Shown here: piece after piece, positions 1-42,663 of the stretch | Layout of the letters: every line of letters starts with the position of its first letter | Numbering within the stretch: position 1 is the stretch's first letter | Source of the DNA: a virus | Length of the DNA stretch: 42,663 nucleotides | IMG/VR virus record: IMGVR_UViG_3300011432_000028 | Span: 1-42,663 of that record | Strand: one strand, 5' to 3' | Made by a program: the position numbers and the translations under genes | The notes under the pieces: model-generated | The model's input: the letters and a program-made list of their open reading frames with translations, nothing else | Databases searched by the model: none | What the model was told of the DNA's origin: nothing

Positions 1-37
1 ATATTAGTACCGTACACTCAGTATGTAGAGATTATTT

Positions 38-96
38 CCTCAACCTCGACTTGAGGCTAGGCTACCGACCGTTCGGTAGCACGAACACACGTTCGT
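38..96. repeat. Three tandem hairpins at the left edge
   Basis: Three inverted repeats follow one another almost without gaps. The first has arms 38-43 and 51-56 (6 bp, 7-base loop), the second 61-68 and 73-80 (8 bp, loop CCGT), the third 81-86 and 91-96 (6 bp, 4-base loop). They lie just past the stop of the last minus-strand gene of the left operon (ends at 109), so they could form the 3' end or terminator region of that transcript. None is followed by a clear T-run on the minus strand, so a classical intrinsic terminator is not proven. Bases 1-37 and 97-108 show nothing else I can name. Confidence 0.45.
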
Positions 97-108
97 ACTG
101 TCACAAAG

Positions 109-309
109 TCACTGTTTCCGCGCTATGAATTGCATACCTAACTCTGTGGGGGTTTTCCAGGCAGGCCCGGTCGCACGCAAGTTCATATGCTCGATGCATG
201 AATAGCGGCTATTGCGAACTATGATGCCCTCTGCATCGCACGCATGACACTTGCGAGGGAGTCTGTACGCTCCGATGTTCTTCGGTACGTACTTAGCACG
301 TGCTGCCAT
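109..309 (-). CDS. Small zinc-ribbon-like protein
   Basis: This gene encodes 66 residues and starts at the ATG at 309, preceded by a GTGAGG ribosome site 5 bases upstream. The protein is basic and has a CHAC pair about a third of the way in, with a C-x2-H pair (CIEH) further on. Together these could bind one zinc ion as in small DNA- or RNA-binding phage proteins. A longer form from a GTG at 420 would add 37 residues of low-complexity look and overlap the upstream gene by 11 bases; the inner start has the better ribosome site. It is the last gene of a three-gene minus-strand operon. Function is unknown; the zinc role is inferred from cysteine/histidine spacing only. Confidence 0.55.
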   Translation of the reverse strand: MAARAKYVPKNIGAYRLPRKCHACDAEGIIVRNSRYSCIEHMNLRATGPAWKTPTELGMQFIARKQ

Positions 310-409
310 TTTTACCTCACTTTCACCCATCGTCCGCGATGGTATCGCTTGATCGCACCACACTTGCACTCTTTCACGAATGGATGATCTGTGTTCGGTA
401 CCTTGCGAG

Positions 410-622
410 TTACGATCCACTCGTGTCTGTGCTTTTTGTCCATATTCTCATCCTATCTGACGTGTCAAGTCCGACGAGTGACGTTCCACCTATGTACGTG
501 TTGCAGATAGCGCATAGGTGGTTGTCACGTGATGGAGGATCACATGCTTGTATGGTGCGATCAATCAGTTTGCAGCGATCTTCCTCGTCTTCACGCTCGC
601 ATCGCTTCGCGTATGCGGTCAT
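410..622 (-). CDS. Small hypothetical protein with CxxC motif
   Basis: This gene encodes 70 residues with a charged N-terminal third and a CAIC pair near the middle. Its ATG overlaps the TGA of the upstream gene (619-804) in an ATGA arrangement, a usual sign of translational coupling, which is the best evidence that it is real. It has no membrane segment and no family I recognise. A 9-bp inverted repeat (486-494 with 513-521) lies inside it and could be chance. Only one CxxC pair is present, so zinc binding is not secure. Confidence 0.45.
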   Translation of the reverse strand: MTAYAKRCEREDEEDRCKLIDRTIQACDPPSRDNHLCAICNTYIGGTSLVGLDTSDRMRIWTKSTDTSGS

Positions 623-804
623 CGCTGCATCACCTGCGCTTCCACGTTAGCGCGTGTGCGCTCCGCATCCTCTGCGAGTCCTGCAAGACCGAGACTCGTG
701 TATTCGTCTCGCATCGCTCCGAGTGAAGTCAGGATACGTATGTAATCAGCGGCAGTCAGCGTAACCGCATACGTTCCCATTTTCACACGTTCGGAATTTT
801 CCAC
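619..804 (-). CDS. Small hypothetical protein, first gene of left minus-strand operon
   Basis: This gene encodes 61 residues from a GTG start at 804 with a GGAGG ribosome site (CCTCC on the plus strand at 809-813). The C-terminal two thirds are probably helical (leucine, alanine and charged residues) and the protein looks soluble. It is the first gene after the divergent regulatory region and is coupled to the next gene by an ATGA overlap. The outer arm of the inverted repeat at 820-962 ends only 7 bases upstream of its ribosome site, so on the minus transcript that structure would sit in its leader. No family is recognised. Confidence 0.55.
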   Translation of the reverse strand: MENSERVKMGTYAVTLTAADYIRILTSLGAMRDEYTSLGLAGLAEDAERTRANVEAQVMQR

Positions 805-819
805 GTTTCCTCCGTTTCT

Positions 820-962
820 ACGAAGTTACGTAAGGGGCACTAGACGCATTGCCCACGTGGGCGAGTTGATTGCGCGTGACGCGGCGATGATGATCGCAGT
901 AAGCGGCGTGTGCCGCGTCGTCGCAATGCATAGCGTTTTACGTGCCCCTTGCGTAACCTCGT
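820..962. ncRNA. Large nested inverted repeat / candidate structured RNA or replication element
   Basis: The outer arms 820-840 and 942-962 are complementary over 21 positions with two exceptions (824 with 958, 831 with 951); on each strand one of these becomes a G-U wobble. Inside lie a perfect 12-base palindrome (851-862, CACGTG core) and a second long hairpin pairing 869-874 with 922-927 and 878-885 with 912-919, with a 26-base loop. This reads as a three-way junction with a long basal stem. It sits between the divergent minus operon (starts at 804) and the plus gene (starts at 1091). It could be a leader RNA of either unit, a free RNA, or a DNA element such as an origin or operator. Pairing is seen directly; the role is inference. 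Confidence 0.5.
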
Positions 963-1054
963 TCTGCCCTACAACTTCACCCTATGGGCACTGTCAAATA
1001 GTTGCTACTTGCAGGGACTATGCACACCTAGTTGATATGTGCTTTACTTCCGGC

Positions 1055-1072
1055 GGGAGCAACAATGCTCCC
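1055..1072 (+). promoter_or_regulatory. Leader hairpin upstream of the 1091 gene
   Basis: A 7-bp perfect stem (1055-1061 with 1066-1072) closes a 4-base loop and ends 8 bases before the GGGAGG ribosome site at 1081-1086. It could stabilise the mRNA 5' end or tune initiation. I see no clear sigma-70 promoter in the stretch 963-1054, which otherwise holds nothing recognisable. Confidence 0.3.
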
Positions 1073-1090
1073 CACACAAAGGGAGGCAAC

Positions 1091-1603
1091 ATGGATCGGA
1101 TCGTAGATACCGTGACGAGGGAGAGTGTGACCCTCGGAGACTTGGTTGTTGAACGCGCGATCATGAATCGCGACCGCGCTACTCGTGAAGTCGAATACGT
1201 GATGCGCCATGAAGGGTCGAACGAGGGACGCGGAACGGTCGAGCATGTCGCGTCGAGTATCAATGCGACCGAGGTACGCGTCACACCTCGCCTACGTGTG
1301 CGACGTAACGACGCCTGGCAGGACGGCTACCTAGAACTGTCGCGCGACATGGAGCGCAACCATGCAGTTCGGCGCGACATGCAAAGCGAGTGCATTTCGA
1401 TCAGGGTGCCTATCTGGTACCTCGCCGCTGTGGGTGCTGAGAAGGCAGCTGACAGCCACCGGCACCTGGGGGTGTCCTTCTCTGCACCTGAGACTGAGCG
1501 CACGGCTAAGCAACGCTCACGGCCCACCATGAAAGCGTCAGAGGTGAGAGCGGCGAAGCTTCGCGCTATCGCGGGCACGATCCGGATGGCTGAGCAAGAC
1601 TGA
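1091..1603 (+). CDS. Hypothetical protein, orphan plus-strand gene
   Basis: This gene encodes 170 residues. The ATG at 1091 has a near-perfect ribosome site (AAAGGGAGG, 5 bases spacing). The same frame stays open up to 857, but that extension would run through the inverted-repeat element and lacks a good ribosome site. The protein is rich in arginine, glutamate and alanine, with a helical C-terminal tail (KASEVRAAKLRAIAGTIRMA), no cysteine cluster and no membrane segment. It stands alone: structured region upstream, strong terminator 16 bases downstream. Local composition is higher in GC than the virion block (about 62% in one 60-base line counted). An early or regulatory role is a guess from position; no family is recognised. 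Confidence 0.65.
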   Translation: MDRIVDTVTRESVTLGDLVVERAIMNRDRATREVEYVMRHEGSNEGRGTVEHVASSINATEVRVTPRLRVRRNDAWQDGYLELSRDMERNHAVRRDMQSECISIRVPIWYLAAVGAEKAADSHRHLGVSFSAPETERTAKQRSRPTMKASEVRAAKLRAIAGTIRMAEQD

Positions 1604-1618
1604 CGCGCGGCGAAGTCT

Positions 1619-1645
1619 GGGGGGAGGGACTGTATCCCTCCCCCC
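1619..1645 (+). terminator. Intrinsic terminator after the 1091 gene
   Basis: A perfect 11-bp G/C-rich stem (1619-1629 with 1635-1645) closes a 5-base loop and is followed by TTTACTTT. It ends the transcript of the 1091-1603 gene and insulates the long virion operon that starts at 1790. Confidence 0.8.
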
Positions 1646-1740
1646 TTTACTTTGCGTCTACCCTTACTATTTATCTCCATGATTGCATTCTCCAGTTGCC
1701 TATTTTGAATACAACAAAACGCCGTAGTTGCATGTAACAA

Positions 1741-1770
1741 TTGATACTTGCCCTCGGCCCCCTTTATCAT
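1741..1770 (+). promoter_or_regulatory. Candidate sigma-70-like promoter for the virion operon
   Basis: TTGATA at 1741-1746 and TATCAT at 1765-1770 are separated by 18 bases; each box matches the consensus at 5 of 6 positions. It lies between the terminator at 1645 and the first virion-operon gene. A start site about 7 bases downstream would leave a leader of only about 13 bases beginning at the ribosome site AAAGGAGG, which is short and lowers confidence. The rest of 1646-1740 is AT-richer and shows no other signal. Confidence 0.35.
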
Positions 1771-1789
1771 CTCACGAAAGGAGGCAACT

Positions 1790-2101
1790 ATGTCGCTAGA
1801 CCTATCACCAGAAGATTCTGATCGAGTCAAAGAGATCAGACTTGCACTTGAGCAAGAGATGCGTGAAACTCCTTCGGTTAAACAGACCGCTCTCAAAGAG
1901 GTCGAAGATCTGAAGGAAGATGCACTCATCGCACTTCGTCATACTCTTAAGCATTCGGATAACAACTCTCTGAAGGCAAAAGTCGGTATGTGGGTCATCG
2001 ATACGTTGGTCGATGCACAGAAGACCGATCCTGAAAGTGAGCTTGTTACGTTTCTTAAGGGGATGGACGCTGCAAAGAGCGAAGCTCAAACCACACAGTA
2101 A
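1790..2101 (+). CDS. Hypothetical protein, first gene of the virion operon
   Basis: This gene encodes 103 residues. The ATG at 1790 follows AAAGGAGG with ideal spacing. The protein is acidic and helical throughout: charged helices in the first half, then a segment with LKAKVGMWVIDTLVDAQK resembling the helical repeat pattern of some small terminase or chaperone-like phage proteins. The likeness is not enough to name it. It overlaps the next gene by one base (TAATG). The large terminase gene is 13 kb away, so position does not particularly support a small-terminase role. Confidence 0.7.
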   Translation: MSLDLSPEDSDRVKEIRLALEQEMRETPSVKQTALKEVEDLKEDALIALRHTLKHSDNNSLKAKVGMWVIDTLVDAQKTDPESELVTFLKGMDAAKSEAQTTQ

Positions 2102-2499
2102 TGCGTCCGGTCTTACTTGACCATTCCATTGTAGGACAGTCTGCTACGAGCCTGACTATAAGGAAGGATCGTGAGTATGCAGCATGTCGCATCTGCGGGG
2201 ATATCTTCCAGCCCTGGTTGAATCAAGTACCTGATCATGAATATGAACCCATTATCGCTCTTGCTGCGTCCATTGAAATCCTCGAATGGCGCAACAAGCA
2301 TAATCGTAAGCACTCTGATAGAGAGCACAAGCTGTTCATGCAGTCAGGGCGTACATTGTCTCCCGAAGCATCTATTAGGCTTGCTCCGTTCGGGCTTGTG
2401 CCTATCGGAGATTCTGGCGATGAAGAAATTGCACAAGCCCTAGCTGAAGCACCACGTGCTCCCACAGACGACGTACAAACTACAAGGAAGGGGTACTAG
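2101..2499 (+). CDS. Hypothetical protein with CxxC and HxxxH motifs
   Basis: This gene encodes 132 residues. A CRIC pair lies near residue 30 and an H-x3-H followed by another histidine (HNRKHSDREH) near residues 70-80, a spacing that could bind zinc. The C-terminal 30 residues are acidic and proline-rich, probably disordered. The start overlaps the previous stop (TAATG) and the stop overlaps the next GTG (TAGTG), so the first three genes of the operon are translationally coupled. No family is recognised. Confidence 0.65.
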   Translation: MRPVLLDHSIVGQSATSLTIRKDREYAACRICGDIFQPWLNQVPDHEYEPIIALAASIEILEWRNKHNRKHSDREHKLFMQSGRTLSPEASIRLAPFGLVPIGDSGDEEIAQALAEAPRAPTDDVQTTRKGY

Positions 2500-2912
2500 T
2501 GCCATTTTACGAGATCATGTATGAGACAGGGCGTAGCTCTGTTGCGTTCTACGAGGATGATGCCGAAGCAGAATCAGCGGTAAAGGCACATCATGAACGC
2601 GCTGTGCAGGGTTTGTCGGGAGGCCCGGTCGGGGCACCGGCTGAGAGAATTGCGAAAGTACGTCAGTATGAGAAACATCCGAATGATTTGAATCCTGAGC
2701 AGACTATGGGAGCAGACGTTCTCAACAAGGAACTTTCTAGTCTCGTTAAAGCTATGTCAGACGAGAACGGTGTTGTTGACGTGGGACGCCTAGCTGTTGA
2801 AGTTAGAGCACTCAGTCATCCAATGGTTACCAGCAAGGAACATAGCTTCGATAGCAACTTCCTGATGAAGCCTACGAAGGAACTCAATCTCACCTTCTTG
2901 GAGGGCAACTAA
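2499..2912 (+). CDS. Hypothetical protein of the virion operon
   Basis: This gene encodes 137 residues from a GTG that shares its G with the previous TAG; AAGGAAGGGG just upstream is the ribosome site. The N-terminus (FYEIMYETGRSSVAFYEDD) has a beta-strand pattern, followed by a helical middle and a mixed C-terminal part. It is soluble, with no signal peptide. One base separates it from the next structural gene. Role unknown; position suggests virion or virion assembly. Confidence 0.65.
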   Translation: MPFYEIMYETGRSSVAFYEDDAEAESAVKAHHERAVQGLSGGPVGAPAERIAKVRQYEKHPNDLNPEQTMGADVLNKELSSLVKAMSDENGVVDVGRLAVEVRALSHPMVTSKEHSFDSNFLMKPTKELNLTFLEGN

Positions 2913-2913
2913 C

Positions 2914-3411
2914 ATGGCAACTATTGTCTTCCAACCAATGAGTCAGCTTGTGACTGACTATGTGATGGGCGCATCGGGCACAGAAGTACCGCCTGCTGCG
3001 TGGACGATGGGACTTAGCACGACTGTAGTGGGATCGGGTTCTAACATGATGCGAAACAGCGTTTGGTCGGTTACCATCTCAGGGTCGAACGTCAATGAAA
3101 TTGGTTCGGGTACTGCGAACGGTTATGCACGTCAGACCATCGCTAAGTCGATCAACACGGGTTCTATCGACTGGGGTACGTCTACCTTCGATAACACGTT
3201 CTCCACGGGAGGACAATCAACTGCCGCTGATCAGGTTACGTTTGGTGCGTTCTCAGGAGCACCATCCCCCAACGGTGCAAACTCGTGGGCATTGACCGCA
3301 GGTACGACTATCAACGCAGGCGATCTATGGTTCGCTGCTGATACTGCTGCAACGCGCACGTTTGCTAACGGCGACACAGAAAAGGTTACTGCCACGCTTA
3401 AAGCAGGTTAG
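2914..3411 (+). CDS. Putative virion structural protein (beta-sandwich type)
   Basis: This gene encodes 165 residues rich in Thr, Ser, Gly, Ala and Asn and poor in Lys and charge, typical of surface beta proteins of tailed phages. The segment ANGYARQTIAKS followed by strands and a WALTAGTTINAGDLWFAAD stretch resembles small virion proteins that decorate capsids or fibres. I do not see a motif that decides between the two. It begins the run of beta-rich genes that continues to 14963. Confidence 0.6.
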   Translation: MATIVFQPMSQLVTDYVMGASGTEVPPAAWTMGLSTTVVGSGSNMMRNSVWSVTISGSNVNEIGSGTANGYARQTIAKSINTGSIDWGTSTFDNTFSTGGQSTAADQVTFGAFSGAPSPNGANSWALTAGTTINAGDLWFAADTAATRTFANGDTEKVTATLKAG

Positions 3412-3414
3412 CCC

Positions 3415-3744
3415 GTGGCTACCGCAGTTAAGGTTCTAGGACAGTCGAATCCATCGGCTGCAACTTCAACAACTCTATACGCTTGCCCCGGTAGTACACA
3501 GACGATCATCTCGTCTATCATCGTATGCAACCGTTCGGCTACACCGACTAGCTACCGCGTATCGATTGATGTAAACGGGGCAGGAGACTCAAACGAGGAC
3601 TACATCGCCTACGATGTTCCGATAGGCGCAAATGAGTCTATCGCCATTGGACACGGAGTAACGATAGATGACACTGATCTGATCAGAGTATACGCAACTC
3701 TAGCTACTTTGACGTTCAGCGCGTTCGGTCAGGAAATTACTTAA
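3415..3744 (+). CDS. Putative virion-associated beta-sandwich protein
   Basis: This gene encodes 109 residues from a GTG start four bases after the previous stop. The sequence alternates hydrophobic and polar residues throughout (TTLYACPGSTQTIISSIIVC, then a conserved-looking YDVPIGANES turn, then a C-terminal FSAFGQEIT strand). I know this pattern from small phage structural proteins encoded next to fibre genes. It probably forms one jelly-roll or Ig-like domain on the particle surface. The stop overlaps the next start (TAATG). Confidence 0.65.
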   Translation: MATAVKVLGQSNPSAATSTTLYACPGSTQTIISSIIVCNRSATPTSYRVSIDVNGAGDSNEDYIAYDVPIGANESIAIGHGVTIDDTDLIRVYATLATLTFSAFGQEIT

Positions 3745-4289
3745 TGCGAGTTTTGCCGCAGCGCAGTGGTGGGCTATTTTCGCCTGAACGTATGATCCAT
3801 AATTCTTCGCTGGAATTTACGTTTCATGCGGCGATGGTCGATCCTTCGCTGGTTTCTACTACTCATGTAGCTAATGTTGCCTATCTATTTCCTTTTAGGC
3901 TATCTGAAGCCTCAACTATCAGGAAGCTAGGATGGATGAACGGAACTTCTGTAGGTAACAACTGCGATGTTGGTGTATATACCAATACATTTGCTCGTAT
4001 GATTTCAACAGGTTCCACGGCAGCAGCGGGAGCTAGTGTGTGGCAATGGGTAGATGTGACCGATACACCTATTGGGCCTGGGAAATACTACCTCGCTATT
4101 GCGCGAGATGTGTCAACGGCCAATCGAGGAATGCGATGGGGTAACAATGGGCCTATCGAACTAGCTCAACTATTCGGACTAGTAGATGCCGCTTCTAGTT
4201 TCCCATTGCCCGATCCTCTAGTGGGTGCGGCATTTACGACGATGGGGCAATACGTTTGTGGGATTAGATTGGGTAAGGCCGCATTTTGA
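3744..4289 (+). CDS. Putative virion protein, paralogue of the next gene
   Basis: This gene encodes 181 residues and is predicted to be all beta. A central block, NCDVGVYTNTFARMISTGST, is matched in the following gene by NYDLGVYNDNFVRLVSTGST, so the two are tandem duplicates that have diverged. Many aromatic residues and a C-terminal QYVCGIRLG strand suit a carbohydrate- or fibre-binding sandwich, but no named domain can be assigned. The ATG overlaps the upstream stop (TAATG). Confidence 0.6.
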   Translation: MRVLPQRSGGLFSPERMIHNSSLEFTFHAAMVDPSLVSTTHVANVAYLFPFRLSEASTIRKLGWMNGTSVGNNCDVGVYTNTFARMISTGSTAAAGASVWQWVDVTDTPIGPGKYYLAIARDVSTANRGMRWGNNGPIELAQLFGLVDAASSFPLPDPLVGAAFTTMGQYVCGIRLGKAAF

Positions 4290-4789
4290 TTAAACGACAA
4301 CTCCCCGATCCCTACTTCGATCCGCAGCTATGGTGGTCTGCACTAGCAACAGCGGCACTATCTTGGACTACAGGTACGCTGGTGGCTTCAGCGAATCGAG
4401 CTATGTATCTTCCGCAAATGTTCCCTGTTGACTGCGTTCTATACTCTCTCTCCTTTTATGCGGGTAACGGAACTGGCAACTATGATCTAGGGGTCTATAA
4501 CGATAATTTCGTTCGCTTGGTGTCAACGGGTTCAACCGCGATGTCGGCTGCGGGTGTAAAAACTCTGAGTTTGCCAGATTTCAAAGTCGCTGCTGGTACA
4601 CTGCTATTCGCAGCTTTGGCTCTTAGTAGCACAAGCGGTACGATTTTACGTGTCCCATACACGACTTCTGTTGCTAGTCAAACTGCTGGTTGTGGAACTG
4701 AAGATTCAGCGTTGCCTCTACCATCTACCGCAACTCCTGTACTAAGCGTGCAGAACGGACTTCCAATCGTTGTGTGGGGAGTTAGGTAA
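4286..4789 (+). CDS. Putative virion protein, paralogue of the preceding gene
   Basis: This gene encodes 167 residues from a TTG start that overlaps the TGA of the preceding gene by 4 bases; no better start is available without leaving a gap. It shares the D-[VL]-G-V-Y ... F-x-R-x-x-S-T-G-S-T-A block with its neighbour. It is all beta and Ser/Thr-rich with few charges. The stop overlaps the next ATG (TAATG). Together with the preceding gene it could form a hetero-oligomeric fibre or capsid decoration; this is inference. Confidence 0.6.
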   Translation: MIKRQLPDPYFDPQLWWSALATAALSWTTGTLVASANRAMYLPQMFPVDCVLYSLSFYAGNGTGNYDLGVYNDNFVRLVSTGSTAMSAAGVKTLSLPDFKVAAGTLLFAALALSSTSGTILRVPYTTSVASQTAGCGTEDSALPLPSTATPVLSVQNGLPIVVWGVR

Positions 4790-6735
4790 TGTACTATCTT
4801 CCCTTTGGTTGGGCAGCTAATGATGATGCGTTCGATGAGATCGCTTTTCTGTATCTTGGAGAGCCGTTCTACGTTCTTGATGCTGGTGTAGCTGATGCTG
4901 CGACTGTACTAGTCGATCTCCAAGTCAGTGACACACAGGTCTTTGAGGGTACTGATGCGGCAACAGTTCTTGTCGATCTACAAGCTAGTGGCACTGACGA
5001 ATATACAGTAGCTGTCGAGTATACCGATGCTGAAACTATCTATCTTGATATTCGTGTACGTGGTGTAGAAGAAGGTATCTTTTGGGATACCTTTGAGAAT
5101 CTCGACGCTTGGGAGATCGATGACAACTCGGGTTTTGGCGCCCCCGCCTATATCACCAAGCGACATGCAACCGAGGGTCTGACGAGTCTACGGTATACGG
5201 TAGACAACGTATATGGCTCCCCCGCATACTATCAGTGGATCGACCTAGACAACGGCGATAACCCCGCGATCCAATATTGGCTTTCCTTCGCATTTAGGAT
5301 TGAGGATTGGGAACGGGTGTGGCGCAACGGTGATGGATCTCCATTTTGGCTCCCTATAGACTTTGCTAGCGAAATAGATTTTGGTGGCACAGTAGGTGCG
5401 ACGCCACTAATAAGAGCCGTTTCTGAAACTACCGGAGAAATTGGGTTCTTCGATGGGACTACTACTACTTGGACTGCGATAAATGCTGACCAGTGGTATA
5501 GAGTTCAAATCGGCTGGCAAAACGACGGAACTGATATCGTTTATGAGGTCTGGTTTGAGGGGGCATTGGAAATCGTCAGTGATCCTGTATGGCTAGGTAG
5601 CAACCAACCTCAGTGGATTCCCAAAGGCCTTTTGATGTGGTCGGATAACGGCAACGTATCCGGTACAGTCTACCTAGATGATGTGATCTATAGCCTCGAT
5701 GTGCAGCCTAGGCAACCCTCGATTGTCGAGAGCGCACCTGGGACTACAGATAAGCAGTGGGTGAAAATGCGTGAGCGAGGGTTCGGAGGGTTCGGCAACA
5801 CAGGAGTATGGATTGAACTCGACCCCGACTATCTCGATACGGTAACTGAAGCCTATCTCTACGCAGAAGTCTACATCCCTCAAGTTCTTCTTGATACTCT
5901 AAGTAACAATGAATTTACTAATAATTTCTTAGAGACAGATCAGTTTCAACTACGTATTGTAAAAAGATTAGGTGTCAACAAATGGTGGACTGATAGTAGC
6001 CACGAATTCGGTACGGTCGTAGGCGATCGGTGGTACCGTGTTGCTTGGCACGAAGTCGCAGGAGTAGGAACTTACGATATTTACATCGATGATGATCTGT
6101 ACACTGGTGGCTATTTTGTCGCTCCTACGGGAATCAACTATATGGGGGCGTTTCCTCCTAGAGCTGACGAAGCCATAAACGATATGAGTTGGATCGGGGT
6201 AGACAATCTTGCATTTTCGCTCACTGGTTGGGTTCGCTCTGACAACTTTGACATGCATTGGGACTTTGAGGGACTAGATCCACTTTATGATGCAGTCGCC
6301 AATTATCCCACGCCTCCACGTTTTGCAGAATTCGGCGATGGAAACTACGTCCCATCACTTGAGGAAGGTGGCATTGGCCCTGGGCCTGGTTTACCTGATC
6401 CTCTTACGACCGAGACAGCGGAAGTCTTGCTTACTCTGTCCATCGAGAGTCTTGAGATTTTCTCAACTACGTTCGATGCTGCTCAGGTATACCTTCAATT
6501 CTACGTTCCCTTCTTCTCAGGGCAGGAAGCATATGGCTCCGCAGAGGAAGCAACCATTACGCTCGACTTGCAACCTGGCGGTGGAGAGTGTCACTCTACG
6601 TGGATAGCAACATTCTTAGGCGAAGGTGAAGCCTATCTTGAGTTTTATACCTCTGTGGAGACTTTGGAGTGGTCCGGCGATGAAGAACTTGAATGGTCAT
6701 TTGGCGATGTAGTTACCGAAGGGATTAACTGTTAA
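4789..6735 (+). CDS. Large repeat-flanked adhesin/fibre protein with ConA-like domains
   Basis: This gene encodes 648 residues. Residues about 33-100 contain three copies of a 20-residue repeat with core DAATVLVDLQ, the same repeat that fills the protein at 11989-14664. Two jelly-roll (concanavalin/LamG-like) domains follow, at about 100-310 and 320-490, each with W-Y-R-V and Y-L-D-D-hydrophobic strands typical of that fold. After a Gly/Pro linker the repeat pattern returns near residue 550, and the tail carries Trp-containing strands (LEWSGDEELEWSFGDV). The low Lys content, high Asp/Glu and lack of a signal peptide fit a virion surface protein. It overlaps both neighbours by one base. Receptor or glycan binding is likely from the fold but unproven. 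Confidence 0.7.
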   Translation: MYYLPFGWAANDDAFDEIAFLYLGEPFYVLDAGVADAATVLVDLQVSDTQVFEGTDAATVLVDLQASGTDEYTVAVEYTDAETIYLDIRVRGVEEGIFWDTFENLDAWEIDDNSGFGAPAYITKRHATEGLTSLRYTVDNVYGSPAYYQWIDLDNGDNPAIQYWLSFAFRIEDWERVWRNGDGSPFWLPIDFASEIDFGGTVGATPLIRAVSETTGEIGFFDGTTTTWTAINADQWYRVQIGWQNDGTDIVYEVWFEGALEIVSDPVWLGSNQPQWIPKGLLMWSDNGNVSGTVYLDDVIYSLDVQPRQPSIVESAPGTTDKQWVKMRERGFGGFGNTGVWIELDPDYLDTVTEAYLYAEVYIPQVLLDTLSNNEFTNNFLETDQFQLRIVKRLGVNKWWTDSSHEFGTVVGDRWYRVAWHEVAGVGTYDIYIDDDLYTGGYFVAPTGINYMGAFPPRADEAINDMSWIGVDNLAFSLTGWVRSDNFDMHWDFEGLDPLYDAVANYPTPPRFAEFGDGNYVPSLEEGGIGPGPGLPDPLTTETAEVLLTLSIESLEIFSTTFDAAQVYLQFYVPFFSGQEAYGSAEEATITLDLQPGGGECHSTWIATFLGEGEAYLEFYTSVETLEWSGDEELEWSFGDVVTEGINC

Positions 6736-7034
6736 TGGCAATCGGATTTGTAGCCAAAGGATCAAAGGAGAATGTAAACGTCGAATTTATCGATCGTTCT
6801 GAGCTTGTCACTGATCTATCAACATCAGGGCCGACGTTCGATGTTATCGACTCAGGAGAAGTGTTCAAAGTAACAGCAGGATCAGCTACGGCTACTGGAA
6901 TGATCGTAAAGCTCCTACTCGATACTACTGTCGGTGGAGTATGGGCAGAAGGAGAGTATCGTCTATTTGTCAAATTCACAGTAGGAGCACAGGTGATTCG
7001 CAAAGGCCCATATTACTTCCAAATTATTGAGTAG
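6735..7034 (+). CDS. Small beta protein, partner of the upstream repeat protein
   Basis: This gene encodes 99 residues. The C-terminal half (LLLDTTVGGVWAEGEYRLFV, then KGPYYF) is clearly homologous to that of the small protein at 14652-14963 (EIDTTLAGYVAGEEIKLYIK, then GPRFF). Both genes come directly after a repeat protein, so gene pair and order were duplicated together. The protein looks like one Ig-like sandwich. A role as a capping or adaptor subunit of the repeat protein is inferred from this conserved pairing only. Confidence 0.65.
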   Translation: MAIGFVAKGSKENVNVEFIDRSELVTDLSTSGPTFDVIDSGEVFKVTAGSATATGMIVKLLLDTTVGGVWAEGEYRLFVKFTVGAQVIRKGPYYFQIIE

Positions 7035-7069
7035 CGCAGCTACACCACATCGAGTAGAAAGGATCTAGT

Positions 7070-7843
7070 ATGAAGTGGATTAATCCAGATACCGGAGAAT
7101 TGGAGAAGCGTCCTCCGGGTCTTCTGTATTCTCATGTTGAAGACTACAACCCTTTTGATCCCGTGGTACAAGCTGCGGGTAGAGCACTTATGGAGAAAGA
7201 ACGTAGTCGTCTGCCAGTACGTATCCAGCAGCTATTGGGCAAGACTGGAAAGTGGGACGGTGAGGCAATTAAAGCGTCGAGTGTTGGTTGGCGCGATCTG
7301 CTTACGCCGCGACGTGTTCTCGTAGCCGACGGAGCACAGGTACTTAACACTACGTCTGAAACGATCATGTGCCCGGACTTCACGTTTGCGGCGGATTATC
7401 TTGAAGCCGGAGACGTATTGAAGTACACGTTGTTCTACGATATCTCTACTGTTATTACTACTCCTGGCACAATTACCTTTAGATTGCGTTGGGGTGGAGT
7501 AGGTGGAGTTGCAGTAGCCGCATCGGGAGCGTTTGCACCTGATCCTACCGCTGCATCGACCACATTGACAGGAAAGATCGAGTGGACATTGGTGTGCCGC
7601 TCGACGGGAGCGACCGGGAGTGCATTTGCAATCGGAGAAATTGATGTACCCGATTTCGATGATGCATCCGTCGCTACACTCGTCGCTAACCTGGCTATGG
7701 GTATGGCACCTGCATCGGCACCGGCAGCCGTAGCAATCGACACTACGACTGCCAAATCACTATCACCGACTGTTCAGTTCTCGGTGGCAACTGCAACTAC
7801 ACAATTGACCAATCACATCGCGCTATTGGAGAGCTTGAACTAA
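7070..7843 (+). CDS. Putative virion/tail fibre structural protein
   Basis: This gene encodes 257 residues. The ATG follows GAAAGGATC, a good ribosome site. The N-terminal 90 residues are charged and partly helical (NPFDPVVQAAGRALMEKERS), probably an attachment region. The remainder is all beta with the block TITFRLRWGGVGGVAVAASG, a signature I associate with a family of phage structural proteins of unknown exact place. The N-terminal anchor plus beta head is the usual build of a fibre or spike subunit. Confidence 0.65.
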   Translation: MKWINPDTGELEKRPPGLLYSHVEDYNPFDPVVQAAGRALMEKERSRLPVRIQQLLGKTGKWDGEAIKASSVGWRDLLTPRRVLVADGAQVLNTTSETIMCPDFTFAADYLEAGDVLKYTLFYDISTVITTPGTITFRLRWGGVGGVAVAASGAFAPDPTAASTTLTGKIEWTLVCRSTGATGSAFAIGEIDVPDFDDASVATLVANLAMGMAPASAPAAVAIDTTTAKSLSPTVQFSVATATTQLTNHIALLESLN

Positions 7844-7846
7844 TCT

Positions 7847-8158
7847 GTGCCCCTCTATGGTCAACAACGCGAAAAGTCTATCGGAGGAAGTGTTGTTTCT
7901 GGACGCTTGACACAGAAAGAAGATGAAGTTCTACACTTTATTGCACTTGGCTTAAGAAACGAAGAAATTGCAGAAATCCTAACTCTATCAGAGGAAACAA
8001 TAAAAAGTCGTGTTCGTCGTATTCTACAAGCGTTGGATGCTCTTAATCGAACACACGCGGTATCATTAGCATGGGAAAAAGGTATTGTTACAACCCAGTC
8101 TATAAGTCTTACGAGGCGCCTTTTCCTACGCTCTCGGAGAAAGAACGTAGGGCGATAA
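7847..8158 (+). CDS. LuxR-type helix-turn-helix protein
   Basis: This gene encodes 103 residues from a GTG start three bases after the preceding stop. Residues about 20-82 match the GerE/LuxR DNA-binding domain: LTQKEDEVLHFIALGLRNEE, then IAEILTLSEETIKSRVRRIL, then LDALNRTHAVSLAWEKGIV. All four helices of the domain are present. There is no receiver or ligand domain, so it is a stand-alone DNA binder. The last 22 residues are very basic and are read in the same DNA as the start of the next gene in another frame. It is the only regulator-like gene in the plus-strand virion operon. It could regulate late phage genes or host genes; the target is unknown. Confidence 0.8.
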   Translation: MPLYGQQREKSIGGSVVSGRLTQKEDEVLHFIALGLRNEEIAEILTLSEETIKSRVRRILQALDALNRTHAVSLAWEKGIVTTQSISLTRRLFLRSRRKNVGR

Positions 8159-8271
8159 CGATGCGTACAGGTTGTAGCATCGAGAAGAGTTACGAAGATT
8201 TCCTAAAATCTGTATTGGATACCGGCAATCTTGGTAGACGCTTCAGAGCGAGGCGACAATGGATACCCTAG
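8071..8271 (+). CDS. Small hypothetical protein overlapping the LuxR-type gene
   Basis: This frame encodes 66 residues from the ATG at 8071, overlapping the LuxR-type gene by 88 bases in another frame, or 36 residues from the ATG at 8161, which follows GTAGGG with good spacing and lies just past the LuxR stop. The upstream part (NPVYKSYEAPFPTLSEKERR) reads like genuine protein, so the true start is open. It covers the otherwise empty stretch between the LuxR-type gene and the tailspike gene, which it overlaps by 13 bases. It is basic, with no recognised family. Confidence 0.4.
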   Translation: MGKRYCYNPVYKSYEAPFPTLSEKERRAITMRTGCSIEKSYEDFLKSVLDTGNLGRRFRARRQWIP

Positions 8272-9503
8272 AACAAATCCTAGACAATCTGTGGACTTCT
8301 GTTTACGTTCAAAAGAATCCTAGTAAGGCGTATAAGTCACAATATAATGCTGAGTATCTTGCTGTAGCGGAGTATATGAATGGTGGTCAGCGGCCTAATA
8401 CTACGAGCTACAGCAAGATGGGCAAAGTCCTAGTTGGTCTAGAAGATCAAATCCGTGCTAGTACACCTTCGCCGCCGCCACCTACAGCATGGACTGGCCC
8501 CGTCGAAATTACGACCGGCGGAATCCATAATGTGAGCGCAGAGTCGAATAGTGCGACTCCTGCTGTTACGGTGAGAACGCCGCAGCCTGTTACTCTTGTG
8601 GGTAGGGCGCGAAATCTCACCGGACAGGGTGTTCTTGTCGATGCCATCCCTGGTGGGCCTGTTCGTTTGACTGTAGAGAACTTCCGTGCTTACGGCGGAG
8701 ATACCTGGCAAACCTCAAATCGCTTCCTGTGGACGACAAACCACCACACGCTGATTGTTCGCAACTGCACTATCGAGAATACGACGGGTATAGAGGTAAA
8801 TGGTGGAGTAGCTGGCGGTTCAGTGCTCATCACGAAGAACCGACATCTAAACGTGAAGGGCTATATCCCTGGTGGGCAGATCATCAAGATTGGCAATTTT
8901 GTACAGTTCCGCACCGTGACAAGTCCCACAATTGAGGTTTCATGGAATGAGAACGTCAACGAATATAATAAGTCGTTCCCCGAGGATATCGTCTCAATCT
9001 ACCATACGTCGAATGTCAAGGTACTAGATAACTTCCTCTTTGGTCAGTATGCGATTGACAATGTTGCAGGAGCTTCTATTGGTGGTATTACACTAGATGC
9101 CTCGGACGCTGGCCCACCTGTCAATAATTGTTTGATTGCTCGTAATCAAATCGTGGATGGTCACGGGATCACGCTGTGGCCGAACATCGGTGGTGGCAGC
9201 AACAACATCATCGAAGAGAATCGCGTTGTTGCCGATCGCTACCTACCAAACGGCCAACAGAAAAATAACGGTTGGGTTGGCATCCTTATCAAGTCTGGTG
9301 GCTCCAACAACGTTGCTCGTGATAATAAGGTTGGTTATTGGACGAAGGATGGAGGACGCACCGACTACATCTTTGAGGGTGGTGCTGTCTCTTCAAACAA
9401 CACCTCTCTTCCTGAACCGATTAATGCTGCACTTGAGCAAGCTGAATGGGTTATCTGGCGAAAGAAACTTGCCGACAACGGTATTACGATTGGAGCAGCA
9501 TGA
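8259..9503 (+). CDS. Tailspike-like protein with right-handed beta-helix
   Basis: This gene encodes 414 residues. Residues 1-65 are helical and probably mediate attachment; a PSPPPPT linker follows. From about residue 80 to 370 the protein shows repeated short strands with Asn/Gly turns typical of parallel beta-helix coils (TLIVRNCTIENTTGIEVNGG, SNVKVLDNFLFG, NCLIARNQIVDGHGITLWPN, NNIIEENRVV, NNVARDNKVG). Such proteins commonly bind or depolymerise host polysaccharide (pectate lyase or tailspike superfamily). No catalytic set can be assigned with confidence. The C-terminus is helical. The stop overlaps the next start (ATGA). Confidence 0.75.
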   Translation: MDTLEQILDNLWTSVYVQKNPSKAYKSQYNAEYLAVAEYMNGGQRPNTTSYSKMGKVLVGLEDQIRASTPSPPPPTAWTGPVEITTGGIHNVSAESNSATPAVTVRTPQPVTLVGRARNLTGQGVLVDAIPGGPVRLTVENFRAYGGDTWQTSNRFLWTTNHHTLIVRNCTIENTTGIEVNGGVAGGSVLITKNRHLNVKGYIPGGQIIKIGNFVQFRTVTSPTIEVSWNENVNEYNKSFPEDIVSIYHTSNVKVLDNFLFGQYAIDNVAGASIGGITLDASDAGPPVNNCLIARNQIVDGHGITLWPNIGGGSNNIIEENRVVADRYLPNGQQKNNGWVGILIKSGGSNNVARDNKVGYWTKDGGRTDYIFEGGAVSSNNTSLPEPINAALEQAEWVIWRKKLADNGITIGAA

Positions 9504-9943
9504 ATAAAATGGCAGCACTAACTGGAACGGTTATGATCGCTCTGGCAGGAGTCGGTACAGGTATCTATGTAGCGACTGATTCATCGTCAACAGCCGTTAG
9601 TACAATAACCGCATTAGGTGCGCCGCCTGTGGGTGTTTTGGAAGTTGGGCCAACTCACATCAAAGTAGATTATGGGCCTTCACAACCAGGGCCATTCACT
9701 CCTAGTCTTGCCAAAGCTCGATCACTTAGGATTGCTTGGCCTCCTTCTCGCAATGACGCAGGGCCGGGGGGTCTTACCTATACCGTGCAGAAGAATGGCA
9801 AGACCATTAACTCTGGTCTAGTCAACAATTACATCACAGTTGGATTTACGTTAAAAGTTAGATCATTCCGCATCTGCGTTAAAGCCGTTAGTCCGGCAGG
9901 TAAATCCTCTCCATATGGTTGCACTACATTTAGCGGTCAATAG
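9500..9943 (+). CDS. Fibronectin-III-like protein with N-terminal hydrophobic segment
   Basis: This gene encodes 147 residues. The ATG at 9500 overlaps the tailspike TGA (ATGA), so I prefer it to an in-frame ATG 54 bases upstream. Residues 3-24 form a hydrophobic stretch (MAALTGTVMIALAGVGTGIY) that could be a signal peptide or membrane anchor, unusual among virion proteins. Residues about 70-147 have the strand order and W, Y and SPAGKSSP turn expected of a fibronectin type III domain. It could be displayed on the particle or on the infected-cell envelope. Direct abutment with the next gene suggests one transcript. Confidence 0.6.
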   Translation: MNKMAALTGTVMIALAGVGTGIYVATDSSSTAVSTITALGAPPVGVLEVGPTHIKVDYGPSQPGPFTPSLAKARSLRIAWPPSRNDAGPGGLTYTVQKNGKTINSGLVNNYITVGFTLKVRSFRICVKAVSPAGKSSPYGCTTFSGQ

Positions 9944-10579
9944 ATGGCTTTTCCGACGACATCGGTACTCGACACCTTCACGGGGGCGGACGAATCACCG
10001 ATAACGACCAACTGGACGTGCCCGCTGTTCAGCGGAGAGTTGGGCTATAACAGGTTGTCGAACGCAATCGCGCCTTCGGCACTAGGTCAGTTCTCCAACG
10101 GCTACTACGACATCGCCACTTTCGGGACTGACTCAGAGGCGTGGGTCACGATCACCACGATGGGAGCAGCGACCGACCATCTCACTCTGTACGCAGCGAT
10201 GATTAATGCTGGTGCTGCTGCGCTCGACGGCTACGCGGTCAGGATGATCTGTGCTGCGGGTGCTGAGACGGTGCGTCTGCTGCGTTACGACGACGGTTCC
10301 TCTACCACACTTGGCGCAGACATCACTTCCGAGTCGTTCGTAGACGGAGACGGTCTAGGGGTGCAGCGTGTTGGGAGTGACGTGACGGCGTGGCGACGTT
10401 CTGGTGGAGTGTGGTCGCTGATCGGCACGCGGACTGATGCTACCTACACCCACACCGGGCACATCGGGCTTCAGTTCTTCGCCGCGACTCCTCCGAGCAC
10501 GTTTGTTCTAGACGACTTCGGCGGTGGTGGTGGCGGAGTAACACACATAGGTAAACGCGGAATGTCGATGGTGAGTTGA
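9944..10579 (+). CDS. ConA/LamG-like adhesin, GC-rich
   Basis: This gene encodes 211 residues. It begins with VLDTFTGADESPITTNWT, closely paralleled by the start of the protein at 30497-31126 (IKDTFNRPDENPI ... WT), and ends with a VLDDFGGGGGG strand and glycine tail as in that protein. The middle is a predicted jelly roll. Base composition is unlike its neighbours: two 60-base lines counted give 60% and 67% GC against 45% for a line in the next gene. Recent acquisition of this adhesin from another phage is the simplest reading. Confidence 0.65.
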   Translation: MAFPTTSVLDTFTGADESPITTNWTCPLFSGELGYNRLSNAIAPSALGQFSNGYYDIATFGTDSEAWVTITTMGAATDHLTLYAAMINAGAAALDGYAVRMICAAGAETVRLLRYDDGSSTTLGADITSESFVDGDGLGVQRVGSDVTAWRRSGGVWSLIGTRTDATYTHTGHIGLQFFAATPPSTFVLDDFGGGGGGVTHIGKRGMSMVS

Positions 10580-11988
10580 TGCCTGCTTTTACTACTTCGG
10601 GTTCGCCTACTTTCAACGCAGATGGTTCGTGTCTAATTAATTCTACTGGCAGCGATCTTATTCAAGGCCCAGCCGCACTTTTGACTAATGACCAGGGCTG
10701 GTTTGCAATACGAGTAAAAATGGGTTGGGCAGCAGCATCGCCACCAACCACTTTTCCGAAAGCCCTTCACTACAGCATTGCGTCAAGTGGATATCTCCAC
10801 GGCATCTGGCAGGGAGACGGCAGTTTTATGTGGCGTATCCAACGTTTCAATGGTGTCTCAGGCCCAGGTACTCTTGACGTAGCTGACTCGTTTGGAGCAG
10901 GCGATAGAAGAACTTTGATATGGCGATGGGATGCATCTAATGTCAGTTTTTCTCTGAATGGAGCACCATTTGTATCAGCGGCTGGTGGAACAGTTCCGGT
11001 AGCTGCTCCAATAAGTCTAACCATCGGTAGTGATACGGGAGCAGCTAACTGGCTTAACTCTGACGTTTATTGGGTTTGCGGAGGTACTGGTACTATAACG
11101 GATGCACAGGCAGCTTTTTTGCACGCACAAGGCGATGCTAACCCCGATTGGCGTTCTTTAACAGGTACGCCTACTTTCTTGTGGACAGCCCAGAATACAA
11201 TTTATCAAAATAGTGCAACGCTTGAGCTACCTACCTTTCGTTTTGATGGTGCAGGAGATTTCGTTCGTAGTAAGGGAGTGGGTAAGTGTAACGCTGCATT
11301 CACTGTTGCAGCGATTCTTAATGCCGATGATCTTCCTGCGAACCAGGCTGTTGTAAGTGCGTACACTGACTCGCTCGGCCCTTCATGGGAATGGTATATG
11401 GCCTCCAATGAATCGTTCAGATATTGGGATCCTCTAAATACTGAAGATATCGCTGGCCCAACATTGAATCATACCGATTGGTGGATCGTGGTAATGACGC
11501 GAGCATCGGGTGCTTCTACTCCTCGCTACCATCTAAAGAATCTCACTACGGGTGCGGCGTGGACACACGTTAATGCTGCTGGACCTAGTTCAGCAAATCC
11601 ACGAGATTGCACAGGCCCCAATGGACACATTGAGATTGGCTCATACAATAATGGCGCTCAAGAGATTTTTCTGGGCGACATAGCTGTTGTGGGATTCTGG
11701 GATGGAATCAATCTCAGTGACTCACAATGTGAGGCCCTATCTGCAAATAAGAGAACTTCCGATTGGTACAATAATCCGGGAGGGGCGCCAACATTTCTCA
11801 CTGAGCTAACTTCAATGTTCCCAATTAATTACGGAACGCAACAAACTCTACCAATCATTGTGACCGGAGCAACACCAATTGGAACTGTTATTGATAACGG
11901 TTGGGCATTTGATGCTAATCCCTCTACCCGACCTTCTTACACAGGCAGTCGTTTTCCTGGGCCAATGAGAGTAGCTGAAGGTAGTTGA
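10579..11988 (+). CDS. Double ConA/LamG-like domain virion protein
   Basis: This gene encodes 469 residues. The ATG at 10579 overlaps the preceding TGA by one base; a TTG three bases earlier is an alternative. Two jelly-roll domains are visible, about residues 15-200 and 215-390. Each has the LamG-like order: a ligand-side strand, a W-R-W or W-W-I-V strand, an N-G/S-x2-F strand, and a final GDIAVVGFW or DVYWVCGG strand followed by SDSQCEAL or TDAQAAFL helices. The C-terminal 80 residues are another beta region. It is probably a surface adhesin of the particle. Composition returns to the lower GC of the operon. Confidence 0.65.
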   Translation: MPAFTTSGSPTFNADGSCLINSTGSDLIQGPAALLTNDQGWFAIRVKMGWAAASPPTTFPKALHYSIASSGYLHGIWQGDGSFMWRIQRFNGVSGPGTLDVADSFGAGDRRTLIWRWDASNVSFSLNGAPFVSAAGGTVPVAAPISLTIGSDTGAANWLNSDVYWVCGGTGTITDAQAAFLHAQGDANPDWRSLTGTPTFLWTAQNTIYQNSATLELPTFRFDGAGDFVRSKGVGKCNAAFTVAAILNADDLPANQAVVSAYTDSLGPSWEWYMASNESFRYWDPLNTEDIAGPTLNHTDWWIVVMTRASGASTPRYHLKNLTTGAAWTHVNAAGPSSANPRDCTGPNGHIEIGSYNNGAQEIFLGDIAVVGFWDGINLSDSQCEALSANKRTSDWYNNPGGAPTFLTELTSMFPINYGTQQTLPIIVTGATPIGTVIDNGWAFDANPSTRPSYTGSRFPGPMRVAEGS

Positions 11989-14664
11989 TTGGCTACCTTT
12001 GTTGCTTCTGGCGTTACGTTCAATACTACAAGTGGTAATAAGACCGTTGTATTAACACCTGCTCTGGGTGAACTACTTGTCGTTATCGTAGCCAACTCGG
12101 GTAGCACTGCTCCGCCTACAGTTACAGATGATCAAGGTGGAGTTTATAATCGGCTAACGCCTACGCCGGTTAAAGCCACTAGTGCAGATTCTATGTTCGT
12201 CTATGTACGAACACAGCGTATAGAATCCGCAGTATCTACTACCGTCACCATGACGCCAGGTACTACGTCAGGTGGCGGCCTTGCTGTTATTAGAGTTGCC
12301 GGGATGTTCCGCGCGGGTTCTATTGCTGTTCGACAGGTCGCAGAACAGGATAACCAGGGCGCTGCGACTACGCCTGCTCCCGTGTTCCCCGGTGTCGCGC
12401 TAACAGGAAACATGATTATTGGTGCGGTGTTCAATGCTACGAACCCCGCGACACAGACTATTCCATCGGGATTCGCTGCTGAACGTCATGATGTAGGATA
12501 TAACACTCCTGCATCGGGTCTGCACGTTGTAACTCGTGATAACGGTCATACAAGTGCCACTGTTACGTGGGGTTCAACGTCCTCTGCGTTTTGTTCAGTC
12601 ACGATCGAGCTAGATGCTACAGATTTTGCTGCGGGGCCGGTAACACATCGGTTTACTAGACCTCCCTACGAGATAATCCGTAGACGACTGCCATTTCCGG
12701 CACAGAATTTCTTTGGAGTGGTTACTCCTACAGTTGAGTATACCGATGCTGCCACGGTACTGCTTGATATCCAATTGTCGGCCACAGAACTAGCTGAGTT
12801 CGTAGAGGCTGCCACTCTTCTTGTCGATCTCCAAGTTGTTTCCACCGAGGAACATACTACTTTTGATACTGCGACTATTTTTGTGGATCTTCAAGTTGTC
12901 AGTACCGAGCTACAGGAAGCAGTAGATACAGCAACCATCTATTTTGACTTACAAGCTAGCACTACTGCTGAAGTAGCTGAATTTGTAGATGCACAGGAGG
13001 TATATTTTGATATTCAAGTCGCGTCAACCGAAACAGCGCAGTTCGTTGAATCGGCTACTATACCTCTTGTTATTACCCCCACTAGTTCTGATATTGCTCA
13101 GTTTGTGGATACTCAGACGGTTGGGCTTATTCTTACAGCGTCCGGCGCAGATGTACTAGATACCGTTGAAGCTGATTCCGTATTAGTTGATCTACAAGCT
13201 AGCGGTGTCGAACTACACGAAGCTGTAGACACACAAGAGGTATACCTCGACATACAAGCGTCGGGCACTGATAGTATTACGACGGAATATACCGATGCTG
13301 CCGAAGCATATCTAGACCTTCAAGTAGAGAGTGCCGAACTTCAAGAAGCGACAGATTCTGCTGAAGTCTATGTCGATATTCAAGTCGAGTCGGTCGAAGA
13401 ATCTATAGAACTCACTCCAACTTGGATACAAAGTCCGCCTCCTGTTGCTATCCCCTATGCATTTATTCTTAAGCGGCCAGCACTTCCCGCACAAGATTCC
13501 GGCTATGCAACGGGTGTTGAACTAACAGATGCGGAGACTGTCTATGTTGATCTCCAAATTACGTCAGATAATACCGCGCAATTGGTGGATGCGGATACTG
13601 TGTATCTGGATATTGTGGGAACTGCTACTGATATTGCTGAGTTTGTTGATTCTGCACAAGTGGGGCTTCTACTCGTGGTATCTTCACTGGATATTGCAGA
13701 ACTAGTAGAGGTACAGGAGGTATATCTTGATCTCCAAGCCAGTGCAACTGACGTTGCCGACTTCGTTGATGCCGAAACCGTGTATCTCGATGTCCAAGGA
13801 ACCGGAACCGAAATCCTTGAGGCTGCTGAATCCACAGAAGTCTATCTCACCATCCAAGCCGTCAGTACAGATGTCCTTGAAGCTGTAGATGCTGCTGAAG
13901 TCTATCTGGACATCCTCGGTACGGGTGTCGATGAGATATCCGGTACGACCGAGGATACCGCTACAGTCTATCTTGACCTGTCACTCACAGACGTACAAGT
14001 CGCTGATCTTGTTGACGTTGCTGAGATTTACCTCGACGTAAGCATAACGTCCTCCGAGGAACACACGACCTCCGATGATGCTCAGGTCTACCTTGATCTT
14101 GAAGGCACAGGCACCGATGTCTACGAAGCGGGCGGCGTCGCTAATACCGACAGTGCGACTGTCTACCTCGATCTATCGCTGACCGACACCCAAGTCTTTG
14201 ATGCTGTTGATGCACAGACCGTGCTGATCGATCTAAGAGCACTGAGCAGCGATGTCGCGGTCTTTACCGACTCCTCTGTGCTGCCCTTGACTCTAACGCC
14301 CGGTTTCCTTGAGTTCGCAACCTTTGTGGACTCAGCGACCGTCCGGGTTGATCTAGATGTGTTGTTTACGGATCTACTTGACGTTGTAGATACCGCAACA
14401 GTTACGGTTCGGATTCTACCTACTTCTACGGACGTTGCAGATTACTCAGATGAGGCACAGGTATATCTCGATATTCAGCCGTCGGCCGTTTTCCTGCAAG
14501 TTGATTTCCTACTTGAGATAGTCGGAGTAACTACCCGGTGGACAATGAGCGTACCCTTGGCTCGCTGGACAATGGGCACCACGCCCGTCGTCCGCTGGAA
14601 GGTGCTAGAGATATTTGCTCGGTGGGCAATGCTAGAAACAAGGAGGTTCTCGTGGAAGCGTTGA
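11989..14664 (+). CDS. Giant 27-copy 20-residue repeat protein (fibre/stalk)
   Basis: This gene encodes 891 residues from a TTG immediately after the previous stop. Residues 1-215 form a beta domain typical of phage fibre tips or anchors (VASGVTFNTTSGNKTVVLTP). A Pro/aromatic linker (RPPYEIIRRRLPFPAQ) follows, then 11 tandem 20-residue repeats (residues 253-474), a second similar linker (IPYAFILKRPALPAQ), and 16 more repeats (514-840). The consensus is about D-x-[AQ]-[TE]-V-Y-[LV]-D-[LI]-Q-x-S-x-T-[DE]-x-x-x-x-V. The last 45 residues carry Trp-based units (RWTM...RWTM...RWKV...RWAM). The protein is very acidic. Regular beta repeats suggest an elongated rod. It overlaps the next gene by 13 bases. 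Confidence 0.75.
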   Translation: MATFVASGVTFNTTSGNKTVVLTPALGELLVVIVANSGSTAPPTVTDDQGGVYNRLTPTPVKATSADSMFVYVRTQRIESAVSTTVTMTPGTTSGGGLAVIRVAGMFRAGSIAVRQVAEQDNQGAATTPAPVFPGVALTGNMIIGAVFNATNPATQTIPSGFAAERHDVGYNTPASGLHVVTRDNGHTSATVTWGSTSSAFCSVTIELDATDFAAGPVTHRFTRPPYEIIRRRLPFPAQNFFGVVTPTVEYTDAATVLLDIQLSATELAEFVEAATLLVDLQVVSTEEHTTFDTATIFVDLQVVSTELQEAVDTATIYFDLQASTTAEVAEFVDAQEVYFDIQVASTETAQFVESATIPLVITPTSSDIAQFVDTQTVGLILTASGADVLDTVEADSVLVDLQASGVELHEAVDTQEVYLDIQASGTDSITTEYTDAAEAYLDLQVESAELQEATDSAEVYVDIQVESVEESIELTPTWIQSPPPVAIPYAFILKRPALPAQDSGYATGVELTDAETVYVDLQITSDNTAQLVDADTVYLDIVGTATDIAEFVDSAQVGLLLVVSSLDIAELVEVQEVYLDLQASATDVADFVDAETVYLDVQGTGTEILEAAESTEVYLTIQAVSTDVLEAVDAAEVYLDILGTGVDEISGTTEDTATVYLDLSLTDVQVADLVDVAEIYLDVSITSSEEHTTSDDAQVYLDLEGTGTDVYEAGGVANTDSATVYLDLSLTDTQVFDAVDAQTVLIDLRALSSDVAVFTDSSVLPLTLTPGFLEFATFVDSATVRVDLDVLFTDLLDVVDTATVTVRILPTSTDVADYSDEAQVYLDIQPSAVFLQVDFLLEIVGVTTRWTMSVPLARWTMGTTPVVRWKVLEIFARWAMLETRRFSWKR
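12745..13410 (+). repeat. Repeat array 1: eleven coding units of about 60 bp
   Basis: Eleven tandem, degenerate units encode 20 residues each (one of 21, one of 22, the last of 19). Units start with Asp or Glu and keep the V-x-L-D-[LI]-Q strand; third-codon positions differ widely, so this is an old protein-level repeat rather than fresh DNA slippage. Confidence 0.8.
13528..14508 (+). repeat. Repeat array 2: sixteen coding units of about 60 bp
   Basis: Sixteen units follow the second proline-rich linker; fourteen are exactly 20 residues, one is 22 and one 25. Core [TE]-V-Y-L-D is strongest here. Units 3, 13 and 15 have lost the central Asp (VGLLL, LPLTL, VTVRI), as has unit 6 of array 1. Confidence 0.8.
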
Positions 14665-14963
14665 AAAAGGGTTCGATTGAGTCATTGATCGTTGCACTTG
14701 GTGATCGGCTCAATAATATTAATGATCTCAATGTTGTTAGCAACCTAAAATTTGATACCAAAAAGAAGTCAGACAATACCGCGATCGAAACAAATAAAAC
14801 CATCGCAGTTGACTCGGACTACCCGATGAGTGCAATCTGTGAGATCGACACCACGCTCGCTGGATATGTAGCCGGAGAGGAGATCAAGCTATATATCAAG
14901 TATACGGCAGGAAGCGAGTCTCCTATTCTTGGGCCTAGGTTTTTCCGTGTAGAGGATGATTAA
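14652..14963 (+). CDS. Small beta protein, partner of the giant repeat protein
   Basis: This gene encodes 103 residues. The GTG at 14652 follows a strong AAGGAGG site inside the end of the repeat gene, so I prefer it to an ATG 114 bases upstream. The N-terminal 35 residues are helical (SIESLIVALGDRLNNINDLN). The C-terminal half is homologous to that of the 99-residue protein at 6735-7034 (DTTLAGYVAGEE, KYTAGSE, GPRFF). The conserved order, repeat protein then this protein, suggests they act together. Confidence 0.65.
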   Translation: MEALKKGSIESLIVALGDRLNNINDLNVVSNLKFDTKKKSDNTAIETNKTIAVDSDYPMSAICEIDTTLAGYVAGEEIKLYIKYTAGSESPILGPRFFRVEDD

Positions 14964-14964
14964 T

Positions 14965-15156
14965 ATGGAAGTAATTGAACTATCCGAAGAAGCAGAAAAA
15001 GTTATTGATTGGAAGAAAGAATGGTTGCGTGCAGCAGGCTATACCAAGCGTAATGCATCCTTGATTGCTAGTTCATCGGAAATCGACTATCGCCTTGCTT
15101 GTGATATGCTAAGACAGTCTAAAGATCAGGAACTATGTATGAGGATTCTATTCTGA
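14965..15156 (+). CDS. Small helical protein directly before the terminase
   Basis: This gene encodes 63 residues. The ATG at 14965 has AGAGG 9 bases upstream; an ATG at 14956 would have its ribosome site too close. It is all helical, and YTKRNASLIASSSEIDYRLA looks like a small helix-turn-helix. It ends where the large terminase begins (TGA then ATG). By position it could be a short small-terminase-like DNA binder, though at 63 residues it is shorter than usual. That role is inference. Confidence 0.55.
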   Translation: MEVIELSEEAEKVIDWKKEWLRAAGYTKRNASLIASSSEIDYRLACDMLRQSKDQELCMRILF

Positions 15157-16590
15157 ATGATCGATCTAGAACGCAAACAATTTATCTTCAATCAGATCGG
15201 CTATAAGCCGCACTCGCCTGATCAACAGGCGATTCATGATGCCCAGGAACGATTCAAGATTCTTGCTTGTGGTCGTCGTTATGGTAAGACTACATTTGGC
15301 GCTAACGAGATGACTGCTGCGATCTGCGATCCTACTGAGGTTGGTATCTACTGGATCGTTGGGCCTAACTATGTACAGGGTGAGAAAGAGTTTCGTATCG
15401 TCTATAACAACGTAATGAATAAGTTGCGTCTACCAGGGATTAAGAAGCAGTACAACATCCCACAGGGACTCATGCGTATGGAGATGCCGTGGGGAACAGT
15501 TCTTGAGGTTAAATCGGCAGAGCGACAAGAAGGATTGCTTGGTGAGGGCTTGTCAGGCGTGATCATGGCAGAGGCAGCACGTCACTCCTCAGTTACGTGG
15601 CAGCAATACGTTCGTCCTGCTCTGTCGGACAAGCGTAGTGCTACGGGTGACAGAGGATGGGCGATCTTCACGTCTACTCCACGTGGATACAACTGGTTCC
15701 AGGGGTTGTTTATGCTTGGTCAAGTTAACCCTCTATACAAGTCGTGGAGACTCCCGAGTTGGGACAATCCAATTGCTTACCCACTCGGTAGACAAGACCC
15801 CGAGATTCTTGAAATGGAAGCACAAGTGTCTCCTCAGTTCTTCAAGCAGGAGATCGCTGCTGAATTTACTGCTTTCACTGGTAAGATTTACGATGAATTC
15901 GATATGAATGTCCATGTCAAGAACATTGAATACAATCCTCTCTGGTCGAACTATTGGGCATTCGACTATGGATGGGCAAATGCTTTCGTCTGTCTCGATA
16001 TCATGGTCGATCCAGAAGACAATGTATACGTTTGGCGGGAGTATCAAAAGCGTCATCTATCTTCCTGGGATCATGGACACGTCCTACAGAATCCTGATCG
16101 CTATGCCTCACAGCATGGCGTTGATCGGAAGAACCCGCATGATTTTCATGTGGACGGAATGTTTGGCGATCCTCGCGGTGGTGATTCCCGTTACACTCTT
16201 GAGCTAGTGCTAGGACAGATTTACTCGGATGAACCGAAAGACGAAGATACCAATTCATCTTGGGGTATTGGGATTGAATTTGTCAAACGTTGGATGCGAG
16301 TTCAAACCAATGGCAAGCCCAAATTGTTTATTGATCCTTCTTGCACAGAGTTGATTCGACAACTTGAGCAGCTTCGTGCACCTGATGAGAAAGAGGGTAT
16401 TAACTCCAAAGAAGGACAACATAAGCATGATGACCACGGCCCTGATGCTCTGCGTTATTTCTTTGCACAGTATTATGGACTCGGCTACGGTTCGTCCCTG
16501 AGCGATATCTATGCTCCCTCTCAGCAACGGTCTGAGGCCGCGACATTTTTCCAGTCTCAAACCAACCTAGCTAGATACGAAAGGTTTTAA
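15157..16590 (+). CDS. terL: Terminase large subunit
   Basis: This gene encodes 477 residues: the ATPase-nuclease that drives DNA into the prohead and cuts it. Walker A is CGRRYGKTT (38-46). The Walker B strand is SGVIMAEA (133-140), in which the residue before the catalytic Glu is Ala, not the usual Asp. The coupling motif is FTSTPRG. The RNase H-like nuclease follows, with candidate metal-binding acids in WAFDYGWAN, DGMFGDPRGGD and HDDHGPDALRYF. Length is normal for the family. The stop overlaps the portal ATG by one base, so packaging genes are coupled. Confidence 0.95.
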   Translation: MIDLERKQFIFNQIGYKPHSPDQQAIHDAQERFKILACGRRYGKTTFGANEMTAAICDPTEVGIYWIVGPNYVQGEKEFRIVYNNVMNKLRLPGIKKQYNIPQGLMRMEMPWGTVLEVKSAERQEGLLGEGLSGVIMAEAARHSSVTWQQYVRPALSDKRSATGDRGWAIFTSTPRGYNWFQGLFMLGQVNPLYKSWRLPSWDNPIAYPLGRQDPEILEMEAQVSPQFFKQEIAAEFTAFTGKIYDEFDMNVHVKNIEYNPLWSNYWAFDYGWANAFVCLDIMVDPEDNVYVWREYQKRHLSSWDHGHVLQNPDRYASQHGVDRKNPHDFHVDGMFGDPRGGDSRYTLELVLGQIYSDEPKDEDTNSSWGIGIEFVKRWMRVQTNGKPKLFIDPSCTELIRQLEQLRAPDEKEGINSKEGQHKHDDHGPDALRYFFAQYYGLGYGSSLSDIYAPSQQRSEAATFFQSQTNLARYERF

Positions 16591-18014
16591 TGGCGAGTTG
16601 GTTCGACAGGTTGATCGGTAAACAACAAGCCACAGATGGTGACCCTAGAAGGGTCGCATCAGGCACCTCTCTTACTACAGGTGGCAAGGGATCACTTAGT
16701 CCCGGTGCTGGTACTATGCAAGAGAAGGGATCGTCACGTGGCGGTCTAGTCCGCGATGTTGTACCTCTTCTCGGTAACCGCTCACAGGCGACGGAAATCT
16801 ATGAAGAGATGGCTAACTCTGATGCTGCGGTTGACGTATCACTCCGAGCCGCAAAGACACCCGTTATGGGTGCTGATTGGTTTGTCGAGCCATTCTCCGA
16901 TAATCCGATCGATCTCGACATCGCGGAGTTCGTTGAGTTCAATCTGCTTAATGGTACAAACGCGCCGTTCCTCCTCATCTTGGAGGATGTGCTGCGAATG
17001 TACGAATTCGGTTTCTCCGTCATAGAGAAGGTCTATGAGGAGCGCGAGTGGTCGCCGAAGCGAACGGGGGCCAACCGACGCAAGTACACAATGCTGCGGA
17101 AGTTGGCACCCCGGCCTACTCCCACCATTAAGGAAATCAAGTACGATAACAACGGTGGGCCGGTTTCGATCATTCAGGGTGCAGTCCAGGCTGACAATAA
17201 GCCTGTTAACGTAGAGATTCCGATTGAGAAACTGATTATCTTCAGCAACAACAAGAAAGGCGGTAACATTGAGGGGAAATCGATTCTCCGTACAGCTTAC
17301 CGTCATTGGTTCTTCAAGTCGAACCTGTACAACATCGACGGTATCCAAAAGGAACGTCATGGTATGGGGTTCCCGACAATTCAGCTTAAGCCTGGATACA
17401 AGACAACTGACAAGGATGCGGCGTTTGAGCTAGTCCGGAACATTCGCACTAACGAGCATGGTGGCGCAGTGTTGCCTCCGAATTGGGAGCTTAAGTTCCT
17501 TGAGCTACCGGGGCAGCCCGTGAACGTGATGCAGTCCATCGAGCATCATAATGGTGGAATTATGCTCAATACCATGAGCCAGTTCATGATGCTAGGACTA
17601 GAAGGCACAGGTGGAGGCAGAGCTACCTCTGGCGCACATCAGGATATGTTCAACAAGTCCTTGCGCTACGTAGCTAACCTTATCGCAGATGACTTCAATC
17701 TCTACTGCATCCCGTATCTCGTCGGCTATAACTTTGACACTGACCACTTCCCGCGCTTGCGGGTTAGGAACATTGGTGAGACTAAAGACTTGCAGCAGTG
17801 GGCATCGGCAATCTCCAATCTGTTTGCTCAGAGTGGTATTACACCCGACTTTGAGACTGAGCAGTGGATTCGTACTGTTATCGACGCACCACTTAAGCGA
17901 GGTACTGTGCAGACTCCAATCATCCTACCGCCCGGTGTTAAAGACTCGCGTGGTGACGTGACTGCACAGAACGACGGTAACTCAGGTGCCGCTACAGATA
18001 ATGCGGAGGGTTAA
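16590..18014 (+). CDS. Portal protein (DUF935 / Mu gp29-like)
   Basis: This gene encodes 474 residues: the dodecameric channel at the head vertex through which DNA enters. The N-terminal 50 residues are flexible and Gly/Ser-rich. The core begins with EEMANSDAAVDVSLRAAKTP and then VMGADWFVEPFSDNP, characteristic of the DUF935 portal family first known from Mu-like phages. The IPIEKLIIFSNN segment and the central long helices follow. The C-terminal tail is acidic and disordered. It lies between terminase and protease, as expected. The ribosome site of the next gene is inside its last codons. Confidence 0.9.
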   Translation: MASWFDRLIGKQQATDGDPRRVASGTSLTTGGKGSLSPGAGTMQEKGSSRGGLVRDVVPLLGNRSQATEIYEEMANSDAAVDVSLRAAKTPVMGADWFVEPFSDNPIDLDIAEFVEFNLLNGTNAPFLLILEDVLRMYEFGFSVIEKVYEEREWSPKRTGANRRKYTMLRKLAPRPTPTIKEIKYDNNGGPVSIIQGAVQADNKPVNVEIPIEKLIIFSNNKKGGNIEGKSILRTAYRHWFFKSNLYNIDGIQKERHGMGFPTIQLKPGYKTTDKDAAFELVRNIRTNEHGGAVLPPNWELKFLELPGQPVNVMQSIEHHNGGIMLNTMSQFMMLGLEGTGGGRATSGAHQDMFNKSLRYVANLIADDFNLYCIPYLVGYNFDTDHFPRLRVRNIGETKDLQQWASAISNLFAQSGITPDFETEQWIRTVIDAPLKRGTVQTPIILPPGVKDSRGDVTAQNDGNSGAATDNAEG

Positions 18015-18015
18015 T

Positions 18016-19674
18016 GTGAAGGACTACGCACAGATCATCGGTAAGATGACTTCAGCACCTTGGATGATTACTCCCGAGGCGCTAAAGATGATCCTTGAGA
18101 TCATGGAATCTCATATGTCGGGTACTTTGACGCAGGATGAGATCAATCGACGTATGAGTCAGGTTGAACCCCGTGCTACTAAGAATCAAGGTGCATTGGG
18201 AGTCTTGTCGCTCAGTGGGCCTATCTTCCCGAAGGCTAATCTCATGACGGAGATGAGCGGTGCTACATCAATTGAGCAATTCCGTTCAGACTTCCGTGGG
18301 ATGCTCGCTGACGATAACATCTCGTCCATTCTGCTGGATGTGGATAGTCCCGGTGGATTGTCAGAGCAGATTCCCGAAATGGCTGCGGAGATTTATGATG
18401 CACGTGGCACCAAGCCTATCTATGCAATTGCCAATGCCGCTGCTAACTCTGCCGCCTACTACATCGCTTCACAGGCGGACAAGATGTTCTCTACTCCGTC
18501 AGGACAGTTGGGTTCTATCGGTACGTATAACGTGCATACCGATGATTCTAAGAAAGCCGAGATGGAGGGAATCAAGCGCACAGTTATTAGTGCCGGACGC
18601 TTCAAGGCCGTTGGTGAGCAACCACTAACCGAAGATGGAAGACAGTATCTCCAAGGTCACATTAATTCGGTTAACGATGATTTTATTGCTGATGTTGCCA
18701 GAGGCCGTGGAGTAGAGTCCGATGTAGTTCGTCGTAACTACGGAGAAGGTGGGATCGTCACACCACGTCAGGCTCTTGAGTCCGGCATGATCGACGGCAT
18801 TGCAACGTTCGATGAAGTTGTACAATCTATGACGCAAGGAGGTTCTATCGCTCCCACTGTCAGTGTTACAGCTGGTGGCAGTCTGAATATCGTGAATACG
18901 TCGCATACCAATGTTAGGCAGTCATACGACGCTGACAAGGAACACTCTGAACCCGGCACAGGACTTGGTGGTGAGCCTGAGCCGAGAGAGCCGCCCGAGA
19001 CGGGTGACAAAGCGATAGAGGGAGGATGGAGACGTGATCCACCGCCAATTGCCTACGAGGAGGTTGAGGAAATGAATAGAGAGCTTCTAGTAGCTCTTGC
19101 AGGTCGTCTAGGTATCGAGTTTGACGATGATACCAGTGACGAAGATTTGAGTGAACTTGTCACCACTAGGGTTGACGAGATCATTGTCCCACTGAACGAA
19201 GCGGCTGATGATGTTCATCAGATGCAAGAGTTCGCAGAGAAGTATCCTGATCAGGCCAAGAAGCTTGCGAAGTTGGAGCTTAGAGATCGGGAGAACGAGG
19301 CTCGTCAGTTTGCTGAGTCATTCGGTCAGTTTGCCGATGATTCAAAGAAGGGCTTTTCCAACGTTGTTCGTACCAAGATCGAAGATGCTCATCTTAAGAT
19401 TGCAGAGCGTCGTATGAGCCATGAAGACCTGAGTGAACTACTTACTGCGGCTTCAGCCAAGGATGGCGTCGTTCAGTATGGTGAGACTGGTTCGGCTCGT
19501 ACTGAAGATGGTAAGGAAACGGTGCGTGCAGGTGCAACGCCGCAGGAAGTGCGTCAGCAGATGGCAGAGCTAGTTAGAACTGCTATGACGGAAGACGAGT
19601 TGGATCGTAAGGCCGCACTCAAGCATGTTGCGGCGCAGAATCCTGAGTTGTTCAAAGCTTATATCGAGTCCTAG
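18016..19674 (+). CDS. Head maturation protease (S49 family) fused to scaffold
   Basis: This gene encodes 552 residues from a GTG with GGAGGG upstream. Residues about 55-280 are an S49/SppA-type serine peptidase: SSILLDVDSPGG, then AAANSAAYY with the likely nucleophile Ser145, SGQLGSIGTY, and a candidate general base Lys197 in GRFKAVGEQ, about 50 residues on as in this family. Residues 281-350 are an acidic, Pro-rich linker. Residues 353-552 are a charged, helical scaffold-like domain that can also be made alone (see 19072). The protease would process the scaffold and perhaps the capsid protein during head maturation. Confidence 0.9.
   Translation: MKDYAQIIGKMTSAPWMITPEALKMILEIMESHMSGTLTQDEINRRMSQVEPRATKNQGALGVLSLSGPIFPKANLMTEMSGATSIEQFRSDFRGMLADDNISSILLDVDSPGGLSEQIPEMAAEIYDARGTKPIYAIANAAANSAAYYIASQADKMFSTPSGQLGSIGTYNVHTDDSKKAEMEGIKRTVISAGRFKAVGEQPLTEDGRQYLQGHINSVNDDFIADVARGRGVESDVVRRNYGEGGIVTPRQALESGMIDGIATFDEVVQSMTQGGSIAPTVSVTAGGSLNIVNTSHTNVRQSYDADKEHSEPGTGLGGEPEPREPPETGDKAIEGGWRRDPPPIAYEEVEEMNRELLVALAGRLGIEFDDDTSDEDLSELVTTRVDEIIVPLNEAADDVHQMQEFAEKYPDQAKKLAKLELRDRENEARQFAESFGQFADDSKKGFSNVVRTKIEDAHLKIAERRMSHEDLSELLTAASAKDGVVQYGETGSARTEDGKETVRAGATPQEVRQQMAELVRTAMTEDELDRKAALKHVAAQNPELFKAYIES
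19072..19674 (+). CDS. Nested scaffolding protein (internal start)
   Basis: An ATG at 19072 lies in frame with the protease (codon 353) and is preceded by GAGGAGG, one of the strongest ribosome sites in the window, 8 bases away. It would give a separate 200-residue protein, acidic and coiled-coil-like (DVHQMQEFAEKYPDQAKKLA), as expected of a scaffold. Nested protease/scaffold genes are established in lambda (C/Nu3) and Mu (I/Z). The nested start is seen in the sequence; its use is inferred. Confidence 0.75.
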   Translation: MNRELLVALAGRLGIEFDDDTSDEDLSELVTTRVDEIIVPLNEAADDVHQMQEFAEKYPDQAKKLAKLELRDRENEARQFAESFGQFADDSKKGFSNVVRTKIEDAHLKIAERRMSHEDLSELLTAASAKDGVVQYGETGSARTEDGKETVRAGATPQEVRQQMAELVRTAMTEDELDRKAALKHVAAQNPELFKAYIES

Positions 19675-19689
19675 AAGGGAGGAGAATAG

Positions 19690-20079
19690 ATGCCACCTAG
19701 TGCGACAAGGAACTACATTCAGGATAAGGGTTATACCGCTGCGGCAGCGTTGACGAAGTTTCGCGCTGTAAAGTTCTCGGCTGCGGAAACCGTTACTCCT
19801 GTTACTGCGAAGACGGATGTAATCGCTGGCGTTGTACAGCATGATGTGACTGCCGGTGAGATTCTAAAGGGTAAGGGAGCATCAATCGCTGTTGAAGGCG
19901 ATACGCTCATGGAGTGCGATGCTGCTTGTACGATTGGTGTCATGGCTGGACTCAATGCGAACGGTACTGTGCACAATGCAGTTGCCGCTGACCGTGTTAT
20001 CGGTCATTTCGTTGAGGGTACTGGTGCAGCCGGTGAGTACGCGCGTGTCCATTTGATTCCTAACGGTGCGATCCTCTAG
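19690..20079 (+). CDS. Capsid decoration-like protein
   Basis: This gene encodes 129 residues and follows GGGAGGAG. It is small, Ala/Gly/Val-rich and all beta, with the pattern FRAVKFSAAETVTPVTAKTD and GVVQHDVTAGE, then a CTIGVMAGLNANGTV and AGEYARVHLIP ending. This resembles the DUF2190 / head-decoration type often encoded just before the major capsid gene. It probably trimerises on the capsid surface. Position between protease-scaffold and capsid gene supports this. Confidence 0.75.
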   Translation: MPPSATRNYIQDKGYTAAAALTKFRAVKFSAAETVTPVTAKTDVIAGVVQHDVTAGEILKGKGASIAVEGDTLMECDAACTIGVMAGLNANGTVHNAVAADRVIGHFVEGTGAAGEYARVHLIPNGAIL

Positions 20080-20098
20080 AAAGGCGGTGAGATAAACT

Positions 20099-21109
20099 AT
20101 GATGTATGATCCCGGTACTCTGTACTCCGATCCGATTCTCACCGACTTTTCGGTAGGATATCAACCACCTGGCTATGTCGGACTGCGGCTCTTTCCGCAG
20201 GCCGCAGTAGGAACACAGTCAGGTCGTTACCGTGTCTTCGGTAGAGAGAGGCGCGTCAGGTTCTATTCACGTCGTGAGCCTGGTACGGTCGCCAATGAAG
20301 TGCGCGGTGGGCGTTGGAGTGAAGATACGTTCAAGACCGTCGAGCATTCGTTGCAGGCTGCGGTTGCGGACGAAGAGAGGCAGCAGCTTAACTCTCTTGG
20401 TGGACTTGCTAACGCTACCTTTGGTGGCGCATTGCAGATCAACCCTGAAGAGGATGCTACTGAACTGTGTGTGAGTTCACTCTCGCTTGAGCATGAAATC
20501 GCTGTGGCAGCACTTGCACGTAACACAGCGACCTATCCGGTCGGCAATACGATTACGCTGGCAGCGGCGGATCAGTGGGATAACTACGCAGGCGCAACGT
20601 CCAACCCACTTGAGATTTTCCGTGCAGCAGTCAACAAGATCATTTCGCTAACTGGCTTCGCTCCTAACGTGTGCATCATGGGCGGACAGGGCTTCGGATG
20701 GCTTGAAAACCATCCTGACCTTGTTGCTCGCTTTACGAACTTCGCGCTTACGGCCCCCGGTGCATTCCAGGCACTTACGGGCTTTGAGGGCGAGTTCGTT
20801 CGCATCGGCGTGCTGTCTGATCTCTACAATGACAACGATATTCAGGAAGCAACTGAATCCCTCGTGTCTGCGTGGGGTAAGGATGTCATTCTCGCCTATG
20901 TGAATCCGACGCTTGAACTGAACGATCTTTCGTTCGGTAAGACGTTCGCGCAAATCTATCCCGATGGTACTACTCGTCCTACGGATAGATGGCGTGAAGA
21001 GGGCCGCAAGTCTGATCTGGTTAGAACGTCGTGGAAGTGGGATATCAAGGTTACATTCTCGTCCGCTGGCTATCTGATCAAGGACGCTTTCGGCGCAACG
21101 GCCTGGTAA
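20099..21109 (+). CDS. Major capsid protein
   Basis: This gene encodes 336 residues. It forms the icosahedral shell, very likely with the HK97 fold. The opening (DPILTDFSVGYQPPGYVGLR, then LFPQAAVGTQSGRYRVFGRE) matches a common family of phage capsid proteins in which an N-arm is followed by an E-loop with basic and aromatic residues. The C-terminal TSWKWDIKVTF strand is typical of the family. No long N-terminal delta domain is present, in keeping with a separate scaffold. It sits after the decoration gene and before connectors. Confidence 0.88.
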   Translation: MMYDPGTLYSDPILTDFSVGYQPPGYVGLRLFPQAAVGTQSGRYRVFGRERRVRFYSRREPGTVANEVRGGRWSEDTFKTVEHSLQAAVADEERQQLNSLGGLANATFGGALQINPEEDATELCVSSLSLEHEIAVAALARNTATYPVGNTITLAAADQWDNYAGATSNPLEIFRAAVNKIISLTGFAPNVCIMGGQGFGWLENHPDLVARFTNFALTAPGAFQALTGFEGEFVRIGVLSDLYNDNDIQEATESLVSAWGKDVILAYVNPTLELNDLSFGKTFAQIYPDGTTRPTDRWREEGRKSDLVRTSWKWDIKVTFSSAGYLIKDAFGATAW

Positions 21110-21124
21110 GAGGAGAGATTACTT

Positions 21125-21481
21125 ATGGCTAAGTTCTATGCATGGTCCGATATCTACAATGGTGGTGAATCAAAGGAAGGACGTGATGGTCGCAAGATTA
21201 TCATGAGTCGTAACGTCACCGAAGCTGGTTCGGAAGTTACTCAGGCGAAACTCGGCCTGAATAAAGAGCAATGGGATGGACTGATCGCTAACGGGTCAGT
21301 CCGTTCCTATCCACTCCCCAAGGATATTCGCTTTGGTGAGTCGCCTGCTGATGCGGTGGTCAGGAAACTTACTCAAGGTCAGGGTGAGGTTGACCCGAAT
21401 ATGCTTATGGAGATGGCACTGTCTCATGTACCTGAAGGTGGAGGCCCTGACGAAGACGATGATGTTCCGGTAGGTGCATAA
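21125..21481 (+). CDS. Head-assembly hypothetical protein
   Basis: This gene encodes 118 residues and follows GAGGAGAG. The N-terminal part has a small beta pattern (KFYAWSDIYNGG, KIIMSRNVTEAGSEVT); the C-terminal third is acidic and disordered (PDEDDDVPVGA). Genes in this place often encode minor head proteins, but I cannot assign the family. Confidence 0.65.
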   Translation: MAKFYAWSDIYNGGESKEGRDGRKIIMSRNVTEAGSEVTQAKLGLNKEQWDGLIANGSVRSYPLPKDIRFGESPADAVVRKLTQGQGEVDPNMLMEMALSHVPEGGGPDEDDDVPVGA

Positions 21482-21483
21482 CA

Positions 21484-21918
21484 GTGCCACTTGTCGATGA
21501 TGCAGATGTGCAAATTCATCTGCCAGTTGACAAACTAAAAGTCGAGGAAATCCCTGACGATTTGATCAAGGCAAAGGAAGACGCCGATCGGATCGTCAGG
21601 GGTTACCTCGCAGGTGTAGTTGCATCGGCTGTGCTGGGTACCTGGGTTATACCCGCAACTACGCCTACTATCATTAGGGCAATAGCGGGACGATTTACGG
21701 CAGCACTTATCTACCGTACCCGCTACTCAGAAAACTCACTCAACGACCCTGAGTTCGCGCAGAACAAGTACAATGAAGCAATGGCTATGCTGAATAAGAT
21801 CATCTCGGGTGAGCTAGTGATTGATGGCGTTGATCCAGGCACAGACTTCGACAACACGTGGTTTGAGCCTAATGCTAACTCCATCGATCCTATCTTTACG
21901 ATGGTGTCTCAGTTCTAA
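21484..21918 (+). CDS. Head-tail connector protein
   Basis: This gene encodes 144 residues from a GTG two bases after the previous stop. It is mostly helical: DLIKAKEDADRIVRGYLAGV, then TPTIIRAIAGRFTAALIYRT, then a helix with YNEAMAMLNKIISGEL. This is the layout of gp6/DUF1320-like adaptor proteins that bind beneath the portal. It overlaps the next ATG by one base. Confidence 0.75.
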   Translation: MPLVDDADVQIHLPVDKLKVEEIPDDLIKAKEDADRIVRGYLAGVVASAVLGTWVIPATTPTIIRAIAGRFTAALIYRTRYSENSLNDPEFAQNKYNEAMAMLNKIISGELVIDGVDPGTDFDNTWFEPNANSIDPIFTMVSQF

Positions 21919-22475
21919 TGCCCGGAACAATCACCTTCAATTGGAATCCTCGTCCAGAGGTCTTCGCTCGGCGATTCTTTGCTGTCGCGGAGTCTCTGGA
22001 CAACCGTGTCCTACCTCTTACTGCCGCCAGTGAGATGATGCAGGAAGATATCCGTGAGAGGTTTGAGACGGAGACTGATCCTCAAGGTCGTATGTGGCAG
22101 GAGTGGTCGGATAGTTACTGGCCCGTTGCGGAGGCATATCCGAACGAAGGCGTGCTTACCCAGTCAGGTGCCCTGAAGGATGCAGCTAGCTCGTCGGAAG
22201 CAACAGTGATCACGAAGGATGCTGTTTTCTACAAGACACAGATGTTGCCTCACTATGGTCTTGCTCATGATCAAGGTGATGAGAATCTTCCACAGCGTGA
22301 ATTCCTCGGTATGTCCGATGAAGGTGCTATGAAGATCATGGGCGTGTTTAGTGAATGGTTTGATCGCTCGATTGATCTGTATGTTACAAGTGCTGGTAGG
22401 GTCGGAATGCGTCACTCCATTCAAGGTGAGGGTGGATTTGTTTCAAGGTCATCTGTTGGCAAACTACCACTTTAA
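21918..22475 (+). CDS. Virion morphogenesis / tail completion protein (Mu gpG-like)
   Basis: This gene encodes 185 residues. It carries the hallmarks of the phage virion morphogenesis family (PF05069 type): helices near the start, a GRMWQEWSDSYWP segment, an LTQSGALKDA strand pair and LPQREFLGMSDEG near residue 130. Proteins of this family act at the head-tail joint or tail completion. With the DUF935 portal it gives the head block a Mu-like flavour. It is coupled to both neighbours by 1-base overlaps. Confidence 0.8.
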   Translation: MPGTITFNWNPRPEVFARRFFAVAESLDNRVLPLTAASEMMQEDIRERFETETDPQGRMWQEWSDSYWPVAEAYPNEGVLTQSGALKDAASSSEATVITKDAVFYKTQMLPHYGLAHDQGDENLPQREFLGMSDEGAMKIMGVFSEWFDRSIDLYVTSAGRVGMRHSIQGEGGFVSRSSVGKLPL

Positions 22476-22930
22476 TGGCACAGGACTACTATGATATTCT
22501 ACAGCCATTCGACTACCTCGTTGATCTACTCGACGATAACAAGGCTACTCTCGGTTTGGCATATATCGCAAAGCATGACGAAGACCTCATGCCACAATTC
22601 CCCGCTGTGCTGGTTCAGACGGATAACACGGTTAGGGAATATCATGCTAACCGACAATTCCGTGTACGGTTCTATCTCGACCTGTGGGTGTTCCACGCGG
22701 ATATGACGGTTGGTGCAGCTACTCGATCCCGCAAAGACATCGAATTGGCAACTGCGATCAGGAAACTCATCCACACAAAGTCAGACATGGATGGGCATAT
22801 CATACAAAGTTTCGTGGATGGAGAGTTTCCGGGTGTTACTGCCAGAATCATTGGAGGTAACAGTTCAATTATCGTAACCACAAGATTGACTTGGCAAGGT
22901 CAGAATCGCGTCCAATTCGAGGAGTCTTAA
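22475..22930 (+). CDS. Tail terminator-like protein
   Basis: This gene encodes 151 residues. The order is an N-terminal helix (DYLVDLLDDNKATLGLAYIA), beta strands with FPAVLVQTDN and FRVRFYLDLWVFH, a helix with SRKDIELATAIRKLIHTK, and a final strand SIIVTTRLTWQGQNR. This alpha-beta build and length suit tail terminator proteins (gpU-like), which end tail growth and join it to the head. Position before the tail tube gene agrees. It overlaps the preceding stop (TAATG). Confidence 0.65.
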   Translation: MAQDYYDILQPFDYLVDLLDDNKATLGLAYIAKHDEDLMPQFPAVLVQTDNTVREYHANRQFRVRFYLDLWVFHADMTVGAATRSRKDIELATAIRKLIHTKSDMDGHIIQSFVDGEFPGVTARIIGGNSSIIVTTRLTWQGQNRVQFEES

Positions 22931-22941
22931 GGGAGGATCAA

Positions 22942-23157
22942 ATGGCTCTAAAGCTAGAAGTGGATCATCCAAACTTTCCAAAGGATATGGAATTCGATCT
23001 GGATGGTATTGGTGCAAAGAATGGTAGCTCTGTCACCGTCACAGAGGAGATGGAACGAGCTTTTCTAGCAAAGAATGGTAAGACAATCAAGGAGATTTAC
23101 GGTCACAGTAAGATCGTCAAAGTCTCTGGAACTAGTGAGTTGAAGGAGGTGAAGTAA
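22942..23157 (+). CDS. Small tail-region hypothetical protein
   Basis: This gene encodes 71 residues. The ATG at 22942 follows GGGAGG; an upstream in-frame TTG would overlap the preceding gene and lacks a ribosome site. The centre (SVTVTEEMERAFLAKNGKTI) looks like the short alpha-beta proteins found before the major tail protein in many siphoviruses. Its end holds the strong AAGGAGG site used by the tail tube gene. Confidence 0.6.
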   Translation: MALKLEVDHPNFPKDMEFDLDGIGAKNGSSVTVTEEMERAFLAKNGKTIKEIYGHSKIVKVSGTSELKEVK

Positions 23158-23158
23158 C

Positions 23159-24139
23159 TTGCCAGCGGGACTCGGTGGTGGAGGTAAGGTAGGACTCGCA
23201 CATGAGACGACGATGGGTACGTATGTAGCTCCAACCATCTTCGTGCCTGTCCTTAGTGAATCGCTGAAGTATACTGAGGAGAAATACTACTCTGAGCAGA
23301 TTCGTCAGCAAACGATTGTTTCCGATGTGAAGTCGGGTTACTACCACGCTGAGGGTGATATTGAGCTTGAAGTCGATCCAACCAACATGCCATACTGGTT
23401 GCACGCTTCTCGTCATACGCCTTCGTTTGCAGCGGGTGTCTACACCTATGTCCCGTCATCGGCGGGATCAGCATCGACGGCAGCAGGTGTCACTAGCCCG
23501 AAGACACTTTCGATCACCGTTGTCCGTAACGATGTGGTCTTTGGATACACAGGATGTACGGTCGGCGGCTTTGAATTCATGATCGAAGATGGCGTTCTCA
23601 AGTGCACGATGAACGTGCTCGGGATTGCCGAGGCTGTGCAGGCTACTCCGTCGCCCACGTGGGTTGCAGCCGATCTCCTCGGTGCCGACGCTCACCGTGT
23701 TTACCTCGCAGCGTCCGCAGCGGCTCCGACGTTCGGAGCAGTCGATATTAACTTCAACGGCTTCACCTTCCGTATGAACTACAATGCTGAAGCGCAGAAC
23801 CGTATCCATGCAGCACGTTCGGCAAGCTACGTCTCGTTCGGAATCACGGAAGCCGAAGTCGAGTCCGAACTGGACTTCCTTGATCGTACCGACTATGACA
23901 ACTTCGTCAACAATACACAGCGAGCCATTAAGCTTGAATCGCTGAATGGTGGAGCAACCTTCGCAGCATCGACTAGCGGAATTGCTCTGCAAGCCAACCG
24001 CGTGAGCTATGACGCTTACGATATCGGTCTTGAAGGAATGGGTGACCTGATCATGGCAGGCTTCACCGGCCGCATGATTGGTATTGCCGCAGGCGATGCC
24101 TATTCCATCAAGGTTAAGTCACCTACCACTATCACGTAG
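23159..24139 (+). CDS. Major tail tube protein
   Basis: This gene encodes 326 residues from a TTG, with GAAGGAGGTG upstream inside the preceding gene. The N-terminus (KVGLAHETTMGTYVAPTIFV) is typical of phage tail tube proteins, and two beta-sandwich halves follow, the first with ITVVRNDVVFGYTGCTVGGF and the second with GAVDINFNGFTFRMNYNAEA. Length suits a two-domain tube subunit. The place between terminator-like and chaperone genes agrees. Subunits would stack into the non-contractile tail tube. Confidence 0.82.
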   Translation: MPAGLGGGGKVGLAHETTMGTYVAPTIFVPVLSESLKYTEEKYYSEQIRQQTIVSDVKSGYYHAEGDIELEVDPTNMPYWLHASRHTPSFAAGVYTYVPSSAGSASTAAGVTSPKTLSITVVRNDVVFGYTGCTVGGFEFMIEDGVLKCTMNVLGIAEAVQATPSPTWVAADLLGADAHRVYLAASAAAPTFGAVDINFNGFTFRMNYNAEAQNRIHAARSASYVSFGITEAEVESELDFLDRTDYDNFVNNTQRAIKLESLNGGATFAASTSGIALQANRVSYDAYDIGLEGMGDLIMAGFTGRMIGIAAGDAYSIKVKSPTTIT

Positions 24140-24159
24140 TAAAAGGAGAGAACAACAAC

Positions 24160-24624
24160 ATGCCACAGGCAACTGTTAGTCAGGATAAGACTCGCCGTGA
24201 ACTAAGATCATGTCCGCCCGATGGATTCGTTGAGCTACGTACACTGTCATTCCACGAGATGAATACGCGGTCAGACATTGCTTCACGGATGTATTCGGAA
24301 CAGAAGCCTAACGTCAAGAAACCAAAGGAAGAGGTTGTCCGAGGTTATCTTGAGATCATGAACGTTGCAGTTACGGAGTTTGAGTTCCGCAACTGTATCA
24401 CCGATCACAACCTTGAAGACGAGAATGGTCAACTCATCGACTTTACTCGACCTATGCAGGCATGGAGACTTGATCCAAAGGTCGGTCAGGAAATCAGCAA
24501 GTATATCGATGAGCTTAACAACTTTGATGATGAGGAGGAGGATCTAGACCCTTTGGTAATGCCGCATTTCTCATCCTCACCGGACGAGGAGAGTTTGCGG
24601 AATCCTACTACGGTCGAGACGTAG
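24160..24624 (+). CDS. Tail assembly chaperone, unshifted form (gpG-like)
   Basis: This gene encodes 154 residues. It follows AAAAGGAGAG, lies directly before the tape measure gene and ends in an acidic tail (NNFDDEEEDLDP...). It is not related by visible motif to lambda G, but the place, size and the frameshift site near its 3' end define it as the G part of a G/G-T chaperone pair that coats the tape measure protein before tail assembly. A fraction of ribosomes would shift at 24549-24555 and continue to 24842. Confidence 0.78.
   Translation: MPQATVSQDKTRRELRSCPPDGFVELRTLSFHEMNTRSDIASRMYSEQKPNVKKPKEEVVRGYLEIMNVAVTEFEFRNCITDHNLEDENGQLIDFTRPMQAWRLDPKVGQEISKYIDELNNFDDEEEDLDPLVMPHFSSSPDEESLRNPTTVET
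24549..24555 (+). promoter_or_regulatory. Programmed -1 ribosomal frameshift site
   Basis: The heptamer C CCT TTG fits X-XXY-YYZ exactly, with zero-frame codons GAC CCT TTG becoming CCC TTT after a -1 slip. It lies inside the only stretch (24534-24624) where both the zero and the -1 frame are open. A short hairpin (TCCTC/GAGGA) lies about 16 bases downstream. Confidence 0.7.
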
Positions 24625-24842
24625 TAATTGAAGCGTATCGCTGGTTACGATACGCTGCACTATGTAAGTCATTGCATGTACTCCCTCGGTCGGGAGGGGT
24701 CTTGGATCAACCTGCACCTGAAGTTCTCAGACTCGAAAGAATGCTCGACGCCTACGCCAAGTGGGAAGAACGCGAGACTAAAAAGTCTGAGACTCGTACT
24801 AAAAACCGAAAGCGTCACGAACGTATCGAGGTGACTGACTAA
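24549..24842 (+). CDS. Tail assembly chaperone extension (T domain, by -1 frameshift)
   Basis: In the -1 frame the sequence stays open from 24534 to a TAA at 24840-24842. It encodes about 96 residues beyond the slip: FGNAAFLILTGRGEFAESYY, then GRDVVIEAYRWLRYAALCKS, then a basic helical tail (AKWEERETKKSETRTKNRKR). There is no sensible independent start, so it should be made only as a fusion of about 227 residues with the gene at 24160. Known T domains bind the tape measure protein. A separate TTG-initiated frame in the same DNA is the wrong reading. Confidence 0.75.
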   Translation, partial: PFGNAAFLILTGRGEFAESYYGRDVVIEAYRWLRYAALCKSLHVLPRSGGVLDQPAPEVLRLERMLDAYAKWEERETKKSETRTKNRKRHERIEVTD

Positions 24843-24875
24843 TGTGTTGGTCTAACTCCTACGGAGCTATTTAAC

Positions 24876-27800
24876 ATGCCAATGCGCGTAGGCGAAATGA
24901 TGGTCGTCATCAGGGCGCAGGATTTCGCCTCGCGTACCCTTCGTCGTGTCGGCACAGAGATGTCGCATCTCAACCGGATGCAGGCACTACAGCGTGAGCA
25001 GATGCGACTTGATCAGCGTCGTGGTCGTGCCAATTTCCAGACCCGACAGTTGATGGATACACAGCGCAACTTGAAGTTGCTGCAACATCAAATTGACCTT
25101 GAGCAGCGTCTCAGCCGAATACGTAGGGGCACACCGGCACAGTTGCAGTTTGGGCCAGGTGGCGCAACTATGGGTAAAGCTGTACCCCCACGCCTTGTCA
25201 CCGGGCAATTCATCTCGCAACGAGAAGTTGATCAGCTAGATAAATCACTAGCTGATGTACAAGCACGTGTTGCGAAGATGCCAAGTCTATTTCGTAACCT
25301 CGGTAGTAGCTCAAAAGACCTAGCTGCTAGACAGGCTGATGTCAGTCTTGCTACAAAGAAAGCTGCTGACGCCTATAGACAATTGCGCCCTGAGTTACAT
25401 TTCATAGCCTCTGATCAAGAGGTACTTAATAACGCACTACGTGCCGCACCTATTGAACGGTGGCAGCAGATCGGTCATACCTTATCTGGTATTGGCCGTA
25501 CTATGCAGTTGTTCGGGGCTATCGGTACAGTTTCACTCGGTCTAGCTGCAAAGACTGCCGCCGACTTTGGTACGTCGATCTCACTAGCAGCAACACAGGC
25601 AAGAGATATTAATGCTCCGATCTCTCAAATAGCTGTGCGTACTGAGCAGCTTACCAATGGGCTGCAAAAGAATGGACAGCAGATCGAAGGCGTCCTTGGC
25701 CTGATGCAGAAGTACCCTGCCTCTGCGGAAGAGATGAGTGCTGCATCATACGAGATTTTCTCCTCCATGAACCTTGAGCGCAATGGAGTCATGGATGTTG
25801 CTAAGGGTCTTGAGTTGTTGGAGAACGCGAATCAGATCGCAGTAGCAGGTGGTGGTGATCTGGAAGAAGCTACCAGCGCCATGATCACGGTGCTCAACAA
25901 CTTCGATCCACAACTTAAAAATACAACCGAGAACTTCGATACGATGTTCGACATCGTGAGATTCGGTCGTATGCGACTTGCCGACTTCAACATCATGATG
26001 AACAAGATTGCCCCGGCAGCAGCCGATGCAGGCAACACGCTTGAAGATGTCGGTGGCGCTATGGCGTTCTTGACTACCAACATGCCTTCGCAGCGCATGG
26101 TGGCTACGGGTATCTCTCGTCTCATGGAGGCACTGCGTAACCCCGATGTTGTCGAAGGACTCAAAATATTCGGAGTCAACGCCAAGGATGCAACAGGCAA
26201 GCTACGTCCACTCGATGAATTGCTAGAGAGTATCGCGCAGAGATTCCCTGAGCTACGTACAGGCCAGAAGAGTGCGGCTGAGTTCTTCCGTGAAATCTCC
26301 GCAGCGGGTCGTGGTGGCGGTCGTGGACAGTTGTTTACGGCAGAGGGTCGTCGTGCATTCAGTCTTATCATGCACAATATGGATGCGTACCTTGCTCGCC
26401 AGGGACAGATTGAGAAAAACACAGGTGAGTTCGGCAATACTCTTGCGGCACAGATGAAGACTATTGGTATCCAGTGGGGGATATTCACAAACCAGCTTCG
26501 GAGCCTCTTCATCGTTATCGGTACTGAAGCAATACCCGTATTCGTGCAGATCGGCGGTGCGATTCAAAAGTTCGTTAAATGGTTCCGCGAACTTGACAAA
26601 GAAACCCGTGGACAGATCGTTCGATGGGCGGTCTACATCTCAGTCGGTACACTTCTCAGCGGTGTCTTTCTTGCCATCGCGGGAAGCGTGATCTCCTTCG
26701 TGAATAGCATGAGGCTGCTATCGATGGGTAGCTCCGGTGCTATTACACAGATGGGAATCCTGGGTAAGATCGTCAAGGGACTGGCAGCATTCGCCGCTAT
26801 CAAGTTGACAATCAAAGCAATGTGGGGCGGCGATCTCAGCGCAATCGACTTCATCAAGGCGGCACTAGCAGGTGGATTGCTTGGCGCACGTTTCGGGCCA
26901 GCAGGTGCAGTTCTAGGAGCTATCACTTTACCTGTGATGCTCAAAATAATGTCAGACAAGGCTAATCAAACACCTATCCAAGCTAAGTATGAACAGTATG
27001 TGAATGAAGCTAAGAAAGGCCAGAATCTTCTCCGACAGGCTTTCGACCCTGATGTGTTCGGTCTGTTCGATCTTAGTGCAGCCGCTCCCGAACGTACACA
27101 GAAATTTTGGAAGGGTAATATCCAATCTTTCAAGGAATTCCGTAAGGAATTCTTGGCTCATAAGAAGGCAATGGCTGACGCTAAGAAGATCGTTGCCCCT
27201 GGTGATCCGGGCTTTTGGGATACAAGAGAAGCAGCAGCAAGTCAGAAAGAGCACAATAAGGCAGTCAAAACAGGTGAAGACGCTCTCAAGAAATATTATG
27301 ATCAACTGCAAAAAGGTCGAAGTGCATTGAAGCAGTATGGTCAATCCATGAAGCAGTGGAATGCACAGCTTGTACAAGCTACTGAGCAAGCGACTACACA
27401 AGTCATGCAATCACTCCGTAGTATGTGGGATCAGATGCTACAGGAGAATGAATCCGCCTTTGGCGAACTATTCCAGGGGCCGTGGCTTACATCTGAGACA
27501 TTCGATATTGCGAAGGAATGGGGTATCACTCCTCGCATCCAAGATTTGATTAAAGACCTACATCAGCAGAATGCACAGTTTGCTACTTGGCGTCAATCAC
27601 TCGACAAGTTGATGAAGCGTGGCTTGCCAGATGAATTCATAGATGAGCTACGTGCTATGGGGCCAGAGGAAGGTCAGGCTCTCATTGACAATATTCTTGG
27701 CGCTAAACCCGCACAGGTGCAAAAGTTGATTGGTGAGTGGAAGCGGAAGAATGCTCAGATCAAGCAGGCTACCAAGATGGACTTTACCCAGGAGATCAAC

Positions 27801-28175
27801 CAGTTCAAGAAAGCTGGCGGTGACATGGGTAAGGCTATCATCGAAGGATTCCAGTCTGCACAAGTGGGTCTGTGGTTCGATGGTTGGGTCAAGGGTACAT
27901 TCCCCGGTGTCATCAACTCCGCAGTCAATCAAGCTATTAGCGACTGGCGGAAGACTAATCCTCCTCCTGTGAAGCCTCCTCCCCCACCTGTGAAGCCTAG
28001 AGTTCCTACATCTACTACAGGTGGAAGCGTTACCAATGATAACTCTCGCAATATCACTGTGACAATGCCTGGTCACGATTCGTCAGCAACAGCAATTGCT
28101 ATGAACAACGCTGAGGTACGACGTAGAGCATTCATCTTGGCAAGCAAACTTAAGAGCGTGTTGGGCACTAACTAG
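24876..28175 (+). CDS. Tape measure protein
   Basis: This gene encodes 1099 residues and follows GGAG. It sets tail length and is ejected ahead of the DNA. Residues 1-130 form coiled coils; about 205-530 match the phage tail tape measure core family (TAADFGTSISLAATQARDIN, LADFNIMMNKIAPAAADAGN, SAAEFFREISAAGRGGG); about 590-720 hold several hydrophobic segments (YISVGTLLSGVFLAIAGSVI, AALAGGLLGARFGPAGAVLG). The C-terminal third is helical and Gln-rich with a KPPPPPVKP stretch. A tail of the order of 160 nm follows from the usual 1.5 angstroms per residue; this is an estimate. Confidence 0.93.
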   Translation: MPMRVGEMMVVIRAQDFASRTLRRVGTEMSHLNRMQALQREQMRLDQRRGRANFQTRQLMDTQRNLKLLQHQIDLEQRLSRIRRGTPAQLQFGPGGATMGKAVPPRLVTGQFISQREVDQLDKSLADVQARVAKMPSLFRNLGSSSKDLAARQADVSLATKKAADAYRQLRPELHFIASDQEVLNNALRAAPIERWQQIGHTLSGIGRTMQLFGAIGTVSLGLAAKTAADFGTSISLAATQARDINAPISQIAVRTEQLTNGLQKNGQQIEGVLGLMQKYPASAEEMSAASYEIFSSMNLERNGVMDVAKGLELLENANQIAVAGGGDLEEATSAMITVLNNFDPQLKNTTENFDTMFDIVRFGRMRLADFNIMMNKIAPAAADAGNTLEDVGGAMAFLTTNMPSQRMVATGISRLMEALRNPDVVEGLKIFGVNAKDATGKLRPLDELLESIAQRFPELRTGQKSAAEFFREISAAGRGGGRGQLFTAEGRRAFSLIMHNMDAYLARQGQIEKNTGEFGNTLAAQMKTIGIQWGIFTNQLRSLFIVIGTEAIPVFVQIGGAIQKFVKWFRELDKETRGQIVRWAVYISVGTLLSGVFLAIAGSVISFVNSMRLLSMGSSGAITQMGILGKIVKGLAAFAAIKLTIKAMWGGDLSAIDFIKAALAGGLLGARFGPAGAVLGAITLPVMLKIMSDKANQTPIQAKYEQYVNEAKKGQNLLRQAFDPDVFGLFDLSAAAPERTQKFWKGNIQSFKEFRKEFLAHKKAMADAKKIVAPGDPGFWDTREAAASQKEHNKAVKTGEDALKKYYDQLQKGRSALKQYGQSMKQWNAQLVQATEQATTQVMQSLRSMWDQMLQENESAFGELFQGPWLTSETFDIAKEWGITPRIQDLIKDLHQQNAQFATWRQSLDKLMKRGLPDEFIDELRAMGPEEGQALIDNILGAKPAQVQKLIGEWKRKNAQIKQATKMDFTQEINQFKKAGGDMGKAIIEGFQSAQVGLWFDGWVKGTFPGVINSAVNQAISDWRKTNPPPVKPPPPPVKPRVPTSTTGGSVTNDNSRNITVTMPGHDSSATAIAMNNAEVRRRAFILASKLKSVLGTN

Positions 28176-28679
28176 ATGCTTACCAAGGTTGAGTTTATCC
28201 CGGTATCAGGTTCGACAGTGGTGTTCAACACTACTGATGGATCGGGCAACCATCTTCTTCCTCTTAGTACGTTTGATATTGTGACGAACATCGATCAACA
28301 CGACGCAAAGAAAATGGCAGCAGCAGGACAGTGGCCGACGTTCCACTACCCCGATGCTATGACGATCCATGCTGAGGGTCACATCCTGGGGGTTGGAGCA
28401 AGCGATGCAGCACGCGCGACAAGCTACATTACGCAGCGGCTTGCGTTGCTCGACGGTATCTTGCCTCCTGTGACGCTTTTGACTTCCCGTAAGCATGGTG
28501 TCCTACGTGTACGTATGGACGGTATGAGTGAAGATGCGGACGCCGACGTGGTGACTATTCAGCAATCTGTGCCGATGGCAGCATTGTTCCCTGCCAATTC
28601 GGAATTCATGATCACCTGGAAAGGCTTCCTGCCTTACTTCGTCGGTACGAGTTCTTCTACTAAGTATCAGCTAGGGTAA
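28176..28679 (+). CDS. Distal tail-like protein
   Basis: This gene encodes 167 residues starting right at the end of the tape measure gene. It is beta-rich (KVEFIPVSGSTVVFNTTDGS; SEFMITWKGFLPYF near the end) with a helical insert (ARATSYITQRLALLDGILPP). The length and the place directly after the tape measure suit a Dit-type hub ring protein. No decisive motif is visible. Confidence 0.6.
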   Translation: MLTKVEFIPVSGSTVVFNTTDGSGNHLLPLSTFDIVTNIDQHDAKKMAAAGQWPTFHYPDAMTIHAEGHILGVGASDAARATSYITQRLALLDGILPPVTLLTSRKHGVLRVRMDGMSEDADADVVTIQQSVPMAALFPANSEFMITWKGFLPYFVGTSSSTKYQLG

Positions 28680-28703
28680 CGTGATGGGTGTTATTACCTA
28701 ATC

Positions 28704-29936
28704 ATGGCCGACTGGTACGTTCGTATGATCGACCGCGCTCAGAACATCGTCGTGGGCGAATACTCACTCAATCCTACCTGTGAGGTTCGTAACTCTGAAC
28801 CCGGCGGATTTACAGGAGAACTTGCTCTCGGGCAATTGAAGCGTGGGAGTGAAGTTTTTGGGATAGGTCGAGACGAATTTGCTCCCTATCGAACAAACTA
28901 CGAACTATGGAGACAGTCTACGGGCAACGGTGTTTGCATTAGCGACGGGATGCTGACCTCGATCAACTTCAACAAGGATCGAGACACTGTGCTAATCTCA
29001 GGTAAGGACTGGATTCACTATTTGCAGCGAAGGATCTATCCATTTAAACCCGAAGGCTACATAGGATACGATGCTGCGGAACCTGAAATGTTTTGGGATG
29101 CTTGGCCTAAGCAATGGCCTACTATGGAAATCGGAGATCAAGATCCGATTGACATCGCTTATATTGTCAGAGATATCATCCGATCTATGAACAAGGGCAT
29201 TGCCATCGATCATGCTACCCTTGATGCTAATATCCCAATTGGCTATACATTGGGTGCGCCCCATATCACATTCAATATCCCACTGACAGAGCAGACTGGT
29301 AAATACAAAATCTACCCAGGTGATCAAACTTCAATCTTCGATCATCTGACCAGGCTGTCTGAGATGACGGACAAAGGCTTTGAGTTCGACATCTTACCAC
29401 TCTCACATGAGTTCAAACTATGGTGCCCTCGACGTACCCTAGCTAATGAGCCACCGTTCTACGGGTTCAGTCCATCGGACAACCCGGAAGGCGGACAGAT
29501 CACAGAGTTTGACTGGACGAATGATGGCCCTGAAGGTACCTACCTGATAGGACTGGGTACACGAGATACTACCCGCGTGGGTGCTATCTGGACTACTGAG
29601 GATAACGTCCAAGAATTCGGTCGGCTTGATAGAGTCTTCGACTTTGGTGCTCTGACAATCGAAGAGATGCTAGTCCAGATATTGAAAGACTTGGATTATC
29701 TGCATCCACAGAAGAAACTAAGTCTTCAGCTATTGAATCCTGAATTTCTAGTTCCCAACTTCTACACAGGCGGTCGTCCTCGCAATATCATGGGTACAAT
29801 GATTCATGTGGAGCACGATTTTACACCACTTCATCAGGTAGATGCATTCTTTAGAATCAATGCGATCAATTGGGAAGTCGATAAGAGCACGAACGAGTAC
29901 GTTAACTTAGAACTGGAAATGCACTATGATCCGTAG
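28704..29936 (+). CDS. Tail hub protein (ReqiPepy6 Gp37-like)
   Basis: This gene encodes 410 residues. The pattern at the start (YVRMIDRAQNIVVGEYSLNP, then EPGGFTGELALGQL, then YELWRQSTGNGVCISDGML) matches the siphovirus Gp37-like family, which has the baseplate hub (Tal/gp27) fold. Later parts include a KIYPGDQTSIFDHLTRLSEM helix and NLELEMHY at the end, as in hub domains. It would close the tail tube tip and support the adhesins. It overlaps the next gene by 11 bases. Confidence 0.75.
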   Translation: MADWYVRMIDRAQNIVVGEYSLNPTCEVRNSEPGGFTGELALGQLKRGSEVFGIGRDEFAPYRTNYELWRQSTGNGVCISDGMLTSINFNKDRDTVLISGKDWIHYLQRRIYPFKPEGYIGYDAAEPEMFWDAWPKQWPTMEIGDQDPIDIAYIVRDIIRSMNKGIAIDHATLDANIPIGYTLGAPHITFNIPLTEQTGKYKIYPGDQTSIFDHLTRLSEMTDKGFEFDILPLSHEFKLWCPRRTLANEPPFYGFSPSDNPEGGQITEFDWTNDGPEGTYLIGLGTRDTTRVGAIWTTEDNVQEFGRLDRVFDFGALTIEEMLVQILKDLDYLHPQKKLSLQLLNPEFLVPNFYTGGRPRNIMGTMIHVEHDFTPLHQVDAFFRINAINWEVDKSTNEYVNLELEMHYDP

Positions 29937-30504
29937 AAAATCTGTAGCTCCCATAACTGAAGTAGAGGCTCTACGAGATGAGATTGGTAGGCTGCGAAGA
30001 CAGGTCAGCAAGCTTGGACAAGCAGGCCCATCTACTATTCAAACAGAAAATAAGCTTAAGTCGATCAGTCCAGCGCAAGGCGAAGTCTTGTGGCATTGGC
30101 TATGGAATCGTGGGTACATCTGGCACAACCTGCAATGGCGTCCACTAGCTCCACCTACGTATCATATCAAGGTCTTCGCCGACGATCGAATTGGTATTGC
30201 TGGCGACGGTAGATTCAAATTCGCTGTATCTAGAGATATGGATGGATTCTTTCTGTACGATGCTGAAGCCTATATCACAGCCTCGGGTAGTGCCTCGGTA
30301 ATGATCCGTAATATCACGCAGGGCGTCGATATGCTATCGACTCCTCTAAACATTACTGGACTTCACGATGACGGAACCGCTACTATCAATCCTGCAACTA
30401 GTCAAGTAGCATGGAAAGACCAAATTGCTATCGACGTTGACGTACCGGGTATGGGCCTTGGTGTAATTCTCGTGTTCAATCCAGAGGACTTACAACATGC
30501 CTGA
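29926..30504 (+). CDS. Minor tail tip protein with coiled coil
   Basis: This gene encodes 192 residues. Residues 10-35 form a coiled coil (EVEALRDEIGRLRRQVSKLG), suggesting a trimer. Residues about 80-190 are beta (YHIKVFADDRIGIAGDGRFK, then DGFFLYDAEAYITASGSASV, then VMIRNITQGVDMLST), a pattern known from phage tip or receptor-binding proteins. Overlaps of 11 and 8 bases with its neighbours couple it to the hub and adhesin genes. Confidence 0.65.
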   Translation: MIRRKSVAPITEVEALRDEIGRLRRQVSKLGQAGPSTIQTENKLKSISPAQGEVLWHWLWNRGYIWHNLQWRPLAPPTYHIKVFADDRIGIAGDGRFKFAVSRDMDGFFLYDAEAYITASGSASVMIRNITQGVDMLSTPLNITGLHDDGTATINPATSQVAWKDQIAIDVDVPGMGLGVILVFNPEDLQHA

Positions 30505-31126
30505 TATTCGCAACACAGGAACCATCAAAGATACTTTTAATCGTCCAGACGAGAATCCCATAGCATTTCCCTGGACACGTAATTGGTCAGGCGCAAATAT
30601 TACATCATGTGAGCTTCGGGGCAGTCATATCGGTAGCCCTTCCATTAACCCCTCTACTTCTGCACAGTCATTCTACAGCGTAGAAAGTTATACTAACGAC
30701 GAGATCGAGATATGGGCAAAAGCCAGAGGTAATGCACCATTGCAGGAGTCATATCGAATCGGACTGTGCGATGATGCGTCAGGCATGAATGGTTACGTAC
30801 TACGATGCACGAATCCGGTAGGCGACGATCATTGGGAAATTCGTAAGTACACAGGTGGAACATTTACCACGGTTGCACTCGAAGATTTCGGTCTTCCCTC
30901 GGATGGTCATCTTGTCTTGATACAGTTAGATGCCACACACGTCCGAGCATATCTGAGTACCAATAATGGCAACGATTGGACTAACATCGTCTCGGTTGCC
31001 GATACTACCTATCGGAGCAACCTTTTTCTTCATCTCGGCGCTAACGGCGCAGCGCCATCATGGGACGACGTAGGTGGAGGCATTGAGGATTTCGTTCCTC
31101 AGATATATCGCAGGCCGAACGAATAA
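30497..31126 (+). CDS. ConA-like tail adhesin
   Basis: This gene encodes 209 residues. A single jelly-roll domain is predicted: DTFNRPDENPI start, SYRIGLCDDASGMNGYVLRC strands, HVRAYLSTNNGNDW, and a final SWDDVGGGIEDF. The start and end parallel the protein at 9944-10579. It is the last tail gene and so a candidate receptor-binding protein. It begins inside the previous gene (8-base overlap). Confidence 0.65.
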   Translation: MPDIRNTGTIKDTFNRPDENPIAFPWTRNWSGANITSCELRGSHIGSPSINPSTSAQSFYSVESYTNDEIEIWAKARGNAPLQESYRIGLCDDASGMNGYVLRCTNPVGDDHWEIRKYTGGTFTTVALEDFGLPSDGHLVLIQLDATHVRAYLSTNNGNDWTNIVSVADTTYRSNLFLHLGANGAAPSWDDVGGGIEDFVPQIYRRPNE

Positions 31127-31137
31127 GGGGAGTGGGT

Positions 31138-31758
31138 ATGAGTGAACACGTGGGAGCGAGCCAAGGCCCCGCAACAGATAGGTTCAACGCGCCTGTCATC
31201 GACCCAACCGCAAATGTTCTGCAACTTGTTGAAGCGTCGATTAAGCGCCTGGACGATCTCGCGCTGGCTGCGAAGGAACACAACGCGGAGGTGCTCCGAC
31301 TTCGTGGTGAACAGCGACAGCATGACTTAGAGCACGTAAAGGAAATTGGTGAACTTCGCGCATATCATGCACAGGAACTTCGTAGAGCTGAGGCAGAGCG
31401 TATCGATGCTATTCGCTCCGTCGATGTCGGGAACGTGCAGCGAGCAGCCGAGGTACAGGCGACTCAGGCTTCGGCACTTGCGGCACAGGTGGTAGCTTCG
31501 GCTGAGGCACTACGTAATCAGGTTGCATCAGCGGCAAGCGCAGCTTCGATTGCGCTAGCAGCCGCATTGGAACCAGTACAGAAAGATATCGCTGATCTTA
31601 GACGTGCTCAGTATGAAGCACAAGGCCAGAAGGCGCAGGTAGTCGAAACAAGAGCATCGTCGTCCGCAATTTGGGGCTACGTCGTTGGAGCCATTGGAGC
31701 TATTATCGGTGTAGCTTCACTGCTTATCGTTGTCCTCGCAAATAACCCGTCCGGATAG
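31138..31758 (+). CDS. Coiled-coil protein with C-terminal membrane anchor
   Basis: This gene encodes 206 residues. The ATG at 31138 has GGGGAG upstream; a GTG six bases earlier is less likely. Residues about 28-160 are almost wholly coiled coil (KEIGELRAYHAQELRRAEAE), and residues about 180-200 form one membrane span (YVVGAIGAIIGVASLLIVVL). It lies at the head of the lysis block. It could be a spanin-like or holin-accessory protein; no catalytic motif is present. Confidence 0.7.
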   Translation: MSEHVGASQGPATDRFNAPVIDPTANVLQLVEASIKRLDDLALAAKEHNAEVLRLRGEQRQHDLEHVKEIGELRAYHAQELRRAEAERIDAIRSVDVGNVQRAAEVQATQASALAAQVVASAEALRNQVASAASAASIALAAALEPVQKDIADLRRAQYEAQGQKAQVVETRASSSAIWGYVVGAIGAIIGVASLLIVVLANNPSG

Positions 31759-31769
31759 GTAGGAGAGTT

Positions 31770-32615
31770 ATGCTAACCGAACGTCAATTCCCCTGGACTA
31801 GTCCATACGGTCTAGCTGAAGGGCCACTTAAATCAAAAGGCCCCACAGCGGAGGCACTTAAACGCTTCTTCGGTCGTATTGGGAAACTAGAATGGCGAGA
31901 CTATGATCAGCACTACAACAAAGAGCTATGGGATCTAGTAGCTGATCTCAAAGTTAACCAGGGTATCCTCAAGAAGAGTGATCCACGAGACGGCTCCTAC
32001 GGCAAGGCTGTGTGGGAGCACATTCGCACCAGAAAAGTACCACCTGGCAAACCCAACTCAGGTGAGTATGCAATAGACTTCTACTCGCGCAAAATCGTAA
32101 AGGACGAGGCAGGTGAGCTATCGGGATCAAACGATATTCAAAAAGTACAGTTCTTCATTAATGAGTTCTGGCGCATCGCTATCGCTAACAGAGGTATCTG
32201 GCACTATTCACAGAACCGACCATTCGATTCCACTGTCGATCCTTCACGTGGTGGGTATAGCGATTGTTCAGCGATGATCGTACAGGCGCATAGGTATGCA
32301 CAAGAGAAGTCCGGGATCGAAGTACCTGATCCTGCAAGATGGAAATACGGTGGGTATGGAAATACAGATTGGTATGAAGACGATTGGCCTAAGATCGGAG
32401 CACCATTTCGTGTAGGCGATCTAGCCCATTTCCACTCGTCTCGCCATGTGATAGAATGTATTAAGCCCGGAAATTTCGACACTGCCCATTGGGGGTCGAA
32501 TGGATCGGAGGCTGCTCCCGAGCTACTTACCTCTCTACGAAGTTACTATCGGTTCCCCGACGAATATATGTTCACGGTTCGTCCACCACTTACGAAGGAG
32601 GAAACAAATGCTTGA
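31770..32615 (+). CDS. Endolysin, NlpC/P60-like peptidase
   Basis: This gene encodes 281 residues. The N-terminal 90 residues look like a peptidoglycan-binding or repeat domain (LKRFFGRIGKLEWRDYDQHY, LWDLVADLKVNQGI). The C-terminal domain has the NlpC/P60-like order: candidate nucleophile Cys166 in GGYSDCSAM, His226 in FHSSRHVIECI, and His240 in AHWGSNG. Such enzymes cut peptide bonds in the cell wall stem peptide. There is no signal peptide, so release needs a holin, and holin-like genes follow. AGGAGAG precedes the ATG. Confidence 0.75.
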   Translation: MLTERQFPWTSPYGLAEGPLKSKGPTAEALKRFFGRIGKLEWRDYDQHYNKELWDLVADLKVNQGILKKSDPRDGSYGKAVWEHIRTRKVPPGKPNSGEYAIDFYSRKIVKDEAGELSGSNDIQKVQFFINEFWRIAIANRGIWHYSQNRPFDSTVDPSRGGYSDCSAMIVQAHRYAQEKSGIEVPDPARWKYGGYGNTDWYEDDWPKIGAPFRVGDLAHFHSSRHVIECIKPGNFDTAHWGSNGSEAAPELLTSLRSYYRFPDEYMFTVRPPLTKEETNA

Positions 32616-32850
32616 GCCACATTGGGTGCAATTCCATGATGGTGCAGGAACGTCGCATCCTATGCTGATTACTCAGCATGGTGCTGAGGATCATGTAGGA
32701 GGATTCGTACTTTGCACGAATCTTCCAGCTTCCAACGAAGCAGGTCTTGAAGAGGGTTGGAATAGACGAGTTCATATCGGAAGAGGCGATGTCACGAAGG
32801 GTGCATCTTGGTCGCCAGTTGACGGCATTGATCCCGGTGAGGAGGACTAA
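32608..32850 (+). CDS. Small hypothetical protein of the lysis block
   Basis: This gene encodes 80 residues. The ATG at 32608, preceded by AAGGAGG, overlaps the endolysin end by 8 bases. It is a soluble alpha-beta protein with SHPMLITQHGAEDHVGGFVL and several tryptophans (WNRR, SWSPVDG), and an acidic end. It overlaps the next ATG by one base. No family is recognised. Confidence 0.65.
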   Translation: MLEPHWVQFHDGAGTSHPMLITQHGAEDHVGGFVLCTNLPASNEAGLEEGWNRRVHIGRGDVTKGASWSPVDGIDPGEED

Positions 32851-33110
32851 TGGCAGCCGCACTAGCAGTTTCACCAACCAAGCCAATCGTTATCACTGGT
32901 ACTGATTTTGCAGTGTCGTCACCTGTGCTTGTATCGATCGTTGGGGCACAAGACTCAGGTACTATCGAGCATGACTTCACTACAGACATTGCAGGAGCAT
33001 TCGACAGTTCAGGCTTCAGATTGTTTCCCGAGAAGTCCGGTGTCCTACGTGTGACTGCCGATGATGGCACCAATGTCGTTTCTACAAGTCTGCAACTCTT
33101 TGAAGGTTAG
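32850..33110 (+). CDS. Small Ig-like beta protein
   Basis: This gene encodes 86 residues. The pattern ALAVSPTKPIVITGTDFAVS ... TDIAGAFDSSGFRLFPE ... GVLRVTADDGTNVVSTSL is that of a single Ig-like (IPT/TIG-like) domain, as often found on phage capsid or tail surfaces. It is placed between the endolysin and holin-like genes. No signal peptide is seen. Confidence 0.6.
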   Translation: MAAALAVSPTKPIVITGTDFAVSSPVLVSIVGAQDSGTIEHDFTTDIAGAFDSSGFRLFPEKSGVLRVTADDGTNVVSTSLQLFEG

Positions 33111-33124
33111 GACAGGAGGACTAA

Positions 33125-33484
33125 ATGACAATCGCTAAAGCAATCGTTGTTACTCTGGTTGCAGCAGGAGCAGCACTGTACCAAGGACTTCAAGGTGATG
33201 ATAGCCTCTCAGGACAAGACTGGATTGTTATCGCCCTGGCGATTCTTGGTTCCGCTGGCGTTGTTTGGTATGCCGACAAAATCCAGGCTGGTAAAGCATT
33301 TGTCGGCGGTCTTGGCGTTGCACTAGGTTCGTTGAGCTTGGCGATCTCTGGCGATACCGTTGTTACCAATGCCGAATGGATTGGCGCGGCTGTTGCAGGA
33401 CTCGTCGCATTCCAGGCTGTGTACTGGACTCCTAATGAGGACCTTCCCCCTGATGGCGGCAATCCTCCCTCGGATGTAGCATGA
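33125..33484 (+). CDS. Holin-like membrane protein
   Basis: This gene encodes 119 residues and follows GGAGGA. Hydrophobic segments lie at about 5-20 (AIVVTLVAAGAALYQG), 33-50 (DWIVIALAILGSAGVVWYAD), 55-73 and 83-99 (AEWIGAAVAGLVAFQAVYW), followed by a Pro/Asp-rich polar tail. Size, topology and place two genes after the endolysin suit a holin that permeabilises the membrane. Holins share little sequence, so this rests on topology and context. Confidence 0.7.
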   Translation: MTIAKAIVVTLVAAGAALYQGLQGDDSLSGQDWIVIALAILGSAGVVWYADKIQAGKAFVGGLGVALGSLSLAISGDTVVTNAEWIGAAVAGLVAFQAVYWTPNEDLPPDGGNPPSDVA

Positions 33485-33573
33485 ACGATCAGTTTACACT
33501 AACAAATGTACTCCTAGCGGCAATTCTCATTGTGCTGCTAATCGCAGGGTTCAGCGATACATGGAGTCTATAA
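33481..33573 (+). CDS. 30-residue single-span membrane peptide
   Basis: The frame runs ATG to TAA for 31 codons; the ATG overlaps the TGA of the holin-like gene (ATGA). Residues 8-24 are one hydrophobic span (TNVLLAAILIVLLIAGF) with a polar N-terminus (MNDQF) and a short C-terminus (SDTWSL). It could be a second holin, antiholin or pinholin-type peptide. Coupling and the clean span make it likely real despite its size. Confidence 0.6.
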   Translation: MNDQFTLTNVLLAAILIVLLIAGFSDTWSL

Positions 33574-33585
33574 AGGAAGGTGGTG

Positions 33586-34041
33586 ATGTTTAGAGAACAG
33601 TTCTTACGTGCCAACGCAGTTGTACTTGAACGCTGGTTGAGACATACAGCAGACAAACTACATCAGCTAATACCAGGGTCGCCCGTCTTGGGCAACCTTC
33701 TATTCTTCAACGAAGGGACAGTGCTAATGGCTTCAATTGAAGTTCTTGATACAGCAGGCTCACTCAATGCGAGTGTTGCCTTCCTCGATGCTCATGGGCA
33801 TCCGACAACTGCCGATGATGTTCCGGCATGGTCGTCCGATAACGAGGCAGCAGTAACCGTGGCTGCTTCCGAGGATGGACTTTCCGCCGTGGCAACGGTT
33901 GTTGCACCCGGTGCAGCAATCATCTCGGTCACGTCAACTAACACTGACGGTTCTACGGCAAGTGCACAGGGTACCGTCACTGTTATGCCTGGTGACGCAG
34001 TGATTGGCGAAGTCACGTTTGAAGAGGCTGCGCCTGCCTAA
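33586..34041 (+). CDS. Ig-like (BIG2-type) domain protein
   Basis: This gene encodes 151 residues from the ATG at 33586 (AAGGAAGG upstream). Residues 1-45 are basic and helical (LRANAVVLERWLRHTADKLH). From about residue 48 there is one Ig-like domain of bacterial BIG2 type: SIEVLDTAGSLNASVAFLDA, VPAWSSDNEAAVTVAASEDG, then AIISVTSTNTDGSTASAQGT. An internal ATG at 33727 with AAGGGA upstream could give the Ig domain alone. It is the last gene of the plus-strand operon and is probably a surface or accessory structural protein. Confidence 0.6.
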   Translation: MFREQFLRANAVVLERWLRHTADKLHQLIPGSPVLGNLLFFNEGTVLMASIEVLDTAGSLNASVAFLDAHGHPTTADDVPAWSSDNEAAVTVAASEDGLSAVATVVAPGAAIISVTSTNTDGSTASAQGTVTVMPGDAVIGEVTFEEAAPA

Positions 34042-34044
34042 CTT

Positions 34045-34156
34045 AACCCTCTGATGAGGGTTGAGCGGGAACGGGAGCCATAGAAGAACGTCGGTGCTGC
34101 AACTCCCGTTCCCACCTTAATAGGGCCACTGTTCTCTCTCCGGCAGTGGCCCTATT
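34045..34156. terminator. Triple hairpin between convergent operons (bidirectional terminator)
   Basis: Three inverted repeats fill the gap. Arms 34045-34051 with 34056-34062 give 7 bp. Arms 34067-34077 with 34103-34113 give 11 perfect bp around a 25-base loop. Arms 34119-34131 with 34144-34156 give 13 perfect bp around a 12-base loop, overlapping the stop of the minus gene and followed by ATTTG on the plus strand. The place between convergent units argues for two-way termination. The middle hairpin with its large loop is unusual for a terminator. Confidence 0.75.
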
Positions 34157-34634
34157 ATTTGTCTACAAGCACAAATGCAGGATCTTTCACATACTGAGCA
34201 CCCGCTCCAAACTTCAACCAGTATAGCAGATGCTTGGTAGCCGACCGTGCGTGACCCTTACCGTGCGGCCAGTAGGCACCTAGCTCTTTCAGCCTAGCGT
34301 CATTGAAGAATGCCTTTGATCCTTGGATCGACGGTTGCTGTTTGTACAACATCCTTGTGTCTTGGAATATCTCAATGACACCAATTAACTTGGCAGGCGT
34401 CAGGTCAAGTCCAGTACGCACACCTTGTCTAAACAGGAAGTCCTCGTAGACGATTGCGAAGGCAGGCTCATGCGTATTGATCAAATTTTCCAGATACCAG
34501 TGCATCCCCCGAGAGTCAAGTCTGCGCTCTGCCGGGTACAGTGTAACTACACCGTCATCGATCGATGCAAAACAAATGCCCGTTGTACCTCCGGGGTCTA
34601 GTGCTACTACTTTCATGCTGTTACCAATCACCAT
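34155..34634 (-). CDS. RuvC-like nuclease
   Basis: This gene encodes 159 residues and follows AGGTGAG. It has the RNase H-like fold of phage Holliday junction resolvases: first acid in VVALDPGGTTGICFAS, second in FAIVYEDFLF, and a C-terminal helix ARSATKHLLYWL. In related proteins this helix usually carries an Asp (R-D-A), and here it is Ser, so catalysis may be altered. It would resolve recombination or replication branches before packaging. It is the last gene of the replication operon and ends inside the terminator. Confidence 0.75.
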   Translation of the reverse strand: MVIGNSMKVVALDPGGTTGICFASIDDGVVTLYPAERRLDSRGMHWYLENLINTHEPAFAIVYEDFLFRQGVRTGLDLTPAKLIGVIEIFQDTRMLYKQQPSIQGSKAFFNDARLKELGAYWPHGKGHARSATKHLLYWLKFGAGAQYVKDPAFVLVDK

Positions 34635-34636
34635 AA

Positions 34637-34906
34637 TTACTCACCTGTGCCGGTCTGGTCGGGCCATCCGGGTATCATTGTAGGATTATACCCGGCATCA
34701 GCGGCGATCTCACGGGCCTCTCCCGGCCACAGGTCAGGAGTAGGGGGAAGACCTCCGAGGGGCAGGCTGTCGCGGGAGTCAAGCCGCCATCCTTGAGATA
34801 GCCAGTCAAACACGGTATCTGCTGCGGCTGTGATACTACAGCCATACTTAGACTTGCATTCTCTGATGGCTAGTCCAAGTAGCTCAGGATCATGTTTGTC
34901 AATCAT
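34637..34906 (-). CDS. Hypothetical protein of the replication operon
   Basis: This gene encodes 89 residues. Its ATG overlaps the end of the preceding small gene by 8 bases. The first half is helical (PELLGLAIRECKSKYGCSIT, then AAADTVFDWLSQGW); the second is Pro/Gly-rich. Two bases separate it from the RuvC-like gene. No family is recognised. Confidence 0.6.
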   Translation of the reverse strand: MIDKHDPELLGLAIRECKSKYGCSITAAADTVFDWLSQGWRLDSRDSLPLGGLPPTPDLWPGEAREIAADAGYNPTMIPGWPDQTGTGE

Positions 34907-35063
34907 CGGACTTTTCCTGTCTCATGAGTCTTATCTGAACATCCTTCAATCCCTTTATGTCATCTAGTGCATCTTTAACCATGACCTTAGCTTGCTCATC
35001 AGTCAATGCATCCCAAGCATCCCAATATGCATCGATAACTATGTAGCGGCGTATCGTTTTCAT
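34899..35063 (-). CDS. Small helical protein coupled to DNA polymerase
   Basis: This frame encodes 54 residues. Its ATG overlaps the TGA of the polymerase gene (ATGA) and its 3' end overlaps the next ATG by 8 bases, filling an otherwise empty gap. It is helical and charged, with YWDAWDALTDEQAKVMVKDA. No family is recognised; the double coupling is the main evidence. Confidence 0.6.
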   Translation of the reverse strand: MKTIRRYIVIDAYWDAWDALTDEQAKVMVKDALDDIKGLKDVQIRLMRQEKSDD

Positions 35064-37516
35064 TTAGCAGAACCCCAATCTGGCCCGATGCCTACTTCGG
35101 CCTTGAACGGAAGAGTCCAACCAAGTTCATCGAACGCTACGGATGCCATTATCTGTGTAACGATTGTTGAGTATTCGGCTACGTAGGATTCTTCTACGTC
35201 TGCGACTATGGAGTCGTGGACGAGAATTCCAATACTAGCTCTCTTCCCATCAATGTTGGAGGCAAGCCGTATTCCAGCACAGAGTGTAAGATCGCTTGCT
35301 GTAGACTGCGGATAAAAGTTAATTCCTTCTCGGTAAGCGGCCTGCTGGTTTTGGGGTACAAGCAGATGGAAACGGCGCTTCCGTCCAAAGGGAGATTGAA
35401 GATAGCCTTTGTGGACTTCTCGTTTGACACTTTCCTCCCATTCTGCTACACCTTTGAAGGTTTCCCATATCCACTTGATATAGGGTCGAGCTTGCTCAAC
35501 AGGGATACCGTGCTTCTCTTGAAACGTCTCCGCGCTCTGTCCATAGAAGACCCCGAAGTTTATGTTCTTGCAGTTGGAGTATTGTTCGGTGGTATAGTCC
35601 TTACCATAGAATCTAGTTGCCGTTTCCTTGTGTAGAGACAAATCCTGAGCATAAATTCTCGTAAGCTCTTTATCCCCTGAAAACTGAGCGATACATCGTA
35701 GTTCCGCTTGGGAGAAATCGGCCTGAACGATTTGACGACCAGAGGATGCACGAAAGAGTTGTCGAATGTCAGGCAGACCTTCCTTTGTCCTCGTGATATT
35801 CTGTAGGTTCGGCTTTGACGATGAGAGCCTTCCCGAATTCGTGCCATGTAGGTTGAGTTGAGTGTAAATCCGAGAATCTTCATCTTCCTCCGCTCGCTTA
35901 ATCAGTCCCTTAAGGTAGGTACCTGCTTGCTTGTTGAGCTTTTGAAATCTATCGTGTTGCTCTACGAACCCTATGTAGAATGTTCTCTTCTCACTGACAT
36001 CTGACGTAGGTACTTGACGTATGAGATTACCAGTGCGTTCAGTGATTGTGTCGCCGCGAAACCGAAATCTTCCATCGGTGATTTCTGAGCGTGCAGAGTC
36101 ATCGACAGATCGTTTAGGGTTACGCATGGTCGGCGTAGTAGGTCGCTTCTGCATTGCATGTGAAAGCCCCCAGGTGTCATAGTAGAGATGAGCCATCTGT
36201 GCATTGCTGGCAGGGTTGAGTAGCGGGTTGTCTACTGACTTCTGCATAGAGGACTTCAGTTCAGAGAGTTCAGGTTCAACCACAAACTCATAGATGTCAG
36301 CAGCACGTTCAATATCGTAGACCATCCCATTCAGTTCAACGTCTGTCAAGAACGCATTAGCCTTAATGAGCAGGTTGTATGCGTCAAGCACGTTGTCTTT
36401 CTTAGCACGGGGGTACTGATCCTGAAACAACTGGAATGTACCGCCAACGTCCATACCTGCATACTCGTAGAATTCGTCATAGTCCTCTACTATTCCGGTT
36501 TTCTTGGCGGCTTCAATAGATCCACTGGAATAGTGCGGCCATCCGAACGTATCCATAAGCAGGTAGTCAAGTCCGTGGACACCAACTCTTTCATCAGTTC
36601 CGGATCGTTCGTCAAGACTGTAACTGAGCAACATAGTATCATGATCTACCCTCGCATCTATTCCGTAGGTGTGTTTGAGGATTTTGGTATCGAACTTGCC
36701 GCCGTGCCAGATGAACTGATAGTCACTTGATTGGAGGAAGGGTCGAAGTTTATCTCTAACGAAAGTGGGATGATCCCATATACCTTGTCGCTCTCCGATA
36801 ACAGTAGCAAGTGTTCCGTCACTTGCAATCTGAAAGCTGATAAGTTTGGCTTTGTGAGTAAGTCCTCCACGGCTTTCAATATCACAGGCAACACTTCCGG
36901 CGGGGATAGACTCAATGAAAGCTGCGGCGTCGGTGACATTTTCGATTACCTCGACTGTTGGGAATGTAGGTGGGGGAAGAGGGTGGAATGCTCTTTTGAA
37001 ATCACGCTTAAGGTTGGGGAACGTAGCGTCGTCATGAAGTACAAGGGCCGGGTTGTTGGCAGCGACCACTGTTCGTCCATTATCTTCTTGGACGATTCTG
37101 CGCCCTCTGTATTTGTCAATTGCGCCTGCTCCAATGAGGAGATTAACCGCTTCGCGTCCGCAAGCGATAACCAAAGGGACACCGTTAAGTTCAGCGTGGA
37201 GTCGTGGAGCACAAGCTCGTATTGCTTCGTTCGGAACCGCATCCTTACCCGGTGTACATAAGACTGTATTCGTGAGGACAACTTCGTCACGCTTAACTCC
37301 GTTCATCTTCAGTAGATGATCGAGTACCTTGCCTGATGCACCCGAAAAAGGAACGCCTGTACGAGCTTCATGCTCACCCGGACTACGCGATACAACTGCG
37401 GCCTTAGCTGGCCCTTTAGGAAACACAGTACGCGTACAGGCATTAGCCTGCAATGGACAGACTTCGCATTCCGCGAGAGGATGCTTCCTAGTATGGGGTG
37501 TAGTCGTTATACTCAA
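35060..37516 (-). CDS. DNA polymerase I with N-terminal uracil-DNA-glycosylase-like domain
   Basis: This gene encodes 818 residues from a TTG start. Residues about 15-180 are a family-4-type UDG-like domain with cysteines C17, C20 and further ones in NTVLCTPG and IRACAP, able to hold an iron-sulfur cluster, and the motif SPGEHEARTGVPFSGASGK. Next comes a 3'-5' exonuclease (VACDIESRGG; WHGGKFDTKIL; YAGMDVGG), then a family A polymerase with motif A QADFSQAELR, motif B CKNINFGVFYGQ and motif C VHDSIV (Ser in place of the usual Glu). This build is known from SPO1-like phage polymerases. It copies the phage genome. Confidence 0.93.
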   Translation of the reverse strand: MSITTTPHTRKHPLAECEVCPLQANACTRTVFPKGPAKAAVVSRSPGEHEARTGVPFSGASGKVLDHLLKMNGVKRDEVVLTNTVLCTPGKDAVPNEAIRACAPRLHAELNGVPLVIACGREAVNLLIGAGAIDKYRGRRIVQEDNGRTVVAANNPALVLHDDATFPNLKRDFKRAFHPLPPPTFPTVEVIENVTDAAAFIESIPAGSVACDIESRGGLTHKAKLISFQIASDGTLATVIGERQGIWDHPTFVRDKLRPFLQSSDYQFIWHGGKFDTKILKHTYGIDARVDHDTMLLSYSLDERSGTDERVGVHGLDYLLMDTFGWPHYSSGSIEAAKKTGIVEDYDEFYEYAGMDVGGTFQLFQDQYPRAKKDNVLDAYNLLIKANAFLTDVELNGMVYDIERAADIYEFVVEPELSELKSSMQKSVDNPLLNPASNAQMAHLYYDTWGLSHAMQKRPTTPTMRNPKRSVDDSARSEITDGRFRFRGDTITERTGNLIRQVPTSDVSEKRTFYIGFVEQHDRFQKLNKQAGTYLKGLIKRAEEDEDSRIYTQLNLHGTNSGRLSSSKPNLQNITRTKEGLPDIRQLFRASSGRQIVQADFSQAELRCIAQFSGDKELTRIYAQDLSLHKETATRFYGKDYTTEQYSNCKNINFGVFYGQSAETFQEKHGIPVEQARPYIKWIWETFKGVAEWEESVKREVHKGYLQSPFGRKRRFHLLVPQNQQAAYREGINFYPQSTASDLTLCAGIRLASNIDGKRASIGILVHDSIVADVEESYVAEYSTIVTQIMASVAFDELGWTLPFKAEVGIGPDWGSAK

Positions 37517-37553
37517 CGTGTGATCTCGTCCTAGAGCACCACATACAACGATC

Positions 37554-37581
37554 TATATAGCCAGTCACGCCACGTTGCCAA
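37554..37581 (-). promoter_or_regulatory. Candidate promoter for the polymerase gene
   Basis: Read on the minus strand, TTGGCA (37581-37576) and TATATA (37559-37554) are 16 bases apart in the only sizeable gap (37517-37608) inside the replication operon. This would give the polymerase and the genes after it an extra start, with a leader of about 30 bases. The match is moderate and unproven. Confidence 0.3.
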
Positions 37582-37608
37582 TCATGTAGCCCAATCTTGC
37601 ATAGTAGT

Positions 37609-37809
37609 TTATGAAGTTTCGTTCTCATCTTCAAGCACGTGTAGATGGATACCATCGCTCAGATCGATCAGTCTAGCGAGATTATCACCAGCACGCACAG
37701 CATTGCCCCTACTGTCATAGCCTTCGCTTGCCATCAGTGTCTCGCCATTGTCAGCTACTAGCCGCACGAACCAGATATCGCTTTCGCCTTTGAATACTTC
37801 AATTACCAT
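37609..37809 (-). CDS. DUF1508 (YegP-like) small protein
   Basis: This gene encodes 66 residues. VEVF-type first strand, WFVRLVADNGETLMASEGYD and a following SRGNAVRAGDNLARL helix match the short DUF1508 domain found in many bacteria and phages; its function is not established. The ATG overlaps the end of the MazG-like gene by 11 bases, with AGGAGC upstream. Confidence 0.7.
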   Translation of the reverse strand: MVIEVFKGESDIWFVRLVADNGETLMASEGYDSRGNAVRAGDNLARLIDLSDGIHLHVLEDENETS

Positions 37810-38332
37810 AGATAACGCTCCTTAGATCGGGGGGAGTAAAGTTCTCGCCTTTGAGAATCTTCCCATCTTCACGTACGATGGGATTACCGTTTGAGTCTAG
37901 CTTACTCATGTTGCTACGCTGCACTTCAGCAAAACATTCATCAAGAGGGATGCCGAACGAAACCGCAGTACCGCACAGGACGTAGATCAGATCACAGATA
38001 GCATCGGTAACGGAAACTAGATCAGTATCGTTCTCCATTGCTTTATCGAATTCCTCAAATTCCTCTGCTACTAGAGCTAGACGTAGCCGCCACAGTGGAG
38101 AACTAGAGGTAGACCCATGAGGATGCAACTGCTTCATATCAATAGGCTCATCATTGATGTCTAGCCCGAATGTCTCATGGAAACGCTTGACCATCTGGAA
38201 GTAGCTCGGACTCTTCTCAAAGTATTCATGTTGTCGTTGTCGCTCAAGCTGCTCAATCTGCGCCTTGAGTCGAGTAATTTCTTCCCGACAGCCCTGATGT
38301 GTAGCCGCCATCATTGCATCATCGTTAGGCAT
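37799..38332 (-). CDS. MazG-like nucleoside triphosphate pyrophosphohydrolase
   Basis: This gene encodes 177 residues from the ATG at 38332, which overlaps the end of the kinase gene by 8 bases. After an N-terminal coiled coil (EEITRLKAQIEQLERQRQHE) comes the all-helical domain with metal-binding acids: VAEEFEEFDKAM, then VTDAICDLIYVLCGTAVSFG, and KLDSNGNPIVREDGKILKGE near the end, as in phage MazG/HisE-like proteins. It would hydrolyse (d)NTPs to monophosphates, perhaps cleaning the pool or altering alarmone levels. Confidence 0.82.
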   Translation of the reverse strand: MPNDDAMMAATHQGCREEITRLKAQIEQLERQRQHEYFEKSPSYFQMVKRFHETFGLDINDEPIDMKQLHPHGSTSSSPLWRLRLALVAEEFEEFDKAMENDTDLVSVTDAICDLIYVLCGTAVSFGIPLDECFAEVQRSNMSKLDSNGNPIVREDGKILKGENFTPPDLRSVIYGN

Positions 38333-38933
38333 TGGCGATACCCATAGATAGCGCCTCCACGTGAGCGAGAAAATGTGTTCGGAAATCCTCAAGATTAGAT
38401 TCATTGCGGACAGTGGCATCAACTAGAATACTCGGGATTGGTTCCTCGGATTCGTGACCATCAGGCTTGTGACCGGGACGTGTGATCTCGATGATGTACC
38501 CACCTGCCATCTTGATAGTCTTGGCCTCGTTCTCAAAGCGTACATCGGTCACGACTACTTTCCCGGCTTCGTCCGGCTGCATTACCCACATAGCTGTATA
38601 GCTATCATTCCATTGCTGAATCCAGAAGTTCTGACCGAACTTGTTGCGCCCCATCTCTGTTCCGAATCTCTGAAGGAACTGTCGCCAGTCATAAACGACA
38701 ACTGGATGAATTTCATAAGGTGGAACTAGTCTATCAAAGTAGTTAACACTGACAGTAGTTCCCCCCTCAGTTTTAAACCTATCTACTTCTTCCACTGGAA
38801 TACCAAACAATACAGCAACAGCTTCCTTGAGTTTATCTGCGAAGGCTAGACGTGTGTAGCCCTGTTCTTCAACAAGCCATTGTGCTGCGGTGTCTTTCCC
38901 TACGCCTTTACATCCGGTTATACCTATGAGCAT
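38325..38933 (-). CDS. Deoxynucleoside monophosphate kinase
   Basis: This gene encodes 202 residues from the ATG at 38933, which has AGGAGG upstream; a longer frame lacks this site. It begins LIGITGCKGVGKDTAAQWL with the P-loop at residues 7-15, followed by YTRLAFADKLKEAV, a lid-like Arg/Lys region (DWRQFLQRFGTEMGRNKFGQ) and VVTDVRFENEAKTI, all typical of phage dNMP kinases of the T4 gene 1 type. It would raise dNDP supply for phage DNA synthesis. Confidence 0.85.
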   Translation of the reverse strand: MLIGITGCKGVGKDTAAQWLVEEQGYTRLAFADKLKEAVAVLFGIPVEEVDRFKTEGGTTVSVNYFDRLVPPYEIHPVVVYDWRQFLQRFGTEMGRNKFGQNFWIQQWNDSYTAMWVMQPDEAGKVVVTDVRFENEAKTIKMAGGYIIEITRPGHKPDGHESEEPIPSILVDATVRNESNLEDFRTHFLAHVEALSMGIANA

Positions 38934-39531
38934 TAGTCCTCCTCTTTTCCCACTCTCGCTTGGTAATTTGCTTGCTGCGGAATAGATGGTAGTGTCGATC
39001 ATGACAGGCTTCGCAACCACGTGTCCAATTCTGCATTGGCGTTCCACACCCGGCACAGAGGGTCAGCCCGGTATTGTTACGTCGTTCGGTTTGCCAACGG
39101 ACATTGGCTACATCCCTATATTCATTCTTACGACGAATTGAAACAAGTTCAAGCATGACCTTCCTGAGACTAAGCTTCTGTACGTACTTCCGAGTAGGAT
39201 TCAAGAATACATTTTGTAGATGGTGCAATGACAATCCTGTACGATTGGCTAGCTCAGTCATACCTATTCGATTAACTGCTTCTTCATAGTACGGGCGTGC
39301 TACTCGGATGTCAATGTAACCATGATGTGAGCCTGGATTCTTCACCTTAACCCATACATGACAGAATCGACATTGTGAAGATGCTCTACCTGTTTTGCGG
39401 AAGTAGTAATACTTGGGTGTCGCGGGTAACCATTCGGGTTCTTCATGTGCTGGCCCTGTACATAATTTGTGCCAGATCCCATCGACTAACTTGAATCGTC
39501 CTGATCGTAGTTGTTGCTTGGTCGGATTCAA
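38908..39531 (-). CDS. Zinc-finger/HTH protein
   Basis: This gene encodes 207 residues from a TTG two bases after the previous stop, with GGAG upstream. Three modules are visible: CRFC with nearby histidines (GSHHG) at about 54-72; a helix-turn-helix, MTELANRTGLSLHHLQNVFL, at about 90-110; and a zinc ribbon LCAGCGTPMQNWTRGCEACH at about 158-177. The C-terminus is very basic. It is probably a DNA-binding protein; it lacks a clear HNH nuclease motif. It overlaps the kinase gene by 26 bases. Confidence 0.65.
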   Translation of the reverse strand: MNPTKQQLRSGRFKLVDGIWHKLCTGPAHEEPEWLPATPKYYYFRKTGRASSQCRFCHVWVKVKNPGSHHGYIDIRVARPYYEEAVNRIGMTELANRTGLSLHHLQNVFLNPTRKYVQKLSLRKVMLELVSIRRKNEYRDVANVRWQTERRNNTGLTLCAGCGTPMQNWTRGCEACHDRHYHLFRSKQITKREWEKRRTNAHRYNRM

Positions 39532-39533
39532 TC

Positions 39534-39857
39534 CTAAATCTCCGGGGGCTTGATGATGTTAATACCATCGACTATAGACTGACGTATAGCTTCACTGCGT
39601 ACCTGTTTGGCTGCACCCCGCATTGTCTTTAGTTCTTCAAGGATCACCTGCTTGTAGACAAGGTTCATCTTATCCTCGCCTACGATGTCTCTGATCAGTC
39701 GGACAAGAGCCTCCGTATGACAATGATACTGAAATTCACCGTCACCCATCCTCCACATCTGACCAGGGTTAGGAAGATTAGCCTTTTTCCATCGCTCTTG
39801 CTCTGCTTCGATCTCGGCAGTTACAGCGTCAAGTTGTTCCTTGATTGTCAAATCCAT
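39534..39857 (-). CDS. Helical hypothetical protein
   Basis: This gene encodes 107 residues and follows AAAGGGAA. It is mostly helical (LDAVTAEIEAEQERWKKANL at the start; VRLIRDIVGEDKMNLVYKQV and a basic C-terminus later). Two bases separate it from each neighbour. No family is recognised; the place between primase-helicase and zinc/HTH genes suggests replication. Confidence 0.65.
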   Translation of the reverse strand: MDLTIKEQLDAVTAEIEAEQERWKKANLPNPGQMWRMGDGEFQYHCHTEALVRLIRDIVGEDKMNLVYKQVILEELKTMRGAAKQVRSEAIRQSIVDGINIIKPPEI

Positions 39858-39859
39858 AT

Positions 39860-42097
39860 TTATTCCCTTTCTCGACCAAGCGGCCAGTATTGGAAGCCAC
39901 GGCCACGTTTGTTGGCCTGTATCATTTGACGTTGAACTAGTGTATCATGGACTTGCTCCATCTCACGTGCATTGAGATGATGTCGATTCATCACCTGTCC
40001 GCGCATAATACCAGGGTTGCGGTCGATGGTACGATAGATTGCACGTAGTTTTTGCTCATCCAATGTACCACCTGCATTGAGTATGAAGTGAACAGCGTGA
40101 CCGCCCCAACGTTGGATATAGAACCCGGCATTGAGCAAGTCTTTCATTTCAGCATACACCTTAAGCTCGTTAGGTTCTTGACGTGCGGCGGCGAATAGCA
40201 TGGTCAACTTGAGGATTGAGAAGAACATACGTGAGAAGGTAGGTAGCGCCATGTTCTCCTCGGGCGATCCGTGTGCCGCCTTCAGTAGTGCACGTTCCAT
40301 ATCGGCTGCGCGTTCCCACAGTTTGTCAGGGAATATCACATTGATCTCAGGCGTGGTGGTCATGGACTGACCGCCGCCTAGTGTGATCGTAATCTCCTGA
40401 TCAGTATACATACTGTGCAAAGCCGAGAACGTTTGGAATAAGGCTGCCCGTTTATCTGTGCCGATCTGTCCAGGGGGGCCGGTAGGACGACGGGTAGACG
40501 GGGATGCCTCACCGTTCACAAACAGGAAACGAGGCATGAACCCACTCGTGAAATAGGACTCACCCGCTAAAGACATCATCTTGTCAGGTACGCCACCACC
40601 AAAGAAAATGAAGATAGGCTCAGACACGACGTAGGTATCTTTCTTCAATGTGCGGGGCATATACTTCGGAACGTCATACATCTTGGTCATGATCTCGGGC
40701 ATGTCAGCGAGATACTGCTTACTGTTGATCGCCCCAAAGAATCCAGTAACCTCGTCGCGCGAGAAGATCGATACCATCTTAGGACGTAGAGATAGTGCAG
40801 TCATAAGTCCTTCGGCGGAAGCATCGGACGCTACAATCAGGTCACGATCAATCTCATATACAAAGTCGAGCGCCATATCCATAGCTGTACTCTTACGAGT
40901 CAATGTAGACTCACCAAGGATCAAAGCCCACAGATTAGAGTACACCTTCGCATTAGCAGTTTGTAGGCGCAACGTCGTAGACATCAACATGGACATCAAC
41001 ATGCAGCAGGATATCTCGTGGTAGATCGGCACAGCGTCGGTAGCTTCCGTCGCCCAATCCATGTAGTCGTCAACTAGCGTGGATTCCAGTAAAGCAATTT
41101 CTTCAGATGTTACAAGCTCAGGGAACGTGAGCGTCTCATGGTCTTTGACCAGCGTTTCGATATTCGTTTTCTGGTATTCAGCCTTTATAACCTCGCGCCA
41201 CAGATCAGTGTCGGGTCTGCCATCTCGTCCGTACTTGTTACACTTGGCAGACTTGGCGATCACGAACGTCTCTTCGTTTGTCATCCCTACGTCGAGACAC
41301 ATATTGATCAGTCGCCACTGAACCTTTGACCAATCGTTTGCGGGTTCTTCAGAATAGTATACCGCGAATGGTGTCGGACGTAGCTGATCTTGATACCGAT
41401 AGATAACTGCTTCCGGCGTAGGAAGATCGTCGGCAAGTGCAAGGTCAGGGATGTTCTCGTCACTGTCGATGGGTATAGGCAGACTATCGAATACATCAGT
41501 AGACAATAGTTCCTCGACAGTTGAGATCAGTTCAACAACGGGAACATCCTCAAGCTGATACTTGAAGTTGTGCGTGGTAGGCACACGTAGCAACTGCGTA
41601 AGATCGTGTCCCGACTTGTCCACGCCAAGATCAGCGTAGTAGTACGCAAGACGCTTAGAGTATTGCTCTGCTATCAGCGGATCGACCTTCCGATCCATAC
41701 GCCATATTGCCTGGTACCTATTAGGTGACGATTGGATTACGCATTGAGGCGGAATATCTACTTGATCGGGTCGGCACGAATCCAGATCGGCCCACACTAA
41801 ATTCTGCGGGATCGCGTTCTCTTTCTTACGACGGGCTACCTTCATGATGTTGACACAGAAGTACACATTGTGCGTAGGTGTCATCTTATCGATGAAGTCA
41901 ACCATCGTCTTACGTTTACGCGGCCACTCAAAGAATTCCTCGTGAAACGTATCACGTCTTGCAGGTGGCCTAGTTACGGCAATACAAATATACCCGTCAT
42001 CCTTAGAGAACAGGTAATCGAAAAAGGCGAGAAGTGTCGCCTGGGTTTCCACAGCAGCCATATATAGAGACAGCAAGGGGCGCAGTCTTTCGACCAC
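39860..42097 (-). CDS. Primase-helicase (RepB-like primase plus DUF3987 ATPase)
   Basis: This gene encodes 745 residues from a GTG at 42097, or 733 from the ATG at 42061; neither has a clear ribosome site. Residues about 60-200 form an AEP-type primase: VWADLDSCRPD (catalytic acids), CVIQSSPNRYQAIWRM and LTQLLRVPTTHNFKYQ. Residues about 360-620 form a DUF3987-like ATPase with an unusual P-loop, LILGESTLTRKSTAM, a Walker B-like strand SIFSRDEV, and GFMPRFLFV with a possible arginine finger. A winged-helix tail follows (GQVMNRHHLNAREMEQVHDT). It would prime and unwind DNA for the polymerase. Confidence 0.85.
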   Translation of the reverse strand: MVERLRPLLSLYMAAVETQATLLAFFDYLFSKDDGYICIAVTRPPARRDTFHEEFFEWPRKRKTMVDFIDKMTPTHNVYFCVNIMKVARRKKENAIPQNLVWADLDSCRPDQVDIPPQCVIQSSPNRYQAIWRMDRKVDPLIAEQYSKRLAYYYADLGVDKSGHDLTQLLRVPTTHNFKYQLEDVPVVELISTVEELLSTDVFDSLPIPIDSDENIPDLALADDLPTPEAVIYRYQDQLRPTPFAVYYSEEPANDWSKVQWRLINMCLDVGMTNEETFVIAKSAKCNKYGRDGRPDTDLWREVIKAEYQKTNIETLVKDHETLTFPELVTSEEIALLESTLVDDYMDWATEATDAVPIYHEISCCMLMSMLMSTTLRLQTANAKVYSNLWALILGESTLTRKSTAMDMALDFVYEIDRDLIVASDASAEGLMTALSLRPKMVSIFSRDEVTGFFGAINSKQYLADMPEIMTKMYDVPKYMPRTLKKDTYVVSEPIFIFFGGGVPDKMMSLAGESYFTSGFMPRFLFVNGEASPSTRRPTGPPGQIGTDKRAALFQTFSALHSMYTDQEITITLGGGQSMTTTPEINVIFPDKLWERAADMERALLKAAHGSPEENMALPTFSRMFFSILKLTMLFAAARQEPNELKVYAEMKDLLNAGFYIQRWGGHAVHFILNAGGTLDEQKLRAIYRTIDRNPGIMRGQVMNRHHLNAREMEQVHDTLVQRQMIQANKRGRGFQYWPLGRERE

Positions 42098-42117
42098 GCC
42101 CCTGTAAGCTGCTTAGG

Positions 42118-42633
42118 TCAGACCAACATGCCGGATTCGGAGTGCTGTGACGAACCAGCGACCTTGAATCCTTCGATCTCATTCACGTCCTTGTCCTGAT
42201 TCTTATCGAACTTCTTGCGAACGACAACGGTAAGCTGTTGTCCCACAAGATCGTCAGTCGAAGGCATCTTGTAGTTCTTCTTCTCCCAATCCTCACCAAT
42301 AGCAGTGAGGAAGTTCGCCATACGATTCTTCATGGCCTGTGCCTTGGTTGCATCGTAGTCCGCAGGCGGGACAAACAGGTTCGTCCATCCGGCGTACACG
42401 TTAGCAACCTTCTGTCCGTTGCGCTCCTCCTCATCCTCATTTACCTGAATACCAAGTGCGAGGTAGGGAGTACCATGGGGAAGTGCCTTGCTACCGTCGA
42501 TGTTCTCTGTGGTCTTCCACTCAGCCTTTGCAACGTGGGCCTCGTAGGTACCACTCGGAATCGCGGGGAAACCAATAGCAGTCGGATCTGAACCTGTTAG
42601 ATCAACAACACCATCAAACTCTTGGTCACTCAT
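42118..42633 (-). CDS. Single-stranded-DNA-binding-like protein
   Basis: This gene encodes 171 residues from the ATG at 42633 (AAAGGAAC upstream); the frame stays open nine more codons to an ATG at 42660 and may extend beyond the window. A central beta domain has IPSGTYEAHVAKAEWKTTEN, then PYLALGIQVN, as in DUF669/SSB-like phage proteins, followed by LVGQQLTVVVRKKFDKNQDK and a flexible end. Place before the primase-helicase supports a role in coating single strands. Assignment is by pattern and context. Confidence 0.6.
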   Translation of the reverse strand: MSDQEFDGVVDLTGSDPTAIGFPAIPSGTYEAHVAKAEWKTTENIDGSKALPHGTPYLALGIQVNEDEEERNGQKVANVYAGWTNLFVPPADYDATKAQAMKNRMANFLTAIGEDWEKKNYKMPSTDDLVGQQLTVVVRKKFDKNQDKDVNEIEGFKVAGSSQHSESGMLV

Positions 42634-42663
42634 TCGTTTGTTCCTTTCAGCTTTTCCCATAGG

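Follow-up and report, generated by a model that had tools for sequence, protein, structure and literature searches.

The put and nut antitermination RNAs of lambdoid phages are structured RNAs that head early operons. In cluster K mycobacteriophages, the ESAS are imperfect inverted repeats distributed across the non-structural half of the genome, just before start codons; their arms are 17 bp long, their spacers are mostly 4-13 bp, they are tied to a 13-bp SAS, their consensus varies by subgroup and their function is unknown (PMC3203893). The authors who described them found little support for RNA hairpins (PMC3203893). Microbacterium phages of cluster EG carry 18-bp inverted repeats with a 2-bp gap and cluster O mycobacteriophages carry 17-bp repeats, in both cases as 8-10 copies in short intergenic regions, 14-22 bp upstream of leftward gene starts, and again with unknown function (PMC7302621). 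Finally, the early RNase III sites of T7 (R1.1 and others) are long imperfect stems with internal mismatches that lie between the early genes of the mRNA (PMC8708148).

The element described here, 143 bases in length, is located in the virus record IMGVR_UViG_3300011432_000028, whose 42,663 bases are referred to as the window. The late genes of the window run rightward, beginning at about 1091 or 1790, the replication genes start at the right end and run leftward, and 109-804 is filled with short ORFs that also read leftward; the element sits where the leftward early and rightward late genes diverge (Table 1). The window is incomplete at its right end, as the relative L016, which is 90% identical to it across the primase and single-strand-binding genes, extends 6.4 kb beyond. 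In the relatives, the gene map fits a circle in which the leftward early genes come immediately ahead of the late genes. A family match was sought for the 61-aa ORF and none was found, while the divergent 170-aa ORF additionally has a weak syntenic match in L028/L029. Weak relatives of the 170-aa product occur in other early regions (L035 697-831, L028/L029, L068, L045 and L060), share the motif RVPxWYL and in some cases lie on the opposite strand; they make up a small, unannotated family of mobile early proteins. Elsewhere in the window, the strongest fold of all (34001-34176) lies at the convergent ends of both gene blocks and probably represents paired terminators, and at least nine repeats of ~39 nt, often in 60-base steps, fall within two long ORFs (4893-5051 and 12733-14246) as a repeat protein common to the two genes.

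Table 1. Features at the early/late divergence of the window.
Feature	Position	Strand	Remarks
61-aa ORF	619..804	-	starts with GTG; heads the leftward early unit inside the window
GGAGG, ribosome binding site ahead of the first minus gene	809..813	-	6 nt from stem end
Long-stem element, putative leader	820..962	-	143 bases; folds with z -6.6 on both strands; architecture recurs in relatives
Outer-stem 3' arm of minus-strand RNA	820..840	-	GUGCCCCUUACGUAACUUCGU; C.A mismatch 12 pairs from base
12-base perfect palindrome GCCCACGTGGGC, first inner hairpin	851..862	either strand	
Second inner hairpin	867..928	either strand	RNA folding
Outer-stem 5' arm of minus-strand RNA	942..962	-	ACGAGGUUACGCAAGGGGCAC
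Promoter-like motif TTGACA-N7-TAGGGT	979..997	-	ends 16 nt ahead of 5' arm
Divergent 170-aa ORF	1091..1603	+	relative in L035, same strand (E 5e-7)

The original prediction held that an outer stem, an inner palindrome and a second hairpin nest here without crossing, with pairing well above chance, and both claims are borne out. The outer arms close a 101-nt structured loop and form 19 Watson-Crick pairs, one G-U pair and one mismatch, whichever strand is considered. RNA folding of 820-962 yields -80.2 kcal/mol on the plus strand as compared to -53.8 +/- 4.0 for shuffled sequences (z -6.56), and -69.7 on the minus strand as compared to -45.1 +/- 3.7 (z -6.66); the native energy beats every shuffle on either strand, and folding with DNA parameters gives z -4.7. 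The lower energy of the plus strand is a result of composition, as the shuffled energies shift equally, and since the z-scores of the two strands are equal, the single sequence does not discriminate between them. Taken by itself, the outer stem would seldom arise by chance, although an equal-scoring stem is present in 1 of 40 whole-window shuffles. That figure, along with searches that found no sequence homologue, is what could be said for chance pairing or a decaying relic, a reading that we consider extremely improbable given the z-score of -6.6 for the whole element, its nested inner pairing and the matching architecture at comparable sites in relatives. A covariance-model scan of the element against Rfam returned zero matches, even at E 10. 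An intrinsic terminator was also considered and rejected, because there is no T-run after the stem on either side of 820-962 and the loop is not short.

The flanks of the element suggest that it belongs to the leftward unit. As predicted, it lies upstream of the plus-strand ORF at 1091 and adjoins GGAGG at 813-809, the ribosome site of the minus gene, whose start codon (GTG, 804) follows 15 nt after the stem. With a promoter-like motif 16 nt before it and a ribosome site 6 nt after it, the element would therefore make up nearly all of the 5' leader of the mRNA for the leftward early genes. The window and four close relatives together have 22 TTGACA sites on the minus strand, and TANNNT follows at a distance of 6-8 nt in 17 cases (~1 expected), at spacings of 6 (4 sites), 7 (11) and 8 (2), for each of which ~0.3 are expected. 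Sigma-70 promoters are spaced differently, and an operator is another possible identity of the motif. The promoter-then-hairpin layout is repeated in three elements of close relatives, where the motif precedes the element by 11, 18 and 42 nt (L026, L029 and L025, respectively; a promoter of standard spacing is also present in L025, at 32 nt). In the window and the close relatives with the motif, an early message would carry the element at its 5' end. Among more distant genomes, an upstream promoter match was found for just 3 of 70 elements. In its fuller form, cTTGACAG-N5/6-TANNNT(G), the motif is present on the minus strand of the window at 979-997 and 450-468 and in L025, L026, L029 and L068, and one site of the TTGACA/TANNNT type also occurs on the plus strand of L029. 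Perfect DnaA-box-like sites of the TTATCCACA type occur in L026 / G002 at relative positions -3458, -3115, -2580 and -1923, all on the minus strand, and three of the four directly precede a TTGACA motif.

Two further options are that the element leads the plus-strand gene at 1091 or is a small RNA in its own right. The lower plus-strand energy (-80.2) would fit such a role, but the z-scores are equal on both strands, the start codon at 1091 is 129 nt away from the element, and the relative of this gene in L029 has its promoter-like site between the repeat and the gene. We therefore consider a plus-strand leader or free RNA very unlikely.

Relatives of the locus were collected. A DNA search in phages returned zero copies of the element, and a search with a 16-base stem pattern and one with the 1091 protein in the same initial round each returned zero relatives. 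A stem-stem pattern search matched five contigs, and the gene at 2914-3411, when used as the query, identified 48 relative loci, out of which 17 genomes of 54-60 kb were examined. At the sensitivity used, no cultured phage or bacterial genome carries a match to this gene; the terminase and primase are nearest to those of phages of Arthrobacter, Micrococcus, Gordonia and other actinobacteria, with 26-36% identity. The group is uncultured, actinophage-like and from soil. The sole match in Rfam and tRNA scans was one tRNA-Leu in L063. The DNA polymerase reading frame of G007 (G007:C1:1828-4134) contains one in-frame TGA, and in G009 and G013 the polymerase match is in two pieces ~85-90 nt apart within one open frame, which suggests an in-frame insertion.

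The relatives carry a dispersed family of long-stem elements. A strict inverted-repeat scan, in which the loop range of 25-170 nt is fixed by the search design and repeats scoring at least 17 are termed strong, detects up to ten strong repeats per relative genome; the 17 genomes have ~60 in their upstream, early halves and ~9 in their late halves, and shuffled copies have 0. When applied to other phages, the same scan finds almost zero in Wollypog, Kurnik and T7 and several in the ESAS phage Anaya. The arms are imperfect and usually 17-30 bp long, the loops differ widely in length and are not conserved, and the sequences diverge while the pairing is kept. The window element has this architecture, as its outer stem and loop fall within these ranges, it lies in the early region and a ribosome site comes just after it. 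Its stem matches the commonest family consensus, TAGRGTTARTGAAG, at 6 of 11 positions, which is the random mode, and has a C.A mismatch in place of the mid-stem G.G; many other family copies likewise lack the consensus or the mid-stem G.G. The window copy thus belongs to the family through architecture and not through a sequence consensus. Positional orthology at about -2 kb is weakened because the L024 and L037 elements lie between two minus genes. Two candidate loop features were dropped: GTATGCC (plus strand), which was considered as a common loop motif near the junction and is confined to few relatives, and T-arm-like pieces, which occur in some loops and are not general. In G009, a 39-base hairpin (relative position -13819) is present as two tandem copies inside a larger inverted repeat.

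Almost all family repeats lie in the early-gene half, where many either separate early genes or precede an early start codon by 7-30 nt. Of the 63 strong elements, 23 have a start codon with its ribosome site 7-30 nt past the stem, as compared to a mean of 8.9 and a maximum of 17 at random positions, and 11 are preceded by a stop codon and followed by a start codon (random 2.3, maximum 7); in L024 and L038, the 5' arm opens with the stop codon that ends the gene before it. About 60% of the elements are not immediately ahead of a recognisable start.

The stems also record which strand folds. In 77 early elements, the stem wobbles read as G-U on the early strand 111 times as compared to 49 times on the other strand, giving an early-strand fraction of 0.694 that exceeds the 0.547 +/- 0.021 obtained when arms are randomly re-paired. 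True stem mismatches on the early strand are G.G in 37 cases as compared to C.C in 4, with C.A second at 27; the G.G mismatches typically lie 9-13 pairs from the base and recur in the contexts CUGCAUGAG/CUCAUGGAG and UUGAAUGAG/CUCAUUGA. Together, the wobble and mismatch biases identify RNA of the early (minus) strand as the folding strand in the family. In the orthologues L043 and L044, four compensatory double changes keep the pairing. Pairing of early-strand RNA is under selection across the family. No strand bias is seen among the 11 elements lying closest to the late genes (8 vs 11), the class whose position best matches that of the window copy. This counts against a confident strand call for the window copy, which we nevertheless infer to be transcribed on the minus strand as well.

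The near-junction elements bear directly on a DNA-level explanation, in which the repeat is a replication origin or a cruciform operator at the early/late divergence. Both strands of the window copy fold equally, the near-junction class lacks a strand bias, and the syntenic repeat in L029 sits between two divergent promoter-like sites and so would be in neither transcript; these observations speak for a DNA element in the case of the window copy. The family as a whole is RNA-strand specific with many copies per genome, no match was found when a DnaA box was sought in the window, and the local change in GC skew is also explained by gene direction. On balance, a DNA element seems improbable. Three roles were originally offered (leader RNA, free RNA and DNA element), and among them a leader for the minus unit has the best support, from the upstream motif, the downstream ribosome site and the early-strand RNA family. 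Our preferred explanation, at a little under even confidence, is that the element forms the 5' leader of the message from the leftward early genes and is one copy of a dispersed family of long-stem RNAs that head or separate early genes.

How such a leader might work can be outlined. Transcription from the TTGACA-N7-TAGGGT site (997-979) would begin ~10 nt ahead of the stem, and the leader RNA would fold into a long imperfect outer stem that closes a structured loop while leaving the ribosome site free. The stem may then be recognised by a host double-strand nuclease of the RNase III type or by a double-strand-binding protein, with the conserved mid-stem mismatch positioning the enzyme or protein, which could cut out or cap the leader, set off each early message and protect its end, in the manner of the early RNase III sites of T7 such as R1.1 (PMC8708148). 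A double-strand recognition site fits best with stems of ~20 bp or longer that have a fixed mismatch, are repeated at the fronts of early cistrons and leave the ribosome site free. An RNase III gene was sought in these phages and none was found, so the host enzyme would be needed. The function would be mRNA processing or protection, or regulation by a bound protein, and assignment of the stem to an RNase III-type enzyme or double-strand-binding protein is the more tentative step.

A related reading dispenses with processing: a phage or host protein would bind the element, which would then serve in cis as a leader for antitermination (put/nut/EAR-like) or translational control. The element is promoter-proximal in the window and close relatives, a mid-stem mismatch conserved as G.G or C.A points to specific recognition, and several copies are arrayed along early operons. 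This version strikes us as unlikely, though worth serious consideration, as most copies elsewhere are intercistronic with no nearby promoter, the loops are not conserved and there is no match to a known antitermination RNA.

Compared with the described systems, the long-stem family resembles the put/nut RNAs in being structured RNA that fronts early operons, and differs in its many intercistronic copies and in having no sequence or Rfam match to them. Like the ESAS, the elements occur several per genome ahead of early, non-structural start codons, a placement shared by the family and the window copy. They differ from the ESAS in their usually longer arms, their larger loops and the support for pairing at the RNA level; the 21-bp arms and 101-nt loop of the window copy depart from the ESAS geometry, and its start region, GAAACGGAGGAAACGTG, does not resemble the SAS, GGGATAGGAGCCC (PMC3203893). 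The cluster EG and O repeats are short, operator-like and conserved in sequence, whereas the stems described here are long, change in sequence and enclose large structured loops. Both the T7 RNase III sites and the long-stem family place long, imperfectly paired stems with internal mismatches ahead of or between the cistrons of early mRNA; the T7 loops are small, and the inverted-repeat scan of T7 found none of the long-stem family type.

The elements may represent a new class of phage RNA, comprising dispersed, fast-evolving long stems of ~20-30 bp with a conserved mid-stem G.G or C.A mismatch and a large, variable structured loop. As double-stranded RNA, they would be the target of a dedicated nuclease or binding protein through which each early message is processed or switched; we regard this broader proposal as possible, with the balance somewhat against it. 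Dispersed inverted repeats before early starts were known already, and what is new here is the length, the loop, the mismatch and the covariation at the RNA level. Such repeats occur in several actinobacteriophage clusters with no function assigned, and for the ESAS an RNA hairpin had been doubted. The many independent copies described here, with statistically supported RNA pairing, a strand and a mid-stem mismatch, make the role of these repeats directly testable.
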